NCBI RefSeq assembly: GCF_030845995.1
Contig: NZ_CP132719.1
Coordinates: 682,001-746,000 of the forward strand
DNA length: 64,000 nt
Direction: 5' to 3'
Source: Geothrix sp. 21YS21S-4
GTDB lineage: Bacteria > Acidobacteriota > Holophagae > Holophagales > Holophagaceae
Under the pieces are notes generated by a model. The model was given only the letters and a program-made list of their open reading frames with translations. It was not told where the DNA came from and did not search any database. The translations under genes and the position numbers were made by a program. The first letter of the stretch is position 1; the number at the start of each line of letters is the position of its first letter. Below are positions 1 through 64,000 of the stretch, in pieces.

Positions 1-376
1 CCCCCGCCTGCGTCAGGTCCTTCGCCCAGGCGCGGGCGCGCTCCACCCCGCGGCGGGAGGCCTGGCGGCTGCCCACCAGGGCGATGCGGGGGCGGGGAGG
101 CGGGAGGGTTCCGCGCACCCACAGGGCCACCGGATAGGGCAAAGGGGCCAGCAGCTCGTCCACGCCCGGATCGCCGGGGAGGAGCAGCCGGGCGCCCCGG
201 ACCTGCGCCTCCTCCCGCCGGCGGGGAAGGTCGGCTTCCAGATGGGCCAGGGCGGCGGCCTGCGGGGGAGTCAGCCGCGGTTCTTCACCCGCCTGGAGGG
301 CGGCCCAGATTTCCGCTTTCTGGCGCTCGGGCCAGTCGGCTACGGTGAAGGCGAGGGCCCAGAGGCGCAGGTCCAT
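1..376 (-). CDS. dprA: DNA-processing protein DprA, N-terminal part
   Basis: The reading frame starts with ATG at 376 and runs off the left edge of the window, so only about 125 N-terminal residues are present. DprA loads RecA onto incoming single-stranded DNA during natural transformation. The N-terminal region is a variable helical segment. Near the window edge the translated motif [17 protein letters not shown] matches the start of the DprA Rossmann-like fold, usually written VAIVGSR.AS.YG. It is transcribed away from rpmB across a 138-base divergent spacer. The name rests on this motif alone because the rest of the domain is outside the window. Confidence 0.8.
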
Positions 377-445
377 GGGGAATCCGGGAGATGCTCCATC
401 GTGGCTCTCTCCCCGCGGGGGACGCAAGGCAAGGCAGGTTTTCCC

Positions 446-473
446 TTGCGTTTCCGACCTGCACGACTACACT
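446..473 (+). promoter_or_regulatory. Putative sigma-70 promoter of rpmB
   Basis: TTGCGT at 446-451 and TACACT at 468-473 are separated by 16 bases and lie about 40 bases before the rpmB start. This is a plausible -35/-10 pair in the dprA-rpmB divergent spacer. The TACACTGG form of the -10 recurs upstream of tsaB. Confidence 0.45.
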
Positions 474-514
474 GGTTCTCTTGGCTGTTTTCTTCTTCGG
501 CTCGTGAGGTTCCC

Positions 515-706
515 ATGTCCCGTCAGTGCGAAATCTGCGGTAAGAAGCCCCAATTCGGGAACAACGTCTCCCATTCCAACAACGTCACCAAGCGGCGGTG
601 GAATCCGAACATCCAGCGCGTGCGTGCCCTGGTGGGCGGCGCCCCGAAGCGGCTTCGGGTGTGCACCTCCTGCATCCAGTCTGGTAAAATCCTGAAGGCC
701 GTTTAG
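515..706 (+). CDS. rpmB: 50S ribosomal protein L28
   Basis: This 63-residue protein begins [16 protein letters not shown] and carries the L28 signature: the paired CxxC motifs (CEIC near the N-terminus, CTSC near the C-terminus, a zinc-binding form) and the basic segment [11 protein letters not shown]. It is a structural protein of the large ribosomal subunit. The frame is open further upstream, but the ATG at 515 gives the normal family length and has a GTGAGG ribosome-binding site. A strong hairpin terminator follows, so it is probably monocistronic. Confidence 0.97.
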
Positions 707-729
707 TCCTTCTCCAAATTTTCATCCAC

Positions 730-759
730 GAGGCGGCCCAGTCGGCCGCCTCGTCTTTT
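730..759 (+). terminator. Rho-independent terminator after rpmB
   Basis: GAGGCGGCC at 730-738 pairs perfectly with GGCCGCCTC at 744-752 across a 5-base loop, followed by GTCTTTT. It sits 24 bases after the rpmB stop. Confidence 0.85.
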
Positions 760-811
760 CCATATCGAGCTTCACGTCCGCCCCACCCGCCCCACCACCC
801 TGGAGCACCGA

Positions 812-1222
812 ATGGCGCGCATCACGTGGCAGCCCGCCCTGGAAACGGGGCACGACCGGATCGATGAGGAGCACCAGTCCCTGGTGGCGGCCATCAACCG
901 CCTGCGGGACGCGATGGAGGCGGGGAAGGGCCCCGATGAAATCGAGGATCTGCTGGTCTTTCTCCGGGACTACACCGTCCGCCATTTCGCGATGGAGGAG
1001 GGCCTGATGATCCAGTACAGCTACCCCGGCACCGCCGCGCATTTCGCCGCCCATTCCAACCTGGTGCTCCAGGTGAGCGATCTTCTGGCCGCCCACCGCG
1101 CCGGCCAGCCGCGCCCGCTGGAGGCCGTTCTCGCCTTCCTGGAAACCTGGCTGCTGGGGCACATCCAGAACGTGGACAAGGAACTGGGCAATTTCCTGAA
1201 GAACCGCGAGGGCAGCGCCTAA
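812..1222 (+). CDS. Bacteriohemerythrin
   Basis: This is a 136-residue single-domain hemerythrin, a non-heme di-iron protein that binds O2 reversibly in the cytoplasm. The expected ligand pattern is present in order: HDRIDEEH (H, D, EH) near residue 14, HFAMEEGLM near 68, a HFAAH pair near 86, and HIQNVDKEL near 117. Length matches stand-alone bacteriohemerythrins. Such proteins are common in motile microaerophiles and anaerobes, where roles in oxygen delivery or sensing are proposed. A GGAG ribosome-binding site lies 8 bases before the ATG. It stands alone between the rpmB terminator and tsaB. Confidence 0.92.
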   Translation: MARITWQPALETGHDRIDEEHQSLVAAINRLRDAMEAGKGPDEIEDLLVFLRDYTVRHFAMEEGLMIQYSYPGTAAHFAAHSNLVLQVSDLLAAHRAGQPRPLEAVLAFLETWLLGHIQNVDKELGNFLKNREGSA

Positions 1223-1226
1223 GCCC

Positions 1227-1232
1227 TACACT
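1227..1232 (+). promoter_or_regulatory. -10-like hexamer 6 bases before tsaB start
   Basis: TACACT ends 6 bases before the ATG of tsaB (TACACT-GGATCC-ATG) and no Shine-Dalgarno sequence is visible. The spacing is that expected for a leaderless mRNA. See the finding on the set of similar starts. Confidence 0.35.
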
Positions 1233-1238
1233 GGATCC

Positions 1239-1937
1239 ATGCTGCTCGCCCTCGACACCACCACGGAAATCCTCCATCTGGCGCTGATCCGAGGGGAGCG
1301 CGTCTGGTCGCGGCGGGTGGCCTCGGAGGCGGGCCGGGGGCACAGCGAGCGCCTGATTCCGGCCCTGGACGGCCTCATGGCCGAGGCGAGCGCCCGTCCC
1401 GGCGATCTTTCCGGCGTGGCGGCCTGCGTGGGACCCGGGGGCTTCACCAGCCTGCGGATCGGCGTGGCCACGGCCGAGGGCCTGGGCCTCACGGGCCTGC
1501 CCACCTGGGGCTTCTCGGCCTTCGCCCTCCGGGCGGAGACCTTGCGGCGGGCCGGGGTGGAAGGGCCGTTCTGGATCCTGCTGGACGGCCAGCGGGGCGA
1601 GGCCTTCCACCAGCGGTGGGAGGAGGGGGCGCCCGCTTCCGCCGCGGCGAAGAGCCTCCTCGCGGCGCTGGCGGAGCGGGTGAATACGGAGGCCTGGTGG
1701 GCGCCGGAGGCGTTCGCTCCCAAGGTGGAAGCCGTCCTTCCCGAGCGGAGGATTCGCCTGGAGGACGAAGGCGAGGCCACCCTGGCCGGGCTCATCGCCG
1801 TCGCCCAGCGGGCCTCCCAGGGGCCTCCGGAAGCGCCCCTGGTGCCCTTCTACCTGCGGGAGACGGACGCCGAGGTGAACTTCCCCCACGCGGCGGCCCA
1901 CCTGTCCGAAGCCCTGCGGAAGGGCGTGGCCCGATGA
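1239..1937 (+). CDS. tsaB: tRNA threonylcarbamoyladenosine biosynthesis protein TsaB
   Basis: The protein has 232 residues, typical for TsaB, the ASKHA-fold partner of TsaD in the complex that installs t6A at position 37 of ANN-decoding tRNAs. Visible motifs are the N-terminal LALDTTTE, HSERL at 35-39, and the family hallmark GPGGFTSLRIG at 65-75. The next gene is rimI, with which it shares a 4-base ATGA overlap. This tsaB-rimI pairing is common in bacteria. No ribosome-binding site precedes the ATG, but a -10-like TACACT does. Confidence 0.95.
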   Translation: MLLALDTTTEILHLALIRGERVWSRRVASEAGRGHSERLIPALDGLMAEASARPGDLSGVAACVGPGGFTSLRIGVATAEGLGLTGLPTWGFSAFALRAETLRRAGVEGPFWILLDGQRGEAFHQRWEEGAPASAAAKSLLAALAERVNTEAWWAPEAFAPKVEAVLPERRIRLEDEGEATLAGLIAVAQRASQGPPEAPLVPFYLRETDAEVNFPHAAAHLSEALRKGVAR

Positions 1938-2350
1938 AGCTGGAGATGGGCCGCCTGGAGGACGGGGCGCCCCTCCCTGAGTGGGTGGCAGCCCTGGACC
2001 GCGCGGCCTTCGGCGACGCCTGGCAGAGCCTGGCGCCCCACGAGGCTCTGTGGGCGATCCCGGAAGTGGCCTTCGCCCGCTGGTCCCGGGTGCCCGCCGC
2101 CGGCGAGGCCGAGCTGCTGCGGATCGCCGTGGCGCCCGAAGCCCGGGGGCAGGGGCTCGGGCGGGTGCTGCTGGAGGTCTGCCAGCGGGAGCTGGCGGCG
2201 GAGGGCCTCGTCCGCCTGTTCCTGGAGGTCCGGCCCTCCAACGCCCCCGCCCTCCGGCTCTACCAGCGCTGCGGCTGGGAGCCCTGCGGCCTGCGCCCCC
2301 GCTACTACTCCAACGGCGAGGACGCCCTGGTGTTCGTGCGGACGAGCTGA
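1934..2350 (+). CDS. rimI: RimI-type GNAT N-acetyltransferase
   Basis: This 138-residue single GNAT domain has the acetyl-CoA pyrophosphate-binding loop RGQGLG at 71-76, preceded by a beta strand (LLRIAV), and the C-terminal signature LEVRPSNAPALRLYQRCGW at 98-116. RimI acetylates the N-terminal amine of ribosomal protein S18 in E. coli. The S18 substrate is inferred from family and from the coupled tsaB neighbour (ATGA overlap). A related N-alpha-acetyltransferase with a different target cannot be excluded. Confidence 0.85.
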   Translation: MKLEMGRLEDGAPLPEWVAALDRAAFGDAWQSLAPHEALWAIPEVAFARWSRVPAAGEAELLRIAVAPEARGQGLGRVLLEVCQRELAAEGLVRLFLEVRPSNAPALRLYQRCGWEPCGLRPRYYSNGEDALVFVRTS

Positions 2351-2399
2351 GCGTCCCTCCGGAAGCGGAGACGTCTTTCAAGTTCACGGTTTGCAAGTT

Positions 2400-2548
2400 G
2401 AACCGCAGATGACGCAGATGGCCGCCGATGCCGCGCCAAGCGGCCTGCGTTCCCTTCGGTTTCGCCCCACCTATGTTCAATCTGTGTGAATCTGCGGAAT
2501 CTGTGGGCCAGAAGCCCTTTCTGCGGCCATCTGCGACATCTGCGGTTC
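2400..2548. repeat. Long intergenic inverted repeat with CAGATG motifs
   Basis: Two 26-base arms, 2400-2425 and 2523-2548, are inverted copies with 25 of 26 positions matching. They enclose a 97-base centre containing further CTGTG/CTGCGG words. The arms are built from repeated CGCAGATG units. The element fills most of the 237-base spacer between the convergent rimI and chemoreceptor genes. No coding frame is credible here. Confidence 0.85.
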
Positions 2549-2587
2549 CAGCTTTCCCAGATTGTTTCGCGTCCTGCGGAGCTGGGC

Positions 2588-3436
2588 TCAGTCTCGCGTC
2601 AGGGCCATCAGGTCTTCGCTGACCTGCTTCAGGTCCAGCACCATCCCCGCGATGGCGCGGGTGGTCTCGGTCTGCTCGTGGGTCTGGGTCGTCAGGTCCT
2701 TGGAGAAATCCACCACCCGGCCCATGGATTCGTTCAGGTGGGACTGGGCCACCTTGATGTGCTCCGCCGACTGGTTGGACTGGTCCGACAGCTTGCGGAC
2801 GGCCTCCGCCACGATGGCGAAGCCGCGCCCGTGGTGCTTGGCGTGGGCCGCCTCGATGGCCGCGTTCAGGCCGAGCATCTGGGTGTTGCTGGCGATGGAC
2901 TGGATGGTCTCCACCACTTCGCCCGTCGTCTTGATGTCCTCGAAGGAGGCGTTCACCAGCCGCTCCACCTCTTCGACCATGCCCGACACCCGGGCCTGGG
3001 AGGCGTTCACCTGCTCCGCGGTGGACACGATGGTGCTGATGGCGGTGTCCATCTGCGCCGCGTGGCCCACCAGGCGTTCGAGCAGCTCCCGCTCCCGCAG
3101 TTCCTTGGAGAACAGGCCGGAGGCCATGCGGGTCACCAGCAGCGTCTTCTCGGGATCGCCCGGGATCCCGATGGATCCGATCAGCTCGCCGTTGTGGCGG
3201 ATGGGCAGGTTGATGCCCGCCCGGACCGTTCCGCCGGACGCTTCCTCTTCTTCCGCGGTGACGATCAGGAAGGGGAGGTCCTCCTGGAGCATCTTGCGGG
3301 TGCCGGCGTGGAAGGTGCCGATCCGCGAGGTGACGTGGGCAGCCACGATCGTCCCGTCGAGGTCGCAGACGATCGGATTCATCTCCGTCGCGGTGTGGAT
3401 GAACTCCACGATCTTTTGGGCGATTTCACGGTCCAT
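2588..3436 (-). CDS. Soluble chemoreceptor with sugar-diacid-recognition-like sensor domain
   Basis: The protein has 282 residues and no membrane segment. Residues about 1-115 (MDREIAQKIVEF..., GTIVAAHVTSRIGTFH, LPIRHNGELIGSIGIPGDP) resemble the diacid-recognition domain of CdaR-type regulators (Diacid_rec). A methyl-accepting signalling domain follows, with the conserved hairpin tip [20 protein letters not shown] at 189-208. The signalling domain is short. The likely job is to pass a cytoplasmic metabolite or redox signal to CheA/CheW. The ligand is unknown and cannot be read from the sequence. It is followed on the same strand by no close partner, and the methyltransferase lies 45 bases upstream. 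Confidence 0.85.
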   Translation of the reverse strand: MDREIAQKIVEFIHTATEMNPIVCDLDGTIVAAHVTSRIGTFHAGTRKMLQEDLPFLIVTAEEEEASGGTVRAGINLPIRHNGELIGSIGIPGDPEKTLLVTRMASGLFSKELRERELLERLVGHAAQMDTAISTIVSTAEQVNASQARVSGMVEEVERLVNASFEDIKTTGEVVETIQSIASNTQMLGLNAAIEAAHAKHHGRGFAIVAEAVRKLSDQSNQSAEHIKVAQSHLNESMGRVVDFSKDLTTQTHEQTETTRAIAGMVLDLKQVSEDLMALTRD

Positions 3437-3481
3437 CCCAGGTCTCCGGCATTTCCATACCTGATCGGCAGGTCCGCTCCT

Positions 3482-4741
3482 TCACTTTCTTTCGAACAAG
3501 ACGATCCGGTTGCTGTTGGTGCCCTGGGCGTTGTTCCCCACGCCCCAGATGTGGGCGGTCTTGGTGAAGGCCTGGGTGTTCACCAGCACGCCGTGGGCGC
3601 GGAAGCCTGCGGCGAGGCCCAGGGGCAGCACCACTTCATCCAGCTTGACCTTCCCGCGGCGGACCTCGCCGACCTCGAAGGCCACGAAGCCTCCGGGCCG
3701 GGTGACGCGGTGGAGTTCGGCGAACACCTCGCCCATGGTCGCGGCCCAGGCCTCCACCGTCCGGGGCGTGCTGATCCCCTTTCCCACGGCCTCGGCGTCC
3801 AGCCCCGCAAACCAGCAGCGGAGCCAGTTGTCGGCGGCGTAGTCCACCACGTCGAGGAAGGGCGGCGACGTGACCGTGAGCTGGACGGCGCCGTCCGCCA
3901 AGCCCGGCGTTCGCCGGGCGTCTCCGGTGAGGAACACGGCGTCCTCCGCGGCGGCGGCCAGGTGGCGCCGCTGCTCGGGGCCCAGGTCCGAGAGCAGCCG
4001 CTTCGTCTTCCGCAGGATGAGGGCGCGGGTGTCGCGGTAGGGAGGAACCTGGTTCCGCCGGGCGTTGATCTGCCGCTGCTTGTCGGCGCCGAGGGCCTGG
4101 TTGGGGGGCAGGGTGTAGACGGAGAAGAAGCCGGGGCTGTGGCCCGTCAGGCGGTTCGTCGCCACCATGCGGATCCAGGCGTCCAGCGCGTCCAGTTCCC
4201 CGGAGGCCGCGCGGTCCAGGAACCATCGGCGGAGCCCGCGGATCTCGGCTTCCGTGTCCAGATGGAAGAACATCCCCAGGTCCGGGCCGCCGGTTTCCGT
4301 CGCGGGGGAAATGGCTTCCAGGCGTTGCGCCACGGCTTTGGGATCGGGCGGCGCGAGCCGTGGTTCCGCCAGCATCCGGGACAGCGGATTGACGTCGTTG
4401 GCGGCCACCCGGCGGCCCATCAGCGCCGCTTCCAGGGCCGTGGTGCCCCGTCCGCTGAAGGGATCGTAGACGCGGTCGCCGGGCCGCGTGAGGCGCTCGA
4501 TGAAGTGGCGCGGGAGCTGGGGCTTGTAGCAGGCCCGGTAGGAGATCTCGTGCAGGCTGGAGGCCTGGCGCTGCTTCGCGGTCCAGAACTCCAGCGACAG
4601 CCGGGGATAGGTGCCGTTCTCGGATGCCACCGCATCCCAAGCCGCATCGGGCAGCGGCGAGTCGACGTTGGAGAGGCCGGCGCCGGGAATGAATCCCGCC
4701 AGGAAGCTCTGCCTCGCCGCTTCCGAATCCGCCGTCGCCAT
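3482..4741 (-). CDS. Orphan site-specific DNA methyltransferase (N4/N6 amino-MTase fold)
   Basis: A 419-residue protein with an SAM-binding motif DPFSGRGTT at 93-101, preceded by a motif-X-like segment (YKPQLPRHFIERL), and the catalytic motif TSPPF at 291-295. TSPP(Y/F) is typical of N4-cytosine and some N6-adenine enzymes. Motif I precedes motif IV by about 190 residues, and that intervening stretch could hold the target-recognition region. No restriction endonuclease or specificity subunit is adjacent, so it looks like an orphan or regulatory methyltransferase. The recognition site cannot be deduced. The start at 4741 is the first ATG, 47 bases from the divergent ntrY. Confidence 0.85.
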   Translation of the reverse strand: MATADSEAARQSFLAGFIPGAGLSNVDSPLPDAAWDAVASENGTYPRLSLEFWTAKQRQASSLHEISYRACYKPQLPRHFIERLTRPGDRVYDPFSGRGTTALEAALMGRRVAANDVNPLSRMLAEPRLAPPDPKAVAQRLEAISPATETGGPDLGMFFHLDTEAEIRGLRRWFLDRAASGELDALDAWIRMVATNRLTGHSPGFFSVYTLPPNQALGADKQRQINARRNQVPPYRDTRALILRKTKRLLSDLGPEQRRHLAAAAEDAVFLTGDARRTPGLADGAVQLTVTSPPFLDVVDYAADNWLRCWFAGLDAEAVGKGISTPRTVEAWAATMGEVFAELHRVTRPGGFVAFEVGEVRRGKVKLDEVVLPLGLAAGFRAHGVLVNTQAFTKTAHIWGVGNNAQGTNSNRIVLFERK

Positions 4742-4788
4742 CCGCTTCCGCCTGCCTTTCGAGGATCTTCCAGGATAGCCTGCTGAAG

Positions 4789-6858
4789 ATGAGCCCCGCC
4801 TCCAAACGCCATCCCGAGCTGACGCGCCTGTACGTGGCCGTGGGCCTGGGAGTGCTGATCGTGATGATCATCCTGGCCTACAAGGGCGTGGGGAACCGGA
4901 TCGCGGCGGGGGGGCTGGACGCGCCCTCGCGCTGGGCCCTGGTGGCGGTGGGGACGGCCAACGTCCTCGCCATCGGGACCCTGATGTTCATCGTGGCCCG
5001 CAGCCTCGCGAAGCTCTACTTCGAGCGCCGCAGCGGGATCCTGGGCGCCCGGCTCCGGACGCGGCTGGTGCTGACCCTCTTCATCGTCGGCATCGTGCCC
5101 AGCCTGATCCTGTTCCTGGTGGGCCGGGACTTCATCAACAAGAACGTGGAGCGCTGGTTCAGTCCCGAGACGGAGGTGGCGATCCGCGAGGGGCAGAAGG
5201 CGGCGGAGGACATCCGCGCCGCCGCCGCCGCCCGGCTGACCTTCGGCGCCGAGCGGCTGCTGGCCTCGCCGTCGGCGGAGGCCTCCGCGATGCGGGTGGC
5301 GTCGGGCCTCGACCTGGTGGCCTTTCTCGGCCCCAAGGGCGACGGCGTGCGCTCCCTGGATTTGGGCGCGGCGCTGACGCCGCCGGACCTCACCTCCCTG
5401 CCCGCCATGGAGACGGCCTGGGAATCCCAGGAGGGCCTGTGGCTGCTCCGCGCCGTTCCCCGCGGCGACGGCCTGTGGGCGGTGGGCGTGTTCATGCCGC
5501 GGGCGACGCTGGACCGGGTACTGGCCCTCGAACAGCGCTTCCGGGAGGGCCAGCAGATCCGCGCCAACCGCGACACGCTTCAGACCCTGCCCCAGAGCAC
5601 CTTCCTGTTCCTGACGCTGCTGACGCTGTTCTTCGCGGTGTGGTCGGGGCTGGCCCTGGCGCGGTCCCTCAGCGAGCCCATCCGCGCCCTGGCGAAGGCC
5701 GCCCAGCGCGTGGGCAGCGGCGATCTGGAGGTTCAGTTGCCGGAATTGGGGGAGGACGAACTGGCCTTCCTCGCCCGCACCTTCAACGCCATGACCCGCG
5801 ACCTCAAGACCAACCAGGCCGCCATCGAGGCCCAGGCCAGCCGCTTGGAGCAGCAGCGGGCGTACCTCGATCAGATCCTTGCCGCCCTGCCCGTGGGCGT
5901 GATGAGTTGGCGGGCGGACGGCGAGCTGCGGACCTTCAATGCCGCGTCGCGGACTTGGCTGGGGCTGGAGTCCTTCGACCTGGGCGAGGCCCGCTGGGCG
6001 ACGGTGGAGACCCTGCCACGCCTGGGCCGCCTGCCGGATCTGCTGGTCGCCGTGCGGGAATCCGGGCGCGGCGTCCAGGAGGAGCTGCGGCTGGGCGGCG
6101 AGGGCGAAGGGCGGCCCGTGCGGGCCATCCTGGAACCCCTCAAGAACGGCGGCGTGCTGGCGGTGCTGGAGGACCTGTCGCTGCTGGCCCAGGCCGAGAA
6201 GCGGGCCGCCTGGCAGGAGGTGGCGCGGCGGATGGCCCACGAGGTGAAGAACCCCCTCACGCCCATCCAGCTCACCGCCCAGCGCCTCCTCCGCCGCACC
6301 CGGGAAGGGCGGCTGGATCTGCAGGCGGTGCAGGAGGGCGCGGAGACCATCCTGGGCGAGGTGGCGAGCCTGTCGCGGCTGGTGGACAGCTTCAGCCGCT
6401 TCGCCCGCCTGCCCGTGCCCCAGTTCGCGCCCTGCGACCCCGCGGACCTGCTGCGCCAGGTGCTGGCCCTCTATGAGCCCAACCACCCCGACATCCGGTG
6501 GAGCCTGGCGCTCCCCGAGGACGGCGCGGAGGTCCAGTGGGACGGCGACATGGTGAAGCGCGCGCTGATCAACCTGGTGGACAACGCGGTGGCGGCCGTC
6601 GAAGGGCGGGGATCCGTGGCCCTCGCCCTCCGATCGGAAGACGGCGCGTGGCGCTACGACGTGGAGGATGACGGGACCGGCATCCCCGAGCCGGACCGCG
6701 ACCGTTTGTTCGAGCCCTACTTCTCCACCAAGCGGAAGGGCACCGGCCTCGGCCTCGCCATCGTCCGCCGCATCGCCCAGGACCACGGCGGCGACGCCTG
6801 GTACGAGCCGCTGGAGCCCGGCAGCCGCTTCAGCCTCGCCCTCCCGTCCCGGCGGTGA
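4789..6858 (+). CDS. ntrY: NtrY-like membrane sensor histidine kinase
   Basis: The protein has 689 residues. About three membrane segments lie in the first 110 residues (LYVAVGLGVLIVMIILAY; a second near 45-70; RLVLTLFIVGIVPSLILFL). An extracytoplasmic loop follows, then another membrane segment near 265-285, a HAMP domain, a PAS domain (about 360-460), HisKA with phospho-acceptor H484 in RRMAHEVKNPLTP, and an HATPase with DNAVAAVEGRG, DDGTGIPE and GTGLGLAIV. This is the NtrY architecture (nitrogen or redox/envelope sensing, acting on NtrX). No response regulator is adjacent; the NtrX-type gene at 17043-18422 is the obvious partner in this window. Confidence 0.87.
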   Translation: MSPASKRHPELTRLYVAVGLGVLIVMIILAYKGVGNRIAAGGLDAPSRWALVAVGTANVLAIGTLMFIVARSLAKLYFERRSGILGARLRTRLVLTLFIVGIVPSLILFLVGRDFINKNVERWFSPETEVAIREGQKAAEDIRAAAAARLTFGAERLLASPSAEASAMRVASGLDLVAFLGPKGDGVRSLDLGAALTPPDLTSLPAMETAWESQEGLWLLRAVPRGDGLWAVGVFMPRATLDRVLALEQRFREGQQIRANRDTLQTLPQSTFLFLTLLTLFFAVWSGLALARSLSEPIRALAKAAQRVGSGDLEVQLPELGEDELAFLARTFNAMTRDLKTNQAAIEAQASRLEQQRAYLDQILAALPVGVMSWRADGELRTFNAASRTWLGLESFDLGEARWATVETLPRLGRLPDLLVAVRESGRGVQEELRLGGEGEGRPVRAILEPLKNGGVLAVLEDLSLLAQAEKRAAWQEVARRMAHEVKNPLTPIQLTAQRLLRRTREGRLDLQAVQEGAETILGEVASLSRLVDSFSRFARLPVPQFAPCDPADLLRQVLALYEPNHPDIRWSLALPEDGAEVQWDGDMVKRALINLVDNAVAAVEGRGSVALALRSEDGAWRYDVEDDGTGIPEPDRDRLFEPYFSTKRKGTGLGLAIVRRIAQDHGGDAWYEPLEPGSRFSLALPSRR

Positions 6859-6934
6859 TCCGGCGCCTCAGCCACAGTCCCAGCGGACCCACCACCAGCC
6901 AGGCCAGCAGGACGGCCTTGAACAGCGGAGACAC
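6830..6934 (-). CDS. Possible 34-residue membrane microprotein
   Basis: A GTG-started frame encodes MSPLFKAVLLAWLVVGPLG followed by a basic tail (LWLRRR). This is one hydrophobic helix with positive-inside flanks. A GGAAG sequence lies about 10 bases before the GTG. It is just downstream of apt on the same strand and overlaps the 3' end of ntrY. Nothing but the hydropathy supports it, so it could be chance. Confidence 0.25.
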   Translation of the reverse strand: MSPLFKAVLLAWLVVGPLGLWLRRRITAGTGGRG

Positions 6935-6952
6935 GGCCGGCGGCTTCCGGGA

Positions 6953-7480
6953 TCAGTAGCGCAGGACGCTGAACACCGGCAGTCCCTCGACCTGCTCGCG
7001 GCCGGGGAGGGAGGCCAGTTCGATGAATACCGTGAGGCCCACGGCCTGGGCTCCGGTGAGCTTCACGAGGCGTCCCGCAGCGGCGGCGGTGCCGCCGGTG
7101 GCCATCACGTCATCCACGATCAGCACCCGGTCGCCGGGGCCGAAGGCGTCGGTGTGGATCTCCAGGGCGTCGGACCCGTACTCCAGCCCGTAGGCCTCAT
7201 GGTGGGTGGGCCGGGGGAGCTTGCCGGGCTTGCGGGCGGGCACGAAGCCCACGCCCAGCTTCTGCGCCAGGGCGCTGCCGAAGATGAACCCGCGGGATTC
7301 CAGTCCCAGGACGTGGGTGGGCTGGAGGGTCAGCGCCGGCTGGGCCATGGCCGCTACGGCTTCGCCGAAGGCCTCGGCATCCGCCAGCAGCGGCGTGATG
7401 TCCTTGAACAGGATTCCCGCTTTGGGGAAATCCGGGACGTCCCGGACGAAGGCGGCGAGGGGGGAGGTGAGCGGCGGCAT
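6953..7480 (-). CDS. apt: Adenine phosphoribosyltransferase
   Basis: The 175-residue length is typical for Apt, the cytoplasmic purine-salvage enzyme that converts adenine and PRPP to AMP. The PRPP-binding motif IVDDVMATGGT is at 121-131, and family motifs VRDVPDFPKAGILFKDITPLL at the N-terminus (residues 12-32) and GLESRGFIFG at 59-68 are present. It lies 64 bases after surE on the same strand, so the two may be co-transcribed. Confidence 0.95.
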   Translation of the reverse strand: MPPLTSPLAAFVRDVPDFPKAGILFKDITPLLADAEAFGEAVAAMAQPALTLQPTHVLGLESRGFIFGSALAQKLGVGFVPARKPGKLPRPTHHEAYGLEYGSDALEIHTDAFGPGDRVLIVDDVMATGGTAAAAGRLVKLTGAQAVGLTVFIELASLPGREQVEGLPVFSVLRY

Positions 7481-7544
7481 GGCTACCTGCGGACGAAAAG
7501 GAAGGGAAGCGAGGATCGCACGCTCCCGCCGCGCCGTCCAGAGG

Positions 7545-8336
7545 CTAGCCCAGGGAGGATTCCTGCACGCCGGATTCGTTCAGGCTGGGGGCGTTGAAGG
7601 CCGCGTCGAAATCCGTCTGCCGCGCCAGGGTGTCGGGGCAGCCCAGGTCCAGGCGCAGGGGCGTGACGCTGGCCCACCCGCTGAAGACCGCCTCGGCATC
7701 CGTGCGGGGCGCCCGGGCGTAGGTGGGGCCGGCGTCCCCGCCGATCCAGAAGTAGGGCACCTGGCGGGGATCCATCCGCCGCTCCACCAGGTCGTGGTAG
7801 GCGCGGCTGTCCTGGCCCGCCAGCCGGAACCCCAGCGGCTCGCCCTGGGGCAGGTTCACGTTCCAGATGCGGTTGGAGGGCAGCTCCATGGTTTCCCACC
7901 GCTCCAGGAAGCGGCCGATCCACCGGCCCGCGGCGTCCAGCGAGCCCTGGGGGTGGAGGGAGAAGGCCGCGGCCCGCGCGCCCTGCAAGCGGCCCTCGAA
8001 GGCCGCGCCCACGGTGCCCGAATAGAACACGTCCTCGCCCAGGTTGAACCCGTGGTTGATGCCCGACAGCACCCAGTCCGGCGCGCGGCCCAGGACCTCG
8101 CAGACGCCCAGCAGGACGCAGTCCACGGGCGTGCCGTCGCAGGCGTAGCGGTCCGTGCCGGTGGGGTTCAGCCGCAGGATGTTGTGCAGGCTCAGCGCCG
8201 ACGAGATGGCCGACCGGTTGCGGTCCGGCGCCACCACGACCACCCGCCCGAACGGCGCCGCCGCCTGCGCCAGCGCCTCCAGCCCCGGGGCCCACAGGCC
8301 ATCGTCGTTGGTGAGAAGGATCAGGCGTTCGGGCAT
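7545..8336 (-). CDS. surE: 5'/3'-nucleotidase SurE
   Basis: The protein has 263 residues with the metal-binding N-terminus LLTNDDG (D11, D12), APDRNRSA with the conserved Ser, and SGINHGFNLGEDVFYSGTV, all standard SurE motifs. SurE is a divalent-metal-dependent phosphatase acting on nucleoside monophosphates and linked to stationary-phase survival. Pairing with apt (nucleotide salvage) makes metabolic sense. The ATG is preceded at 6 bases by TACACT with no ribosome-binding site. Confidence 0.95.
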   Translation of the reverse strand: MPERLILLTNDDGLWAPGLEALAQAAAPFGRVVVVAPDRNRSAISSALSLHNILRLNPTGTDRYACDGTPVDCVLLGVCEVLGRAPDWVLSGINHGFNLGEDVFYSGTVGAAFEGRLQGARAAAFSLHPQGSLDAAGRWIGRFLERWETMELPSNRIWNVNLPQGEPLGFRLAGQDSRAYHDLVERRMDPRQVPYFWIGGDAGPTYARAPRTDAEAVFSGWASVTPLRLDLGCPDTLARQTDFDAAFNAPSLNESGVQESSLG

Positions 8337-8342
8337 GGATTC

Positions 8343-8348
8343 AGTGTA
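8343..8348 (-). promoter_or_regulatory. -10-like hexamer 6 bases before surE start
   Basis: On the minus strand TACACT-GAATCC-ATG repeats the arrangement seen at tsaB almost base for base. No Shine-Dalgarno sequence is visible. This is a candidate leaderless promoter; the -35 region is not recognisable. Confidence 0.35.
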
Positions 8349-8439
8349 CCGGGGCGCCGCGTCCGGGCGGTTCCCATTCCGTGACGCGTCGGCACCCGCG
8401 CCGGGGTGGCGGTGCGGGTGCCGAAGGACTGCTGGACGG

Positions 8440-9867
8440 TCAGGACGCCGAGGGCTTCCAGCCGCCGCCGAGGACGCGGTAGAGGCCGACGAGGTTGCCG
8501 TGCTTGGCCTGGCGGAGGGAGATGAGACCCTGCTGGGCGGCGTAGAGCGAGCGCTGGGCGTCGAGGACGCCGAGGTAGCCGTCGATCCCCGCGGTGTAGC
8601 GGGCCTGGGCGAGGCGGTAGCTCCCCTCCAGGGCCTGGGTGAGGGTCTCCTGGGCGGCGAGCTGCTCCGCCAGGGTGCCGCGCTCGGCCAGGGCGTCGGC
8701 CACTTCCTTGAAGGCCATCTGGATCGCCTTTTCGTACTGGGCGAGGTAGATGTCCCGGTCGGCCTGGGCCACCTTCAGGTTCGCCCGCCGGGCCCCCATG
8801 TCGAAGATCGGCAGGACGGCCTGGGGCGAGACGCTCCATGCGCGGGAGCCGGACTTGAACAGGCCGGAGAGTTCCGCGTCCATGCTCCCGAAGGTGGACG
8901 TGAGCGAGATCCGCGGGAAGAAGGCGGCGCGGGCGGCGCCGATGTTGGCGTTGGCCGCCTTGAGCTGGTTCTCGGCCATCAGGATGTCGGGCCGGTGGGC
9001 CAGGACGTCGGAGGGCAGGCCGGGCGCGACGTCCTGCACCGCGGCCACGCTGCCCAGGGCCTGGGGCAGCCACTCCGCGGGCACGGGGGCGCCCGCCAGG
9101 AGCGCGAGCGCGTTCTCGTCCAGGGCCACGGCGCGGGTGTAGCGGGCCACATCCGCCCGGGCCGTCTCCGCGCTGACCTGCGCGCGGTAGGCGTCCAGCT
9201 CCGAGGAGGCGCCCACTTCGAACCGCCGGCGGACCAGCTTGTGCGAGTCCTCCTGGTTGGTGAGGGTGTCCTGGGCCAGCTTCAGGCTCTCGCGATCCGC
9301 CGCCAGGGCGAGGTAGGCGTTGGCCACCTCGGACAGCAGGGCGACCTGGGCGCTGTTCCGGGCCTGTTCGGTGGCGAGGTACTCCTCCAGGGCGCGGTTC
9401 TTCAGGCTGCGGACCCGCCCGAAGAAATCCAGCTCCCAGGAGGTGACGGCCACGCTGGCGGAGTACTGCTGGGCGATGATCGACTCGCCCGTGCCGGAGA
9501 CGCTGGCGGGGAGCCGTTGGCGGCTTCCCTGGCCCACGGCGCTGATCGAGGGGAACAGCTCCGCCCGCTGGATGCGGTAGTAGGCGCGGGCCTTCTCCGT
9601 GTTCAGCGCCGCGATCCGCAGATCGCGGTTGTTGCGCAGGGCGAGGTCCAGGACCTTCCGCAGCCGGGCGTCCGTGAAGAAGTCCTGCCAGGGGAGGTCC
9701 GCCGCGAGAGCCCCGCTACCTGCGGCCTTGTAGGACGGGCCTTCCGGCCAGGCCTTGGGCACGGGCGGTTCCGGCGTGCGGTAGCGCGGGGCCATGGACA
9801 CGCAGCCGAGGCCGGCGAGCGCCAGTGGGAGCGCGAAGGGGAGGAGGGTGCGGGAATGGGATGACAT
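8440..9867 (-). CDS. Outer-membrane efflux factor, NodT/OprM (TolC) family lipoprotein
   Basis: The 475-residue protein starts at the ATG at 9867, which shares its A with the pump stop codon (TGATG). The N-terminus is a signal peptide ending in a lipobox-like LAGLGC. The mature part shows two repeats of the outer-membrane efflux fold (for example WELDFFGRVRSLKNRALEEY and FPRISLTSTFG). It forms the trimeric exit duct for the adjacent RND pump. It is the last gene of the tetR-MFP-RND-OMF operon. A much longer frame runs upstream through the pump gene but is not its coding frame. Confidence 0.93.
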   Translation of the reverse strand: MSSHSRTLLPFALPLALAGLGCVSMAPRYRTPEPPVPKAWPEGPSYKAAGSGALAADLPWQDFFTDARLRKVLDLALRNNRDLRIAALNTEKARAYYRIQRAELFPSISAVGQGSRQRLPASVSGTGESIIAQQYSASVAVTSWELDFFGRVRSLKNRALEEYLATEQARNSAQVALLSEVANAYLALAADRESLKLAQDTLTNQEDSHKLVRRRFEVGASSELDAYRAQVSAETARADVARYTRAVALDENALALLAGAPVPAEWLPQALGSVAAVQDVAPGLPSDVLAHRPDILMAENQLKAANANIGAARAAFFPRISLTSTFGSMDAELSGLFKSGSRAWSVSPQAVLPIFDMGARRANLKVAQADRDIYLAQYEKAIQMAFKEVADALAERGTLAEQLAAQETLTQALEGSYRLAQARYTAGIDGYLGVLDAQRSLYAAQQGLISLRQAKHGNLVGLYRVLGGGWKPSAS

Positions 9868-12800
9868 CAGGCGTGTCCCTCCTCGGAGGCGGGCCCGGAA
9901 ATGGGGGGCTCGGCGGTCGCCTTCTTCTTCCGGAACAGCTGGCTGACCAGGACGAAGGACAGGGGGATGTAGAAGATCGCGATGAAGGTGGCGGACAGCA
10001 TCCCGCCCACCACGCCGGTCCCGATGGCGTTCTGGGCCGCGGCGCCCGCCCCGCGGCTGATGGCCATGGGGAGCACGCCGAAGGTGAAGGCCAGGGAGGT
10101 CATCAGGATGGGGCGGAGGCGGAGGCGCGAGGCCTCCAGCGCCGCTTCCATCAGGCCCACGCCCTGCGCCATCTGCTCCTGCGCGAACTGCACGATCAGG
10201 ATCGCGTTCTTCGCGGTGAGGCCCAGGGTGGTCAGCAGTCCGATCTGGAAGTAGACGTCGCTGGAGAGGCCGCGTCCCCAGGTCGCCAGCGCCGTCCCGA
10301 AGACGCCCACGGGGAGCACCAGCAGGATCGAGAACGGGATGGTCCAGCTCTCGTAGAGGGCGGCGAGGCACAGGAAGATGACGAGGATGGACACCGCGTA
10401 GAGCGCCGGGGCCTGGGTTCCGGCCTGGCGTTCCTGGTAGGAGAGGCCCGTCCACTCGTAGCCGATGCCGGCCGGGAGCTTCGAGGCGATCTCCTCCATG
10501 GCGAGCATCGCGTCGCCGGTGCTCTTGCCCGCGGCGGGCTCGCCCTGGACGTTCACCGCCGGGAAGCTGTTGTAGCGCTGGAGATTGGGCGATCCGTAGC
10601 TCCACTCGCCGGTGGAGAAGGCGGAGAAGGGAACCATGGCGCCCTGGGTGTTGCGCACGTAGAGCTTGTTGAGGTCCTCGAGCTGCATGCGGAAGGGTGC
10701 GTCGGCCTGGATGTAGACTTTTTTGACGCGGCCGCGGTTGATGAAGTCGTTCACGTAGGAGCCGCCCCACGCGCTGGCGAGGGTGTCGCTGATGACGGGC
10801 AGGGGGACGCCCAGGGCGCCGGCGCGATCCTGGTCGAGCCGCACGTTGTACTCCGGCTGGTCGTCCAGTCCGTTGGGGCGCACGGCCTTGAGGTTCTTGT
10901 TCTGGGCAGCCATGCCCAGCAGCTGGTTGCGGGCCTCCATGAGCTTGGCGTGGCCCACGCCGCCGCGGTCCTGGAGCTGGAAGTCGAAGCCCGTGGCGTT
11001 GCCGAGCTCGAGGATGGCCGGCGGCGCGAAGGCGAACACCATGGCGTCGCGGCGGGCGGAGAAGGCGCGCATGGCGCGGCCCACGACGGCATCCGCCCTC
11101 AGCTCCGAGCGGTCGCGGAGCTTCCAGTCCTTGAGCTTGACGAAGGCCATGCCGTTGTTCTGGCCGCGGCCCGCGACGCTGTAGCCGCCGACGGTCATGC
11201 AGGATTCGACCGCGTCCTTCTCGCTGTTCTGGAAGTGCTGCTGGACCTCGGTCATGACCTTCTGGGTCTGCTCGAGGGTGGAACCCGCGGGCAGCTGGAC
11301 GATGGTCATGAGGATGCCCTGGTCCTCCTCGGGCAGGAACGCGGTGGGGAGGCGCAGGAACAGCACGGCCATCCCGCCCACGATGACGAGGTAGACGATG
11401 CCGTAGCGCACCCACTTGGACAGTACCTGGCCAAGCTGGGCCACGAAGATCGCGTTGATCTTGTTGTAGAAGCGGTCGAACCAGAGGAAGAACGGACGCG
11501 TGACCTTCCACCCGCTCTCGGCGGCCTCGTGGCCCTTGTTCACGGGCTTGAGGAAGCTGACGCACAGCGAGGGCGTGAGGACGAGCGCCACCACCACGGA
11601 CAGCATCATGGCGGTGATGAGGGTGAAGGAGAACTGGCGGAAGATGATGCCCGTCGATCCGCCGAAGAAGGCCATGGGGCCGAACACCGCGGACAGCACG
11701 AGCCCGATGCCCACCAGGGCGCCGGTGATCTGGCCCATGGATTTCCGCGTGGCCTCCAGGGGCGACAGGCCCTCTTCGTGCATGATGCGTTCGACGTTCT
11801 CCACCACGACGATGGCGTCGTCCACCAAGAGGCCGATGGCCAGCACCATGGCGAACATCGTGAGCATATTTATGGACATCCCCACGTACTGCAGGATCGC
11901 GAAGGTGCCCAGCAGCACCACGGGGACGGCGATGGTGGGGATCAGCGTGGCGCGGAAGTTCCCGAGGAACAGCAGCATCACGAGGAACACGAGGACCACG
12001 GCCTCGATCAAAGTCTTGATGACCTCCTCGATGGCCACGGACACGAAGGGGGTGGTCTCGTAGGGGTAGTCGACGCGCACGCTGGGCGGGAAGTAGGGCT
12101 CCAGCTCGCCCATCTTGGCCTTGATGAGCTTCGACGTGTCGAGCGCGTTCGCGCCCGAGGCCAGGCGGATGAGCATGCCCGCCGCGGGCTTGCCGTTGAG
12201 CTTGGTGTCGCTTTCGTAGGATTCGGTGCCCAGCTCCGTGCGCGCCACGTCGCGGAGGCGGATGGTGGAGCCGTCGGCGTTGATGCGGAGGGGAATGGCC
12301 GCGAACTGCTCGGGCGTCTGGAGCAGTTCCTGCACGTTCACCGTGACGTTGAGCTGCTGGCCGTCGACGGCCGGCAGACCGCCCGCCTGGCCGGCGGAGA
12401 TCTGGGCGTTGTAGGCCTTCAGCGACTGCCGGACGTCGTCGGGGGTGAGGCGGTAGCCCACCATCTTGTCCGGGTTGAGCCAGATCCGCATGGCGTACTG
12501 GGTGCCGAAGGACAGCACCTCGCCCACGCCCTCCACGCGGCTGATGACGTTCTCCACGTTGGAGGCGAGGTAGTCGCGCAGGTCCTCGGCGTTCATGCTG
12601 CCGTCCGTCGAGGTGATGGACAGGATCATGAAGATGTTCTTGGTGGACTTGGTGACGGCGATGCCCATCTGCTGCACGACCTGGGGCATCAGGGGCTTGG
12701 CCAGCTCCAGCTTGTTCTGGACCTTGGCCCAGGCGGCGTCGGGATCGGTGCCGGGCTGGAAGGTCAGCGTCACGCTGCCGTGGCCCGCGGAGTCGCTGGT

Positions 12801-13040
12801 GGCGGCCATGTACAGCAGCCGGTCCAGGCCCGTCATCTTCTGCTCGATGATCTGGGTGACGGTGTTCTCCACGGTCTTCGCCGAGGCGCCGGGATAGAAG
12901 GCGTCCACGGAGATGGAGGGCGGCGCCACGGGCGGGTACTGGGACACCGGCAGCGTCTTGATGGCCAGGAGGCCCGCCAGCATCATCACGATGGCGACGA
13001 CCCACGCGAAGATGGGCCGGTCGATGAAGAAATTGACCAT
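9867..13040 (-). CDS. RND multidrug efflux transporter, AcrB/MexB (HAE1) family
   Basis: This 1057-residue inner-membrane proton antiporter begins [20 protein letters not shown], the classic HAE1 N-terminus. Further markers are [18 protein letters not shown] (TM4 region with the proton-relay aspartates), [20 protein letters not shown], and the C-terminal [19 protein letters not shown]. Twelve membrane helices and two large periplasmic loops are expected from the length. Its substrate range cannot be read off. The gene lies 13 bases after the membrane-fusion protein and overlaps the outer-membrane factor by one base, so the three are one transcription unit. Confidence 0.97.
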
Positions 13041-13053
13041 GTTGGGCGCTCCT

Positions 13054-14220
13054 CTACTTTGCGGCCGGAGCGGGGGCCGCGGGCTTGGACTCGAACGGCA
13101 CGACCTTCGGCGTCACGCCGGGCCGTACCTTCTGGAGCCCCTCGACGATCAGGCGGTCCCCGGCATTCAATCCTTCGGTCACCAGCCACTTCGAGCCGAC
13201 GGCGCGGTCCACCTTCAGGGTGCGCTGCTCGACCTTTCCGGAGCCGTCCAGGACCAGCGCCACGGCGTTCCCCTTGGGATCGCGGGTGACGCCTTGCTGG
13301 GGCGCGAGGATGGCCTGCTCGGCCACGCCCTCTTCCACGACGGCGCGGACGTACATGCCGGGGAGGAGGACGTGCTTGGGGTTGGGGAAGACCATCCGCA
13401 GGATCTGGGAGCCGGTGGTGGGATCCACGGTCACGTCCGAGAACTTGAGGAGGCCCTGCTGGGGATAGGGCGTGCCGTCCTCGAGGAACAGCTTCACCTT
13501 GGCCTGGTCGGGCGTCCCGCCCTTCAGCCGGTTGGAGGCCAGGTTGCGCTGGAGGGCCAGCAGCATGGCGCTGGACTGGGGCGAATCCACGTAGACCTGA
13601 TCCAGCTGCTGGATGGTGGTGAACGCCGGGCCCTGGTAGGCGGTGGCGAGGGCGCCGGGGGTCACATTGGACTTCCCGATGCGGCCGGAGATCGGCGCGG
13701 TGATGCGGGTGTAGCCCAGATTGATCCGGGCGGATTCCACGCCGGCCTTCAGCGACTGGGCCTCGGCCTCGGCCTGCTTCGCGGCCGCGTCGGCGTCCTC
13801 GAAATCCTGGTGGCCCACGGCGTTGACCGAGAGCAGCTCCTTGAACCGCTCGGCGCGCTTGCGGATGGCGGGCAGGTTGGCCTCCACCCGCGCCAGGGCG
13901 GCGGCGGCGGTGTCGTAGGCCGCCTGGTAGGGCCGGGGATCGATCTGGTAGAGGAGGTCGCCCTGCTTGATGTCGGCGCCCTCGGTGAACACGCGCTGCT
14001 GGACGATGCCGTTCACCTGGGGATGGACCTCGGCCACCAGGAACGCCGAGGTGCGGCCCGGCAGCTCGGAGGTGATGGCGACGCGCTCCGGCTGGAGCGT
14101 CACCACCGCCACTTCCGGCGTGCCCTTGACCTGCTCCTTCTTGCTGCACGCGATGGTCAGCCCGCAGGCCACGAGCGCGGCTGCGAGAGGGACGGCGCCG
14201 CCGCGGTAGGGATGCTGCAT
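13054..14220 (-). CDS. RND efflux periplasmic adaptor (membrane-fusion protein, AcrA family)
   Basis: The 388-residue protein has an N-terminal signal peptide with a probable lipobox ([10 protein letters not shown]), so it is likely lipid-anchored. The barrel-sandwich and hairpin regions show [20 protein letters not shown] and [19 protein letters not shown], followed by [17 protein letters not shown] and a beta-barrel domain, as in AcrA/MexA. It bridges the RND pump and the outer-membrane duct. It is the second gene of the operon, 48 bases after tetR. Confidence 0.95.
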
Positions 14221-14268
14221 GGGAATCTCCTTGAATGAAGGGAAAAAGGAAAGGGCGGGGGAAGGGGA

Positions 14269-14910
14269 TCAGGCCTGTTTCAGGCCGTGGTAGGCGAAGC
14301 CGGTCAGGCGATCCGCCATGGCCTCAATGGTCAGGTCGGGATCCAGCGCGGTCCACACGAGGCGGTTGATTTCCGAGGTCAGGGCATGGCCGATGCAGCT
14401 TCCCTGGAGGGTGATGCCCAGCAGATCCACGTCCGCCGGCGACAGGTCCGGGCGGATCTCGCGGATGCACTCGCGGATCTCCCGCACGGAGGGTTCCAGC
14501 CGCTCCCGCAGCAGGTCCCGCACTTCCTCCTTGGGCGACTGCAGCTCGCTCAGCCACAGGCGCACGGCGGCGTCCCGCAGGGGATCCGGCGAATGGAAGT
14601 GGGCGTCCACCTCCACGAGGATGCGTAGGATGAGCGCGCGGAGCCGGGAGCAGGGGGAAGCTGCGGCGGGCTCGGGCCGATCCTCCGCCGGTCGGGGCGT
14701 GAACCGCGCCAGCAGGTGCTGGATGACCTCGCGGTAGAGGCCCTCCTTGTTCTTGAAGTAGTAGGCGATGAGGGAGGAATTCTTCCCCGCCATGGAGGCC
14801 ACCAGCCGGATGGAGGTCGCATCGTAGCCGTAGCGGGCGAAGCAGGTCAGCGCGGCCTCGATGAGGGAATCGCGGGTATCCGACGGCTGGCTGGCACAGA
14901 TGGGGGTCAT
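14269..14910 (-). CDS. TetR-family repressor of the efflux operon
   Basis: The protein has 213 residues. The N-terminal TetR helix-turn-helix shows SLIEAALTCFARYGYDATSI and KNSSLIAYYFKNKEGLYREV. The C-terminal ligand domain resembles the CecR/DUF1956 type (IRPDLSPADVDLLGITLQGS). It is the first gene of the tetR-MFP-RND-OMF operon, so it most likely autoregulates the pump. A palindromic operator candidate lies 15-35 bases upstream of its ATG, and a second copy sits in front of the divergent outer-membrane gene. It is a clear paralogue of the TetR at 15778-16434. Confidence 0.92.
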   Translation of the reverse strand: MTPICASQPSDTRDSLIEAALTCFARYGYDATSIRLVASMAGKNSSLIAYYFKNKEGLYREVIQHLLARFTPRPAEDRPEPAAASPCSRLRALILRILVEVDAHFHSPDPLRDAAVRLWLSELQSPKEEVRDLLRERLEPSVREIRECIREIRPDLSPADVDLLGITLQGSCIGHALTSEINRLVWTALDPDLTIEAMADRLTGFAYHGLKQA

Positions 14911-14924
14911 GGTCCCGATCTACT

Positions 14925-14945
14925 CTGGTCGATCGACCGAATCAT
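14925..14945. promoter_or_regulatory. Candidate TetR operator, copy 1 (tetR/efflux side)
   Basis: The core GGTCGATCGACC (14927-14938) is a perfect 12-base palindrome. With flanks it matches copy 2 at 15085-15105 in 16 of 21 positions (shared pattern TGGTCnATnGACCGAnTnAT). It lies where it would block initiation for the efflux operon. Confidence 0.6.
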
Positions 14946-14947
14946 AT

Positions 14948-14963
14948 GATCGATTCATCGATC
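14948..14963. promoter_or_regulatory. Perfect palindrome GATCGAT-TC-ATCGATC
   Basis: Two 7-base arms separated by 2 bases lie just beside operator copy 1 in an unusually AT-rich spacer (14911-15113). It may be an extra half-site cluster for the same TetR or a different regulator. Confidence 0.4.
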
Positions 14964-15084
14964 GTTTGAGTCAACCATTTTATTTAAGAAGTCAACAATT
15001 TGATAAATCATCTATACATAATTTATAAGCATAACAAATGGAGTTGACGAAGATAAAATATTTCCTATGATTTGAATGTTGGTG

Positions 15085-15105
15085 TTGGTCAATAGACCGA
15101 TTAAT
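15085..15105. promoter_or_regulatory. Candidate TetR operator, copy 2 (outer-membrane gene side)
   Basis: GGTC-AATA-GACC at 15087-15098 with matching flanks repeats copy 1 (16 of 21 positions). It sits 62 bases before the GTG of the outer-membrane barrel gene, suggesting that one repressor controls both directions. Confidence 0.55.
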
Positions 15106-15167
15106 CAACCCTGATGACCTCAGGAGTTCTCATCTTGCTCGCCCCCCGGGGCAAAAAGGAGCTTCCC

Positions 15168-15728
15168 GTGAAAACGAACATAGGACTGGCGCTCTGCCTG
15201 ACCGGCGCGGCTCTGGCCAGCGCGCCCCTGACGGCCCAGGACATCCGGTGGGGCCTTCAGGGCACCCTGTCCTTCCCCACCAGCGACCTCGGCGACAAGG
15301 GCCTCCTGGACAACGCCCTGGGCTACGGCGTGGGCGCCCACATGCTGATCGCCTTCCCCGGCGGCCACGCCATCGTGCCCCGCCTGGACTACGCCTACTT
15401 CGAGAAGAGCAGCCCCACCCGCCGGGTCCAGATGCTGAACGTGGGCGCGGACTATAACTACTTCCTCTCGCAGCAGGTCAACCGGGGCGCCTATGTGGGC
15501 GCCGGCCTGGGCCTCGGCATGGCGAAGTTCGAGATGAACCCCCCCGGCGGCAGCGACAACGACACGCCGAACGCCGTCTACGGCTCGGTCTCCGCGGGGT
15601 ACATGTTCAACGCCCACATGGGCGCGGAACTCCGCTACGTCCACGCCAAGTACGAGCCCGAACTCTTCGGCGCCAAGCCCGAGTTCACCTCGCCCGTCAT
15701 CCAGGCGAGCTTCCTCTACCGCTTCTGA
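15168..15728 (+). CDS. Small outer-membrane beta-barrel protein
   Basis: The 186-residue protein has a signal peptide (VKTNIGLALCLTGAALASAP, cleavage near TAQ-DI). Its repeated amphipathic strands, such as YGVGAHMLIAF, YVGAGLGLGMAKFEM and VYGSVSAGYMFNAHMGAELR, end in the C-terminal aromatic SFLYRF expected of barrel proteins recognised by BamA. The fold resembles 8-stranded OmpW/OmpA-like barrels. I chose the GTG at 15168 because AAAAAGGAG lies 6 bases upstream and it starts the signal peptide; an upstream ATG would add 18 polar residues. Its function is unknown, but shared operator sequences link it to the efflux operon. Confidence 0.85.
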   Translation: MKTNIGLALCLTGAALASAPLTAQDIRWGLQGTLSFPTSDLGDKGLLDNALGYGVGAHMLIAFPGGHAIVPRLDYAYFEKSSPTRRVQMLNVGADYNYFLSQQVNRGAYVGAGLGLGMAKFEMNPPGGSDNDTPNAVYGSVSAGYMFNAHMGAELRYVHAKYEPELFGAKPEFTSPVIQASFLYRF

Positions 15729-15742
15729 GCGGGCGCGATCCG

Positions 15743-15774
15743 AAAGCCGGAGGGCGCTGCTCTCCGGCTTTTTT
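15743..15774. terminator. Terminator between convergent barrel and TetR genes
   Basis: AAAGCCGGAG (15743-15752) pairs with CTCCGGCTTT (15762-15771), followed by a T run. The A-rich 5' arm means it can work on both strands. Confidence 0.85.
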
Positions 15775-15777
15775 GTG

Positions 15778-16434
15778 TCAGGCGATGGGCGCGTCCGCGC
15801 GCAGGCCGTGGAGGCAGAAATCCACGAGCAGCTCCGCTTCCTGGAAGTGGCTGCCGAAGGGCGGATGGTCGCCCCACAGGACGCGGTTGAGGCCGGACAT
15901 CGTCCCGTGGCCGGAGACCTGGCCCATGATCGTGGTGCCCAGGAACGCCACCTGCGCGGCGCTGAGGTCCGGGCGCAGAACGCGGATGCAGGCCGCGATC
16001 AGGTCGGCGGTGGGGCTGAGGTACTGGTGAATGAACGGGTGGAGGCTGAGGCGGGGCGACCGGAACTCGCTCATCCACAGGCGGGCCCGGTGATCCTGGA
16101 AGGGCTTGGCCCAGGCGGCGTCCGGCGCGGCTTCCTGGTACATGAAGTGGATCTGCTCCCGCAGCAGGCAGATGGCCTTCTGGGGATTGCGGGGATCCAG
16201 CCCCTCGGGAGGCACGGTCTGGAGCGCCCGCGGCGCGGCGCTCTCGAACAGGTGCTTGAACACTTCGAGGTAGAGCCCTTCCTTGTTCCCGAAGTAGTGG
16301 GAGAGGAGCGACAGGGGCCGGCCCGCCTTCTCCGCGATCATCCGCATGCTCGTTCCGTCGAACCCGTGGTCGGCGAAGCACACCAGGGCGGCCTGGAGGA
16401 GGAGCGTGCGGGTGTCGGGGGCTTTGGGTTCCAT
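15778..16434 (-). CDS. TetR-family regulator (paralogue of the efflux repressor)
   Basis: The 218-residue protein has an N-terminal helix-turn-helix (LLLQAALVCFADHGFDGTSM, then SLLSHYFGNKEGLYLEV) that aligns closely with the TetR at 14269-14910. The C-terminal domains also match (RPDLSAAQVAFLGTTIMGQ). It faces the barrel gene from the other side. Its target is not evident, and it might regulate itself or the same locus. The ATG at 16434 follows a TAACCT hexamer by 7 bases, with no clear ribosome-binding site. Confidence 0.9.
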   Translation of the reverse strand: MEPKAPDTRTLLLQAALVCFADHGFDGTSMRMIAEKAGRPLSLLSHYFGNKEGLYLEVFKHLFESAAPRALQTVPPEGLDPRNPQKAICLLREQIHFMYQEAAPDAAWAKPFQDHRARLWMSEFRSPRLSLHPFIHQYLSPTADLIAACIRVLRPDLSAAQVAFLGTTIMGQVSGHGTMSGLNRVLWGDHPPFGSHFQEAELLVDFCLHGLRADAPIA

Positions 16435-16478
16435 CGATCCCAGGTTATCCACATGTCGGAAGGGATCGCCGTACGCGG

Positions 16479-16500
16479 AAAGGCCCTCTTTCGAGGGCCC
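16479..16500 (-). terminator. Terminator after tRNA-Pro
   Basis: On the minus strand GGCCCTC-GAAA-GAGGGCC is followed by TTTCC, just downstream of the tRNA. The U tract is short, so termination may be partial. Confidence 0.6.
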
Positions 16501-16516
16501 TTCGTCTGGTGTGTTT

Positions 16517-16593
<77 letters not shown>

Positions 16594-16628
16594 TGAACCT
16601 TCGACTGTAGCCCCTTCCAGGGGGGCGG

Positions 16629-17030
16629 TCAACTCTTCGGTGGCGCGGACAGCCGTTCGTACAGGGCGCGCACGGATTTCAGGATCGGCTGCAGATCGGA
16701 GCCGGTGCGGAGCAGGCGCGGAAAGGCGGGCTTGGTCTTCACCGCGGGCGCCGCCGGCAGCTCGTCGCCGTCGAGGCCGAGATCCAGGCGCTGCACCAGG
16801 TGGCCGTGGGCCAGCAGCTCGGCGCAGTCGGCCACCGTCAGGCCTTCGGCGAGCCAGCCCTTGATGCGCTTCAGCCGCGGCAGCTCGTCCACGTGGTAGT
16901 AGCGGAGGTTGCCTTTGCTCCGCCGGGGGCGGATGTCGGGAATGACCTCCTCCCAGTAGCGGAGGTCCTTGGGCCCCACGCCTACCTGGGTGGCGGCTTC
17001 GCCGATCTTGAACCACTTGCGGTCGGTCAT
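16629..17030 (-). CDS. MerR-family transcriptional regulator
   Basis: The 133-residue protein has an N-terminal winged helix of MerR type (WFKIGEAATQVGVGPKDLRYWE, residues 6-27, and GNLRYYHVDELPRLKRI). The remainder is short and lacks the cysteines of metal sensors. It sits 12 bases after the sigma-54 activator on the same strand, so the pair may be co-expressed. The N-terminal GEAA..VGV...LRYWE form is that seen in HspR/RacA-like MerR members rather than metal responders. Its target is unknown. Confidence 0.85.
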   Translation of the reverse strand: MTDRKWFKIGEAATQVGVGPKDLRYWEEVIPDIRPRRSKGNLRYYHVDELPRLKRIKGWLAEGLTVADCAELLAHGHLVQRLDLGLDGDELPAAPAVKTKPAFPRLLRTGSDLQPILKSVRALYERLSAPPKS

Positions 17031-17042
17031 GGCCGCACCCCC

Positions 17043-18422
17043 CTACGTCTCCCTGGGCTCGATGCCCAGGGCTTTGAGGCGCTTGTAGAGGTTGGAGCGA
17101 TCCACGCCGACGCGCTCGGCCACCCGCGTCATGTTCCCGTTCTGGAGGCGCAGTTCGCGCTGGAGGTACTGGGCCTCGAACCAGTCGCGGGCTTCGCGCA
17201 GGCTGGGGAACTCGGGGAAGGAGAAGGGGTCCTGGTCGGCGAGGTGCCGGGTGGCGAGGGGCCCCAGGTCGCGGGGGCCGATCTCCGTCCCGCGGCCGAG
17301 GATCACGGCCCGCTCCATCAGATTCTTCAGCTCGCGCACGTTTCCGGGCCAGTCGTGGCGCAGCAGCGTATCCTTGGCCTCCGGTCCCAGGCGGCGCGGG
17401 GGACGGCCGTACTGGCGCCCGATGCGGGTGATGAAGGCCTCGGCCAGCGGCAGGATGTCCTCGGGCCGCTCGCGCAGGGGCGGGATGCGCAGGGGCACCA
17501 CCGCCAAGCGGAAGTAGAGGTCCTCGCGGAAGCGGCCCTTGGCGATCTCCCCGGCCAGGTCCTTGTTGGTGGCGGCGATGACGCGCACGTCCACGCCCAC
17601 GGCCCCGCCCCCGCCCACGGGCTCCACGCGGCCCTCCTGAAGCGCGCGCAGCACCTTGGCCTGGGTCTTGAGCGACATGTCGCCCACCTCGTCGAGGAAC
17701 AGCGTCCCGCCGTCCGCCTCGCGGAACTTGCCCTTCTGGTCGCGCACGGCGCCGGTGAACGCGCCCTTCTGGTGGCCGAACAACTCGCTCTCGATCAGCT
17801 CCTCGGGGATGGCCGCGCAGTTGACCTCCACGAAGGGGCCTTCCTTGCGGGGGCTCTGGAGATGCAGCAGGCGAGCCACTTCCTCCTTGCCGCTGCCGTT
17901 CTCGCCGGTGAGCAGGACGCGGCCTTCCGTCGGCGCCACCAGCGCCACGTCGGCCATCAGCCGCTTCATGGCGGGGCTGTCCGCCAGGAAGAAGCGGCCG
18001 CCCTCCACTTCCGCGAGGAGGCGCTGGTTCTCCTGCTCCAGCTTCGACTGCCGCAGGGCGTTCCCGGTGACCAGCAGGAGGCGGTCCAGGTCGATGGGCT
18101 TTTCCAGGAAATCGAAGGCGCCCAGCTTGGTGGCCTGGAGGGCGGTCTCGATGCTGGCGTGGCCGGAGATCATCACCACCGGCAGGTCGGGGCGGATCTG
18201 CTTCGCCTGCTTGAGCGTCTCCAGCCCGTCCTGCCCGGGGAGCCACACGTCCAGAAGGACCAGCTGGATGCCCTCGCCGTCGGGGTTGTGCAGCAGGTCG
18301 ATGGCCTGCTCGCCCCGCTCGGCCTTCACCACGTGGTAGCCCTCGTCCTTCAGGGCTTCGCCCAGGGACCGCCGGATCCCGGGCTCGTCATCCACCAGGA
18401 GGATGGTCGTGGGGGCGCGCAT
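17043..18422 (-). CDS. ntrX: NtrX-like sigma-54-dependent response regulator
   Basis: A 459-residue activator. The receiver domain (ILLVDDEP) has phospho-acceptor D58 in LLDVWLPGQDG. The AAA+ domain has Walker A LLTGENGSGKEE, the sigma-54-contacting GAFTGA motif (ELFGHQKGAFTGAV) and Walker B GGTLFLDEVGDM. The C-terminus is a Fis-type helix-turn-helix (RVGVDRSNLYKRLKALGI). I start at the ATG at 18422, immediately before the receiver fold; an in-frame ATG at 18461 would add 13 residues. The NtrY-type kinase at 4789-6858 is its probable partner. The MerR gene follows directly. Confidence 0.92.
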   Translation of the reverse strand: MRAPTTILLVDDEPGIRRSLGEALKDEGYHVVKAERGEQAIDLLHNPDGEGIQLVLLDVWLPGQDGLETLKQAKQIRPDLPVVMISGHASIETALQATKLGAFDFLEKPIDLDRLLLVTGNALRQSKLEQENQRLLAEVEGGRFFLADSPAMKRLMADVALVAPTEGRVLLTGENGSGKEEVARLLHLQSPRKEGPFVEVNCAAIPEELIESELFGHQKGAFTGAVRDQKGKFREADGGTLFLDEVGDMSLKTQAKVLRALQEGRVEPVGGGGAVGVDVRVIAATNKDLAGEIAKGRFREDLYFRLAVVPLRIPPLRERPEDILPLAEAFITRIGRQYGRPPRRLGPEAKDTLLRHDWPGNVRELKNLMERAVILGRGTEIGPRDLGPLATRHLADQDPFSFPEFPSLREARDWFEAQYLQRELRLQNGNMTRVAERVGVDRSNLYKRLKALGIEPRET

Positions 18423-18531
18423 GGATCCATGCTGGACGGGCGACAAGCCTTTGTCCAGCAATGGATTAGGCGGATTGTTGCCGATGGCTTCAGGGCGCGG
18501 GAGGGCCTGCTATGGTGGGGGCGAGGCCGCC

Positions 18532-18909
18532 ATGGACGAGTTCCCTCCGATGCCCACGCCCGAAGACGACGCCGCGCTGAGCCCGGTGATGGGCTCCGCG
18601 GTGAAGCGCCAGGTGCTGGTGTGCACCGCCAAGAGTTGCGCGGGGCGGGGCTCCGAAGCCGTCCTAGAGGCGTTCAAAGCACAGTTGGCGGAGGGCGATC
18701 TCCTGTTCTCCAAGGCGAACCGCCAGGGCGAGGTGCAGTGCGCGAGCTGCGGTTCCGTGGGCTTCTGCGCCATCGGCCCGGCGGTGCTCGTCTATCCCGA
18801 GGGGATCTGGTACGCCCACGTCACCCCCGCCGACGTCCCCGAGATCATCGACAGCCACCTGAAGGGCGGCATCCCGGTGGAACGGCTCGTCCGCAAGCGC
18901 CTGGGCTGA
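18532..18909 (+). CDS. Thioredoxin-like [2Fe-2S] ferredoxin
   Basis: The 125-residue protein has the cluster-binding pattern of thioredoxin-fold 2Fe-2S ferredoxins: VCTAKSCAGRGSE (Cys-x4-Cys) and QCASCGSVGFCAIGP. A central strand VLVYPEGIWYAHVTP follows, then the family C-terminal IIDSHLKGGIPVERLV. Such proteins resemble the NuoE/HydC ferredoxin domain and may serve as a soluble electron carrier. An extended -10 (TGCTATGGT) lies about 20 bases upstream. It converges on moaA with only 6 bases between the stops. Confidence 0.85.
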   Translation: MDEFPPMPTPEDDAALSPVMGSAVKRQVLVCTAKSCAGRGSEAVLEAFKAQLAEGDLLFSKANRQGEVQCASCGSVGFCAIGPAVLVYPEGIWYAHVTPADVPEIIDSHLKGGIPVERLVRKRLG

Positions 18910-18915
18910 GGCCGC

Positions 18916-19836
18916 TCAGCCGCCGACCTGCTCCAGGGCTCCCGCGAACGCCGCCTCCGGAACTGCGGGGCAGGCGCGCTTCGCCTGGAGGGCACCCCGG
19001 ATGAGGCGGACCAGTTCCTCGTGGGACGCGCGGTTCCGCAGGGCTCCCGCGAGATCCAGGGCGGGGCCGCCGAGCAGGCAGGGTTTCACCTCGCCGCGGC
19101 TGGTGAGGCAGACCCGGCCGCATTGATCGCAGGAATCGCCCGGCGAGGCGGCGGAGATGTCCGGCCCTTCCTCGCCGGCTTCCCGGAGGCGGTCGCGGAT
19201 CGTTTCGGTGAGAAACTCGCTCCCCACCGGCATCCCGGTGAAGCGCAGAGGCAATCCCTCGACCCGGGCGAGGCGGGCCAGGGGCACGATCTGGTCCTCG
19301 TTCCAGCCTCTCCGCACGCGGGCGGTGAGCCCCACCGGCAGGCCCGCGGCGCGCGCGGCGTCCACGCCGGCCAGGACCTGAAGCAGCGCGTCGCGCCCCG
19401 CGAGGCGCTGGAAGGCCCGGCGATCCGCGGCTTCCAGGCGGACGCTCACGCCGGAAAGCCCCGCGTCGCGGAGCGACCGGGCCCGCCGCGCCAGGCGCAG
19501 GCCGTTGGTGGCGAGGTGGAGATGGCCTTCGACCTCGGGGCTGATGCCCGCCACGAGGATCTCCAGATCCCGGCGGAGAAGGGGCTCGCCGCCGGACAGC
19601 CGCACCTGGCGGATCCCCAGGCGGGTGAAGGTCTTCACCAGTTGGAGGAGTTCCCGACGGCCCAGCGGTTGAGTGGGCGCTTCCTGGGGGCAGTGGGCGC
19701 AGGGCAGGTTGCACAGGTCCGTCACCGCCACCCGGAGGGACGTGACGCTCCGCCCGGCGCCGTCCGTCAGCGCGTCCCGCAGCCGCAACATGCGGGGAAG
19801 CCGGCTGGCGGGGGGCGGGGGAAAGTCGAGCAGCAC
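18916..19836 (-). CDS. moaA: MoaA-like radical SAM protein (GTP 3',8-cyclase family)
   Basis: The protein has 306 residues. The radical-SAM cluster motif is CNLPCAHC, preceded by LRVAVTD, with LSGGEPLLRRDL after it. The C-terminal second-cluster region is CDQCGRVCLTSRGEVKPCL, and the protein ends in Gly-Gly as MoaA does. MoaA makes the first molybdopterin intermediate from GTP. Differences from the usual consensus are Leu for Arg before the first Cys and Cys where the second Arg of the usual CNR.RLT motif is expected. No other moa genes are nearby. A MoaA with altered chemistry or a MoaA-like paralogue is possible. Confidence 0.75.
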   Translation of the reverse strand: MLLDFPPPPASRLPRMLRLRDALTDGAGRSVTSLRVAVTDLCNLPCAHCPQEAPTQPLGRRELLQLVKTFTRLGIRQVRLSGGEPLLRRDLEILVAGISPEVEGHLHLATNGLRLARRARSLRDAGLSGVSVRLEAADRRAFQRLAGRDALLQVLAGVDAARAAGLPVGLTARVRRGWNEDQIVPLARLARVEGLPLRFTGMPVGSEFLTETIRDRLREAGEEGPDISAASPGDSCDQCGRVCLTSRGEVKPCLLGGPALDLAGALRNRASHEELVRLIRGALQAKRACPAVPEAAFAGALEQVGG

Positions 19837-19958
19837 GGAGCGCTCCTGATATTTACCAGGATGCGTTAGACGGGACGCGGGGTGGCGCAGGTTTTGTCCG
19901 GAATCACAGCGGGGGGAAAGGCGCTCGATTTGGCCTCTTTGAGGAGAGGCGTGGGACC

Positions 19959-20747
19959 ATGGACGCCATGCTGGTGGACGCGCATTGCCATCTCACGGGG
20001 AGCTACCTGGGCGAGGACCAGGTCGGGGCGACCCTGGACCGGGCCCGGGCCGAGGGCGTGACCGGCTTCATCGCCGTCGGGACGGATCTGGAGGACTCCC
20101 GCCGGGTTCTGGCGCTGGCGCACGCCACCCCCGGGATCCAGGCCAGCCTGGGCGTGCATCCCCATGAGGCCAAGGGCTGGAATCCCGAGGTGGACGCCGC
20201 GCTGGCCGCCCTGGCCGCGGATCCCGCCGTGCGCTTCGTGGGAGAGACGGGGCTCGACTGGCACTACGACCTCAGCCCGCGCGACGAGCAGGAAGCGGCG
20301 TTCCGGGCGCAGATCCGCCTGGCCCTCGCCGTGGGCAAGCCGCTGATGATCCATACGCGGTCGGCTCCGGAAGCCACCGTGCGGATCCTGGCGGAAGAGG
20401 GCGCCGACCGGGTGCGCGGGATCATCCACTGCTTCAGCGAGGACCGCGCTTTCGCGGAGAAGGCCCTGGAGCTAGGCTTCTACCTCAGCTTTTCGGGGAT
20501 CGTCACCTTCCGGAAGGCCGAGGCGGTGCGCGACGTGGCCGCCTGGGCGCCCGCCGACCGGATCCTGGTGGAGACGGACGCGCCCTTCCTGGCGCCCGTG
20601 CCCTACCGCGGGAAGCCCAACGAGCCCGGGTTCGTCCGGTACACCGCCGAAGCCGTGGCGGGCCTCCGGGGCCTTTCCGCGCAGGCTCTGGCGGACCTCA
20701 CCACCCGCAACCTGGAGGCCCTGTGCGGCTGGACGCCCTCTTCCTGA
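19959..20747 (+). CDS. tatD: TatD-family metal-dependent deoxyribonuclease
   Basis: This 262-residue TIM-barrel hydrolase has the metal-ligand motifs of TatD: DAHCHL at the N-terminus, GETGLDWHYD near residue 92, IHTRSA, IHCFSED and the C-terminal ETDAPFLAP. TatD proteins are 3'-5' exonucleases acting on single-stranded or damaged DNA. A GAGGAGAGG ribosome-binding site precedes the ATG at 19959; an ATG at 19968 is also possible. The 3' end overlaps the next gene by 25 bases. Confidence 0.93.
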   Translation: MDAMLVDAHCHLTGSYLGEDQVGATLDRARAEGVTGFIAVGTDLEDSRRVLALAHATPGIQASLGVHPHEAKGWNPEVDAALAALAADPAVRFVGETGLDWHYDLSPRDEQEAAFRAQIRLALAVGKPLMIHTRSAPEATVRILAEEGADRVRGIIHCFSEDRAFAEKALELGFYLSFSGIVTFRKAEAVRDVAAWAPADRILVETDAPFLAPVPYRGKPNEPGFVRYTAEAVAGLRGLSAQALADLTTRNLEALCGWTPSS

Positions 20748-21454
20748 CCGGCACGGCCCTGGCGGCCCAGGCGCCTCCCGTGCCGGCGCCCTCGCTTCCT
20801 CCGGCCTCGACCGCCCCTGCGACGGCGCCTGCCCAGGAGGAGCGCCGTCACCCCCGGCTTCCCTGGGAGCAGTCGGCGCCCCTGGCGTGGCAGCCGGAAC
20901 CGGGCGCCCCCGCGCGGGAGACGCCGGCTCCGCCCGAGGCTTCCACGGGCCCCCTGCGGGCGGAACTGGCCGGGGACGGCAGCCTGCGGGTGATCGACGG
21001 GCGCGGGCTGGTCCGGCTTCAGGCAGGCCTTCCGGGGCGTCCTCTGCGGGCTTGGCGCGACGGCGGCGTTCCGCTGTCCCAGCCGTTCGGGACCTGGCTG
21101 TTTCCCATGGATTCGCCCTTGGCGGGCGGACTCGGCAACCTGCAGTGGGTGGCCCCGGATTTCCGTCCCTACCTGCGCGGCCTGCTATGGCTGCTGGAGG
21201 ACGGGGAGGCCTTCCTCAGCGTGGCCCATCCCGCCACGGGCCGGATCATCCACCTGCCGCTTCCTCCGGGGCGGGTCTTCGCGGTGCGCTTCCTGGCGGA
21301 GCGGCTGGAGATCCGGGCGGACGAAGTGGAGAAGGGCGCCCCGCGCCAGTGGTCCCTGCCGTGGATCGCGCTGCTGCCCCGGCTCGCCGATCTCGGTCCC
21401 CATCCGGCGCCGCCGAAGGTGGGAACCGCCCTTTCGCCTTTTCCCAACGGATGA
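20723..21454 (+). CDS. Hypothetical exported protein with Pro/Ala-rich linker
   Basis: A 243-residue frame starts at a GTG inside the end of tatD. The N-terminus (FLTGTALAAQAPPVPAPSLP) looks like a short signal sequence followed by a Pro/Ala-rich linker. The rest is a compact region with many Trp/Leu/Pro residues (AGGLGNLQWVAPDFRPYLRG, LLEDGEAFLSVAHPATGRII). I do not recognise a family. The coupling to tatD is positional only. The start is uncertain because no better initiation codon is available upstream of the signal-like stretch. Confidence 0.6.
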   Translation: MRLDALFLTGTALAAQAPPVPAPSLPPASTAPATAPAQEERRHPRLPWEQSAPLAWQPEPGAPARETPAPPEASTGPLRAELAGDGSLRVIDGRGLVRLQAGLPGRPLRAWRDGGVPLSQPFGTWLFPMDSPLAGGLGNLQWVAPDFRPYLRGLLWLLEDGEAFLSVAHPATGRIIHLPLPPGRVFAVRFLAERLEIRADEVEKGAPRQWSLPWIALLPRLADLGPHPAPPKVGTALSPFPNG

Positions 21455-21504
21455 AGGGACCGCAATGTCCTTGAAACCGGGCGGTTCGAGACCTTGCCGG
21501 GCTT

Positions 21505-21519
21505 TGGCATGGGCTTGGC
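21505..21519 (+). promoter_or_regulatory. Possible sigma-54 promoter of the FecR-domain gene
   Basis: TGGCATGGGCTTGGC has GG and GC dinucleotides 10 bases apart, as in the -24/-12 consensus TGGCAyG-N4-TTGC, with one mismatch (G for T). It lies 58 bases before the ATG at 21577. A sigma-54 activator is encoded at 17043. Confidence 0.3.
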
Positions 21520-21576
21520 TGTCCCTTTGCGGGAACCGACCCTGAAGGGGGCGGCATCCAATTCCCGGGAGGCTCC

Positions 21577-23550
21577 ATGAACCCGCTTTGCTCTTCCCGC
21601 GTTGCCGCGGCGCTGTTGCTTCCCGCGGCCCTCTTCGCCCCTTCCGCGCGGATGGCCGCCGCCCAGGCGCCCCCCGTACAGGCGCCTGCCGATGACGACA
21701 CCTACCAGGGCGAAGCCCCCGAGCGCTACGCGATGGTGCGCGCCGTGGAAGGCGAGGTCCGCATCCGCAAGGGCGAACTCGACGAGGACCTCAGCCGCGG
21801 CACGCCGGTGGCCGAAGGCGATGTCGTGGAAAGCCGCGGTCGTGGCGTTCTGCAACTCGGCGACGGCACCCGCGTGGCCTTTGGCGGCGCCACCCGCTTC
21901 ACCGTGGCCGCCCTCTTCACGGATCAGAAGAACGAAAAGCAGGTGCTGCTCCGCCTGGATTACGGCCGCGTGCGGATCCTCCTCGGCGGGCAGTCCGACG
22001 CCCGGTTCCGGGTGGACACGCCTTCGGGCACGGCCACCTGCCTGGACAAGGGCTCGTTCACCGTGGAGGCCGAGCGCGACAAGGTGGTGCGGGTCAAGGT
22101 CCACAGCGGGCGCGTGACCTTCGCCAACGAGCGCGGCGAGGCGCGGGTGAGCGCCGGGGAGCGGATGACCGTCTACAGCCCCCAGGACGGGCTGGACCGC
22201 GTGCGTAGCTTCAACACCTACGAGGGTGACGACTTCGACCGCTGGAGCGAACAGGCGGTCGCCATCCGCCGCGGCGAAAGCTGGGACCGCGTTCCCCCGG
22301 AGATCCGCTACTACGCCGATGAACTGGACGGCCACGGAACGTGGGTCCAGTCGGAGGAATTCGGATGGGTCTGGCGCCCCAGCGGCGTGGCCGAAGACTG
22401 GCGCCCCTACTACGAAGGCCGCTGGGCGCCCTACGCCGGCGGCATGACGTGGATCTCCAGCGAGCCCTGGGGCTACGTCGCCTACCACCACGGCCGCTGG
22501 CACTGGAGCGTCGGCGTGGGCTGGTGCTGGATCCCCGGCATGTACTACAGCCCCGCGTGGGTGGCCTGGAACCACACCCCCGGCTACTACGGCTGGGCGC
22601 CCCTGGGCTACTACAACACCCCCTGCCATTGGGGCTACGGCGCCTGGGGCGGCGGCTACGCGTGGAACGTCGTGGCCGTCACCAACATCAACGTGATCAA
22701 CGTCCGGACGCGGGTCTACGCGGATCCGGGCGTCCTGCGCACCTTCAACGGCCCCGGTGGTCGGGACCTGAGGGCGCCCTGGCAGCGCGCGCCGCTCGTC
22801 GTCTCCCGCGCGGAGTTCCACAACCCGGGCCAGATGCAAGGGGCCTTCCAGCGGGAGGTCAACCGCGAGCGGCTGGTGGCCTACGAGCGCCACGCCCAGC
22901 AGACCACGGGGCGCACCATCATCCGCCGGCCCATGGTCGAACCCCGGCCTGAGGGCCGCCCCGGCGGGCCCGCGGGGGGACCTGGCCCCGGTCCCGTCCG
23001 GACGCCCTTCGAGGTTCGCACCCGGCCCCAGGGCGACCGCGGCGTGGCGCTTCCCCGGCCCATCGAGCGCGGACGGGAAGGGGTTCCCGAGCGTGGGCGC
23101 GAAGCCGCCCCGCCCGTGGAACGCCGCATCGATCCGGCGCCCCGCGACCGCGGGAATGAGGGCCGCCCCCGGCCCGAGGAACGGCGTCCCGATGCCGGCC
23201 CGCAGCCCGTGGCCCCTCGGCCCACGCCGAGAGAGGCGCCCCGCGAGACCCCGCGGGAAGCGCCGCGCCCGGCGCCGGAATCCCGCCCCGAGCGCCGCGT
23301 GGATCCCCCGGTCCGGGAGCGCCCCGCGCCCACCGAATCGAGACCTTCGTTCAACCGCGAAGAGCGCCGGCCCGAACCCGCGCCCCAGTCGCGGCCCGTG
23401 GAGCGGGAGTCCCGCCCCGCGCCCCGGCCCGAAGCGCCCCGGGAGCGCCCCCGTCCCGAGCGCCGGGAGTCGGCTGCCGAACCCAAGGCCGACATGCCGG
23501 CCTTCCGGCCTTCGGGCGGCGAAGGCCGCGGCCGGGAGATCCGGCGCTGA
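21577..23550 (+). CDS. FecR-domain envelope protein with DUF6600-like Trp/Tyr-rich region and Pro/Arg-rich tail
   Basis: The 657-residue protein has three parts after a signal peptide (about 1-30). Residues about 50-205 form a FecR-like domain (VRAVEGEVRIRKGEL, VVESRGRGVLQLGDGTRVAF, VHSGRVTFANERG). Residues about 240-400 are extremely rich in Trp, Tyr and Gly (WRPYYEGRWAPYAGGMTW, WHWSVGVGWCW), as in DUF6600 proteins. Residues 440-657 are low-complexity Pro/Arg/Glu repeats. No sigma factor or TonB receptor is adjacent, so classical FecR signalling is unlikely. A surface or periplasmic structural role is more probable. A bidirectional terminator follows. Confidence 0.8.
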   Translation: MNPLCSSRVAAALLLPAALFAPSARMAAAQAPPVQAPADDDTYQGEAPERYAMVRAVEGEVRIRKGELDEDLSRGTPVAEGDVVESRGRGVLQLGDGTRVAFGGATRFTVAALFTDQKNEKQVLLRLDYGRVRILLGGQSDARFRVDTPSGTATCLDKGSFTVEAERDKVVRVKVHSGRVTFANERGEARVSAGERMTVYSPQDGLDRVRSFNTYEGDDFDRWSEQAVAIRRGESWDRVPPEIRYYADELDGHGTWVQSEEFGWVWRPSGVAEDWRPYYEGRWAPYAGGMTWISSEPWGYVAYHHGRWHWSVGVGWCWIPGMYYSPAWVAWNHTPGYYGWAPLGYYNTPCHWGYGAWGGGYAWNVVAVTNINVINVRTRVYADPGVLRTFNGPGGRDLRAPWQRAPLVVSRAEFHNPGQMQGAFQREVNRERLVAYERHAQQTTGRTIIRRPMVEPRPEGRPGGPAGGPGPGPVRTPFEVRTRPQGDRGVALPRPIERGREGVPERGREAAPPVERRIDPAPRDRGNEGRPRPEERRPDAGPQPVAPRPTPREAPRETPREAPRPAPESRPERRVDPPVRERPAPTESRPSFNREERRPEPAPQSRPVERESRPAPRPEAPRERPRPERRESAAEPKADMPAFRPSGGEGRGREIRR

Positions 23551-23560
23551 CGGAAGAAAG

Positions 23561-23600
23561 CCAAGAAAAGGGCCCCGGATTTCCGGGGCCCTTTTCTTGG
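23561..23600. terminator. Bidirectional terminator, 19-bp perfect stem
   Basis: The arms at 23561-23579 and 23582-23600 are exactly complementary with a 2-base loop, and carry AAAA/TTTT on the outer side of the GC core. It separates the convergent FecR-domain and acyl-CoA dehydrogenase genes. Confidence 0.9.
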
Positions 23601-23611
23601 GATCGGCTGGG

Positions 23612-25396
23612 TCAGATGACTTCCACCGGATAGCTCCCCTTCTGGATCAGTTCGCTGGCGATGCGGCCGCGGAGGCGGGCGCTGCTGGTGGGGTGGAATT
23701 CGGTGAAGGCCTTCACGCCCGCCAGGGCGTGGCGCAGGGCCTCGCCTTCCACCACGTCGGCGCACAGCATCCGGGCGTCGCCGTGGACCTTGTGCCAGCT
23801 CTCGTTGACGTAGAGCTCGGTGATGTCGCGGGCGAGCTGGGCCCAGCGGTGGCCGGACTCCACCATCCGCTCCGCGCGGACCACGGCGCTCTCCATGGCG
23901 TAGATCTCCATGAGCATGTTGCTCATGCGGGCCATGACCTCCTGGTTGTCCACCAGCTTCTGGCCCAGCACTTGGACGGCCAGCCCGGCGGCCAGCATGC
24001 ACTGGCGCTTGCTGAGCTCCACGCCGTGCTTCAGGCGGGCCAGGGGGCCGGTGAAGGTCTCGGGCTTGGGCGGGTTGGAGATCTCCTTGGCCACCTGCTG
24101 GCCGAACTGCATGAGGGGCAGCTCGCCCTTCATGGCGCGCTTCAGCAGCGTCCCCGCGATGAGCAGGCGGTTGATCTCGTTGGTGCCCTCGAAGATGCGG
24201 TTGATGCGGCAGTCGCGGAGGGCCTTCTCGGGCGGGTACTCGGCGCTGAAGCCGTAGCCGCCGTAGGCCTGGACGGCCTCGTCCGCCACGAAGAACAGGG
24301 CCTCGCTGCCCCACACCTTGGAGATGCTGCACTCGATGGCGAACTCGTCGATGGCGGCCATCTTGTCCGCGCCGGCGGTGGGGCTGTCCCAGCTGGTGGC
24401 GTGCAGGGCGTCGTCGAGGTAGCCGATGGTGCGGAAGTTCAGGGCCTCGCACACGAAGATCCGCGCGGCCATGTCGGCCAGCTTCTGCTGGACCAGGCCG
24501 AACGAGTTGATGGGTTTCCCGAACTGCTGGCGCTCGGAGGTGTAGCGGATGGTGTATTCGAGGATCCGCTTCATCCCGCCCTGGCTGCCCACGCCCAGCT
24601 TGAAGCGGCCGATGTTCAGGATGCCGAACGCGATCTTGTGGCCCTTTCCGATCTCGCCCAGGAGGCGGTCCTTGGGGATGCGGCAGTTCTCCAGGATCAC
24701 GGTGCGGGTGGAGCTGCCCTTGATCCCCAGCTTCTTCTCTTCCGCGCCAGTGCTGATGCCCGGGTCGGTCTTCTCCACCAGGAAGGCGCTGAACTGCTGG
24801 CCGTCCACCTTGGCGAAGATCACGAACAGGTCGGCGAATCCGGCGTTGGTGATCCACATCTTGGTGCCGTTCAGCACCCAGCTGTCGCCGTCCAGGACGG
24901 CCGTGGCCTTGGCGCCCAGGGCGTCGGAGCCGCTGCCGGCCTCGGTCAGGGCGTAGGCGGCGAGCCACTCGCCGGTGGCGAGCTTGGGCAGGTAGGCCTG
25001 CTTCTGGGCTTCGGTCCCGAAGTACACGATGGGCAGGGTGCCGATCCCGGTGTTGGCGCTGTAGCTCACCGCGAAGCTGCCCTGCTTGCTCATCTCCTCG
25101 AGGACGAGCATGGCGGTGCGCTTGTCCACGTCCATCCCGTCGTAGGCCTCGGGGATCTCCAGCCCCAGCAGGCCCAGTTCGCCGGCCTTCTTCATCAGGC
25201 CCACGGTGAGGGGCAGGTCCAGTTTGTCGATCTGCTCGTCCTTGGGCAGGACTTCGCCCTGGATGAAATCCTGCGCGGCACGGGCGAATTCCTTGGCGTC
25301 GTCGCCGAACTCCTCGGGCGTGAACTGGGGCAGGGCCCCGATGGGGGTCAGCAGGAAACTGCCTCCCTTGACCTGCTCGACGGCGGCGGTGCTCAT
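23612..25396 (-). CDS. Acyl-CoA dehydrogenase (long form), paralogue 1
   Basis: The 594-residue protein starts at the ATG at 25396, which has GGAGGACAGAG as ribosome-binding site. The acyl-CoA dehydrogenase core spans about 30-450: AYALTEAGSGSDA and WVLNGTKMWITNAGFAD for FAD/substrate binding, and IFEGTNEINRLLIAGT containing the catalytic Glu. A C-terminal extension of about 130 residues is typical of bacterial VLCAD-like enzymes. It oxidises acyl-CoA to enoyl-CoA in beta-oxidation, passing electrons to ETF. It closely resembles the protein at 28248-29993. Chain-length preference is unknown. Confidence 0.92.
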   Translation of the reverse strand: MSTAAVEQVKGGSFLLTPIGALPQFTPEEFGDDAKEFARAAQDFIQGEVLPKDEQIDKLDLPLTVGLMKKAGELGLLGLEIPEAYDGMDVDKRTAMLVLEEMSKQGSFAVSYSANTGIGTLPIVYFGTEAQKQAYLPKLATGEWLAAYALTEAGSGSDALGAKATAVLDGDSWVLNGTKMWITNAGFADLFVIFAKVDGQQFSAFLVEKTDPGISTGAEEKKLGIKGSSTRTVILENCRIPKDRLLGEIGKGHKIAFGILNIGRFKLGVGSQGGMKRILEYTIRYTSERQQFGKPINSFGLVQQKLADMAARIFVCEALNFRTIGYLDDALHATSWDSPTAGADKMAAIDEFAIECSISKVWGSEALFFVADEAVQAYGGYGFSAEYPPEKALRDCRINRIFEGTNEINRLLIAGTLLKRAMKGELPLMQFGQQVAKEISNPPKPETFTGPLARLKHGVELSKRQCMLAAGLAVQVLGQKLVDNQEVMARMSNMLMEIYAMESAVVRAERMVESGHRWAQLARDITELYVNESWHKVHGDARMLCADVVEGEALRHALAGVKAFTEFHPTSSARLRGRIASELIQKGSYPVEVI

Positions 25397-25525
25397 CTCT
25401 GTCCTCCAGTTGGGGGTAGGGATCAAGATGGGGGCCGCCGGCGCTCTTGGCTAGCCTCTACCTTTGGTCAAGCGCGGTGCCCGCGTGGGGCCCCGCTCTG
25501 GTTGAATGGAGGATCGGGAGGTCGG

Positions 25526-26218
25526 ATGCCGGAAGGCAGGCAGGTCCAGCAGATGTTCTCGGCCATCGCCGGGAAGTACGACGTCCTCAACCACGTCCTG
25601 TCCGGCGGGGCGGATTTCTGGTGGTGGTGGCGCATGGCCCGGCGCTCCGGCGCCGCGCCGGGGAAGCGCTTCCTGGACGTGGCCGCGGGAACCGGCGATT
25701 CCAGCGTCGCCCTGGCCCGCCGCGGGGCGGAGGTCGTGAGCACGGACTTCACCCACGCCATGCTGCGGCTGGGTCCGGCCAAATTCCGGCGCAAGGGCCT
25801 GGCGGAGCGGATCTGGGCCTCCAGCGACGCCGACGCCCAGCGGCTGCCCTTCCGCGACGGCAGCTTCGACGGGCTCACCATCTGCTACGGCATCCGCAAT
25901 GTGGAGGACCGCGCCCGGGCCTACGCGGAATTTCTCCGCGTGCTCCGCCCCGGCGGCCAGCTCACCATCCTGGAATTCAGCACGCCCGTCTGGCCCGGCC
26001 TCAAGGCGTTCTACGACTGGTACAGCCTGCGGGTGCTGCCTCGCGTCGGCGCCTGGATCAGCGGGGACGCCTCCGCCTACACCTACCTGCCCGAGAGCAT
26101 CCGCACCTTCCCCAACCAGGGTGCCCTAGCCGGGGAACTGCGGACCGCGGGCTTCCGGGAGGTGGCGTGGACCAACCTCACGGGCGGCATCGTGGCCCTG
26201 CACACGGGCGTGAAGTAG
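25526..26218 (+). CDS. ubiE: Demethylmenaquinone/ubiquinone C-methyltransferase
   Basis: The 230-residue SAM-dependent methyltransferase has the UbiE/MenG signatures: VQQMFSAIAGKYDVLNHVLS near the N-terminus, the SAM loop LDVAAGTGDSSVALA, and YGIRNVEDRARAYAEFLRVL with RPGGQLTILEF. It performs the last methylation of menaquinone; in an anaerobe menaquinone is the likely product. I start at the ATG at 25526 (GGGAGG ribosome-binding site), although the frame is open further upstream. Confidence 0.93.
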   Translation: MPEGRQVQQMFSAIAGKYDVLNHVLSGGADFWWWWRMARRSGAAPGKRFLDVAAGTGDSSVALARRGAEVVSTDFTHAMLRLGPAKFRRKGLAERIWASSDADAQRLPFRDGSFDGLTICYGIRNVEDRARAYAEFLRVLRPGGQLTILEFSTPVWPGLKAFYDWYSLRVLPRVGAWISGDASAYTYLPESIRTFPNQGALAGELRTAGFREVAWTNLTGGIVALHTGVK

Positions 26219-26233
26219 GAACCTGAAGAACGG

Positions 26234-27685
26234 TTAGGCGCGGTGCCGCTCGGCGACCATGCGGTCGATGGCGGACACCACCTCTTCGCTGGCCCTTTCG
26301 GCCTGCTCGAAGTGGGCGAGCACCTGCTGCTGGATGGCGGGGTCGGACTGCCAGCGCTGGTCCAGGAGGGAGACTGCCTCGTGGATGTGGCTGTGCACGC
26401 GGGCGTGGGGTTCCTCCAGGCGCCCGTAGGAGGGCAGCTGGGCGAACTCCTCGGCGCCCTTTCCGTCGTAGTACCACTCGCCGAGGCGGCAGCTCCGGGA
26501 GTCGACTTCGGCCGCCCGCGCCTCGGGGGAACCGGTGCCCTGGTTCACCACGCGGTAGCCGTTCTGCTTGAACAGGAAGTGGTCCACCTTCACCAGCGAG
26601 GCGAAGCTGACGTCCTGGGCGCGGGACATCTGGCGCAGCGACGTGCGGGCGGATTCCGCGAAGTGGTGGACCTGGTCGCGGAAGGCCGTGACCGTGTCGC
26701 GGGAACTCTCAGTGATCTCCTTGGCGCGCTGGGACTCGTCGCGGATCCGGGCGGTGCCCTGGGCGAAGGATTCCAGCGTCGCCGCGATGCTCGCCGCGGC
26801 GTCCTTGGTGTTTTCGGAGAGGGTGCGGACTTCCTCGGCCACCACTGCGAATCCCTTGCCCACTTCGCCGGCGTGGGCGGCTTCGATGGCGGCGTTGAGG
26901 GCCAGGAGGTTGGTCCGGTCCGCCACGTCGGTGATCACCTGGACGATCTGGGTGATCTCGGTGCTCTTCTCGTGGATGTGCTCGATCTGGGTGTTGGTGA
27001 GGGCCACCATCTCCGCCACGCGGTTGAGGTCGGTGACGATCCGCTCGATGGTCGCGCGGCTGCTGTCGGCCTCGGCGGCGGTGCCCCGGGAGAGGTCGCT
27101 CACGGTGCCCAGCTCCTTCGTCATGTCGAGGAGGTAGTCCTGGATGGAGCGGAGGTTCTGGATCAGGTTGCCGCTGTTCAGGTCCGTCACCTGCGCGATC
27201 AGCTTCTCCTTGAGCGCCATCCGCTGGACCTGACCGAGGCTCTCCACGGAGACGTTGATCCGCGTCATCCCGTCCTTGAAGGCCCCGTGCAGCCCCTGGT
27301 CCATGGCGAGGCGGTAGGTCTGACCGCGGCTGGCGTGGTCGAAGGCGGAGAAGACTTCGCGGAAGTACGCCTCCTGCTGGTCCAGCAGGTCGTTGAGGGC
27401 CCAGGACAGGCGCTCGGTGGCGGCGCCCTTCTTGATGCCGGTGATCCGGTGGTCCAGCTCGCCCCGGGCGGCCTCCTCCAGGTTCGAGGCCAGGCGGGCG
27501 AGGGCGACCAGGATGCGGTGGGCGGTCCACAGGGTGAACAGCAGCAGGCCCGCGATCACCGCGCCCAGGACGACCAGCGGCAGGTCCATTCCCTTCGACC
27601 CGACCGCGTAGGCGAAGCCCAGGAAAAGGACCAGCACCGCCGCGATGAGCAGGTGGATCCTAGAGCCCAAGGACAAATTCTGCAT
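26234..27685 (-). CDS. Methyl-accepting chemotaxis protein with C-terminal CZB domain
   Basis: The 483-residue protein has two adjacent N-terminal membrane segments (about 11-28 and 33-50) with almost no periplasmic loop. A HAMP-like and coiled-coil region follows, then the signalling tip [20 protein letters not shown] and a C-terminal chemoreceptor zinc-binding (CZB) domain. The CZB His/Cys ligands are visible in [26 protein letters not shown] and [15 protein letters not shown] domains sense zinc and hypochlorite-like oxidants in other bacteria. Its start lies inside the end of the upstream PAS gene (26-base overlap), so the pair probably acts as a split Aer-type receptor. Confidence 0.9.
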
Positions 27686-28178
27686 AGCTGATGCCCTTCT
27701 CTTCGAGAGTCCGATTGAGGATCGCCAGGGAAGCCTTCATGCCCGCCTGTCCGTCGCCGGCCCGGCGCTCGGCGTCGAGCAGGGTCCGGTAGAGGCCGGA
27801 GACGACCTGGACGGCTTCCGGCCGCGGCTTGCGGCGCACGGAGTAGTACCCGATCACGTTCCCCCGGCGGTCGAAGGAGGGCGTGATGTTGGCGAAGACC
27901 CAGTAGAAGCTCCCGTCCTTGGCCAGGTTCTTCACGTAGGCGCAGATCTCCTGCTGGGCCTGGAGGGTGTCCCACAGGAGCTTGAACACGACCCGGGGCA
28001 TGTCCGGGTGGCGGAGGATGTTGTGGGGAGTGCCCAGCAGCTCCGCTTCCGAATAGCCCGACATGGCGATGAAGATCCGGTTGCCGTAGGTGATGATTCC
28101 CTTGAGGTCGGTCTTCGAGACGATGAAATCATCCACTCCCAGGACGCGCTCGTTCTGGGTGGGTTCGGGCCTGCTCAT
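27660..28178 (-). CDS. Aer-like PAS-domain sensory protein
   Basis: The 172-residue protein is a single PAS domain of the aerotaxis (Aer) type: [40 protein letters not shown] and [20 protein letters not shown]. Aer PAS domains bind FAD and read redox state. Here the PAS is a separate polypeptide, and its gene overlaps the chemoreceptor gene that follows. I chose ATG 28178 because GGAGGTGGAG lies just upstream; a GTG 21 bases earlier is also in frame. Confidence 0.88.
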
Positions 28179-28247
28179 GGGTGGGGTCTCCACCTCCACT
28201 ATCGGTAGTTTTCAGTTTTTTGCATCAGTTTTGACAACTCGAGCCGC

Positions 28248-29993
28248 TCAGCACAGAGGGTAGCGACCCTGCTCCATCAGGGCGGCGGCGATCCGCGCGC
28301 GGAGGCCCGACAGGGGAAGGGGCGCGGGAGCGCGCATCAGCAGCAGATCCGCCACGAGGGCATCCAGGGCCTCGCCGGAGGCCAGCTCCGCCGCCAGCAT
28401 CCGGGCCTCGCCCTGGACGCGGTTCCAGGCCTCCTGCGCGTAGACCTCGGCCATGTCCCGGGCCAGGTCCGCCCAGCGGTGGCCGGAGGCCGCCATCTTC
28501 CCGGCGCGGACGGCGGCGGATTCCATGGCGTAGAGCTCCAGCAGCAGGTTGCTGATCCGGGCGGCGGCCTCCTGGTTGTCGAGGATCCGCGGTCCCTGCG
28601 CGGCCTGCGCCAGGGCGACCACCTTCAGGGCCCGGGCCTTGGCCAGGGCGACGGTCCGCAGGAGGCCGTCCTCCGGCAGGACCGGCGTTCCCGCGGCAGC
28701 CGCCGCCAGGGGCAGGCCCTCCGTTCCCCCGCAGCGCTTCAAGAACGTGCCGGCGATCAGCAGGCGGTTGATCTCGTTGGTGCCCTCGAAGATGCGGTTG
28801 ATGCGGCAGTCCCGGTAGATCTTCTCGGCGGGATACTCGGCGCTGAACCCGGCGCCGCCGAAGGTCTGGACGGCGTCGTCCGCGGTGGCGAACAGGGCCT
28901 CGCTGCCCCAGACCTTCGCCATGGAGGCTTCGACGGCGTATTCCTCGATGGCCTTCATCTTGTCGGCGCCGCCAGTCTCGCTCTCCCAGCTGGTGCGGGC
29001 CAGGGCCTCGTCCAGGTAGCCGATGGTGCGGAAGTTCATGCTCTCGCCCACGAAGATCCGGACGGCCATGTTCGCCAGCTTCTGCTGGATCAGGCCGAAG
29101 GCGGCCAGCGGCTTCCCGAACTGGGTGCGTTCGCCCGCGTACTTCAGCGTGTATTCCAGGACGCGCTTCCCGGCGCCGGCGGAACTGGCGCCCAGCTTGA
29201 AGCGGCCGATGTTCAGGATCCCGAAGGCGATGCGGGCGCCCTTGCCCTTGCCGCCAAGCAGCCGATCCTCGGGGATGCGGCAGTTCTCCAGGATCACGGT
29301 GCGCGTGGAGCTGCCCTTGATCCCCATCTTCTTCTCTTCGGCGCCGGTGCTGACGCCGGGATCGGCGCGCTCCACGATGAAGGCGCTGAAGTGGGTGCCG
29401 TTGACCTTCGCGAACACCACGAACACGTCGGCGAAGCCGGCGTTGGTGATCCAGGCCTTGGTGCCGTTCAGGACCCAGTGTCCGTCCTGGAGGACCGCGG
29501 TGGTCTTGGCGCCGAGCGCGTCGGACCCGCTGCCGGCCTCGGTCAGGGCGTAGGCCGCCACCCACTCGCCGCTGGCGAGCTTCGGCAGGTACTTCGCCTT
29601 CTGGGCCTCGTTCCCGAAATAGACGATGGGCAGGGTGCCGATGCTGGTGTGGGCGCCGTAGCTGGTGGAGAAGCTGGCCTGTCGGGCCATCTCCTCGAGC
29701 ACCAGGAGGGCGGTCTTCTTCTCCAGGTCCAGCCCGCCGTAGGCCTCGGGGATCTCGATTCCGAGGATGCCCAGCTCGCCCGCCTTGCGGAGCAGGTCGC
29801 GGTTCAGGTCGAGGTCCAGGTGGTCGATCTCCTCGTCCCGGGCCATGACTTCGCCGGTGACGAAATCCCGGGCCGCCTCCGCGATGGCGAGCGCTTCCTC
29901 GCTGCTCTCCTCGGGGGTGAACTGGGGCAGGGTGCCCGCCGGATGGAACATGAAACTGCCACCGCGGACGATTTCGACGCTGGTCTCGGCCAT
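28248..29993 (-). CDS. Acyl-CoA dehydrogenase (long form), paralogue 2
   Basis: The 581-residue protein has the same architecture as the protein at 23612-25396 and long stretches of shared sequence (EKKMGIKGSSTRTVILENC; IFEGTNEINRLLIAGTFLK with the catalytic Glu). The two genes sit about 3 kb apart in the same orientation, which suggests an old duplication followed by insertion or rearrangement of ubiE and the PAS/MCP pair. Its ribosome-binding site (GGGAGG) falls inside a 36-base tandem repeat directly before the ATG. It has the same beta-oxidation role, with unknown chain length. Confidence 0.92.
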   Translation of the reverse strand: MAETSVEIVRGGSFMFHPAGTLPQFTPEESSEEALAIAEAARDFVTGEVMARDEEIDHLDLDLNRDLLRKAGELGILGIEIPEAYGGLDLEKKTALLVLEEMARQASFSTSYGAHTSIGTLPIVYFGNEAQKAKYLPKLASGEWVAAYALTEAGSGSDALGAKTTAVLQDGHWVLNGTKAWITNAGFADVFVVFAKVNGTHFSAFIVERADPGVSTGAEEKKMGIKGSSTRTVILENCRIPEDRLLGGKGKGARIAFGILNIGRFKLGASSAGAGKRVLEYTLKYAGERTQFGKPLAAFGLIQQKLANMAVRIFVGESMNFRTIGYLDEALARTSWESETGGADKMKAIEEYAVEASMAKVWGSEALFATADDAVQTFGGAGFSAEYPAEKIYRDCRINRIFEGTNEINRLLIAGTFLKRCGGTEGLPLAAAAAGTPVLPEDGLLRTVALAKARALKVVALAQAAQGPRILDNQEAAARISNLLLELYAMESAAVRAGKMAASGHRWADLARDMAEVYAQEAWNRVQGEARMLAAELASGEALDALVADLLLMRAPAPLPLSGLRARIAAALMEQGRYPLC

Positions 29994-29997
29994 AGGG

Positions 29998-30069
29998 GAC
30001 CTCCCGACCCCCTGATCATCTACCCGGGGTCAGGACCTCCCGACCCCCTGATCATCTACCCGGGGTCAG
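29998..30069. repeat. Two perfect 36-base tandem repeats
   Basis: Units 29998-30033 and 30034-30069 are identical. Each contains GACCCC and GGGGTC as inverted arms around CTGATCATCTACCC. The unit nearest the gene supplies the GGGAGG ribosome-binding site of the acyl-CoA dehydrogenase that starts at 29993, so that signal is duplicated. Confidence 0.95.
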
Positions 30070-30098
30070 GGACGTGGGTCACAACCGGAAGCCCCGCC

Positions 30099-30647
30099 TC
30101 AGATCAGGCGCTTCTGGCCCTTCGGATGGTGCAGCACGACTTCCTTCACGCGCTCGATCCAGGTGGACCGGGCGCCCGGCTCCAGGCGCTCGTGGGGGAT
30201 GGAGCGCTCGTCCAGCAGCTTGTCCACCAGCTGGTCGATGGCCTCGGCGAAGAAGGTGTCCGTATCGCGCACGCCGTCCGCCGCGAGGTGGCCGCCGAAG
30301 GGCACCTTGAACAGCAGGTCGTAGCCCTTCATCCAGTGGTGCATGAACCGCTCGATGGGGAGCTGGCGGCCGAAGGCCAGCATCATGTAGGCGTAGTTGT
30401 CGAGGACGCTGCGGTCGCAGACCACCGCGTCGTGCTGGCTGCCGGAGCGGATCTCCTCCGCCATCTGCGTCATGAAGATCCAGGTCTGGGCTTCCAGGGA
30501 GGTCTTCTGGTTGATGGGAAGGGGCGACAGCCGGGCCACTTCCTTGACGATGTCCACGTGGACGCCCTCCCGCTTGAGGGCCGCGGCCAGTTCGTAGCAG
30601 AGGGTGGTCTTGCCCACCCCGTGGGTCCCGATGAACGCGATCTTCAT
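30099..30647 (-). CDS. P-loop ATPase/kinase-like protein (AAA_28 type)
   Basis: The 182-residue protein opens with MKIAFIGTHGVGKTTL, a Walker A motif of nucleotide/cofactor kinase type. VCDRSVLDNYAYMM follows, as in AAA_28/NadR-like kinases, where an Asp-Arg-Ser loop follows the Walker B strand. The compact size suggests a small-molecule kinase or NTPase. The substrate is not predictable. The ATG at 30647 is preceded at 6 bases by GATACT and has no ribosome-binding site. Confidence 0.75.
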   Translation of the reverse strand: MKIAFIGTHGVGKTTLCYELAAALKREGVHVDIVKEVARLSPLPINQKTSLEAQTWIFMTQMAEEIRSGSQHDAVVCDRSVLDNYAYMMLAFGRQLPIERFMHHWMKGYDLLFKVPFGGHLAADGVRDTDTFFAEAIDQLVDKLLDERSIPHERLEPGARSTWIERVKEVVLHHPKGQKRLI

Positions 30648-30693
30648 GCGTCCAGTATCCCGTGGGAAGGCCCGCGACGGGATGTGTTCTCCA

Positions 30694-32325
30694 TCACCTT
30701 GGGGGCTTGGGACCGTCCCGCTGCTCGCGCCGGGCCTGCATCTCCTGCCGCATGATGGTGGCGCATTCGGGGCACACGCCGTGGGTGAACGTGGCATCGG
30801 TGTGCTCGCCCAGGTAGGCCTCGATCTGGTTCCAGTAGCCCTGGTCGTCGCGCACTTTCTTGCAGTGGCTGCAGATGGGGAGCAGGCCCGACAGCGCCCG
30901 CACCTGGCCCAGGGCCCCAGTCAGCTCCTGGATCAGCTTGTCGCGCTCCGCCTCCATCCGCCGGCGGTCGGTCACGTCCCGGGACGCGCCCTGGAGCCCC
31001 AGCACCCGCCCGTCGGGGCTGCGGACGATGCGGCTGCGCACCTCCACCTCCAGTTCACGGCCGTCCCGGTGGCGGACGGTGGCCTCGAAGGTCTCCATTT
31101 CGGGAGTCGGAGCGTCGAGGGGCAGGGTACGGGCTTCGGCGATGCGCTCGCGGAACCGCTGGGCGCCGTGGGCCGAAGGGGCGCGGTCCTCCAGGCTGAG
31201 AGCCAGGAATTCGTCCGGAGTCCAGCCCCGCTGCTGGAAGACGGAGGGGCTGATGTAGGTGAGGTTTCCCTCGGAGTCCGAGGTCCAGATGACGTCCAGG
31301 GCGTTCTCCGCCAGCAGCCGGTACTTCACCTCCTGGAAGGCCAGCCGCTCCTGGTCGGACAACTGCCGCAACCACGCGGCGCGGGCCAGCCAGCCCATGG
31401 CCACGCTGAGGGAGACGAGGGCGGCCACGGCCACGGCGGCGAACAGGGCCTCGTGGCGCCAGGCGCGGAGGTACTCCTGCTGGGCCAGGCCCACCTGCAC
31501 CTGAAAGGGGGGCGCGTCGAGCTTGCGGACGCTGTAGGTGCGCCGGCGGCCGTCCAGGGTGGAATCGGCGGTGAACTGGGCGCTGCTTCCGGGGGCGAGG
31601 GCATTCTCCAGGTAGGGGCCCGCGGGGCGCTGGCCGAGGCTCCGGTCCAGCCCCTCGAAGGCGGGGTAGCGGACCAGCAGGCGCAGGTTCTCGTCCCGCA
31701 GAGAGACCGAGCCCCAGCGGCCCACGTCCACCCGCGCCATGGCCCGGGCCAGCTGCTCCGTGGCCAGGGTGGCGCAGATCGCTCCCCGGAACTCCCCGTG
31801 GGGCCCGCTGATGCGCTGGGCCAGGGTGATGGCCGGGGCTCCGCCGGCGCCCTCCCGGGCGGGCGGCGAGATGATCAGGGTGCCGTCGGCGCTCTCGCGC
31901 AGGGCGCGGAGGAAATCCGCTCCGCCCGGTGCTTCCGGGGCCGCGGCGGCCGGGACGCGGTGGACGACCCGCCCCTCCGCGTCCACCACCCGCAGGGCGT
32001 CGAGCGTGGCGAGGCGGCGGAACCGGATTCCGATGAAGGCGCCCAGCGCCGGGTCCTCGAGCCTGCCGGAGCCCCGCTGGGCTTCGTCCCGGGCGGCGAG
32101 CATCCCCAGGTTGATCTGCCGGATGGTGCCCTTGACGTTCTCCTCCAGGACCTGGGCCAGGTTCTGGGTGGTGGCGAAGGCCCGCTCCACGCTGTGCCGG
32201 TGGCTGAGATACAGCCCCCAGCCCGCCAGGCCCACGATCAGCAGGTTGAACACCACCATGCCCCACCGCATCCAGCGGGCGAAGGAGGAGGGGCTGAGGG
32301 AGTCCGGTGCGGCGGGAAAGAGCAT
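30694..32325 (-). CDS. Membrane PAS sensor with extracytoplasmic sensor domain and C-terminal Cys-rich motif, no kinase
   Basis: The 543-residue protein has one membrane helix near 20-42, a periplasmic sensor region of about 230 residues (PDC/dCache-like, with SVERAFATTQNLAQVLEENV), a second helix near 290-315, then a PAS/PAC unit (LLAENALDVIWTSDSEGNLT, with GVSRDVTDRR-type ending) and a short helix. The C-terminus carries LLPICSHCKKVRDDQGYWNQ and HGVCPECA, four cysteines in two CxxC pairs. This tail recurs at the end of many bacterial sensors that lack a kinase, and its function is not established. It lies 7 bases after gpmI. Confidence 0.75.
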   Translation of the reverse strand: MLFPAAPDSLSPSSFARWMRWGMVVFNLLIVGLAGWGLYLSHRHSVERAFATTQNLAQVLEENVKGTIRQINLGMLAARDEAQRGSGRLEDPALGAFIGIRFRRLATLDALRVVDAEGRVVHRVPAAAAPEAPGGADFLRALRESADGTLIISPPAREGAGGAPAITLAQRISGPHGEFRGAICATLATEQLARAMARVDVGRWGSVSLRDENLRLLVRYPAFEGLDRSLGQRPAGPYLENALAPGSSAQFTADSTLDGRRRTYSVRKLDAPPFQVQVGLAQQEYLRAWRHEALFAAVAVAALVSLSVAMGWLARAAWLRQLSDQERLAFQEVKYRLLAENALDVIWTSDSEGNLTYISPSVFQQRGWTPDEFLALSLEDRAPSAHGAQRFRERIAEARTLPLDAPTPEMETFEATVRHRDGRELEVEVRSRIVRSPDGRVLGLQGASRDVTDRRRMEAERDKLIQELTGALGQVRALSGLLPICSHCKKVRDDQGYWNQIEAYLGEHTDATFTHGVCPECATIMRQEMQARREQRDGPKPPR

Positions 32326-32332
32326 GGTGGCT

Positions 32333-33871
32333 TCAGAAGAGGCTGGTTCCGTCCATGGCGAGGGGCTGCTCCACCCCCAGGAGCTTCAGAAGGGTGGGGG
32401 CCACGTCGCTGAGGGCGCCCCCGGCGCGGAGCTGGCGCGCCTCGAAGCCGGCGGCGACCAGGACCGCCGGAACGGGATTCAGCGTGTGGGCCGTGTGGGG
32501 ATTGCCCTTCTCATCCCGCATGCACTCGCAGTTGCCGTGGTCCGCGGTGATGAAGAGGGCGCCCCCGGCGGCGAGGGCGGCGTCCGCGAGGCGCCCCACG
32601 GCGGCGTCCACGGCCTCGCAGGCGGTGATGGTCGCGGCCAGGTCGCCGGTGTGGCCGATCATGTCGGGGTTGGCCAGGTTGCATACCAGCAGGCGGTAGT
32701 CCTTCGATCGGATGGCCGCTTCCAGGCCCGTGGACACGTCCTGGAGGCTCATCTCCGGCTGCAGGTCGTAGGTGGCGACCTTGGGGGAGGGAACCAAGCG
32801 CCGCTCCTCCCCGACGAAGGGCGCTTCCTGTCCGCCGTTGAAGAAGTAGGTGACGTGCGCGTACTTCTCCGTCTCGGCGGTGCGGAACTGCTTCCAGCCG
32901 CGCTCCGCCACCAGCTCGCCCAGGATGCGGTCGAGGTTCTGGGGCGGGTAGGCCACGGCCGAATAGGGCGCCAGTTCGACGTCGTAGGCGGTGAAGGTGA
33001 CGAGCTTCACCGCGGGCCGGTGCTTGGCTGCGAACCCGTCGAAGGCGGGATGGACCAGGGCGTGGCACAGCTGGCGGGCGCGGTCGGCGCGGAAGTTGAA
33101 GAACAGCACGCCGTCGCCGTCCGCGATGGGATGGAAGGCGTCGAGCCGGGTGGGCGCCACGAATTCGTCGGTCTCCCCCCGGCCGTAGGCGGCGGCCAGG
33201 GCGGCGAGGGCATCGGGCGCCCGGTGGGGCGCGTCGCCGTCCACGAACAGCTTCCAGGCCTGCTCGGTGCGGTCCCACCGCTTGTCCCGGTCCATGGCGG
33301 TGTAGCGCCCGCAGATGGAGCCGATGGTCACGAGCGGCGCGTCCCGGAGCTGGAAGCCCAGCCACTGGAGGTAGCCGTCGGCGCTCTTCTGGCCCGTGTC
33401 CCGCCCGTCCGTGATGGCGTGGATGGTGGTGGGGACGCCCTCCGCCTGGGCCCACTGGGCGAGGGCCGCCAGGTGGTTCTGGTGGCTGTGGACGCCGCCG
33501 TCGCTGACCAGCCCCAGCAGGTGCAGCCGCTTGCCGGAAGCCTTGAGCTCCGCGAGCAGGCCCCCGATGACCGCGTTCTCGCGGAAGGTCCCGCGGCGGA
33601 TGGCGGCGTCGATCCGGGTCAGCTCCTGCCACACCACGCGGCCCGCGCCCAGGTTCATGTGGCCCACTTCGGAGTTGCCGAATTGCCCCGGCGGGAGCCC
33701 GACAGCTTCGCCGCTGGTGTGGAGCTGGGTGGTGGCGTAGGTCTTCCGCAGAGCGTTGAACCGGGGCATGTCCGCGGTGAAGGTGGCGTCGAAGGCGTTC
33801 CGGGGGCCGTCGCCGAATCCGTCGAGGATGAGGAGGGTGATGGGACCTTGGATCATGGGGCCTTCAATCAT
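32333..33871 (-). CDS. gpmI: 2,3-bisphosphoglycerate-independent phosphoglycerate mutase
   Basis: The 512-residue protein is the usual length for the alkaline-phosphatase-superfamily iPGM that interconverts 3- and 2-phosphoglycerate using two Mn ions. Key motifs are LLILDGFGDGPRNAF (first metal Asp), GQFGNSEVGHMNLGAGR with the phosphorylated Ser, SDGGVHSHQNHL, TDGRDTG, and FITADHGNCECM near the C-terminus. An internal ATG at 33856 (GAAGG upstream) is an alternative start. It follows the ORF6N gene by 7 bases in the pyr cluster. Confidence 0.96.
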   Translation of the reverse strand: MIEGPMIQGPITLLILDGFGDGPRNAFDATFTADMPRFNALRKTYATTQLHTSGEAVGLPPGQFGNSEVGHMNLGAGRVVWQELTRIDAAIRRGTFRENAVIGGLLAELKASGKRLHLLGLVSDGGVHSHQNHLAALAQWAQAEGVPTTIHAITDGRDTGQKSADGYLQWLGFQLRDAPLVTIGSICGRYTAMDRDKRWDRTEQAWKLFVDGDAPHRAPDALAALAAAYGRGETDEFVAPTRLDAFHPIADGDGVLFFNFRADRARQLCHALVHPAFDGFAAKHRPAVKLVTFTAYDVELAPYSAVAYPPQNLDRILGELVAERGWKQFRTAETEKYAHVTYFFNGGQEAPFVGEERRLVPSPKVATYDLQPEMSLQDVSTGLEAAIRSKDYRLLVCNLANPDMIGHTGDLAATITACEAVDAAVGRLADAALAAGGALFITADHGNCECMRDEKGNPHTAHTLNPVPAVLVAAGFEARQLRAGGALSDVAPTLLKLLGVEQPLAMDGTSLF

Positions 33872-33878
33872 GGGTGGG

Positions 33879-34367
33879 TCATCCCTTTTTTGCCTGGCGC
33901 TGCTTGGCTTTCAGTCCTCGGGGAAGGTCGTCGGCCACGAATCCGATGGGGCGGTCGGGGACGCTCTCGGCCTCGTCGGCGCGGAGGGCCTTCTGGACGA
34001 GATCCATTTTCTCCTCCAGGGCCGTGATCCGGGCGGAGAGTTCGGCCTGGGCGGTGAGGATCCGCCGGGCGTCGGCGAAGGCCGGAAGTAGGGCCAGGAG
34101 CGGGGTCTCCTTCCCGGGCACCAGGCCCGTCAGAAGGGCGGCGCCGGCTTCGGTGAAGGCCATCACCGGCGCGTCGGGGATCTTCTGCCGCTCGGCGGCG
34201 GTGAGGTGGAACACCATCGATTCCGGAAAGCGCTCGGGGTGGGCCTGGATCAGGGCGGCCAGGGTGTTGGGCTCCAGCCCAAGCTGGTCCGCCACCACCC
34301 GGTCCGGCAGGACCGCCGCGTCCCGGATCCACAGCAGGCGGGACAGGATCTCGACGGGCGTGCTCAT
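33879..34367 (-). CDS. ORF6N-like DNA-binding-domain protein
   Basis: The 162-residue protein has an N-terminal segment VLPDRVVADQLGLEPNTLAA followed by HPERFPESMVFHLTAAERQ, which matches the pattern of the ORF6N domain (a KilA-N-like domain of phage antirepressors and related proteins). A coiled-coil segment near 105-135 (ILTAQAELSARITALEEKMD) and a basic tail follow. It overlaps pyrB by ATGA and is followed after 7 bases by gpmI, so it is expressed with housekeeping genes rather than in a prophage. Its role is unknown, perhaps a domesticated regulator. Confidence 0.65.
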   Translation of the reverse strand: MSTPVEILSRLLWIRDAAVLPDRVVADQLGLEPNTLAALIQAHPERFPESMVFHLTAAERQKIPDAPVMAFTEAGAALLTGLVPGKETPLLALLPAFADARRILTAQAELSARITALEEKMDLVQKALRADEAESVPDRPIGFVADDLPRGLKAKQRQAKKG

Positions 34368-35323
34368 GGCACTTCCTCGCCATGGGGGTGGGACAGCAGG
34401 AACAGGACGGCCATCCGGACGGGAACGCCGTTGGTGACCTGGTCCAGGATCAGGCTCCGGGGGCCGTCGGCCACGTCGCTGGTGATCTCGAGTCCCCGGT
34501 TGATGGGGCCGGGATGGAGGACGGCCACGTCGCGCTTGGCCCGCGCCATGCGGGCGGGGTTGAGCTGGTAGAAGCGGCTGTACTCGCCCTGGCCGGGGAT
34601 GTAGGCGCCGGTGCCCCGCTCGAACTGGGCGCGGAGCATCATGACGGCGTCCTGGTCGGGGAGGACGGCGTCGAAGTTGTGGCTGATCCCGATGGAGGGC
34701 CAGGTGGCCTTCAGGTCCGCCGGGACGAGGGTGGGCGGGCCCACCAGGGTGACGTGGGCGCCCATTTTGGTGAGCAGCCAGAGGTTGGACCGCACCACCC
34801 GGCTGTTGCGGATGTCGCCCACGATGGCCACGCGGAGGCCCTCCAGCTTTCCGAAGCGCTTGCGGAGGGTGTAGGCGTCCAGGAGGGCCTGGGTGGGGTG
34901 CTCGTGGGCGCCGTCGCCCGCGTTCACGATGCTGGCCTTCATGTGCCGGGCCAGCAGGGCGTGGGCGCCGGGCGCGCTGTGGCGCATGACGACCAGATCC
35001 GGATGCATGGCCTGAAGGTTCATGGCCGTGTCGATGAGGGTCTCGCCCTTGTTCAGGCTGCTGGTGTCCGCGTCGAAGTTGATGATCTCGGCGGACAGCC
35101 GCTTCTCGGCGATCTCGAAGCTGTTGCGGGTGCGGGTGCTGTTCTCGAAGAACAGGTTCACCACCAGCTTCTTGCGCAGGGCCGGGACGATCTTGATGCT
35201 GGGCCGCTCGCAGACCTCCTCGAAGGCCAGGGCCTGGTCCAGCAGGGCGGTGATGTCCCGGGGGCTGAGGGGCTCGATCCCCAGGAGGTGCTTGTGGGGG
35301 AAGACGTAGCGTTCGGCGGTCAT
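34364..35323 (-). CDS. pyrB: Aspartate carbamoyltransferase catalytic subunit
   Basis: The 319-residue enzyme of de novo pyrimidine synthesis condenses carbamoyl phosphate and aspartate. Visible are the carbamoyl-phosphate loop FFENSTRTRNSFEIAE, the HEHPTQALLD motif, and HPGPINRGLE near the C-terminus. It starts at the ATG at 35323, whose A is shared with the pyrR stop (TGATG), and ends in a 4-base overlap with the ORF6N gene. The order pyrR-pyrB is classic. No pyrI or pyrC is visible in the window. Confidence 0.96.
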   Translation of the reverse strand: MTAERYVFPHKHLLGIEPLSPRDITALLDQALAFEEVCERPSIKIVPALRKKLVVNLFFENSTRTRNSFEIAEKRLSAEIINFDADTSSLNKGETLIDTAMNLQAMHPDLVVMRHSAPGAHALLARHMKASIVNAGDGAHEHPTQALLDAYTLRKRFGKLEGLRVAIVGDIRNSRVVRSNLWLLTKMGAHVTLVGPPTLVPADLKATWPSIGISHNFDAVLPDQDAVMMLRAQFERGTGAYIPGQGEYSRFYQLNPARMARAKRDVAVLHPGPINRGLEITSDVADGPRSLILDQVTNGVPVRMAVLFLLSHPHGEEVP

Positions 35324-35865
35324 CAGCAGGCCTCCAGGCTCACGCCGTCCTCGCCGTCGATCTCCTTCAGGCGAACGGCCACCCGGTGGCCGGGGGGCAC
35401 TTCCACCTTCAGGGCCGCCAGGTCCGGCTGGATGGGCAGCTCGCGGCCGCTGCGGTCGGCCAGGACCAGCAGCATCACCCGGCGGGGCCGGCCGTGGTCG
35501 AGCAGGGCGTCGAGGGCCGCGCGGACGGTGCGGCCCGTGTAGAGCACATCGTCCACCAGAACCACCGTCCGGCCCTTGAGCGTGAAGGGAATTTCCGTGG
35601 GGCGGACGATGGGGCTGCCCACCATCTCGGTGAGGTCGTCCCGGTAGAGGGTGATGTCCAGGGCCCCGACGGGGACCCGCGCGCCGCTGGCGGCCCGCAG
35701 GAGGATCGCCAGGCGCTCGGCCAGGGGCAGCCCCCGGGAGCGGATCCCCAGCAGGACCACCTCCTCCTCCGGCTGCAGGCGGGCGCCCAGCTCCCCGGCC
35801 AGGCGGTGGAGCGCGGCGTCCATCTGGCCGGGGTCCATGGAACAGCGGCCTGGGTCGTCGGGCAT
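35323..35865 (-). CDS. pyrR: PyrR bifunctional pyrimidine regulator / uracil phosphoribosyltransferase
   Basis: The 180-residue PRT-fold protein has the PRPP motif VVLVDDVLYTGRTVRAAL, and DITLYRDDLTEMVGSPIVRP, which is characteristic of PyrR. PyrR binds pyr mRNA attenuators when UMP is high and also has weak UPRTase activity. It is the first gene of pyrR-pyrB. I looked for an anti-terminator and PyrR-binding loop upstream (35866-36000) but could not recognise one, so regulation by attenuation is not shown by the sequence. Confidence 0.93.
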   Translation of the reverse strand: MPDDPGRCSMDPGQMDAALHRLAGELGARLQPEEEVVLLGIRSRGLPLAERLAILLRAASGARVPVGALDITLYRDDLTEMVGSPIVRPTEIPFTLKGRTVVLVDDVLYTGRTVRAALDALLDHGRPRRVMLLVLADRSGRELPIQPDLAALKVEVPPGHRVAVRLKEIDGEDGVSLEAC

Positions 35866-36000
35866 GGAATCTCCGGAGGGGGATGCGCTCGGAGCCAAGT
35901 TTAGCCGAGCCCCGGGGCCGCCCGGAGCCGCGGCCCCCCTTTTCCAAGATTCAAGTCCCCAGGCCACTTCTCCGATGGCCAGATTTGAGGACGCCTCGCA

Positions 36001-36408
36001 ATGACCCAGGACCGGCGACAGTACCGACGAATCCCCATGGAAGCGGCCCTGAGCTTCCAGGAGCTCAGTTTCCACAAGGGAGAAGCCCCTGCGACCAGCA
36101 GCTACCGGGACGTGTCCATCGGGGGCCTGCTGGTGGATTCCCCCCGGGCCTACCCCCTGGGGACCCTCCTGAAGCTGGAGATCCGGGTCCCGGGCTGGGG
36201 CCGGTTCCAGAACCACTTCGGGCCCGCCCAGGAAGCCGACGTCCGCCCGCTGGTCGCCCTCGGGACCGTCGTCCGGGTGGAACAGTTGGACGAAGGGGGA
36301 TACGAATTGGGCGTGAAGTTCCAGAATGTATATCCGGACGACCTCGAAGCTCTGATGAAATTCGTGGAGGCCGCCGCGCCCTCGTCCGTCCCCCCGTCCA
36401 CTCTCTGA
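36001..36408 (+). CDS. PilZ-domain protein
   Basis: The 135-residue protein begins TQDRRQYRRIPMEAALSF, containing the RxxxR c-di-GMP-binding motif, and SYRDVSIGGLLVDSP supplies the D/NxSxxG motif. Together these are the two signature elements of a PilZ c-di-GMP receptor. It stands 28 bases before cheY and is the likely first gene of the chemotaxis operon, suggesting c-di-GMP input to motility. Confidence 0.9.
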   Translation: MTQDRRQYRRIPMEAALSFQELSFHKGEAPATSSYRDVSIGGLLVDSPRAYPLGTLLKLEIRVPGWGRFQNHFGPAQEADVRPLVALGTVVRVEQLDEGGYELGVKFQNVYPDDLEALMKFVEAAAPSSVPPSTL

Positions 36409-36436
36409 TCCGATACCCACTCCCAGGAGGCCACCC

Positions 36437-36793
36437 GTGAAGATCCTCATCGTGGACGATTCCTCGACGATGCGGCGCATCATCATCAACACCCTCTCCC
36501 GCATCGGTTACACCGACGTGGTCGAGGGCGAGAACGGCAAGTCCGGGCTCGAGAAGCTCGGTCAGGGCGGCGTGGAGATGATCATCACCGACTGGAACAT
36601 GCCCGAGATGGACGGCCTGGAGTTCGTGAAGACCGTGCGCGGCCAGAACCCCTCGATCCCCATCCTGATGGTGACTACCAACGCCGCCAAGGAGGACATC
36701 GTGGAAGCCCTCCAGGCGGGCGTGAACAACTACGTGGTGAAGCCGTTCACCCCGGAGACCCTCAAGGAAAAGATCGAATCCCTCCTCGGGTAG
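36437..36793 (+). CDS. cheY: Chemotaxis response regulator CheY
   Basis: The 118-residue single receiver domain has the acidic pair DD at 7-8, phospho-acceptor D52 in TDWNMPEMDG (the DW pair typical of CheY), VTTNA containing the conserved Thr, and the switch Lys in VVKPFTP. Phospho-CheY binds FliM to change flagellar rotation. The GTG start has AGGAGG 7 bases upstream. It is followed after 12 bases by cheZ. Confidence 0.95.
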   Translation: MKILIVDDSSTMRRIIINTLSRIGYTDVVEGENGKSGLEKLGQGGVEMIITDWNMPEMDGLEFVKTVRGQNPSIPILMVTTNAAKEDIVEALQAGVNNYVVKPFTPETLKEKIESLLG

Positions 36794-36805
36794 GGAGGAG
36801 CCCCC

Positions 36806-37429
36806 ATGGATCAGTCCGAGATCGACGCCCTCCTCGCCGGAGGCGGCAAGTCACCCAAGAAGCCGAAGGCGACGGCGGCGCCCGCTGCCGCGGCGGCTCC
36901 GGCCCCCGCGCCTCCAGCTCCTGCGCCCGCACCGGCCTCCGCGCCCGCCCACGAGGAGCCCCACAAGGACGGCAGCGGCCACGTCATCTCCGAGCTGGAC
37001 ACCGTCACCGCGGTGACCGAGCGCGAGTCCAACAAGGTGATGGACCAGCTGGACCAGATCAGCCGCCTGGTCTCCCGCCAGCAGCAGCTGATCACGGACA
37101 TGATGCGCCACGAGGGGGCCCAGACCCCGGGCGTCCAGAAGGCCATCCACGAGGTGATGAGCGCGGGCAAGGAGATCCAGGACAAGGTCTTCGAGGCCAT
37201 GGACCTGATGCAGTTCCAGGACATCACGCGCCAGAAGCTGGAGCGGATCGTCCACCACCTCCGCCAGATCCACGACTACATCGTCGACCTGCTGGGCACG
37301 GGCCTGAAGAGCGACACCGAGCGTCCCTCCATCAGCCACACCATCGCCCAGACCGGCACCACCCCGGACGAGAACAAGGCCCACGCGGATTCCGTCATCG
37401 AGGCCTTCCGGCAGCAGAAGAAGGGGTAG
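36806..37429 (+). CDS. cheZ: CheZ-family CheY-P phosphatase with FliM-like N-terminal peptide
   Basis: The protein has 207 residues. The first ten residues (MDQSEIDALL) match the CheY-P-binding peptide of FliM. A Lys/Ala/Pro-rich linker (15-52) follows, then a helical domain. Residues 136-148 contain QFQDITRQKLERI, which has the Asp-x-Thr-x-Gln arrangement (D139, Q143) of the catalytic helix of E. coli CheZ (FQDLTGQ). The family role is to dephosphorylate CheY-P. The gene is tightly packed between cheY and the triple-CheW gene (3 bases). Confidence 0.85.
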   Translation: MDQSEIDALLAGGGKSPKKPKATAAPAAAAAPAPAPPAPAPAPASAPAHEEPHKDGSGHVISELDTVTAVTERESNKVMDQLDQISRLVSRQQQLITDMMRHEGAQTPGVQKAIHEVMSAGKEIQDKVFEAMDLMQFQDITRQKLERIVHHLRQIHDYIVDLLGTGLKSDTERPSISHTIAQTGTTPDENKAHADSVIEAFRQQKKG

Positions 37430-37432
37430 CAC

Positions 37433-38959
37433 ATGGCGGACACCACCCAGGCCCTTCTCGCCGGCGAACTGGTCCCGTCGGGCCAGCTGGTGACCTTCAC
37501 CCTGGACGGGGTGGAGTTCGGCCTGGACATCGACCGCGTCCAGGAGATCACCCACCGCTCCGACGTGACGCCCGTTCCCGGCAGCCCCAGCTTCATCCTG
37601 GGCGTGATCAACCTCCGCGGGCTGATCATCCCCGTGATCGACAGCCGCGTCCGCTTCCACCTGGCGCCCCAGGAGCCCACCTCCAAGACCCGGATCATCG
37701 TCCTGCGCCTGGCCAGCGGGCCCACCGGCCTCCAGGTGGATTCCGTGGCCGAAGTGGTGCGCCTGGAGGACCACGCCCTCCGCGAGACCCCGCCGCTCGT
37801 CGCCGGCATCCGCGCCGAGTACCTGGCCGGCATGGTCACGGTAGGGAATCGGCTGATCACCCTGATCCATCTCGAGAAGCTGCTGGACAGCAGCGAGCTG
37901 AGCCGCCGCGCCGAGCTGGAGGAGCTCAGCATGGAGGGCTCCTTCGGCGGGAACGAGGGCACCGAGGAGGAAATCGAGGCCGACGGGCGGCCCTTCGTCA
38001 CCTTCCGGCTGGGGACCGAATCCTTCGGGATCGCCCTCCAGCAGGTGGAAGAGATCGTCGAACTGCCCACCGTGACCAAGGTCCCCGACGCTCCGGACTA
38101 CGTTCTGGGGGTGATCTGCCTGCGGGACCAGGTCATGCCGCTCATCGACCTGTCCGAGATCCTGTCCATCGAGCAGGGCGAAGGCGGGCGCCGCCGCGAC
38201 ATGGTGGTGCTGCTGTCCTTCGGCTCCGCCCGGATCGGCGTGGTGGTGGACGAGATCCAGGAGATCCTGCGCGTGCAGGACGACCAGATGCTGCCGCCGC
38301 CCCAGACCCTGTCCGAGGCCGAGCGCGAGCACCTGGAGGGCATCCTCCTGCTTCCCGGCCGGATGGTGAGCCTGATCAACGTCCTCAAGATCATCACCGG
38401 CGACGACCAGGAGAAGATCGCCGCCATGGGCCAGGGCCTGGGGTTGGGCGACGCCCGCACCCAGGAGACGCACCCCAGCCTCGAACTGGTGGCCTTCCGG
38501 CTCGGCCCCGAGAGCTACGGCCTGCGCCTGCACGAGGTCCGCGAGATCATCATGGTGGGCCAGATCACGCCCGTTCCCCGCGCCCCGCACTTCGTGGACG
38601 GCGTCCTGAACCTCCGCGGCGAGGTCATGCCGGTGGTGGATCTCCGCACCCGGTTCGGGCTGGAGCGCGTCGAGGCCACGTCCATCTCCCGGATCCTGAT
38701 CACCAGCATCGGCGGCGTGTTCACCGGCCTGGTGGTGGACGCGGTGGATGAGGTCCGTCCCGTCGAACTCCACCGCTTCGGGCCTCCCCCCTCGGTCACC
38801 GCCGTGGGCGCCAACCGCTATATCGAGAAGGTGGCGCGGCTGGACAACGGAATGATCTTCCTGCTGGAGCTGCAGCAGCTCCTGACGGACGCCGAGACCG
38901 AACAGCTCCAGGGCCTCCAGGGGCGCCGGACCACGGCCAACAGGACGGGTGAGCCATGA
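37433..38959 (+). CDS. Triple CheW-domain coupling protein
   Basis: The 508-residue protein consists of three consecutive CheW domains: about 17-155 (VTFTLDGVEFGLDIDRVQEI, GVINLRGLIIPVIDSR), about 187-335 (FVTFRLGTESFGIALQQVEE, GVICLRDQVMPLIDL) and about 350-490 (VAFRLGPESYGLRLHEVREI, GVLNLRGEVMPVVDLRTRFG). There is no receiver domain, so it is not CheV. A triple CheW could bridge several CheA or receptor units in one array. It overlaps cheA by ATGA. Confidence 0.92.
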   Translation: MADTTQALLAGELVPSGQLVTFTLDGVEFGLDIDRVQEITHRSDVTPVPGSPSFILGVINLRGLIIPVIDSRVRFHLAPQEPTSKTRIIVLRLASGPTGLQVDSVAEVVRLEDHALRETPPLVAGIRAEYLAGMVTVGNRLITLIHLEKLLDSSELSRRAELEELSMEGSFGGNEGTEEEIEADGRPFVTFRLGTESFGIALQQVEEIVELPTVTKVPDAPDYVLGVICLRDQVMPLIDLSEILSIEQGEGGRRRDMVVLLSFGSARIGVVVDEIQEILRVQDDQMLPPPQTLSEAEREHLEGILLLPGRMVSLINVLKIITGDDQEKIAAMGQGLGLGDARTQETHPSLELVAFRLGPESYGLRLHEVREIIMVGQITPVPRAPHFVDGVLNLRGEVMPVVDLRTRFGLERVEATSISRILITSIGGVFTGLVVDAVDEVRPVELHRFGPPPSVTAVGANRYIEKVARLDNGMIFLLELQQLLTDAETEQLQGLQGRRTTANRTGEP

Positions 38960-41079
38960 GCGACTTCGCCCTCGACGATCCCAGCTTCTACGAGGATTTC
39001 CTCATCGAGGCGCAGGAGCACTTCGAGCAGATCGAGACCAACTTCCTGGCGCTGGAGGAATCCCCCGGCGACCTGGACCTGCTGAACGCCATCTTCCGCA
39101 GCATCCATACCATCAAGGGCGCCGCCGGGTTCCTGGGCCTCCAGAAGGTCCAGGCCCTCGCCCACGTCGGCGAGAGCGTGCTGGACGACCTCCGCAAGGC
39201 CCGGATGGAGCTCAACGAGCGGGTGATGGAGCTGCTGTTCGAGACCGTGGACATGCTCAAGGTCCTGGTGGACGACGTCCGCGTCCAGGTCCGGAAGCAG
39301 GGCGAGCCCGAGGATCCCGATCCCAGCGAGCTGATCCGCAGCCTGGAGGCGCTCCGCAAGGGCGGCGCCCAGGCCACGGAGGCCGCGCGCGCCGCGGCGC
39401 CCAAGGGCGAGCTACACCTCCCCTCCGCCCTCGACGGCCTCGACCCCGCGGGGAAGAAAGCCGCGGAGGCAGCGCTGGCCGAGCACAAGTCCGTCGTGGG
39501 CATCCGCGCCGAACTGGACGGCGCCATCTTCGGGACCGCCTTCAATCCCTTCTCCCTGTTCCAGATGGTGGAGCTGGTGGGACGGCTGCTCTACCGCCAA
39601 ATGGTTCCCCGCCAGCCGCTGGTGGACCTGGACACCTTCGAACCCCGGAGCTTCCATCTGGACCTGGTGCTGGTCATCGAAGCCGCCGAGCCCATCGAGG
39701 AGGTCCGCCGGATCTTCGGCGCGGTGACGAACGCCACCATCGGCCTGTTCCCCCTGGGCCTCGCCGAAGCCGAAGCGCCCGCCGAGGCGGAGGCCGCGGC
39801 CGGTTCTGACGGCGCGGCCGCCCCGGAGGACCGCCGGAAGACGGGCCGTCGGGCCGCCGACGACAAGAGCGGCGCGGACACCATCCGCGTCAGCCAGGCC
39901 AAGCTCGAGCAGTTCATGAACATCGTGGCGGAGCTGATCATCAGCAAGACCATGATCAGCCACCTGGTGGAGCGCCTGACCCCCCTGGTGAACGGCCATC
40001 CAGCCGCCGGCGTGGCCAAGGAACTGGCCCACGCCTCCGTCTACCTGGACCACGTCAGCAAGGAGATCCAGGCTTCCGTCCTGGGCATCCGCATGGTGCC
40101 GGTGAAGACCGTGTTCTCGAAGTTCCCGCGGATGCTGCGCGACCTCGCCAAGGCCAGCGGGAAGAAGATCGACCTCCAGATGATCGGGGAGGACACCGAG
40201 ATCGACAAGAGCATCATCGAGGAGCTGGGCGACCCGATGATCCACCTCATCCGCAACAGCGCGGACCACGGGATCGAGATGCCCGAGGTGCGCGTGAAGT
40301 CGGGCAAGCCCGAGGTGGGCACCGTCGTCCTGCGCGCCCGCCACGAGGGCGACAGCGTGATCGTGGAGATCGAGGACGACGGCAAGGGCATCGATCCCGC
40401 CGTCATCCGCGCCAAGGCCGTCGAAAAGGGGCTGATGTCCCCCGAGCGGGCCGACGCCATGGCCGACGAGGAGGTGATCGAGCTGATCTTCGCGCCGGGC
40501 TTCAGCACCGCCGCCAAGGTCACGGACATCTCCGGCCGCGGCGTGGGCATGGACGTGGTCCGCTCCAACGTGCGCAAGCTGAACGGTCGCGTGGGCGTGC
40601 GCTCCACCGTGGGCAAGGGCTCGATCTTCACCATCAAGCTGCCCCTCACCCTGGCGATCATCGACGCCCTGCTGGTGAAGAGCGGCGGCCAGGTCTTCGC
40701 CATCCCGGGCACGGCGGTGGAAGAGACCCTGATCGTCCCGCAGGAGACCGTGTCCCACCTCACCCGGCGCCAGGCCATCAACCTGCGCGGCGAAGTCCTG
40801 GGCGTCTCGCGCCTGCGCCACCTGCTGCGCTCCGCCACCGCGCCCGAGGGCGCCGAGGAAGACGGCCTGTCCGTGGTGGTGATCGCCTCCGGCGGACGCC
40901 GGATGGGGATCATCGTGGACAGCTTCGTCCGCCGGCAGGAAGTGGTCATCAAGCCCCTGGCGCCCTACCTGGCGAGCCTGCCCGGGATCAGCGGCGCCTC
41001 CATCATGGGCGACGGCGGCGTGGTGCTGATCCTCGATCCCGCCGAACTCCTGCAGCTCGCCGTCCAGGAGGCCGTGTGA
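38956..41079 (+). CDS. cheA: Chemotaxis histidine kinase CheA
   Basis: The protein has 707 residues. The P1 HPt domain has phospho-acceptor H51 in SIHTIKGAAGF. An unusual P2-region domain (about 145-265, VVGIRAELDGAIFGTAF...) replaces a standard CheY-binding P2. The P3 dimerisation helix (VSQAKLEQFMNIVAELI), P4 ATPase (LIRNSADHGIEMPEVR, DDGKGIDP, GRGVGMDVVRSNV) and P5 CheW-like domain are present. It overlaps the genes on both sides by 4 bases, so stoichiometry with the two CheW-type proteins is translationally linked. The P2 replacement resembles segments predicted to interact with response regulators, but I cannot name it. Confidence 0.95.
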   Translation: MSDFALDDPSFYEDFLIEAQEHFEQIETNFLALEESPGDLDLLNAIFRSIHTIKGAAGFLGLQKVQALAHVGESVLDDLRKARMELNERVMELLFETVDMLKVLVDDVRVQVRKQGEPEDPDPSELIRSLEALRKGGAQATEAARAAAPKGELHLPSALDGLDPAGKKAAEAALAEHKSVVGIRAELDGAIFGTAFNPFSLFQMVELVGRLLYRQMVPRQPLVDLDTFEPRSFHLDLVLVIEAAEPIEEVRRIFGAVTNATIGLFPLGLAEAEAPAEAEAAAGSDGAAAPEDRRKTGRRAADDKSGADTIRVSQAKLEQFMNIVAELIISKTMISHLVERLTPLVNGHPAAGVAKELAHASVYLDHVSKEIQASVLGIRMVPVKTVFSKFPRMLRDLAKASGKKIDLQMIGEDTEIDKSIIEELGDPMIHLIRNSADHGIEMPEVRVKSGKPEVGTVVLRARHEGDSVIVEIEDDGKGIDPAVIRAKAVEKGLMSPERADAMADEEVIELIFAPGFSTAAKVTDISGRGVGMDVVRSNVRKLNGRVGVRSTVGKGSIFTIKLPLTLAIIDALLVKSGGQVFAIPGTAVEETLIVPQETVSHLTRRQAINLRGEVLGVSRLRHLLRSATAPEGAEEDGLSVVVIASGGRRMGIIVDSFVRRQEVVIKPLAPYLASLPGISGASIMGDGGVVLILDPAELLQLAVQEAV

Positions 41080-42020
41080 CCCTGGGCGGTTCTCCGGCGC
41101 CCGTGGGGGCGTCCCGGGCTGAGGGCCGGGCGGATGCTCGGGAGGCGGCGCAGCAGCGCTTCCTGACCTTCCACCTGGACGGGCGGACCTACGGCCTGCC
41201 CCTGAATCGCGTGGCCGAGATCAGCCCCTTCCGCGAGCTGAACAAGCTGCCCCACATGCCCAAGTCCGTGGAGGGGATCCTGGATCTGCGGGGGCGCGTG
41301 ATCCCCGTGGTCAACCTGCGCATTCGCATGTCCCTTCCGCCCCTGGACGCTTCCAAGGTCGGGACGATCCTCGTCCTGGACCTGGAGGGCCAGCCCACGG
41401 GCCTGCTGGTGGATGGCGTGGAAGGCGTCCTCAGCGTGGGTGAAGGGGAGCTGGTTCCCGCCAGCCCGCTGCTGGCCGGCCTCGACGGCGCCTGGGCGGA
41501 GGGCTTCATCGTCCAGGGCGAGCGGGTGGTCACCCTCCTCGACGCCCTGCTGATCACCGCCCAGGGAGCGGGCCGGGCCCACACGCGCCACGCCGTGGCG
41601 GAGCGGGGGCTGGAGGAGCGCCTGGACGAGGGCCTCCGGCGGCTCATCGCCATGGCTCCCACCAAGGAGCAGGGGGGGCAGCGGGTCATGCCCCAGATCG
41701 AATCCTCCATCTCCTACACCGAGCAGGAAATGGCGAAGGTCCTCGACCGCGTGGAGGCCATGCTGGGCGGCGCCGATCGCACCTTCCGCGGCCTGGCCTA
41801 CCTCAAGCAGGAGGCCGGCCTGGGCAAACTGAAGGGCCACGAGCGCAGCATCGCCGAGCTGGAGCGCACCAACCAGGAACTCCAGGACACCGTCTTCGCG
41901 CTGATCCAGCAGGTCCAGTACCAGGACATCGCCCGCCAGAAGCTGGAGCGCGTCATGGCGCACCTCAAGGGCATGCAGGTGGCGATCTCGGGCAAGTTCA
42001 GGGCCACGAAGGCGGAATAG
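41076..42020 (+). CDS. CheW domain fused to a CheZ-like helical tail
   Basis: The 314-residue protein starts at a GTG overlapping the cheA stop. Residues about 27-165 form a CheW domain ([35 protein letters not shown]). After a linker, residues about 210-310 are helical, and 280-292 read [13 protein letters not shown]. This nearly repeats the catalytic helix of the CheZ encoded at 36806-37429 (QFQDITRQKLER), keeping the Asp and Gln (D284, Q288) but with Ala for Thr. I infer a CheW carrying its own CheY-P phosphatase-like helix. Activity is not proven. Confidence 0.85.
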
Positions 42021-42097
42021 CCGCCGCACGGAAGCGACTCCCGCTCCCCTCCCGCGCCTCCCCCGGGCACAATGGAGGTTTCGGCCCAGGAGCCCCC

Positions 42098-43399
42098 GTG
42101 ACCAGCCAGCCCTTCACCGAAGTCCGATTCCTCGCCGGCCAGGTCGGCGAGACCGTCCGGCTGCGGGGCTGGGTCCGCAATGCCCGCACCAGCAAGACCC
42201 GCTTCATCGAGCTGCGCGACGGCTCGGGCTTCGTCCAGTGCGTGGTGGGCGCCGCCGAGGCCGATCCCGAGAGCTACGAACTGGCGGGGAAGCTGACCCA
42301 GGAAGCCGCCGTCACCGTGACGGGCGTCGTCCAGCAGCATCCCAAGACGGGCCAGCCCGAACTCCTGGTGAAGTCCCTGGAACTCGTCGGGGGCAGCCAG
42401 GACTTCCCCATCACGCCCAAGGAGCACGGCACCGAGTTCCTGATGGAGAACCGCCACCTGTGGCTGCGGAGCAAGCGCCAGTGGGCGATCCTGCGCATCC
42501 GCCACACCTTGGTGAAGGCCATCCGCGACTTCTTCGACGGCGACGGCTTCACCCTGCTCGACGCGCCCATCCTCACGCCCAGCGCCTGCGAGGGCACCAG
42601 CACCCTGTTCGGCACCGAGTATTTCCATGAGGGCATGGCCTTCCTCAGCCAGTCCGGCCAGCTCTACCAGGAGCCGGGCATCGCGGCCTTCGGGAAGGTC
42701 TACTGCTTCGGCCCCACCTTCCGCGCCGAGAAGAGCAAGACCCGCCGCCACCTCACCGAGTTCTGGATGGTGGAGCCCGAAGTGGCCTTCGCCCACCTGG
42801 ACGACGTGATGGCCCTCGGCGAGCGCATGACCAAGTTCCTGATCCAGCGCGTGCTCGAGAGCCGCCAAGAGGAGCTGAAGATCCTGGAGCGGGACATCGC
42901 GCCCCTGGAGACCTCGCTGAACACCACCTTCGACCGCATGACCTACACCGAGGCCGTCGAGAAGCTGAAGGCCCTCGGCAGCGACATCCAGTGGGGCGAG
43001 GACTTCGGCAACGACGACGAGACCATCCTCATGAACGCCACGGACCGCCCCCTGTGGGTCCACCGCTTCCCGAAGGCCTTCAAGGCCTTCTACATGGAGC
43101 CGGATCCCCAGGATGCCCGCCTGGCCCTGGGCGCCGACCTGCTGGCCCCCGAAGGCTACGGCGAGGTCATCGGCGGCGGCGAGCGCGCCTCCAGCCTCCA
43201 GTACCTGCTGGACCAGATCGAGCACGAAGGCCTCACCCGCGCCGACTACGAGTGGTACCTCGACGTCCGCAAGTACGGCAGCGTCCCCCACGCCGGCTTC
43301 GGCATGGGCCTGGAGCGCGCCGTGGCGTGGATCTGCAAGCTGCCGCATGTCCGCGAAACCATCCCGTACCCCCGCATGATGGGGACGCTGCGGCCGTAA
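42098..43399 (+). CDS. asnS: Asparagine--tRNA ligase
   Basis: This 433-residue class IIb synthetase has an N-terminal OB fold ([20 protein letters not shown]) and the catalytic domain with motif 2 [20 protein letters not shown] and motif 3 [23 protein letters not shown] is the asparaginyl/aspartyl pattern, and the [15 protein letters not shown] form favours Asn. It starts at a GTG with an AGGAG ribosome-binding site, and a CACAAT-like -10 lies about 30 bases upstream. It is not part of the chemotaxis operon in function, though it follows by 77 bases. Confidence 0.95.
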
Positions 43400-43429
43400 G
43401 GCGCCTCGATCGGCTCAAGAGAAAAGGAT

Positions 43430-43502
43430 TCACCACCAAGGCTCCAAGACACCAAGTAAAAGCACTCATGCCGTTCTTGGTGTCTTGGAGCCTTGGTGGT
43501 GA
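43430..43502. repeat. Perfect 27-bp inverted repeat at a convergent junction
   Basis: The arms 43430-43456 and 43476-43502 are exactly complementary, separated by 19 bases. The arm is made of CACCAAG/CCAAGAC words. It lies between asnS (+) and the DUF493 gene (-), and related words occur in the element at 51609-51678. Confidence 0.95.
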
Positions 43503-43529
43503 TTTTGTCGTTTTAGGGGCGCGTTCCCC

Positions 43530-43799
43530 TCACAGCTGCATCACCACGCCCGGCAGCTTCTGGATGGCTTCGCGCAGCGGGATCTCGACCTGGTCGTCGG
43601 GGAGGGTGATCCAGAAGGTGTAGCTGATGAAGGCGCCTTTGCAGTTGGCCTGGTGCTGCTCGTCCCCGTCGGGCTGGGGGCCGAGGTGGGCGAGGATCAG
43701 TTCCATCACCATCTCGGGGCGCAGCTCTGCCTGGCGTCCGATGATCTTCATGGGGACGCGGGCGGGGTAGGTGATCTCGGGGCGGCGGGATTCTTCCAT
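43530..43799 (-). CDS. DUF493 (YbeD-like) family protein
   Basis: The 89-residue protein has the order of elements seen in DUF493: an N-terminal YPARVPMKIIGRQ strand, a helix (PEMVMELILAHLGP), then NCKGAFISYTFWITLP and a closing helix plus strand (REAIQKLPGVVMQL). YbeD-like proteins are small ACT-like folds of unknown or proposed regulatory role. A GGAGG ribosome-binding site precedes the ATG. The HU gene lies 50 bases upstream. Confidence 0.75.
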   Translation of the reverse strand: MEESRRPEITYPARVPMKIIGRQAELRPEMVMELILAHLGPQPDGDEQHQANCKGAFISYTFWITLPDDQVEIPLREAIQKLPGVVMQL

Positions 43800-43849
43800 C
43801 CCGCCATCCTCCCAGTTTTTTCCGTGGGGCTCAATGCGCCCCGAGCGCC

Positions 43850-44125
43850 CTATTCGACTTCGATTTCCCGCAGGTCCTTGCCGGGCTTGAAGCGGATGCT
43901 CTTGCCCTTGGGAATCTGGACGCTGGCGCCGGTCTTGATGTTGCGGCCCATCCCGCGCTTGCGGGGGCGGGGCTCGAAGACGCCGAAGCCGCGGATCTCG
44001 ATGCGGTGCCCGTTGAGCAGGGCGTCCTTCAGGCGCTCGGTGAGCAGGTCCACCACCTGGAGGGCGGTGGCCCGGGAGCAGGGATGCACCTTCATCAGCG
44101 AATTGGCGATGTCGATCTTGATCAT
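43850..44125 (-). CDS. HU/IHF-family DNA-binding protein
   Basis: The 91-residue protein has the HU/IHF fold: an N-terminal helical pair (MIKIDIANSLMKVHPCSRAT) and the signature IEIRGFGVFEPRPRKRGMGR with RNIKTGASVQIP in the DNA-binding arm. It bends DNA and organises the nucleoid. The sequence GRNIKTG is closer to IHF (GRNPKTG) than to many HUs. Whether it pairs with another subunit is unknown. It is 49 bases downstream of pilT on the same strand. Confidence 0.93.
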   Translation of the reverse strand: MIKIDIANSLMKVHPCSRATALQVVDLLTERLKDALLNGHRIEIRGFGVFEPRPRKRGMGRNIKTGASVQIPKGKSIRFKPGKDLREIEVE

Positions 44126-44174
44126 CTGCGACCTCGGGCCGGGGTTGGGAGGGTCAGGATACGAGGAAGGACGC

Positions 44175-45416
44175 CTAGCGTGCCAGCGTGATTTTCACGT
44201 CGGGGGGCGGCGGCATCGGCAAGCTGGACCCGGGAGCCGCGGGGGGAGCCGGCGGCGGGGGGGCGGGAGCGGCCGCTTCGCGGCCCAGGCCCTGGGCGAT
44301 GGCCATTCCGCGCTCCATGTTGCTCCGGGCCATGTCGGCGGTGGCCATCACGCCCTCCAGGCGCAGCTTGAACTCGCCCACGTTGGTGGCCCGCAGCAGC
44401 GCCTCCTCCTCCGTGATCAGCCGCTGGCGCAGCAGGAAGTACAGGCTCTGGTCGAAGGTCTGCATCCCGTACTGGGCGGTGCCCGACGCGATGACGTCCT
44501 TCAGCATCTTGGTTTTCTCCTTGTCCTCGATGCAGGCGCGGACGGTCTCGGTGGTGACCATCACCTCCACGGCGGGAACGCGCCCCTGGCCGTCGGCGCG
44601 GGGAACCAGGCGCTGGGAGATCACGCCCTTCAGCACCGCGGCGAGCTGGAGCCGCACCTGCTTCTGGTGATGGGGCGGGAACACGGAGATGACGCGGTTA
44701 ATGGTCTCGGTGGCGTCCAGCGTGTGCAGCGTGCTGAAGACCAGGTGACCCGTCTCCGCGGCGTGGAGGGCGGTCTCGATGGTCTCCAGGTCGCGCATCT
44801 CGCCCACCAGGATCACGTCCGGATCCTGGCGGAGGGCGGCGCGCAGCGCGGACGAGAAGGTCCGGCAGTCGGCCTCCACTTCCCGCTGGTTCACGATGCT
44901 GAGGTTGTCCCGGTGCAGGTACTCGATGGGATCCTCGATGGTGAGGATGTGCTCGGTGCGGCTGGCGTTGATCAGATCGATCATGGCCGCCAGGGTGGTG
45001 GACTTGCCCGAGCCCGTGGTCCCCGTCACCAGCACCAGCCCCCGCTGCTCCTCGCAGATGGTCTTCAGGGCCTTGGGCAGCATCAGGTCGTCGATGGTGT
45101 AGATCTTCCGCGGGATGACGCGCAGCACCAGGCCCACCGTCCCGCGCTGGTTGAAGATGTTGCAGCGGAAGCGGCCGAGGCTCGGCACCGAGTAGGCGAT
45201 GTCGAGGTCCAGGTTCTCCTTGAACTTCGCCTTCTGCTTGTCGCTGGCCATGATCGCGTAGGCCATGGCGATGGTGTCCTCCTGAACCAGCCGCTTGAAC
45301 TGGGTCATGGGGGTGAGGCGGCCCCGGATGCGGGCGATGGGGTGGTTGCCGACCTTGAGGTGGAGGTCGCTGGCGCCCTGCTCGCAGACCACCGTGAGCA
45401 GTTCGTTGATGTGCAT
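44175..45416 (-). CDS. pilT: Type IV pilus retraction ATPase PilT
   Basis: The 413-residue secretion-type hexameric ATPase starts at MHINELLTVVCEQGASDLHL (ATG 45416, GGGGGA ribosome-binding site). The Walker A TGTTGSGKST is at 132-140. Asp box and His box are visible in ALRQDPDVILVGEMRDLETI and FSTLHTLDATETINR. AIRNLIREGK-type motifs are replaced by KDVIASGTAQYGMQTFDQSL, matching the usual PilT C-terminal region. A Pro-rich tail of about 40 residues is unusual. It retracts pili for twitching or DNA uptake. No pilB/pilC is adjacent. Confidence 0.9.
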   Translation of the reverse strand: MHINELLTVVCEQGASDLHLKVGNHPIARIRGRLTPMTQFKRLVQEDTIAMAYAIMASDKQKAKFKENLDLDIAYSVPSLGRFRCNIFNQRGTVGLVLRVIPRKIYTIDDLMLPKALKTICEEQRGLVLVTGTTGSGKSTTLAAMIDLINASRTEHILTIEDPIEYLHRDNLSIVNQREVEADCRTFSSALRAALRQDPDVILVGEMRDLETIETALHAAETGHLVFSTLHTLDATETINRVISVFPPHHQKQVRLQLAAVLKGVISQRLVPRADGQGRVPAVEVMVTTETVRACIEDKEKTKMLKDVIASGTAQYGMQTFDQSLYFLLRQRLITEEEALLRATNVGEFKLRLEGVMATADMARSNMERGMAIAQGLGREAAAPAPPPPAPPAAPGSSLPMPPPPDVKITLAR

Positions 45417-45506
45417 GGCATCCCCCGCCGTAAGTCCGCTTATCTTAGACCTCCCCACATCCAAGGGAAGGGGTCGCCATCTTCCCTCGGAAATCGGCAG
45501 AATCTC

Positions 45507-45515
45507 TGGTAAAAT
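45507..45515 (+). promoter_or_regulatory. Extended -10 element upstream of typA
   Basis: TG-G-TAAAAT fits an extended -10 promoter, about 45 bases before the typA ATG. No clear -35 is seen. Confidence 0.4.
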
Positions 45516-45559
45516 CGAGGGTTCTGCCCGGGGAATGCCCGGGGCGCCCCAGGAGCCCG

Positions 45560-47386
45560 ATGACCGCCCTCGAGAAGATCCGCAATATCGCCATCATCGC
45601 CCACGTGGACCACGGGAAGACGACCCTCGTGGACGCCCTGTTCAAGGGCGCCCACATGTTCCGGGACAACCAGCGCGTCCAGGAACGGGCGATGGACAGC
45701 AACGACCAGGAACGCGAGCGCGGCATCACCATCCTCGCCAAGACGACGGCCCTCCACTGGGGCGGCTACCGCTTCAACATCGTGGACACCCCCGGCCACG
45801 CCGACTTCGGCGGCGAAGTGGAGCGGGTGCTGTCCATGGTGGATTCGGTCCTTCTGGTGGTGGATGCCTTCGACGGTCCCATGCCTCAGACCAAGTTCGT
45901 GACCCGGAAGGCCCTGGCCCTGGGCCTGCGGCCCATCGTGGTCATCAACAAGGTCGACCGCCCCGGCGCCCGCCCCGTGTGGGCGCAGGATCAGGTCTTC
46001 GACCTGCTGATCGAGCTGGGCGCCACGGAGGAGCAGCTGGACTTCCCCTGCGTCTTCGCCAGCGCCAAGCAGGGCTACGCCATGCTGGACGTGAACGACG
46101 CCAGCGAGAACCTCGACCCGCTGTTCGACACCATCGTCAAGCACTGCCCCCACCCCAAGGGCAGTCCCGACGCCCCCCTCCAGATGCTGGTCACCCTCAT
46201 GGACTGGAGCGACTTCGTCGGCCAGATCGGGATCGGCCGCATCGTGAACGGCCGGATCAAGGTGGGCGATCAGGTGGCCCTCATCAAGCGGGACGGCACC
46301 ATCCAGCAGCAGAAGGTCAGCCAGCTCTACGGCTTCGAGGGGCTCACCCGCGTCCAGCTCCCGGAGGCCAGCGCCGGCGAGATCGTGGCCCTGGCGGGCA
46401 TCAACGACATCCGCGTGGGCGAGACCGTCGCGGACGCGGCGAATCCCCAGGCCCTGGAGTACGTGGACATCGACGAGCCCACCATCTCGATGATGTTCAT
46501 GGTCAACGCCGGACCCTTCGCGGGCCAGGACGGGAAGCACGTCCAGAGCCGCCGGATCCGCGAGCGCCTCACCAAGGAACTGCAGCACAACGTCGCCCTG
46601 CGCGTGGAGGACACGGACAGTCCCGATTCCTTCAAGGTGAGCGGCCGCGGCGAGCTGCACCTCTCCGTGCTCATCGAGACCATGCGCCGCGAGGGCTTCG
46701 AGTTGTGCGTCAGCCGGCCCGAAGTGATCCTCCACACCGACCCCGAGACCGGCGAGAAGTTGGAACCCTACGAGGACGTCACCATCGACATCCCCGAGGC
46801 CTACATGGGCGTGACCATGGAGCACATGGGCAACCGCAAGGCCGAGATGCAGGACATGGGCAACGAGGGCGGCCGGCTGCGGCTGCACTTCAAGATCCCC
46901 AGCCGCGGCCTCATCGGCTTCCGCAGCGAATTCATGACCGACACCCGCGGCGAGGGCATCCTCCACAGCTTGTTCAGCCACTACGGCCCCCACAAGGGCG
47001 ACCTGCCCGGCCGCAAGAACGGCGTGCTGATCAGCATGGAAGCCTGCGAGGCCGTGGGCTTCGCCCTCATGAACCTGGAGGACCGCGGCATCATCTTCAT
47101 CCACCCCGGCACCAAGTGCTACGAGGGCATGATCGTGGGCGAGCACGCCCGCGAGAACGACCTGGTGGTGAACGTCGCCAAAGGCAAGAAGCTGTCCAAC
47201 ATGCGCGCCAGCGGCAGCGACGAGGCCACCCGCCTCACCCCGCCGCGGGAGCACACCCTGGAGCAGGCCCTGGAGTACATCGAGGCCGACGAGCTGGTGG
47301 AAGTGACCCCCAACTTCATCCGGATGCGCAAGCGGGTGCTCGACACCAACGAGCGCAAGAAGTCCGAGAAGCGCAGCGAAGGCTAA
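45560..47386 (+). CDS. typA: Ribosome-associated GTPase TypA/BipA
   Basis: The 608-residue translational GTPase has G1 [13 protein letters not shown], the switch region ERERGITI, G3 [11 protein letters not shown], and G4 [10 protein letters not shown], followed by elongation-factor-like domains and the BipA-specific C-terminal domain ([20 protein letters not shown]). It assists 50S assembly and growth under stress or cold. An AGGAG ribosome-binding site precedes the ATG. The gene is followed at 25 bases by the YdcF-type gene. Confidence 0.97.
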
Positions 47387-47411
47387 GGGGGCCACGCCCT
47401 CTCCGAGTCCC

Positions 47412-48107
47412 ATGGACGCCCCTTTCCAAGCCCCGGCCCGCGCCAGTTTCCGCGAGAAGCTGGGGCCGGGGGGCTTGGTTTCCTTGGGGCTGGCCGCCCT
47501 CAGTGGCTTGGCCCTGGCGGGGCTGCCATGGATCTACCGCCTGCGGCAGGTGCTGAAGGGCGCCGCCGGAGACCCGGCGGAACCCGCGGACGCCATCCTC
47601 GTCCTGGGCCGGCGCCTGGAGCGGGATCGCCTCACCCCCGTGTTCGAGGCGCGCCTGGCCCATGCGGAGGACCTGTGGCGGCGGGGCCTGGCGCCGCGGA
47701 TCGTCGTGGCCGGCGGCACCACCGGCGACGCCGCGCGGAGCGAGGCCGAAGCGGGCCGGGAATGGCTCGCCGCCCGGGGCCTGCCCCCCGAGGCCGTCCT
47801 GCTGGAGGACCGCAGCCAGCACACTCTGGAGAACCTCTACAACGTCCGTGCCCACCTCCGGGCCGAAGGCTGGCGCACCCTGCTGATGGTGTCCGATCCC
47901 CTTCACCTGAGCCGCGCGCGGGCCACCGCCCGGGGTCTGGATCTGGTCGTCCAGTGCAGTCCCGCCCTGGGCTGCCCGCCCCGCGCCGGCAGCCTCCGGT
48001 GGTGGAAGCGCGCCGTTCACGAGGCCTTCCTGCTGCACTGGTACCACACCGGCATGGCCTACAGCCGCCTCGTCGGAAGCAAGCGGGCTCTGGAGCGGGT
48101 GACCTGA
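47412..48107 (+). CDS. YdcF/SanA-type DUF218 membrane protein
   Basis: The 231-residue protein has one N-terminal membrane helix (LVSLGLAALSGLALAGLPWI) and a DUF218 domain: ADAILVLGRRLE, then RLAHAEDLWRRGLAPRIVVA with GG, SQHTLENLYNVRAHL and LLMVSDPLHLSRARATARG. E. coli relatives (YdcF, SanA, ElyC) affect envelope integrity, and some bind SAM. The catalytic role is unknown. Its stop is one base from the stop of the convergent lipoprotein gene. Confidence 0.85.
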   Translation: MDAPFQAPARASFREKLGPGGLVSLGLAALSGLALAGLPWIYRLRQVLKGAAGDPAEPADAILVLGRRLERDRLTPVFEARLAHAEDLWRRGLAPRIVVAGGTTGDAARSEAEAGREWLAARGLPPEAVLLEDRSQHTLENLYNVRAHLRAEGWRTLLMVSDPLHLSRARATARGLDLVVQCSPALGCPPRAGSLRWWKRAVHEAFLLHWYHTGMAYSRLVGSKRALERVT

Positions 48108-48108
48108 G

Positions 48109-48519
48109 TCAGCGGAATGCGACGGCGGTCTGCACCAGCACGCGCAGGGTCTCGTCCCGGGCGGAGGGTTTGCCGTTCTTGAGGAACGCGACCTGGACAG
48201 GAAACGTCTCCCGCCCCATCTCCACCGTCAGATCGAAGGGCCGTCCCTCGGCCACGCGGCCGGACTCGACGATCCAGGTGGCCCGGCTGTGCGGAGCGTC
48301 CTCCTCCACCCGAATGTCGAGGGGCTCCCGGGACACCACGCGGTAGACGCGGTCCCGGTGGGGATTGGGCAGCTCCAGCACCACCTGCCAGCGCCCATCC
48401 GGAAGGTGGTTCATCACCCCGCGCAGGCCCGGAACGCCCTGCGGATGAAGGGGCGTGCTGCTGGGCGTGACGCACGCGGACAGAACGGCGAGGGGAGCGA
48501 GCCAGAGAAAGGGGCGCAT
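48109..48519 (-). CDS. Small lipoprotein (YcfL-like)
   Basis: The 136-residue protein has a lipoprotein signal peptide MRPFLWLAPLAVLSACVTPS with lipobox LSAC. The mature part is beta-rich (WQVVLELPNPHRDRVYRV, RATWIVESGRV), similar in layout to the DUF1425/YcfL family. No function is known to me. The ATG follows TATGCT by 6 bases and no ribosome-binding site is visible, a further candidate leaderless start. Confidence 0.7.
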   Translation of the reverse strand: MRPFLWLAPLAVLSACVTPSSTPLHPQGVPGLRGVMNHLPDGRWQVVLELPNPHRDRVYRVVSREPLDIRVEEDAPHSRATWIVESGRVAEGRPFDLTVEMGRETFPVQVAFLKNGKPSARDETLRVLVQTAVAFR

Positions 48520-48584
48520 GGCGGAAGCATAACGCCGAGGCGCGCGGACTGAATGTCGCGTCCGATCGAGGGCTGCCAGACTGA

Positions 48585-49439
48585 ATGGCTATGGCCGGCC
48601 ACCTCATCCTCGTTCCCACCCCCATCGGCAATTTGGGCGACCTCACGGATCGCGCCAAGGAGGCCCTCGCGGAGGCCGACCTGGTGGCCTGCGAGGACAC
48701 CCGCCGCACCGGAGGACTGCTCAAGCACCTCGGGATCGACAAGCCCCTGCTGCGCTTCGACGATCACGCGGGCGCCGCCGCCTTCGAGCGCCTGGGCCTG
48801 GAGCTGATCTCCGGCCGAACCGTGGCCTACTGCAGCGACGCGGGGATGCCCGGCATCAACGACCCCGGCTTCGAGATCGCCCGCGCGGCGCGGGCGGCGG
48901 GCGCCAAGGTGACGGTCCTTCCCGGCGCATCCGCGGTCCTGCTGGCGGTGGTGGCCTCGGGCCTCTCCACCCACGCCTTCAGCTTCTGGGGCTACCTCCC
49001 CAATCGCAGCGAGCCCCGCCGCACCCTGCTGAAGAAGCTGGGCACCGAGGAGGAGACCGTCGTCGTGTTCGAGACGCCCCACCGAATCCACGAGACCCTC
49101 GCCGACCTCGACGACCTCCTGCCCGACCGCGAGATCGCCCTGGGCCGCGAGCTGACCAAGCTGCACGAGACCTGGTACCGCGGGACGCCCGCCCAGGTGA
49201 AGACCCAACTCGGCTCCGAAGACCGCGGCGAGATGGTGCTGGTGCTGGCGGGAGCCGGGGCCAAGCGCCTGGTGACCGAAGTGGACACGGCCTTCGACGG
49301 CTCCCTCCCCGACTGGGCCCGCGCCTACCTCGCTGCCGCGAGGGAAGGCGGGATGACGCTGCGGGAGGCGGTCAAACCGCTGGCGAAGCACCTGGGCGTG
49401 CAGGCGTCGGAGCTCTACCGCATCGCATCGGAACTGTGA
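48585..49439 (+). CDS. rsmI: 16S rRNA (cytidine(1402)-2'-O)-methyltransferase RsmI
   Basis: The 284-residue SAM-dependent methyltransferase of the TIGR00096/tetrapyrrole-methylase fold has LILVPTPIGNLGDLTDRA at the start, ACEDTRRTGGLLKHL, YCSDAGMPGINDPGFEI (usually SDAGTPGISDPG) and LPGASAVLLAVVASGL. It methylates C1402 in the ribosomal P site. Start could be ATG 48585 or 48591. It ends at a convergent palindromic element. Confidence 0.93.
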   Translation: MAMAGHLILVPTPIGNLGDLTDRAKEALAEADLVACEDTRRTGGLLKHLGIDKPLLRFDDHAGAAAFERLGLELISGRTVAYCSDAGMPGINDPGFEIARAARAAGAKVTVLPGASAVLLAVVASGLSTHAFSFWGYLPNRSEPRRTLLKKLGTEEETVVVFETPHRIHETLADLDDLLPDREIALGRELTKLHETWYRGTPAQVKTQLGSEDRGEMVLVLAGAGAKRLVTEVDTAFDGSLPDWARAYLAAAREGGMTLREAVKPLAKHLGVQASELYRIASEL

Positions 49440-49447
49440 ATCTCGCA

Positions 49448-49540
49448 AAGAAGGGTTTGCCACAGATGAACACGGATGAACTCAGATAAAGGACCGGGTT
49501 CCTTATCCGTGTCCATCTGGGTTCATCCGTGGCCCTTCTT
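49448..49540. repeat. Imperfect inverted repeat with CAGATG/CGGATG words
   Basis: Arms of about 45 bases (49448-49493 and 49498-49540) are inverted relatives, beginning AAGAAGGG and containing GATGAAC and GGATAA words. It lies between rsmI (+) and the hydrolase pseudogene (-) and resembles the element at 2400-2548 in its GATG words. Confidence 0.8.
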
Positions 49541-49545
49541 CCCGC

Positions 49546-50310
49546 TCATGCGCAAGCGTCGGCGATGGCTTGGGCGAGGCCGGACGGATTCTCCCAGGCC
49601 ATGGAGTGGCCCGCTTCCGGAACGACGGCGACGGAGATCCCATCTTGGTGCAGGGCGTCGAAGTCAGGATCGGGAAGGGACCTCGCCCCGAATAGCACCG
49701 TGCGCGGCATGGACAGGCCGCGAAGCTGCTCGTACCAGGATGGCGAACAGCCCCGAACGAGGGAGGTCGCGGCACGATGGACGGCGAGGGGATCCGTGAC
49801 CGCCATGGATCCGGCCCACACGAGGTTTCCCGTCTCGGCGGACTCGCGAATCGTGCCCGCATGGCCCCGGGCCACGTAATCGGTCTCGGCCTGCGCGGCG
49901 ATGGCACGGCTGAAGATGCCGCCGCCGGGATGCAGATTCGACTCCGACAGCACCAGATGCCGCACGCGAGAGTGGAGCAGTCCCGCCGCCTCGATGGCGA
50001 TGGACCCGCCCATGCTGTGCCCGTAGAGGTCCACCGCCGCGAGGTCCAGGGCATCGAGCACCGCGACGATCGTTTCCGCGTGTTCCCGAATGGATTACCC
50101 GAAGTCGGAAGGCCGGTCGCTGAACCCCGACCCCAGCAGGTCCACCAGCACCGTCCTGCGCGAACCCAAAGCAGGATCGCGAACCACGCGCGGATAATCG
50201 CAGGAAGAAGCGCAGCCCAGCCCGTGAAGGAAGACGAGCGGAACTCCGCCACCCGGAAGGTCATGGATGCGGATGGTGGCTTTGGGGCTATCGAGGGGGA
50301 TTGCTCTCAT
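49546..50310 (-). pseudogene. Alpha/beta hydrolase interrupted by one in-frame stop
   Basis: Two adjacent frames in the same phase give one coherent hydrolase. The first part (from ATG 50310) has the oxyanion region FLHGLGCASS and LVDLLGSGFSDRPSDFG, then TAA at 50095-50097. Reading through, SIREHAETIVAVLDALDLAA leads to the nucleophile elbow GHSMGGS and ends with the catalytic His in PEAGHSMAW. The stop replaces a position where relatives normally have Tyr (FG-Y-S), a one-base change (TAT/TAC to TAA). Without the stop the protein would be 254 residues. Sequencing error is possible. The region is less GC-rich than its neighbours. Confidence 0.85.
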
Positions 50311-50443
50311 GGGAGGTTCCGAGTTGGATGCTCATTATGCAACTGAGAGCCGATCAGGCCCTTTCACGGCCCCTATCCTGTTCATCCTTGGCTTCTCAGA
50401 TTTGGGTTTCCCATTGAGTGTGCCTGTCGGACAGTAAAAGCCC

Positions 50444-51607
50444 ATGTCAACCTCCCATCCTCTCTCTCGTCTCCAATGGCTCGTCTTCGCGCTGGTGAGC
50501 GCGGTGTTCACGACGGTGTACATCCCGCAGCCGGTACTTCCGGTGCTACGGCGGACGTTCGGGGTGGGGGAGGGGGCGGCGTCGATGGCGGTGTCGGCGG
50601 TGGTGCTGGGGATCGCGTTGGCGAACCTGCCGTTCGGGGCGCTGTCGGACCGGGTGGCCATTCGGCCGATCCTGCTGACGGGGGGGCTGGTGGTGGCCGG
50701 GGCGGGGGTGGCGTCGGCGCTGGCGCCCACGCTGCCGCTATTGGTGGCGGCACGGTTCGTCCAGGGGCTGTTCGTCCCGGCGTTGACCACCTGCCTGGCG
50801 GCCCACCTGGCGCGGGAGGTGCCGGCCGACCGTCTCAACGTGGTGATGGGATCCTACGTGTCGGCCACGGTGGTGGGCGGGCTCGCGGGACGGCTGCTGG
50901 GCGGGTTCGTCTTTCCGCCCGAGCACTGGCGCTGGGCCTTCTTCGTGGCGGCGGCGCTGCTCCTGGCGGCGACGCTGGCCGCCTACGCGGGGCTGCCGGC
51001 GGAGCGCCAGGGCGGCGCGCGGGCGGCGGAGACGGTGCGCTTCCGCGACGTGCTGCTGCGCCACGACCTGTTCAGGCTCTACTGCGTGAGCGCCGGGGCG
51101 TTCTTCGTGTTCTCGTCGGTGTTCAACTACCTGCCGTTCCACCTGCACGGCGCGCCCTTCCACTGGTCCACGCGGGCGGTGACGCTGCTCTACCTGTCCT
51201 ACGTCGTGGGCATCGCGATGGGGCCGCTGGCGGGCCGCCTCAGCAACCGGATCGGGAACGGCACCGCCATGGTGGCGGGGGCCGTCGTCTTCGGCGGCGG
51301 GCTGGCGGTCACCCTGATTCCCGCGGGGTGGGCCATGGCCCTGGCGCTGGGTCTGGTGTGCGCGGGGTTCTTCACCATCCACGCGTCGGCGGCCGGAGCC
51401 CTCAACCGCAAGCTGAGCGCGGGTCGGGGCCGGGCCAACGCCTGCTACGTGCTGTTCTACTACCTCGGCGGCGCCGCGGGCATCACCCTCAGCGGCCACG
51501 CTTACCACCGCGCCGGATGGCACGGCGTTGTCGCCCTGGCCGCCATGGTTCTGCTCGTGCCGTTGAGCACGGGCGCCATGGAGATGCGGGGGATGGCGAA
51601 AGGCTAA
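50444..51607 (+). CDS. MFS transporter (drug/metabolite exporter type)
   Basis: The 387-residue protein has about 12 membrane helices. The motif-A loop GALSDRVAIRPI follows helix 2, and RFVQGLFVPALTTCLAAHLA has the motif seen in YnfM-like exporters. The start MSTSHPLSRLQWLVFALVSA is typical. No substrate can be inferred. It is divergent from the hydrolase pseudogene and convergent with hydC. The gene has an unusually G-rich 5' part (GTG-rich codons). Confidence 0.88.
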   Translation: MSTSHPLSRLQWLVFALVSAVFTTVYIPQPVLPVLRRTFGVGEGAASMAVSAVVLGIALANLPFGALSDRVAIRPILLTGGLVVAGAGVASALAPTLPLLVAARFVQGLFVPALTTCLAAHLAREVPADRLNVVMGSYVSATVVGGLAGRLLGGFVFPPEHWRWAFFVAAALLLAATLAAYAGLPAERQGGARAAETVRFRDVLLRHDLFRLYCVSAGAFFVFSSVFNYLPFHLHGAPFHWSTRAVTLLYLSYVVGIAMGPLAGRLSNRIGNGTAMVAGAVVFGGGLAVTLIPAGWAMALALGLVCAGFFTIHASAAGALNRKLSAGRGRANACYVLFYYLGGAAGITLSGHAYHRAGWHGVVALAAMVLLVPLSTGAMEMRGMAKG

Positions 51608-51608
51608 A

Positions 51609-51678
51609 GATCACCGCCAAGAAGGACAAATCAGGTCTTGATGCTTTTCTTGGTGCTCTTGGCGTCTTGGTGGTGATC
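51609..51678. repeat. Degenerate inverted repeat, CCAAGA family
   Basis: The ends GATCACCGCCAAGAA (51609-51623) and GTCTTGGTGGTGATC (51664-51678) are inverted relatives (13 of 15). The right half repeats TCTTGG three times. It is the same word family as 43430-43502 and sits between the convergent MFS and hydC genes. Confidence 0.8.
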
Positions 51679-51688
51679 CTTTTCGAGG

Positions 51689-52243
51689 TCAGGGTGCGGC
51701 CATCTCCTCCGCGGCGCGGGCGAGGTAGGTCTCCAGGAGGTTGGGCACCTGGTTGGGGGTGAGGGGGCCGTGGACTTCGTCGCCGATCATCACGACGGGG
51801 GCCAGGCCGCAGGTGCCGACGCAGCGGGTGCTCTCCAGGCTGAAGATCCCGTCCTTGCTGGTCTCGCCGAAGTGGATGCCCAGTTCGTCCATCAGCTTCT
51901 GGGCCACCTTCTCGGCGCCCTTCACGTAGCAGGCGGTGCCGAGGCAGACGTTGATCAGGTACTTCCCGCGGGGCTGGAGGCGGAAGTAGTGATAGAAGGT
52001 GGCCACGCCCGTGACCTTGGCGAGGGGAATCTGCATCAGCTGGGCCACGGCCTCCAGCTGGCCGGGACCCAGGTGGCCGAAGTGGGCCTGCACCATGTGG
52101 AGGGTCGCGATGAGCATGCTCTCGCTCCGCTCGCCGCGCCGGTTGGCGTCGATGAAGGCGAGGACATCCTCGGGGAGCATGGCGCGGTAGCCGCGCTCCA
52201 GGTCGGCCCAGTTGTCGGTGGAGCTGGGGCAGCAGGCGCTCAT
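51689..52243 (-). CDS. hydC: [FeFe]-hydrogenase subunit HydC (NuoE-like)
   Basis: The 184-residue thioredoxin-fold [2Fe-2S] protein is homologous to NuoE: VTGVATFYHYFRLQPRGKYL, INVCLGTACYVKGAEKVAQK and STRCVGTCGLAPVVMIGDEV. The four Cys (CLGTAC and CVGTC) bind the cluster. In HydABC it passes electrons with HydB. It overlaps hydA by ATGA and is the last gene of the cluster. Confidence 0.93.
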   Translation of the reverse strand: MSACCPSSTDNWADLERGYRAMLPEDVLAFIDANRRGERSESMLIATLHMVQAHFGHLGPGQLEAVAQLMQIPLAKVTGVATFYHYFRLQPRGKYLINVCLGTACYVKGAEKVAQKLMDELGIHFGETSKDGIFSLESTRCVGTCGLAPVVMIGDEVHGPLTPNQVPNLLETYLARAAEEMAAP

Positions 52244-54003
52244 CGGATCCCCCGGGGCGTGCGGGCGGTGTAGTGCGTGTGGAGCAGGTCGTGGGCCACG
52301 GGTCCCAGGGGCTCGCCGAGAAACTCGGCGTACAGCTTCTGGACGTCGGGGTTGTCGTGGCTGCAGCGGACGGTCTTCGCCGCGTCGATGCTGTAGAGCG
52401 CCTGGGCCCGGGCCTTGGCGAGCTCGCGGTTCAGGACGTAGGTGCCCATGGGCGGATAGGGCTGGCCCCCGCCGCAGATGCACCCGCCGGGACAGGCCAT
52501 GATCTCCACCAGGTGGTAGTCCTTCTCGCCGCGCTGGATGGCGTCGAGGATGACCTTGGCGTTCTGGAGGCCGTTGGCGACGGCGACGTTGAGGGTCTTC
52601 CCTGCGAGGGTGAGGGAGGTCTCCCGGATCTCGCCGGTGACGCCGCGGACTTCGGTCAGCTCCAGGTTTCCGAGGTTCTTCCCGGTCAGCTTGAAGGCCG
52701 CCGTCCGCAGGGCCGCCTCCATCACGCCGCCCGTGGCCGCGAAGATGGCGCCGGCGCCCGAGGACGCGCCCAGGGGATGGTCGAAGTCGCTGTCCGGCAG
52801 GCGGGTGAAGTCGATGCCGTAGGACTTGATCATCTGGGCCAGCTCGCGGGTGGTGATCACCGCGTCCGTGGTGGGGATGCCGTCCAGAACGTGCTCCGGC
52901 CGCGCTGCCTCGAACTTCTTCGCGACGCAGGGCATCACGGACACCACGTAGATGTCCTTGGGGTCCACGCCCTTCTGCTGCGCGTAGTAGGTCTTGATGA
53001 GGGTGGACTGCATCTGCATCGGGCTCTTGCAGCTCGACATGTTGGGGATCAGCTCGGGGTAGAACTTCTCCAGGAAGCTGACCCAGCCGGGGCTGCACGA
53101 GGTCAGGAGGGGCAGGGGGCCGCCGCTCTCCAGGCGCCTCAGCAGCTCGTGGGCTTCCTCCATGATCGTGACGTCGGCGCTGAAGTTGACGTCGAACACG
53201 GCGTCGAAGCCCATCCGGCGCAGGGCGGTGACCATCTTCCCGGTGACGGCGGTGCCCACGGGCAGCCCGAAGGCCTCGCCCAGGGCCGCGCGGATGGCGG
53301 GAGCCGTGGTCACCACCACGTGCTTCTCGGGCCGCGGATGGCTGAGCGCCGCCCACACGCGCTCCGTGTGGTCCTGCTCCAGGAACGCGGCGGTGGGGCA
53401 CACGTTCACGCACTGCCCGCACTGGATGCAGGCGCTCTCGTCCATGGGCGCGAGGTTGGCGGGGCCGACGACCGTGGTGAAGCCGCGCCCGTGCTGGCTG
53501 AGGTTGAACACGCCCTGGACTTCGCCGCAGACGCGGATGCAGCGCCCGCACAGGATGCACTTCTCGGCGTTCCGCACCACGGACGCGCCCGTGTCGTCGA
53601 TGGGGAACTGCTTGCGCTTCCCCTCGAAGTGGCGCTCGCGCACCCCCATGCGGTAGGCCAGGTTCTGAAGCTCGCAGTTGCCGTCCCGGTCGCAGGTCTG
53701 GCAGTCCCTGGGGTGGTTGTCCAGGAGCAGCTCCACGATGTCGCGCCGGGCCTGGCGGATGACGGGGCTGTTGGTCTGGACTTCCATGCCCTCCCAGGCC
53801 TTCGTGGCGCAGGAGGCCAGGCAGTGGTCGAAGCCCTCCACCTGGACCACGCACACCCGGCAGTTGCCCTCCAGGCTGAGGTCCGGGTGGTAGCAGAGGC
53901 GGGGGATGTGGATCCCGAGCCGCTCCGCCGCGTCCATGACGGTGGTGCCCGTCGGCACGAGGATGGGTTCGCCGTCGATGGTGAGGTTGATCATCTGGGA
54001 CAT
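52240..54003 (-). CDS. hydA: [FeFe]-hydrogenase catalytic subunit HydA (HndD-type)
   Basis: The protein has 587 residues. The N-terminal NuoG-like module has a plant-type 2Fe-2S (C37, C48, C51, C65), a His-Cys 4Fe-4S (HPRDCQTCDRDGNC, from H97) and two 4Fe-4S clusters (CILCGRCIRVC, CIQCGQCVNVC). The H-cluster domain has L1 TSCSPGW (301-307), L2 MPCVAKKFE (357-365) and L3 EIMACPGGCICGGGQP (500-515). L1 has Ser where the usual TSCCPxW motif has a second Cys; see findings. It is the catalytic subunit of a trimeric NAD(P)- and ferredoxin-linked hydrogenase, in the cytoplasm. Confidence 0.95.
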   Translation of the reverse strand: MSQMINLTIDGEPILVPTGTTVMDAAERLGIHIPRLCYHPDLSLEGNCRVCVVQVEGFDHCLASCATKAWEGMEVQTNSPVIRQARRDIVELLLDNHPRDCQTCDRDGNCELQNLAYRMGVRERHFEGKRKQFPIDDTGASVVRNAEKCILCGRCIRVCGEVQGVFNLSQHGRGFTTVVGPANLAPMDESACIQCGQCVNVCPTAAFLEQDHTERVWAALSHPRPEKHVVVTTAPAIRAALGEAFGLPVGTAVTGKMVTALRRMGFDAVFDVNFSADVTIMEEAHELLRRLESGGPLPLLTSCSPGWVSFLEKFYPELIPNMSSCKSPMQMQSTLIKTYYAQQKGVDPKDIYVVSVMPCVAKKFEAARPEHVLDGIPTTDAVITTRELAQMIKSYGIDFTRLPDSDFDHPLGASSGAGAIFAATGGVMEAALRTAAFKLTGKNLGNLELTEVRGVTGEIRETSLTLAGKTLNVAVANGLQNAKVILDAIQRGEKDYHLVEIMACPGGCICGGGQPYPPMGTYVLNRELAKARAQALYSIDAAKTVRCSHDNPDVQKLYAEFLGEPLGPVAHDLLHTHYTARTPRGIR

Positions 54004-54012
54004 GGGACGCTC

Positions 54013-56202
54013 CTACACCCGGTCGATCGCGGCGAACTTGCAGACGTCGAAGCAGTTCCCGCACTTGATGCAGGCGGCCTGGTCGATGACGTGGACCTCC
54101 TTGCGGGAGCCGGAGATGCAGGACACCGGGCAGTTGCGGTCGCAGATGGTGCAGCCGATGCACTTTTCCGCGTTGATCTCGTAGCGGATGAGGGCCACGC
54201 ACTTCTTCGCGGGGCAGTGCTTGTCCGCGATGTGGGCCATGAACTCGTCGCGGAAGTGCTTGAGGCTGGAGAGCACGGGATTCGGCGCGGCGCGGCCCAG
54301 GCCGCACAGGCTGGTGCGCTGGCACAGCTTCGACAGGCGCTCCAGCTTGTCCAGGTCCGCCAGCTCGCCCTTGCCCTGGGTGATGCGCTCCAGGATCTCC
54401 AGGATGCGGGTGGTGCCCTCCCGGCAGGGCGTGCACTTGCCGCAGCTCTCCTCCTGGCTGAAGGCCATGTAGAACTTGGCGATGTCGACCATGCAGTCGT
54501 CCTCGCCCAGGACGATCATCCCGCCCGAGCCCATGATGGAGCCCGCCTTCTGGAGGGGCTCGAAGTCCACCTCCATGTCCTGCCAGGCGGCGGGGATGAA
54601 GCCCCCCGCGGGGCCGCCGGTCTGGATGGCCTTGAGCTGCTTCCCGCCGGAGACGCCGCCGCCGATGTCGTTCACCACGCGGGAGAGGGGCGTGCCCAGG
54701 GGCACTTCCACGAGGCCCGTGTGCTTCACCTTCCCCGCGAGGGCGAAGACCTTGGTCCCGCCGCTCTTCGCGGTGCCGATGCGGGCGTACCAGTCGCCGC
54801 TGAAGCGCAGGATGGCCGAGACGTTGGCGAAGGTCTCCACGTTGTTGATCACCGTGGGATGGCCCCACAGCCCGCGGTCCGTGGGGTAGGGCGGGCGCAC
54901 CTTGGGCTGGCCGCGCTCGCCCTCGATGGAGCGGATGAGCGCGGTCTCCTCGCCGCAGACGAAGGCCCCCGCGCCCAGGCGGATCTCCAGGTCGAACTCG
55001 AAGCCCGAGCCCATGATGTCCCGGCCCAGCAGGCCTGCGGCGCGGCACACGTCGATGGCGTGCTGGATGCGCTTGATGGCCAGGGGGTACTCGGCGCGGA
55101 CGTAGAAGAAGCCCTTCTGCGCGCCGATGGTGAACCCGCCGATGATCATGCCTTCGACGATGTTGAAGGGGTCGCTCTCCAGCATGGAGCGGTCCATGAA
55201 CGCGCCGGGATCGCCCTCGTCGCCGTTGCAGATGATGAAGCGCGCGGGATCCGCCTGCTTCCGGGCCAGGCCCCACTTGGCGCCGGTGAGAAATCCGCCG
55301 CCGCCCCGTCCTCGCAGCCGGGCCTTGGTCAGCTCGGCGATCACCCACTCCGGATCGCGCCGCCCCAGGACCTCGGCCAGCGCCTTGAAGCCGTCCAGGG
55401 CCACGTACTCGTCCAGGCTCTCGGGATCCACCACGCCCGCGTTCCGCAGGGCGATGCGGCTCTGGCGGTTGAAGAAGGCCACGTCGCCGTAGCGCTCCAG
55501 GAACTCCAGGGCGATGGGCTCCTCCCGCACCCGCAGGCGGTCGGCCGCGAGTCCCTCCACGACGTGGACGCGAAGCAGTTCGCGGAGATCGTCCTCCGAG
55601 GCCACGCGGTACAGGATCTTCTCGGGGCGGGCGAGGACGAAGGTTCCGGTCTCCTCTTCGGAGCCGCAGGCGCCGAAGCAGCCCGTGGCCACGGTGCCCA
55701 CCCGGCCCGGGTCCACGCCAGCCTCCGCCAGGAGTTCGAGGAAGCGCGTCCGCAAGTCGGTGCCTCGGCCGCAGCGGCCGCCCTCGCAGAACAGCAGCTC
55801 CCGCTCCGGCAGCGCGTCCGTGCCGCGGTCCAGGACGTGCTTGGCCACGGGCGAGCCGCCCTGGATGTGCTCCGTGAAGATCCGGTGGACCAGGTTGCGG
55901 TCCACGCGCTCGTACTTCACGGGCAGCCGGCCCGGAATGTGGATGCCGAGGATGGGCTCGCGGGAGCAGCGCCCCGTGCAGCCCGTGCGGTGGAGGACGA
56001 TGTCGTTCCGTCCGGACGCCCGGATGTGCCGGACGAACTCGTCGGCCACGGCCTGGGAACCGGCGGCGTGCTCGCAGGTGGCGGAGCCCACCTGGACGAC
56101 GATCCGGTGATCCAGGTCCCGTTCGGCGAGGACCTGCCCGGCGCGGTCCGCCAGGGACCCGTAGAAGTCGCTCACGGAAGAAGGCATGGGATCTCCCGCC
56201 AC
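54013..56202 (-). CDS. hydB: [FeFe]-hydrogenase subunit HydB (NuoF-like) with tandem 2Fe-2S N-terminus
   Basis: The protein has 729 residues. Two thioredoxin-like 2Fe-2S modules come first (C43, C75, C79 and then C139, C144, C175, C179). The NuoF-type flavoprotein follows (GRGGGGFLTGAKWGLARK for NAD and FMN binding; CGEETALIRSIEG). Next come the NuoF 4Fe-4S (SCGKCTPCREGT) and a C-terminal 2x4Fe-4S ferredoxin (CIGCTICDRNCPVSC, CIKCGNCFDVC). Relatives carry the flavin bifurcation site here. The first 2Fe-2S module has three rather than four visible Cys. An internal ATG at 56187 could be the start. It lies 9 bases before hydA. Confidence 0.93.
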   Translation of the reverse strand: MAGDPMPSSVSDFYGSLADRAGQVLAERDLDHRIVVQVGSATCEHAAGSQAVADEFVRHIRASGRNDIVLHRTGCTGRCSREPILGIHIPGRLPVKYERVDRNLVHRIFTEHIQGGSPVAKHVLDRGTDALPERELLFCEGGRCGRGTDLRTRFLELLAEAGVDPGRVGTVATGCFGACGSEEETGTFVLARPEKILYRVASEDDLRELLRVHVVEGLAADRLRVREEPIALEFLERYGDVAFFNRQSRIALRNAGVVDPESLDEYVALDGFKALAEVLGRRDPEWVIAELTKARLRGRGGGGFLTGAKWGLARKQADPARFIICNGDEGDPGAFMDRSMLESDPFNIVEGMIIGGFTIGAQKGFFYVRAEYPLAIKRIQHAIDVCRAAGLLGRDIMGSGFEFDLEIRLGAGAFVCGEETALIRSIEGERGQPKVRPPYPTDRGLWGHPTVINNVETFANVSAILRFSGDWYARIGTAKSGGTKVFALAGKVKHTGLVEVPLGTPLSRVVNDIGGGVSGGKQLKAIQTGGPAGGFIPAAWQDMEVDFEPLQKAGSIMGSGGMIVLGEDDCMVDIAKFYMAFSQEESCGKCTPCREGTTRILEILERITQGKGELADLDKLERLSKLCQRTSLCGLGRAAPNPVLSSLKHFRDEFMAHIADKHCPAKKCVALIRYEINAEKCIGCTICDRNCPVSCISGSRKEVHVIDQAACIKCGNCFDVCKFAAIDRV

Positions 56203-56293
56203 CTCCGCGGAGAGGTGGAGTCGAAGAGGTGGAAGAGCGCGGCGGGGAGGGGACCCTGGGCCGCGGACCGGACATCGCCTGCACAGGGAGTCT

Positions 56294-56330
56294 GGTCATT
56301 GATGACCGATTGGTCAGTGATGCGAATCAC
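56294..56330. promoter_or_regulatory. Palindromes at the hydE/hydB junction, one of Crp/Fnr type
   Basis: GTGAT-GCGA-ATCAC at 56317-56330 is a perfect inverted repeat fitting the Crp/Fnr half-site spacing (TGAT-N4-ATCA), and GGTCAT-TG-ATGACC at 56294-56307 is another perfect one. They lie about 90-130 bases before hydB, partly over the end of hydE. This suggests that hydBAC has its own regulated promoter. Confidence 0.5.
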
Positions 56331-57393
56331 ATGCGGATGAACCTTTGCGCGGGGCCTTTCGGCGGCCGCCGGGACCGGCGCCCACCCGCCGTCCCAGGCT
56401 GTGGATCCGGCCTTCCAGACAGCCCTGGCAGGCTGTCGCGGTTTCGTGGACGCAGGCCTTCCCGGGATAGATCTCGTACTGCACGCGGAAGACCGGCGGC
56501 GTCACATTCGGCATCACGACGTTGGCCCCCCGCTGGAGGGCCAGCTCGCGGCCCTGCGCCTGGTCGATGGTCGCCAGGGCCGTGGTGCTGGGGAGGTTCG
56601 CGTCGGGGCACAGCAGCCGCGTGAGGGCTACGGCCTTGAGGGTGGTCAGTTCGTCGTTGGGGACCTGGTCTTGCGGCGCGCGGTAGCCGGCGGCCTCCGG
56701 CCCGCCCATGGGCGTGCGCGGGCTGGGGAGGAAGGGCCCCACGCCGATCATGTCCATGTCGAACTCGCGGAAGCACAGGAGGTCCGCGGCCAGGGTGCGC
56801 CAGGTCTGGCCCGGGATGCCCACCATCACGCCGGTGCCGATCTCGTAGCCCATGTCGCGCATGCGGCGCAGCTGCGCGAAGCGGTCGCTGGCTCGGCCCG
56901 GAAGGTCCGGGTGGATCCGGCGGTACAGCGCGGGGTCGCTGGTCTCGAAGCGCAGCAGGTAGCGGTCCGCGCCGGCGGCCTTCCACGCGGCCAGTTCCGC
57001 GTCGCCGCGTTCGCCCAGGGACAGCGTGACGGCCAGGGGCGTCTCCGCCTTGATGGCCCGAACTGCCTCCGCGATGAAGGCCTCCGTCAGCCCCGGGTCC
57101 TCCCCCGCCTGGATCACGACGCTGCCGTAGCCCAGGCGGTGGGCCTCCCGGGCGGCGTCCAGGATCTCGGCGCCCGTCATCCGGTAGCGGGCCAGACCGG
57201 AGGGCGCGCGCAGCCCGCAGTAGTGGCAGCTCCGCACGCAGTGGCTGGAGGCTTCGATGAGCCCGCGCAGGTGGACCTCGTCGCCCACGCGCTCCCGCCG
57301 CACCCGGTCCGCCTCGGCCCACAGCTGATCCAGCGCCGCGGGCTCCGTCTCGCGCAGCCAAGCCTCCACGGCGCTCCGGTCGAGGTCACGCAC
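56314..57393 (-). CDS. hydE: [FeFe]-hydrogenase maturase HydE
   Basis: This 359-residue radical SAM enzyme carries the CxxxCxxC motif CVRSCHYC (C52, C56, C59). The C-terminal CVHETATACQGC fits the optional second-cluster pattern Cys-x7-Cys-x2-Cys. TGVMVGIPGQTWRTLAADLL and GVGPFLPSPRTP are typical of HydE/BioB-like barrels. HydE assembles the azadithiolate-bridged di-iron site with HydG and HydF. It overlaps hydF by 8 bases. The cluster order hydG-hydF-hydE then hydB-hydA-hydC keeps the maturases upstream of the structural genes. Confidence 0.93.
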   Translation of the reverse strand: MRDLDRSAVEAWLRETEPAALDQLWAEADRVRRERVGDEVHLRGLIEASSHCVRSCHYCGLRAPSGLARYRMTGAEILDAAREAHRLGYGSVVIQAGEDPGLTEAFIAEAVRAIKAETPLAVTLSLGERGDAELAAWKAAGADRYLLRFETSDPALYRRIHPDLPGRASDRFAQLRRMRDMGYEIGTGVMVGIPGQTWRTLAADLLCFREFDMDMIGVGPFLPSPRTPMGGPEAAGYRAPQDQVPNDELTTLKAVALTRLLCPDANLPSTTALATIDQAQGRELALQRGANVVMPNVTPPVFRVQYEIYPGKACVHETATACQGCLEGRIHSLGRRVGAGPGGRRKAPRKGSSACDSHH

Positions 57394-58606
57394 GCAGCAG
57401 CTCCAGGGCGGCGGGAAAGGGGCGCAGGGCCCGGGCCAGGATGCCCTTGGCGTGGGCGATGGCGAGGCCGTAGTTGGTGATGGGAACGCCCGCGGCTTCG
57501 CAGCGGTGGATGCGGGCGAGCATCTCGCGGCGGTTGCCCATGCAGTTGCCGCAGTGGACCACCAGGGCGTAGGGCGAAGGATCCGCCGGGAAATCGCGGC
57601 CCTGCACGTGCTCGAAGCGCAGCGGCGCGCCCGCCTGGGCCTCCAGCCACCGCGGGAGCTTCACGCGGCCGATATCCTCCTCGCCCGGATGATGGGTGCA
57701 GCCTTCGGCCACCAGGATCCGGTCGCCGCCCTTGAGCCGGTCCACGGCCAGCGTGCCGCGCACCTGGGCGGTGAGGTCCCCGTGAAACCGGCTGAGCAGG
57801 ATGCTGAAGGAAGTGAGCGGCACGGCGTCGGGCACCACCGCGGCCACGCCCTGGAAGGCCTGGGAGTCCGTCACCACGAGGGCCGGCGGGCGGCGGAGGA
57901 TCTCCAGAGCCGCGCCCAGTTCCGCCTCCTGCACCACGAGGGACAGGGCGTGGCCGTCCAGGAGGTCGCGGACGGCCATCACCTGGGGAAGGATCAGCCG
58001 GCCCTTGGGCGCTTCCGAGTCGATGGGCATGACCAGGATCGCCACCTGGCCGGGCGGCACCAGGTCGGACAGCAGGTCCCGGGAATCCAGGAAGCCCGCG
58101 GGCGCGGCCCGCAGGAGGGCCTCCCGCAGCGCGTCCACGCCGTCCCCCCGAAGGGCGGAGAGAGGAACGGCCACCGCGTCCCTTCCGCGGAGCCGCGCCA
58201 GCAGCGCGGGCGGCGGCGCGGCCAGGTCCGCCTTGTTCAGGGCCACCACCACGGGCAGGCCGCGGGCCTTCAGCTCAGCCAGGAGGTCCTCCTCGAAGGC
58301 GCCCCAGGCGCCGCCGCCGGCCACCACCAGGGCGAGATCCACGCGGTCCAGGACGGCGCGGCTGCGGGCCACCCGCTGCCTTCCCAGGTCGCCCTCGTCG
58401 TCCAGGCCCGCGGTGTCCACGAACAGCACCGGGCCGAAGGGCAGCAGCTCCATGGGCTTCTCCACGGGATCCGTCGTGGTGCCCGCCTCGGGCGAGACCA
58501 GGGAGACGGCCTGCCGGGTGAGGGCGTTCAGGACCGACGACTTGCCCACGTTGCGCCGGCCGAAGAGGCCGATGTGCAGGCGGAGGGTGCGGGGGGCGGG
58601 CTGCAT
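57386..58606 (-). CDS. hydF: [FeFe]-hydrogenase maturase HydF
   Basis: This 406-residue GTPase has an N-terminal G domain (GRRNVGKSS at 16-24, DTAGLDDEG, NKADL), a dimerisation domain, and a C-terminal 4Fe-4S site with CTHHP and HCGNCMGN (the CxH...HCxxC pattern). HydF is the scaffold that hands the di-iron precursor to HydA. It is 15 bases after hydG. Confidence 0.93.
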   Translation of the reverse strand: MQPAPRTLRLHIGLFGRRNVGKSSVLNALTRQAVSLVSPEAGTTTDPVEKPMELLPFGPVLFVDTAGLDDEGDLGRQRVARSRAVLDRVDLALVVAGGGAWGAFEEDLLAELKARGLPVVVALNKADLAAPPPALLARLRGRDAVAVPLSALRGDGVDALREALLRAAPAGFLDSRDLLSDLVPPGQVAILVMPIDSEAPKGRLILPQVMAVRDLLDGHALSLVVQEAELGAALEILRRPPALVVTDSQAFQGVAAVVPDAVPLTSFSILLSRFHGDLTAQVRGTLAVDRLKGGDRILVAEGCTHHPGEEDIGRVKLPRWLEAQAGAPLRFEHVQGRDFPADPSPYALVVHCGNCMGNRREMLARIHRCEAAGVPITNYGLAIAHAKGILARALRPFPAALELLRA

Positions 58607-58621
58607 GGATTCTCCGGCCGT

Positions 58622-60016
58622 TCAGCAGAACACGTCGCGCTCGCCGCGCCGGACGCGGGCCACCATGGCCTCGGCGCGGGTCCGCGCCCCTTCCTCCATC
58701 CCCGCCAGGCTGGCGGCCACCAGGGCTTCCGCCGCCTGGCGGGTGGCGGGACCGGCGTGGTCCTCCGCGAACTCCTGGAGGGTGGAGAGGGCGTTGGGCT
58801 CGCAGTGGAGCTTGATCTCGCCGGGCTTGGCCAAGTCCATGAAATCGGCGCCGGTGCGGCCCATCCGGTAGCAGCTGGTGCAGAAGCTCGGGATGAAGCC
58901 CGTCTCCGCCAGGTCGCGCACCACCTCGTCCAGGCCGCGGTGGTCGCCGAGGGAGAACTGGGCGCTGGTCCCGTCCTCCGCCTGGTAGCCGCCGGGATTG
59001 GTGCGGCTGCCGGCGCTGATCTGGCTGATGCCCAGGTGGAAGACCTCGCGGCGGATCTCCGGCCGTTCCCGGGTGCTGAGGATCAGGCCCGTGTAGGGGA
59101 CGGCCAGGCGGAGGATGGCCACCAGCTTCCGGAAGTCGGCGTCGGTCACCGCGGAAGGCGGCGCCTCGCTGGCGGCGGAGCCCGCGGCGGGCTCGATCCG
59201 CGGCACGCTGATGGTATGCGGGCCGCACCCGAAGCGCGCCTCCAGGTGGCGGGCGTGGCGGAGGATCGCCAGCAGTTCGAAGCGCCAGTCGTGCAGCCCG
59301 AACAGGGCGCCGATGCCCACGTCGTCGATGCCCGCGAGCATCGCGCGGTCCATGCAGCCCAGCCGCCAGTCGAAGTCGGCCTTCAGTCCCGCGGGGTGCA
59401 TCCGGGCGTAGGTGCCGCGGTGGTAGGTCTCCTGGAACAGCTGGTAGGTGCCGATCTCGACGTCCCTCAGTCGCCGGAAGCCGTCCACGTCCAGAGGGGC
59501 GATGTTGACGTTCACCCGGCGGATGCTCTCGGCGCCCTCGCGGGTGGCGTAGACGGTCCGCACCGCCTTCAGGACGTAGTCGAGGCCCTCCTGGGGATAG
59601 GCCTCGCCCGCCACCAGCACCACGCGCTTGTGCCCCTGGCGGAGGAGGTGGCGGACTTCCCCGGCGATCTCGGCCTGGCTGAGGGCCCGGCGCGGCAGTT
59701 CCCGGTTGGAGGCGCGGAAGGCGCAGTAGAGGCATTCGTTCCCGCACAGGTTCGACACGTAGAGGGGCGCGAACAGGACGATCCGGCGGCCGTAGATCTC
59801 CTCCTTCACCGCTTTGGCCGCCTCGAACAGCTCCGCCAGCAGCGCCGGGTCGCGGAGGGCCATCAGCGAGGGCAGATCCGCCTCGTCCAGGCCGTCCAGC
59901 CCCCGGGCGCGGGCCAGGATCTCGCGGATCCGGCCGGCATCGTCCCGGGGCGGGCCCTCCAGCAGCAGGCCGAGGGCGGATTCATCCAGGGGGAACGATT
60001 CCGAAGGGCCGTGCAT
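58622..60016 (-). CDS. hydG: [FeFe]-hydrogenase maturase HydG (tyrosine lyase)
   Basis: The 464-residue radical SAM tyrosine lyase releases CO and cyanide for the H-cluster. The CxxxCxxC motif is CGNECLYC (C91, C95, C98). The C-terminal second-cluster motif is CTSCYRMGRTGADFM followed by a third Cys after EIKLH, the family Cys-x2-Cys-x22-Cys spacing. I start at ATG 60016 with GGAGG 8 bases upstream; a frame extension to 60055 exists but lacks homology. Confidence 0.94.
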   Translation of the reverse strand: MHGPSESFPLDESALGLLLEGPPRDDAGRIREILARARGLDGLDEADLPSLMALRDPALLAELFEAAKAVKEEIYGRRIVLFAPLYVSNLCGNECLYCAFRASNRELPRRALSQAEIAGEVRHLLRQGHKRVVLVAGEAYPQEGLDYVLKAVRTVYATREGAESIRRVNVNIAPLDVDGFRRLRDVEIGTYQLFQETYHRGTYARMHPAGLKADFDWRLGCMDRAMLAGIDDVGIGALFGLHDWRFELLAILRHARHLEARFGCGPHTISVPRIEPAAGSAASEAPPSAVTDADFRKLVAILRLAVPYTGLILSTRERPEIRREVFHLGISQISAGSRTNPGGYQAEDGTSAQFSLGDHRGLDEVVRDLAETGFIPSFCTSCYRMGRTGADFMDLAKPGEIKLHCEPNALSTLQEFAEDHAGPATRQAAEALVAASLAGMEEGARTRAEAMVARVRRGERDVFC

Positions 60017-60100
60017 GGAAGGAACCTCCACCGGGGAGCGCCGCTGGCAAAACATAACCCAGAGGTCCTCTTAGGGCCACCCCCGCCGTCCGGATGTTGG

Positions 60101-60991
60101 TCACAACCGCGCGGGCTCCCGCCGAGGCAGGGCCTGGCCCGTGCTGTACCACACCAGGGTCCCCAGGATGATCAGCCCCCCCGCGAGGGCCCAGGCGGAG
60201 GGGCGCTCGCCGATCCCCAGGAACACCCACACCGGGTTGAGGACGGCCTCCAGGGTGCCGATCACCACGGCGCCCGTGGCGGACAGGTGCTTCATGCCGG
60301 CATTGAACAGCAGGTAGGCGATCCCGATCTGGAAGACACCCAGGTAGAGGAGGATCCCCGCCTGGGGAAGGGTGGGGACGGGCCCCGCGAGGAGGGCCGG
60401 GGCGCCGAGCACGGCCACGATCAGGTTCCCCAGGATGATCGCCCCGATGGGATCGGCCTCCGGGCGGCGCTCCCGCTGGAGCTTGAGGGTGGCGGAGAAG
60501 AGGGCCAGGGAGAGGCCCGACAGAACGCCCAGGAGGTTGCCCGCCAGGGTGCCCGTTCCGAGCCTGCCCACGAAGAACAGGCCCATGGCGCCCAGGGAGA
60601 TCAGGACGGCCGCCAGGTCCCTGCGGACCACGGGGCGGCCCGACAGCCGGGATTCCAGGAACACCAGGTAGATGGGGGCCGAGAACTGGAGGAAGATCGC
60701 GTTCGCCGCGGTGGTGAGCTTCGTGGCGGCCACGAAGAAGACCAGGACGCCCGCGTAGGCCCCGGCGCAGAGCAGGGACAGGCCGTCGGGCCGCGGGAAG
60801 GGCCGGCCCCCGCGGCGCTTCACCACCCAGGCCATGGTGAGGGCCGCCACCAGGCTACGAGCGCACGATATCTGCAGGGCGCCCAGGGACAGCACCTTGA
60901 TGAACAGCCCGCTGGAGCTCCACAGCGTGGCCGCCAGGGCCACCAGGGCCGCGCCTCTCATCCGCTCGCGGGATCCGTCCATGGGACCCAT
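60101..60991 (-). CDS. EamA-family DMT transporter
   Basis: The 296-residue protein has about ten membrane helices in two EamA repeats (AALVALAATLWSSSGLFIKV; GNLLGVLSGLSLALFSATLK) and the closing ALAGGLIILGTLVWYS. It belongs to the drug/metabolite transporter superfamily and the substrate is unknown. It lies 84 bases upstream of hydG in the same direction, but no evidence ties it to the hydrogenase. Confidence 0.87.
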   Translation of the reverse strand: MGPMDGSRERMRGAALVALAATLWSSSGLFIKVLSLGALQISCARSLVAALTMAWVVKRRGGRPFPRPDGLSLLCAGAYAGVLVFFVAATKLTTAANAIFLQFSAPIYLVFLESRLSGRPVVRRDLAAVLISLGAMGLFFVGRLGTGTLAGNLLGVLSGLSLALFSATLKLQRERRPEADPIGAIILGNLIVAVLGAPALLAGPVPTLPQAGILLYLGVFQIGIAYLLFNAGMKHLSATGAVVIGTLEAVLNPVWVFLGIGERPSAWALAGGLIILGTLVWYSTGQALPRREPARL

Positions 60992-61009
60992 TGGAGCATG
61001 GGCGGGAGG

Positions 61010-61795
61010 CTAGCCGATGGCGCCCATCAGGCTCCGCCACCCCGAGAAATGGATGCCCCCCTCGATCCGGATCAGCGCCCAGCATTCCCCTTCGGGACCC
61101 GCGGTGGGGCTGTGCTGGCAGTCGGGGCCGTGGGTGATCCAGTCGCCCGCCCGGAGATGGGCGGGACCGTCGTGGAGGGAACCGCACAGGATCAGGGAGG
61201 ATTCCGTTCCCGCGTGGCGGTGGAAGGGGATGGTGCGGCCCCCGTTCAGCTTGGCGAGGCTGAAGGAGGCCCCGTTCGCCTTGTTCCGGGCGAGGTGCGC
61301 CACTTCCATCCCGCCGAGGCCCCGGCGGGCCCAGCGCCACGTCTCCTCCGGCGGGAGCAGCGGCTTGAGGGTCGCCACGGCATCCGGCGCCGCCGGAATG
61401 GCCTGGTCCGGCCCGTAGGTCGCGCGGCAACCGGCGCAGTGGCCCAGGTGGACGCGCAGCATCAGGGCGGTGAATGGGTCGCCGCCAGGCTCCAGCGCCT
61501 CCCACAGGGCCGGTTCGGGATGGTGCTGGGGACCCTGGGGCACCCGCCCTTCCCGGAGGGCCGCGAGGGCGCCGCTCAGGGCGCGCTCCGCGGGAGCGGG
61601 GGAAGCGACCGAGGAAGTGAGGCTGCGAAGCAGGGGGGCCGTCCGCCGGAGGCTCTCCAGAAAGGCCCGGCAGGGGGGGCACACGCTGAGGTGCAGCTTC
61701 AGCCCGAACCAGTCAATGGGCCCGAGCGCTCCGTCCTCGTAGTCCGTGAAGAGGGTGATGACGCGCTCGCAGGTGGGCATCAGGGGGGAGGTCAT
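61010..61795 (-). CDS. Zinc-binding anti-sigma factor with ChrR-like cupin domain
   Basis: The 261-residue protein has two H-x3-C-x2-C zinc motifs: HLSVCPPC (H35, C39, C42) and HLGHCAGC (H116, C120, C123). A C-terminal cupin domain follows (FHRHAGTESSLIL, with H192, H194, E198 and H228). ChrR-type anti-sigma factors hold an ECF sigma through a zinc domain and release it on oxidative or singlet-oxygen-like signals sensed by the cupin. The gene overlaps the ECF gene by ATGA. Duplication of the zinc motif is unusual. Confidence 0.87.
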   Translation of the reverse strand: MTSPLMPTCERVITLFTDYEDGALGPIDWFGLKLHLSVCPPCRAFLESLRRTAPLLRSLTSSVASPAPAERALSGALAALREGRVPQGPQHHPEPALWEALEPGGDPFTALMLRVHLGHCAGCRATYGPDQAIPAAPDAVATLKPLLPPEETWRWARRGLGGMEVAHLARNKANGASFSLAKLNGGRTIPFHRHAGTESSLILCGSLHDGPAHLRAGDWITHGPDCQHSPTAGPEGECWALIRIEGGIHFSGWRSLMGAIG

Positions 61796-62418
61796 CGGCT
61801 CTCCGCCAATCGCCGGGGGGCGAATTCGGGTAGCAGGGCCCGGAGGGCGAGGCGCGCGCGGTGGACCCGCTGGCGGACCAGTTCCCGGGTAATGCCCAGG
61901 TGGCGGCTGATCTCATCCGTGTCCCACCCTTCGAGGTCCCTCAGGACGAAGACGGCGCGCTGGTCATCGGACAGCCGATCCAGGCCCGCGCGAACCTTCG
62001 CCTTCAGTTCCTCCTCCTCCACCTTCATCAGCGCCTCCGCGTCCTCGCTCCAGTCCAGAACGGTGTCGACCTCCTTGTGATGCCCCTCGTCCCCGAAACG
62101 TGGCATCAGATCTTCGATGGCGTCCTCCCGGCGGCGCACTCGCTTCCGGCGGGCCATCAGGGCCTGGTTGACGCAGATCCGGTAGGCCCAAGTGCTGAAT
62201 TTGCTGGCACCTTGGAATCCGGGCAGCTCCCGGTGGATGGTCAGCAGGGCGTCCTGGAGGGCGTCCTGGCTCTCGGCCTCGTTTCCCAGGATGCGATCGA
62301 TCACCCGGAACAGCATTCCCAGGTGGGGCCGGACCAGGGCCTCGAAGGCCTCGGGATCGCCCGTGGACGCGGACCGGATCAGGTCCGCTTCGCCCGGGTT
62401 CCGCGCGGCTTCGCTCAT
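61792..62418 (-). CDS. ECF-type RNA polymerase sigma factor
   Basis: The 208-residue protein has sigma region 2 (GASKFSTWAYRICVNQALMA; LGNEAESQDALQDALL) and region 4 helix-turn-helix (LEGWDTDEISRHLGITRELV, then RQRVHRARLALR). It recognises alternative promoters. It is sandwiched between a histidine kinase (ATGA overlap upstream) and a cupin anti-sigma factor (ATGA overlap downstream). Confidence 0.93.
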   Translation of the reverse strand: MSEAARNPGEADLIRSASTGDPEAFEALVRPHLGMLFRVIDRILGNEAESQDALQDALLTIHRELPGFQGASKFSTWAYRICVNQALMARRKRVRRREDAIEDLMPRFGDEGHHKEVDTVLDWSEDAEALMKVEEEELKAKVRAGLDRLSDDQRAVFVLRDLEGWDTDEISRHLGITRELVRQRVHRARLALRALLPEFAPRRLAESR

Positions 62419-63617
62419 GCGGCCTCCTCGGCGGACAGGCAGGGCAGGCGGAGGGTGAAGGCGGAGCCGAGGCCCGGCCCGCGGCTGGCGACGCTGACGT
62501 GGCCGCCGTGGCGGGCGGTGATGTCCTTCACCAGGAACAGCCCGATGCCCGTGCCCGCGACTTGGCGGGTCATCTCGTCCCCGGCCCGGAAGAAGCGGTG
62601 GAAGATGCGCGGCAGATCCTTGGCCTGGATCCCCTGGCCCCGGTCGCTGACCACGATCACGGCGGCGTCGCCGTCCGCGTCCAGGGTGACGGTGGTCTGG
62701 CGCGGCTCCGCGGCGTACTTGAAGGCGTTGGAAAGCAGGTTCTCCACCACGGTGCCCAGGGCCTTGGGATCGGCCTTCACCCACAGGGGAGAGGGGGTGA
62801 TCTCCAACTGGAGCCCCAGTCCGCCGGGCCCCAGCCGCTGGTCCATGGCTTCGCAGACGCCCCGCAGCCAGGGGCCCAGTTCCAGGGGGCCCAAATGAAG
62901 GACGAAGCTGCCGGATTCGGCCCGCGCCACGTCCAGGAGGTTGGCCACCAGCTCGTTCAGGCGGTCCAGGTCCTTCTCCATCAGGCTGCGGATCCGCTGG
63001 CGCTGCTCGTCGGCGAGCGTCCGGGTGAACAGGGTCTCCGTCCACACCTTCAGCGAGGCGATGGGCGTCTTCAGCTCATGGGTGACCGCCGACGTGAAGT
63101 TCCGCTGCCGCAGCTTGAGATCCAGCTCCTCCGCCAGCTTCCGGTAGAGAAGGACGAACCCGAACAGGACGGCCCCCACCATGAAGGTGCCTTCGGCCGC
63201 GGCCCGGAAGACGGCGTGCCACTGCTGGTTCTCCAGCTCGACCATGGGCTCGGGGCGGAGGGTGAGGTAGCCGGATCCGTCGAGCAGGGGGGGGTCGTCG
63301 GGCGAAATGGGCGCGGGGACGATGCCCACGTGGGGATACAGCGCCTGGATCGACCGCCGCCGCTCGTCCAGCCCCGGCATCGCCATCGGCGCCCGGGAGG
63401 GATCCGCCTGGGTCCGCATGTGGGCCAGGAGATGGAGGCTGTCCATCTGCCAGGCTTCGGCCCGGCTCGCCTTCAGGGCCTGGGAGCGCGCCACCAGCAG
63501 GCGCCGGGATTCGCGGATCTGGAGGCTCATCCACCACACCACCTGAATGCCCAGCACCACCGACACGGATAGGAAAATAATCCGCTGGAGCGAGAAGGTC
63601 TGGAGGCGGCTTGCCAT
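62415..63617 (-). CDS. Two-transmembrane sensor histidine kinase coupled to the ECF gene
   Basis: The 400-residue protein has membrane helices near 11-33 and 144-160 flanking a periplasmic loop, then HisKA with H180 in SAVTHELKTPIASLK, and HATPase motifs NLLSNAFKYA, DRGQGIQAKDL and GTGIGLFLVKDI. No response regulator is adjacent. Instead the stop overlaps the start of the ECF sigma gene. I start at MASRLQTFSL (63617), because the frame upstream is over the divergent spacer. Confidence 0.9.
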   Translation of the reverse strand: MASRLQTFSLQRIIFLSVSVVLGIQVVWWMSLQIRESRRLLVARSQALKASRAEAWQMDSLHLLAHMRTQADPSRAPMAMPGLDERRRSIQALYPHVGIVPAPISPDDPPLLDGSGYLTLRPEPMVELENQQWHAVFRAAAEGTFMVGAVLFGFVLLYRKLAEELDLKLRQRNFTSAVTHELKTPIASLKVWTETLFTRTLADEQRQRIRSLMEKDLDRLNELVANLLDVARAESGSFVLHLGPLELGPWLRGVCEAMDQRLGPGGLGLQLEITPSPLWVKADPKALGTVVENLLSNAFKYAAEPRQTTVTLDADGDAAVIVVSDRGQGIQAKDLPRIFHRFFRAGDEMTRQVAGTGIGLFLVKDITARHGGHVSVASRGPGLGSAFTLRLPCLSAEEAA

Positions 63618-63663
63618 CCCTCTATCTTGGCAGTCTCGGCCGGGGAGGCCATCCTGGAGTCCG

Positions 63664-64000
63664 ATGTCCGCCTCGAATTCTTCCTCCGGACCCAAGCCGC
63701 CCTCTCTTCCTCCGGACGCCAAAGCGGGCTCGGGGCCGAAGCAGGTCCCTTCGCCGGCGCAGCGCCCTCCCGGGGCCGAGCTGCTGGCGGAACTGCTCCA
63801 GACCCAGCGGCAGCTGACCCAGGTCACCGCCGAGGGGCGGGACCTGCGGGCGAAGCTGGGCCGCCGCTCCCACCAGATGCAGATGCTCCAGCACGTGTCG
63901 GAGATCCTGGCGGCGACGTCGAAGGGGGGCCAGGTCGCCAGCGTCGTCCTGGACGCCCTGGTCCAGGAGTTCCACGCGCCCCGGGCGGCGGTGTGGACCC
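63664..64000 (+). CDS. Signalling protein, N-terminal part (possible GAF-domain sensor)
   Basis: A frame from ATG 63664 (GGAG ribosome-binding site) runs off the right edge. The first 40 residues are Ser/Pro-rich and disordered. A coiled coil follows (LLAELLQTQRQLTQVTAEGR), then a segment that looks like the beginning of a GAF domain (MLQHVSEILAATSKGGQVAS, VLDALVQEF). The output domain is outside the window. It is divergent from the histidine kinase, 46 bases apart. Confidence 0.6.
   Translation, partial: MSASNSSSGPKPPSLPPDAKAGSGPKQVPSPAQRPPGAELLAELLQTQRQLTQVTAEGRDLRAKLGRRSHQMQMLQHVSEILAATSKGGQVASVVLDALVQEFHAPRAAVWT

Follow-up and report, generated by a model that had tools for sequence, protein, structure and literature searches.

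Does the phosphatase encoded at this locus carry, at its N-terminus, the peptide by which the flagellar switch protein FliM binds CheY-P, and if so, has this peptide replaced the C-terminal tether known from E. coli CheZ? The preliminary description of the window (the whole 64,000-nucleotide stretch of Geothrix sp. 21YS21S-4 that was analyzed, to which all coordinates refer) had reported a FliM-like peptide, a linker and a CheZ-type catalytic helix in a single protein, a combination that our analysis bears out. The protein, here called P0001, has 207 residues, is encoded on the plus strand (36806..37429) and starts with MDQSEIDALLAGG according to the ORF translation. It is probably a two-ended CheZ, with a FliM-like end that would serve as an auxiliary docking site, possibly in competition with the motor for CheY-P.

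The gene is part of a tight run on the plus strand, which codes for a PilZ-domain protein, CheY, P0001, a triple CheW protein, CheA, and a CheW protein with an extra C-terminal helix. CheY (36437..36793, plus strand) is the presumed substrate of P0001; it matches Response_reg with an E-value of 9.2e-32 and NCBIfam CheY with 1.3e-38, the latter match being below the cut-off of that model. The triple CheW protein (37433..38959, plus strand) has three CheW stretches, and CheA (38956..41079, plus strand) has Hpt, dimerisation, HATPase and CheW domains. The host genome is complete (3.08 Mb) and contains FliM and two CheA proteins. The last protein of the run, downstream of CheA (41076..42020, plus strand; CheW E-value 1.8e-29), carries a CheZ-like catalytic helix (QYQDIARQK) at its C-terminus, with a weak NCBIfam CheZ match at residues 262-301 (E-value 0.02). 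In its QYQDIARQ motif, the D/Q spacing of CheZ is kept, and the protein is matched by P0001 in most genomes of the family (Holophagaceae). This fusion could be a way of placing phosphatase activity in the receptor array.

P0001 is a CheZ, with a hairpin shorter than that of E. coli. Its direct matches to CheZ models are below threshold: NCBIfam CheZ (NF041271) matches with an E-value of 2.7e-13 and 50 bits (cut-off 350), and Pfam CheZ with 20.3 bits (cut-off 30.7). CheZ from Campylobacter jejuni likewise stays under the NCBIfam cut-off (233.9 of 350). The assignment is based on a PDB search with a profile built from 30 relatives, in which the sole match with an E-value up to 1 was E. coli CheZ (1kmi_Z, 0.0014), together with the predicted hairpin and helices. 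In the profile alignment to 1kmi, D139 (37220..37222, plus strand) and Q143 (37232..37234, plus strand) of P0001 are aligned with the catalytic residues D143 and Q147 of E. coli CheZ; in the sequence, the two residues are positioned as originally claimed. Both are invariant in alignments A1, A5 and A6, and they belong to the motif QFQDITRQ of a long helix, where Q143 follows D139 at a distance of four residues. The catalytic helix has a pN/pS ratio of 0.064 (53 sequences). AlphaFold2 predicts a short helix (residues 3-11), disorder (12-55), a confident hairpin formed by helices 56-99 and 108-163 (36971..37294, plus strand), and a C-terminal helix (191-205). The hairpin is the catalytic core and aligns with that of E. 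coli CheZ; the block means of pLDDT are 81-94 for residues 61-160. Structure comparison of the model returned many unrelated helical hairpins with Z-scores of 8 to 10 and no row for 1KMI, and is uninformative for such folds. Neither Pfam nor NCBIfam gave a match in P0001 to a CheC-like phosphatase or to a FliN-like C-terminal domain. E. coli CheZ (1KMI) and P0001 thus have in common the helical hairpin, the Asp/Gln pair and a C-terminal helix, which binds CheY in E. coli, but the E. coli protein has the longer hairpin and is devoid of the N-terminal peptide.

This peptide, MDQSEIDALL (residues 1-10; 36806..36835, plus strand), resembles the CheY-P site of FliM, which is given as LSQxEIDALL in passages of PMC6700473, while passages of PMC9126983 give EIDALL for both FliM and FliY. 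Compared with LSQxEIDALL, the P0001 peptide agrees from Q onward and has M and D in place of the leading L and S. The suggested comparison with FliM from the same genome was made: host FliM starts with MAKILSQEEVDALLKSH, which contains SQEEVDALL and shares its pattern with the start of P0001. The same pattern was found in 30/30 FliM loci that were read (from the 55 genomes of the family that have FliM), and E. coli FliM starts with MGDSILSQAEIDALLNG, which contains SQAEIDALL. Both the FliM peptide and that of P0001 thus show Q, E, I/V, D, A, L and L at the extreme N-terminus, and in both a flexible linker comes next. The P0001 peptide differs in lacking the leading L and in being borne by a phosphatase rather than by the switch. 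In E. coli, FliM contacts CheY through D3, S4, L6, Q8, I11, D12, L14 and D16 (PMC3774744, from the passages available). FliM Q8, I11, D12 and L14 fall on Q3, I6, D7 and L9 of P0001, which are kept in 52, 52, 53 and 52 of the 53 family sequences, respectively. FliM L6 falls at M1, roughly where P0001 begins, and like D3, S4 and D16 it has no clear counterpart in P0001. Confidence in the predicted N-terminal helix is low (pLDDT about 56).

The resemblance could be due to chance, or the start codon could be wrongly assigned. A degenerate DNA pattern for E[IV]D[AED]LL has three matches in the whole genome (P0001, FliM, and the strand opposite a groES-like ORF), but the reversed control also has three, so that this count alone is not above chance. 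Position and conservation are. A start of the MDQSEIDALL type is found in 53 of the 54 family loci, which, together with a GGAGG stretch just upstream, supports the start codon of P0001. The sole exception (L033) is on a contig where a deletion has taken away the last part of cheY as well as the first part of cheZ, and it is excluded from all counts with n = 53. The gap across the cheY/cheZ junction at that locus may be an assembly error or a real deletion. Over codons 2-10 of the 53 sequences, pN is 0.048 and pS is 0.591 (ratio 0.081); thus, it is the protein sequence that selection keeps. The peptide also occurs in a second phylum (see below). Chance or a wrong start is already refuted by the conservation and the synonymous change, and we assign this explanation next to no probability. 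The earlier claim of a FliM-like peptide at the extreme N-terminus is thereby confirmed.

The peptide is followed by a disordered Pro/Ala linker (residues 11-55; 36836..36970, plus strand), which is hypervariable in length and sequence. Its presence had been described correctly, but it has about 45 residues (12-55 are predicted to be disordered, with pLDDT <50) rather than the 40 given at the time. Linker lengths range from 22 to 73 in 53/54 family loci, the pattern having failed to parse the remaining one. Column identity falls from 0.925 in residues 1-10 to 0.443 in the linker (11-58).

At the other end, P0001 has a predicted helix of the docking type (residues 191-205; 37376..37420, plus strand) with the sequence HADSVIEAF. 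The corresponding C-motif (DSVIEAF in P0001, DDLLDSL in E. coli) is present in 53/53 intact family sequences, in 30/31 from Campylobacterota and in 6/7 from Pseudomonadota. The N-motif is present in 53/53 intact family sequences and in 31/31 from Campylobacterota. It is absent from all seven CheZ proteins of Pseudomonadota (E. coli, Cupriavidus, Halomonas, Pseudomonas, Photobacterium, Pantoea, Proteus), a thin sample in which six proteins come from plasmid-collection records. With shuffled ends, the match rate for the N- or C-motif is about 0.7% or lower. Both patterns were composed after the sequences had been inspected; a narrower C-motif pattern matched 0/53 Holophagaceae and was broadened once the aligned C-termini had been viewed, so that the shuffle control tests composition only. 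As judged from their sequences, both ends of P0001 carry docking-type helices.

The preliminary description had suggested that the tether may have been re-created at the opposite end. In its full form, this means that the N-terminal peptide is the sole CheY-P tether and that the C-terminal end has lost this role. The C-terminus of Holophagaceae does depart from that of E. coli (DSVIEAF versus DDLLDSL), and column identity is higher in the N-terminal peptide (0.925) than in the C-motif (0.817). The C-motif is nevertheless retained in every intact family sequence and in two of three paralogs, a C-terminal helix is predicted, and H. pylori needs the C-terminus of its CheZ, as stated in passages of PMC11237671. 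The retained C-motif indicates that a tether was added, not moved. A move to the N-terminus is ruled out as the main reading by the conserved C-motif, and we consider a complete loss of the C-terminal role improbable.

CheZ relatives in the host genome that lack the peptide had been named, together with a lack of affinity for CheY-P, as an observation that would speak against its role. Such relatives exist: of three CheZ-like proteins, none has the N-motif, and two have the C-motif. These are, however, paralogs, whereas the orthologs carry the peptide, so that the role is not refuted. One CheZ-like protein (L001, 1159-2085; G000:C1, about 1388000) has a HAMP domain in front and the C-motif DDIIAQF, and is devoid of the N-terminal peptide. 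A further one (L062, 431-1291; G000:C1, about 2647500) has QYQDVVRQ, an NCBIfam CheZ match with an E-value of 8.1e-8, and the C-motif DSVVAEF. The host also codes for a FliY-like protein adjoining FliM (L004, 2371-3294), which has a CheC-type motif (DALAETFNQVMG) and lacks a CheY-docking peptide of the kind found in Bacillus subtilis FliY.

The phyla surveyed for the peptide were Acidobacteriota and Campylobacterota, in addition to the seven proteins from Pseudomonadota. The family profile was run against 396 Acidobacteriota genomes and matched 28, including 26 of Holophagaceae. In another acidobacterial family, 2/34 genomes match. One of them (G332) has the N-terminus MDQSEIDALLSGG and the C-terminal sequence NVDDIIAQF. 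The other (G738, L216) starts with MDQKEIDSLF and has a long Pro/Gln linker and three C-terminal docking-like repeats (DVDDIV, DVDDII, DIDNLI). In Campylobacterota, 244/298 genomes match the CheZ profile. The N-motif was found in all of the best 30 loci from these 244 matching genomes. The strict N-motif was also found in 19 of 20 further loci, which are lower among the matches listed or match from a later profile position; in the remaining one, N replaces D. The peptide is thus present in 49/50 sampled Campylobacterota, the sample being 50 of the 244 matching genomes, taken from the matches listed. That it is peculiar to the host genome or its family is ruled out by Campylobacterota and by the two other acidobacterial genomes. 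The N-terminal site was either gained by a CheZ that retained the C-terminal one, or it was lost in Pseudomonadota. Many bacteria have the two-ended arrangement, some of them with a CheZ that has already been studied, and its recurrence in Campylobacter-type bacteria makes it look like a conserved component of the chemotaxis off-switch.

The CheZ of C. jejuni and, probably, that of Helicobacter pylori ("remote CheZ orthologue", NF041271) share the layout of P0001: a FliM-like N-terminal peptide, a linker, a DxxxQ helix and a C-terminal motif. The C. jejuni protein starts with MTQEELDALMNGD, its peptide being MTQEELDALM, and ends with DIEALIASL. In comparison to P0001, proteins of this type have a longer acidic linker and a longer hairpin region (26% identity). 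While P0001 is encoded in the cheA operon, C. jejuni cheZ is located between glnA and a peptidase U32 gene. Judged from Campylobacterota genomes that match in size and active-site position, H. pylori CheZ probably begins with the same peptide. Its N-terminal region is called of unknown function in the passages available from PMC11237671. According to the same passages, deletion of residues 1-39 left both phosphatase function (reference 63 therein) and biofilm formation unaffected, while deletion of C-terminal regions did have an effect (12 residues for the C-terminal deletion in the strain table). Should the H. pylori protein have the same start as its relatives, the peptide would be among the deleted residues 1-39. 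Since these residues are dispensable, an N-terminal tether would at least not be essential in that species, and no other finding speaks as strongly against an essential one. The literature searched, which consisted of passages from work other than the primary H. pylori CheZ studies, holds no description of a FliM-like peptide on CheZ. Its occurrence across Campylobacterota and Holophagaceae suggests a specific and testable job for the N-terminal region of H. pylori CheZ. A parallel on a different fold is B. subtilis FliY, which also has an N-terminal peptide of the EIDALL type on a CheY-P phosphatase (PMC9126983, in part). FliY, however, belongs to the CheC-type phosphatases, has a FliN domain and is part of the switch, whereas P0001 is an unrelated helical phosphatase.

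A link to flagella is seen in the distribution of the genes. Among 77 genomes of the family, 51 have full-length CheZ and FliM, 4 have only FliM, 2 have only CheZ, and 20 have neither (Fisher p 1.4e-12, relatedness being ignored). The genomes with only FliM (G010, G017, G026, G074) or only CheZ (G036, G071) are draft assemblies in 6/6 cases. Eight nearly complete genomes of the same genus (G004-G008, G012, G013, G049) are devoid of both FliM and a P0001-type CheZ, so that flagellar loss within the genus is likely.

The strongest rival explanation concerns the binding partner. The FliM-like peptide might dock a receiver-type domain other than that of flagellar CheY-P, belonging to another CheY-like protein or to a localisation partner such as ChePep in Campylobacterota. 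Its role would then be to place CheZ at the pole or the array rather than to capture substrate. There is a precedent in Azorhizobium, where the N-terminal helical region of CheZ is sufficient for polar localization (PMC7750401, according to passages of that paper). Against this, the conserved residues of the peptide are those that contact CheY in FliM. Moreover, the CheY of the operon adjoins CheZ and keeps most contact residues: K92, I95, Y106, V108 and K119 are retained, while A99 is replaced by L and K91 by A. A role in placement is considered unlikely. An AlphaFold2 model of a CheY-CheZ read-through has a pTM of 0.39 and is thus uninformative on docking.

We return to the preferred reading, the two-ended CheZ. 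P0001 would be the enzyme that dephosphorylates CheY-P in flagellar chemotaxis, and the flagellar output is itself presumed. The hairpin would place D139 and Q143 in the CheY-P active site and thereby accelerate hydrolysis. Substrate would be delivered by two short amphipathic helices on flexible linkers, an N-terminal one of the FliM type and a C-terminal one of the CheZ type. Both are expected to dock in the alpha4-beta5-alpha5 groove of activated CheY, the same groove as used by FliM. Judging from H. pylori and E. coli, the C-terminal helix would be the main tether. The N-terminal peptide would be an auxiliary site, allowing more CheY-P to be captured in direct competition with the FliM ring, so that the phosphatase would in part be a decoy motor. 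E. coli CheZ is a dimer. If P0001 is one as well, there would be four docking helices per two active sites, and the dimer could hold several CheY-P molecules. If the peptide binds CheY-P, one and the same peptide would be used by the phosphatase and by the motor in competing for a single groove; such competition, if true, would alter the modelling of signal termination and motor bias outside E. coli.

It is tempting to speculate further that there is a multivalent class of CheZ in at least two phyla, which combines the motor docking peptide with the CheZ docking helix at the opposite end. Some of its lineages would have multiplied the motif, as in one acidobacterial CheZ with three C-terminal copies and in CheZ of the Arcobacteraceae type, which has extra copies in the linker. 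Proteins of this class would be decoy switches that capture CheY-P against FliM. We regard this extension as tentative and rather doubtful.

Two observations on related proteins may be added. Six long CheZ proteins of the Arcobacteraceae type (L179, L180, L182, L183, L190, L240) have extra motifs similar to DIDELL or DLDDIL in the N-terminal linker; these exceed the shuffled expectation in the five that were tested (L179, L180, L182, L183, L190). In another acidobacterial family, a chemoreceptor-like protein (L173, 1294-2466) ends in a CheZ-like helix (QFQDITRQKIEHV).

Follow-up and report, generated by a model that had tools for sequence, protein, structure and literature searches.

CheV, a CheW adaptor with a receiver domain, is a known case of a second signalling domain carried by CheW. 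In Leptospirae, fusions of CheA to CheC/CheX have been described (PMC10782961), and in E. coli, CheA-short binds CheZ non-covalently via the hairpin tip, F97/W98 (PMC7750401). Here we describe CheWZ, a protein of Geothrix sp. 21YS21S-4 encoded within a window of 64,000 nucleotides (the whole stretch of DNA that was analysed), in which a CheW domain is followed by a CheZ-homologous helical hairpin. CheW is the adaptor from which the chemotaxis sensor array is built, and CheZ turns the swimming signal off; the fusion, found in a single order of Acidobacteriota, would bring the enzymes for signal-on and signal-off together in one array. Its nearest precedent is the Leptospirae fusion, where a CheY-P phosphatase domain likewise lies within a core array protein (PMC10782961), although the phosphatase fold is a different one (CheC/CheX) and is attached to the kinase instead of the adaptor. 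Like recruitment by CheA-short, CheWZ is predicted to bring CheZ-type activity to the receptor array, but that recruitment is non-covalent, whereas here the hairpin is covalently fused to CheW. CheV likewise carries a second domain on CheW, in its case a receiver in place of a phosphatase. Full-text literature searches, with most subscription journals and domain-architecture databases outside their scope, turned up no report of a CheW-CheZ fusion, in agreement with an earlier note on this DNA, which knew of none. Judged from its sequence, CheWZ is a real, conserved fusion of two known parts, apparently undescribed, whose function we infer below.

A CheW protein with a C-terminal extension in the cheA operon

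The open reading frame at 41076-42020 (+ strand) had been correctly delimited in the earlier note as that of a CheW protein: it encodes 314 residues and matches Pfam CheW. Its start is a GTG at 41076, 4 nt downstream of an AGGAGG Shine-Dalgarno sequence (41066-41071), and its first 4 bp (GTGA) are shared with the end of cheA. The operon has the order pilZ-cheY-cheZ-cheW3-cheA-cheWZ, which places cheZ three genes upstream of cheWZ and not four, as previously counted. This order and the cheA overlap are kept in 20 fetched same-genus loci; two were cut by contig ends. An origin of CheWZ by misassembly or frameshift was rejected because orthologs of the same length occur in many independent assemblies.

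The PilZ-domain protein (36001-36408, +; Pfam) holds a conserved position at the head of the gene block and is followed by CheY (36437-36793, +; Pfam Response_reg and alignment to E. coli CheY), which is strongly E. coli-like, with TDWNMP around the phospho-acceptor, of which DWNMP is kept. The stand-alone CheZ (36806-37429, +; 207 aa) was identified by Pfam CheZ (E 5.6e-4), NCBIfam Phos_CheZ (E 2.7e-13) and conservation; it contains the motif QFQDITRQKLERI, with D139/Q143, and a conserved C-terminal tail, ADSVIEAF. Its N-terminus (window 36806-36844, +) reads MDQSEIDALLAGG, hardly varies among 20 orthologs and is similar to the beginning of the genome's own FliM, MAKILSQEEVDALLKSH; a CheZ from Desulfurellales (L174) echoes it with MSQNEIDDLIAEF. 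The N-terminal peptide of FliM is the docking peptide for CheY-P, and CheZ may, judging from this likeness, compete with the motor through the motor's own peptide.

Downstream lie CheW3, with three CheW domains (37433-38959, +; three Pfam stretches), and CheA, with Hpt, dimerisation, ATPase and CheW domains (38956-41079, +; Pfam). Triple CheW proteins have been called a signature of the F9 class (PMC9321776); the one found here sits in a cheA-containing, flagella-associated operon. No ordinary single CheW is encoded in the operon, its adaptors being CheW3 and CheWZ, and the only other strong stand-alone CheW of the genome belongs to another che cluster. The genome encodes FliM and about 20 receptor domains above cut-off. 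At 2552-3022 (-) of the window, a receptor signalling domain is interrupted by an in-frame TGA, possibly a broken receptor gene.

Further CheZ-type and switch proteins were found elsewhere in the genome. A second fusion, conserved across the family, joins a HAMP domain to CheZ (L001:7776-8702, -; genome 1387775-1388701); it scores 35.4 bits with Pfam CheZ, above the cut-off, and ends in an E. coli CheZ-like tail, DDIIAQF. A fourth, divergent CheZ-like protein (L177:7431-8117, -) contains QYQDVVRQKLERV and the C-terminal tail ADSVVAEF, with no Pfam match. Four CheZ-type proteins in one genome look unusual. Beside FliM, a gene at L178:8893-9816 (+) encodes a FliN-type C-terminus preceded by a weak CheX-like match (E 0.004), possibly a FliY-like switch protein.

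The CheW domain of CheWZ covers residues 29-160 (41160-41555, +), as delimited by Pfam, structure match and alignment to E. coli CheW. It scores 102.5 bits (E 1.8e-29) against a curated cut-off of 23.5, and E48 and R72, invariant in the family alignment, align with E38/R62 of E. coli CheW, a salt-bridge pair needed for correct alignment of the receptor and kinase sites (PMC3828127). The AlphaFold2 model, built with a 33-row diverse alignment, consists of a CheW barrel, a connecting helix and a hairpin and has a pLDDT of 82; with 12 close relatives the value was 54, and the more diverse alignment raised it to 82. In the CheW part, pLDDT is mostly >90 and Z is about 18-20 against solved CheW over ~140 residues. 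In domain score, fold and salt-bridge pair alike, CheWZ carries a true CheW domain. It thus resembles CheW in its full domain and fold, in the E38/R62 equivalents and in sharing an operon with cheA, but is longer at the C-terminus by about 150 residues, which include the CheZ hairpin. The connecting helix (residues 164-193; 41565-41654, +) contains a conserved 13-residue segment and is weakly modelled, with a local pLDDT of about 55-69.

Homology of the CheWZ tail to CheZ

A 13-residue, catalytic-type segment of CheWZ had been reported as nearly repeating the CheZ motif, with an Asp and a Gln four residues apart in both proteins. We located the segment at residues 281-293 and the two residues at D284/Q288, matching D139/Q143 of CheZ, and found the resemblance to be larger, at 110 aligned residues. 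Of the proposed CheZ-like phosphatase helix, the homology to CheZ held, but the restriction to a single helix did not, since the whole hairpin is homologous. BLASTP, hhalign, NCBIfam Phos_CheZ and the model place this hairpin at residues 204-313 (41685-42014, +), with AlphaFold2 helices at 204-248 and 256-313; the DxxxQ motif, D284-I-A-R-Q288 (41925-41939, +), lies in the second of these helices, is invariant and shares its register with D143/Q147 of E. coli CheZ.

BLASTP aligned residues 195-304 of CheWZ to the operon CheZ with 30% identity (E 4e-13). A profile of 22 diverse fusion tails matched the local CheZ family across 110 columns with E 1.2e-17 (hhalign) and, in a separate comparison, the HAMP-CheZ family with E 1.6e-11. 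A HAMP-CheZ from another member of the Acidobacteriota (L165) in turn matched Pfam CheZ over positions 3-200 of 203 (E 4.8e-13). All 22 fusion hairpins matched NCBIfam Phos_CheZ, the best with E 2.5e-6, though all scored below its strict cut-off. CheWZ scores below the curated CheZ cut-offs of both Pfam PF04344 and NCBIfam NF041271; since the neighbouring stand-alone CheZ does so too, these models cover this branch poorly. E. coli CheZ aligned to the local CheZ profile with D143/Q147 in register, and the link of the fusion hairpin to E. coli CheZ runs via the Holophagaceae CheZ and HAMP-CheZ families, direct hhalign comparison of the fusion hairpin with the single E. coli sequence having given no significance.

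Long helices yield many weak matches, and the Pfam matches of the tail alone are mostly to scattered coiled-coil families, as would be expected if an unrelated helical tail merely resembled CheZ by chance or by its coiled-coil character. This explanation is highly improbable. The CheWZ-CheZ score lies 17 SD above the mean of shuffles (n=2,000) that preserve heptad phase and with it any coiled-coil periodicity, and still 11 SD above once the motif region (23 residues) is masked, a score that 0/2,000 shuffles reach; remote fusions gave a similar result. These shuffles rule out coiled-coil similarity, and the profile E of 1e-17 and the in-register DxxxQ of the local CheZ family and E. coli CheZ also speak against chance. 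The structure search recognised CheW alone, the hairpin matching generic coiled hairpins and helical pairs; no CheZ, including 1KMI, was among the matches listed by Foldseek and VIA-align, an absence that carries no weight, since hairpins match anything. When the PDB was searched by sequence, the fusion hairpins found mostly coiled coils and no CheZ, and the CheZ family found 1KMI at E 0.43. Because of the profile matches, the HAMP-CheZ bridge to Pfam CheZ, the Phos_CheZ matches and the in-register D143/Q147, we conclude from these sequence comparisons that the CheWZ tail is a CheZ hairpin by descent, with homology that spans both helices and extends beyond the motif.

CheWZ thus shares with E. 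coli-type CheZ (PF04344, NF041271) the hairpin, the DxxxQ pair, its [FY]QD context, a similar first-helix pattern and a close CheY alongside. It differs in being attached to a CheW domain, in its sub-cut-off scores and in lacking the linker and C-terminal CheY-docking helix: every family member ends soon after the hairpin.

Conservation and distribution of the fusion

Neither D284 nor Q288 varies in any of 21 same-genus sequences or of the 22 diverse fusion tails. A scan of genome contigs from 84,980 species returned 41 loci with all or part of the fusion; 39 are complete fusions, and all of these keep DxxxQ. The flanks, QDI-RQKLE, are invariant or nearly so, and mean conservation equals that of the CheW domain (0.855 for the tail, 0.851 for CheW). 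The tip of the hairpin and its first helix likewise show strong conservation. A helical-wheel estimate of D/Q exposure gave 85 and 125 degrees for CheWZ, where the moment was weak, and 179 and 141 for E. coli CheZ.

The earlier note had proposed searching the Acidobacteriota for CheW with the C-terminal motif. Among 60 relatives, the fusion was found in 24 same-genus genomes besides that of the window (68-78% identity), and among 396 genomes of the phylum solely in Holophagaceae. Cultured Geothrix such as G. rubra and G. limicola are among its carriers. Every fusion in the 84,980-species scan, which used the single peptide pattern Q[FY]QDI[AT]RQ and would miss fusions with an E. coli-type CheZ (QDLTGQ), belongs to Holophagaceae/Holophagales or falls inside their clade; a plasmid search gave no match. 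Two bins with Holophagaceae-type CheWZ/CheZ, one labelled Deltaproteobacteria (L127, inside the Holophagales clade) and one Bacillota (L168), are probably mislabelled. An apparent CheA-CheW-CheZ triple fusion in L130 (1072-aa ORF) was discarded: read directly, its upstream part does not resemble CheA and seems to be the cheA region in a different frame.

In the tree, the fusion hairpins group in a single clade (97/98), which makes a single fusion event likely. The clade includes the fourth CheZ-like protein, whose placement beside one fusion was disregarded given its very long branch. CheZ and CheWZ co-occur across genomes, and the presence of CheWZ is tied to the flagellar switch: CheWZ was found in 24/28 species with a FliM/N switch domain and in 0/8 without (p 1.6e-5), the four FliM/N species that lack it being represented by incomplete assemblies (77-87%).

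Predicted role of CheWZ in the receptor array

These observations are best accommodated if CheWZ serves as an adaptor of the array and carries, in its hairpin, a CheY-P phosphatase of the CheZ type, a reading to which we assign a probability of about 0.62. The CheW part would bind CheA P5 and receptors and so place the hairpin at the array. One hairpin is predicted per chain in the AlphaFold2 monomer, and the CheZ four-helix bundle needs two; the hairpin would pair with a second one, supplied by a further CheWZ or by the stand-alone CheZ, and D284 and Q288 would then have the role towards CheY-P that D143/Q147 have in E. coli CheZ. Because CheWZ has no docking tail of its own, it probably depends either on high local CheY-P near CheA or on a partnering CheZ that contributes its tail and FliM-like peptide. 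The outcome would be a hard-wired counterpart of CheZ recruitment via CheA-short in E. coli.

The missing docking helix and the separate, full CheZ of the operon make it conceivable that CheWZ is only weakly active as a phosphatase, contributes one half to a mixed dimer with CheZ or mainly anchors CheZ. In the last case, the hairpin would chiefly form dimers with the stand-alone CheZ and thereby bring this protein to the array, with catalysis by the CheZ subunit. This arrangement would suit the co-operonic, co-occurring genes, the homologous hairpins, the contrast between a tail-less CheWZ and a CheZ with a conserved tail and FliM-like N-terminus, and the precedent of E. coli, where an array protein recruits CheZ as a hairpin dimer (PMC7750401). 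A hairpin that did nothing but anchor would, however, tolerate changes at D284 and Q288, which are invariant, and we consider this arrangement unlikely, if worth keeping in mind. Less probable still is a hairpin that has lost phosphatase function and now links or spaces array units; the absent docking tail would fit, and the conserved tip and first helix would suit a structural surface, but conservation peaks in the catalytic stretch, where D, Q and their neighbours are the same as in CheZ. Since the D284/Q288 pair and its flanks are invariant or nearly so, which an anchor alone would not need, predicted catalysis by the CheWZ hairpin is favoured. Most likely, CheWZ brings CheZ-type activity into the receptor array, where the earlier note had also suggested that dephosphorylation would be placed.

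More speculatively, CheWZ could be the main adaptor of the flagellar CheA, so that each core unit would hold kinase and phosphatase in a fixed ratio and the receptor state might gate both. We regard this extension as doubtful; if true, the array would both write and erase CheY-P. In E. coli, modelling indicates that both the gain of the chemotaxis signal and its spatial uniformity depend on where the CheY-P phosphatase is located, and the response becomes sharper with colocalisation (PMC2673030). A lineage with a phosphatase domain covalently built into the array adaptor would be a natural test of this idea of phosphatase location, and CheWZ may offer a way to put a phosphatase at the array of laboratory strains with no need for CheA-short.
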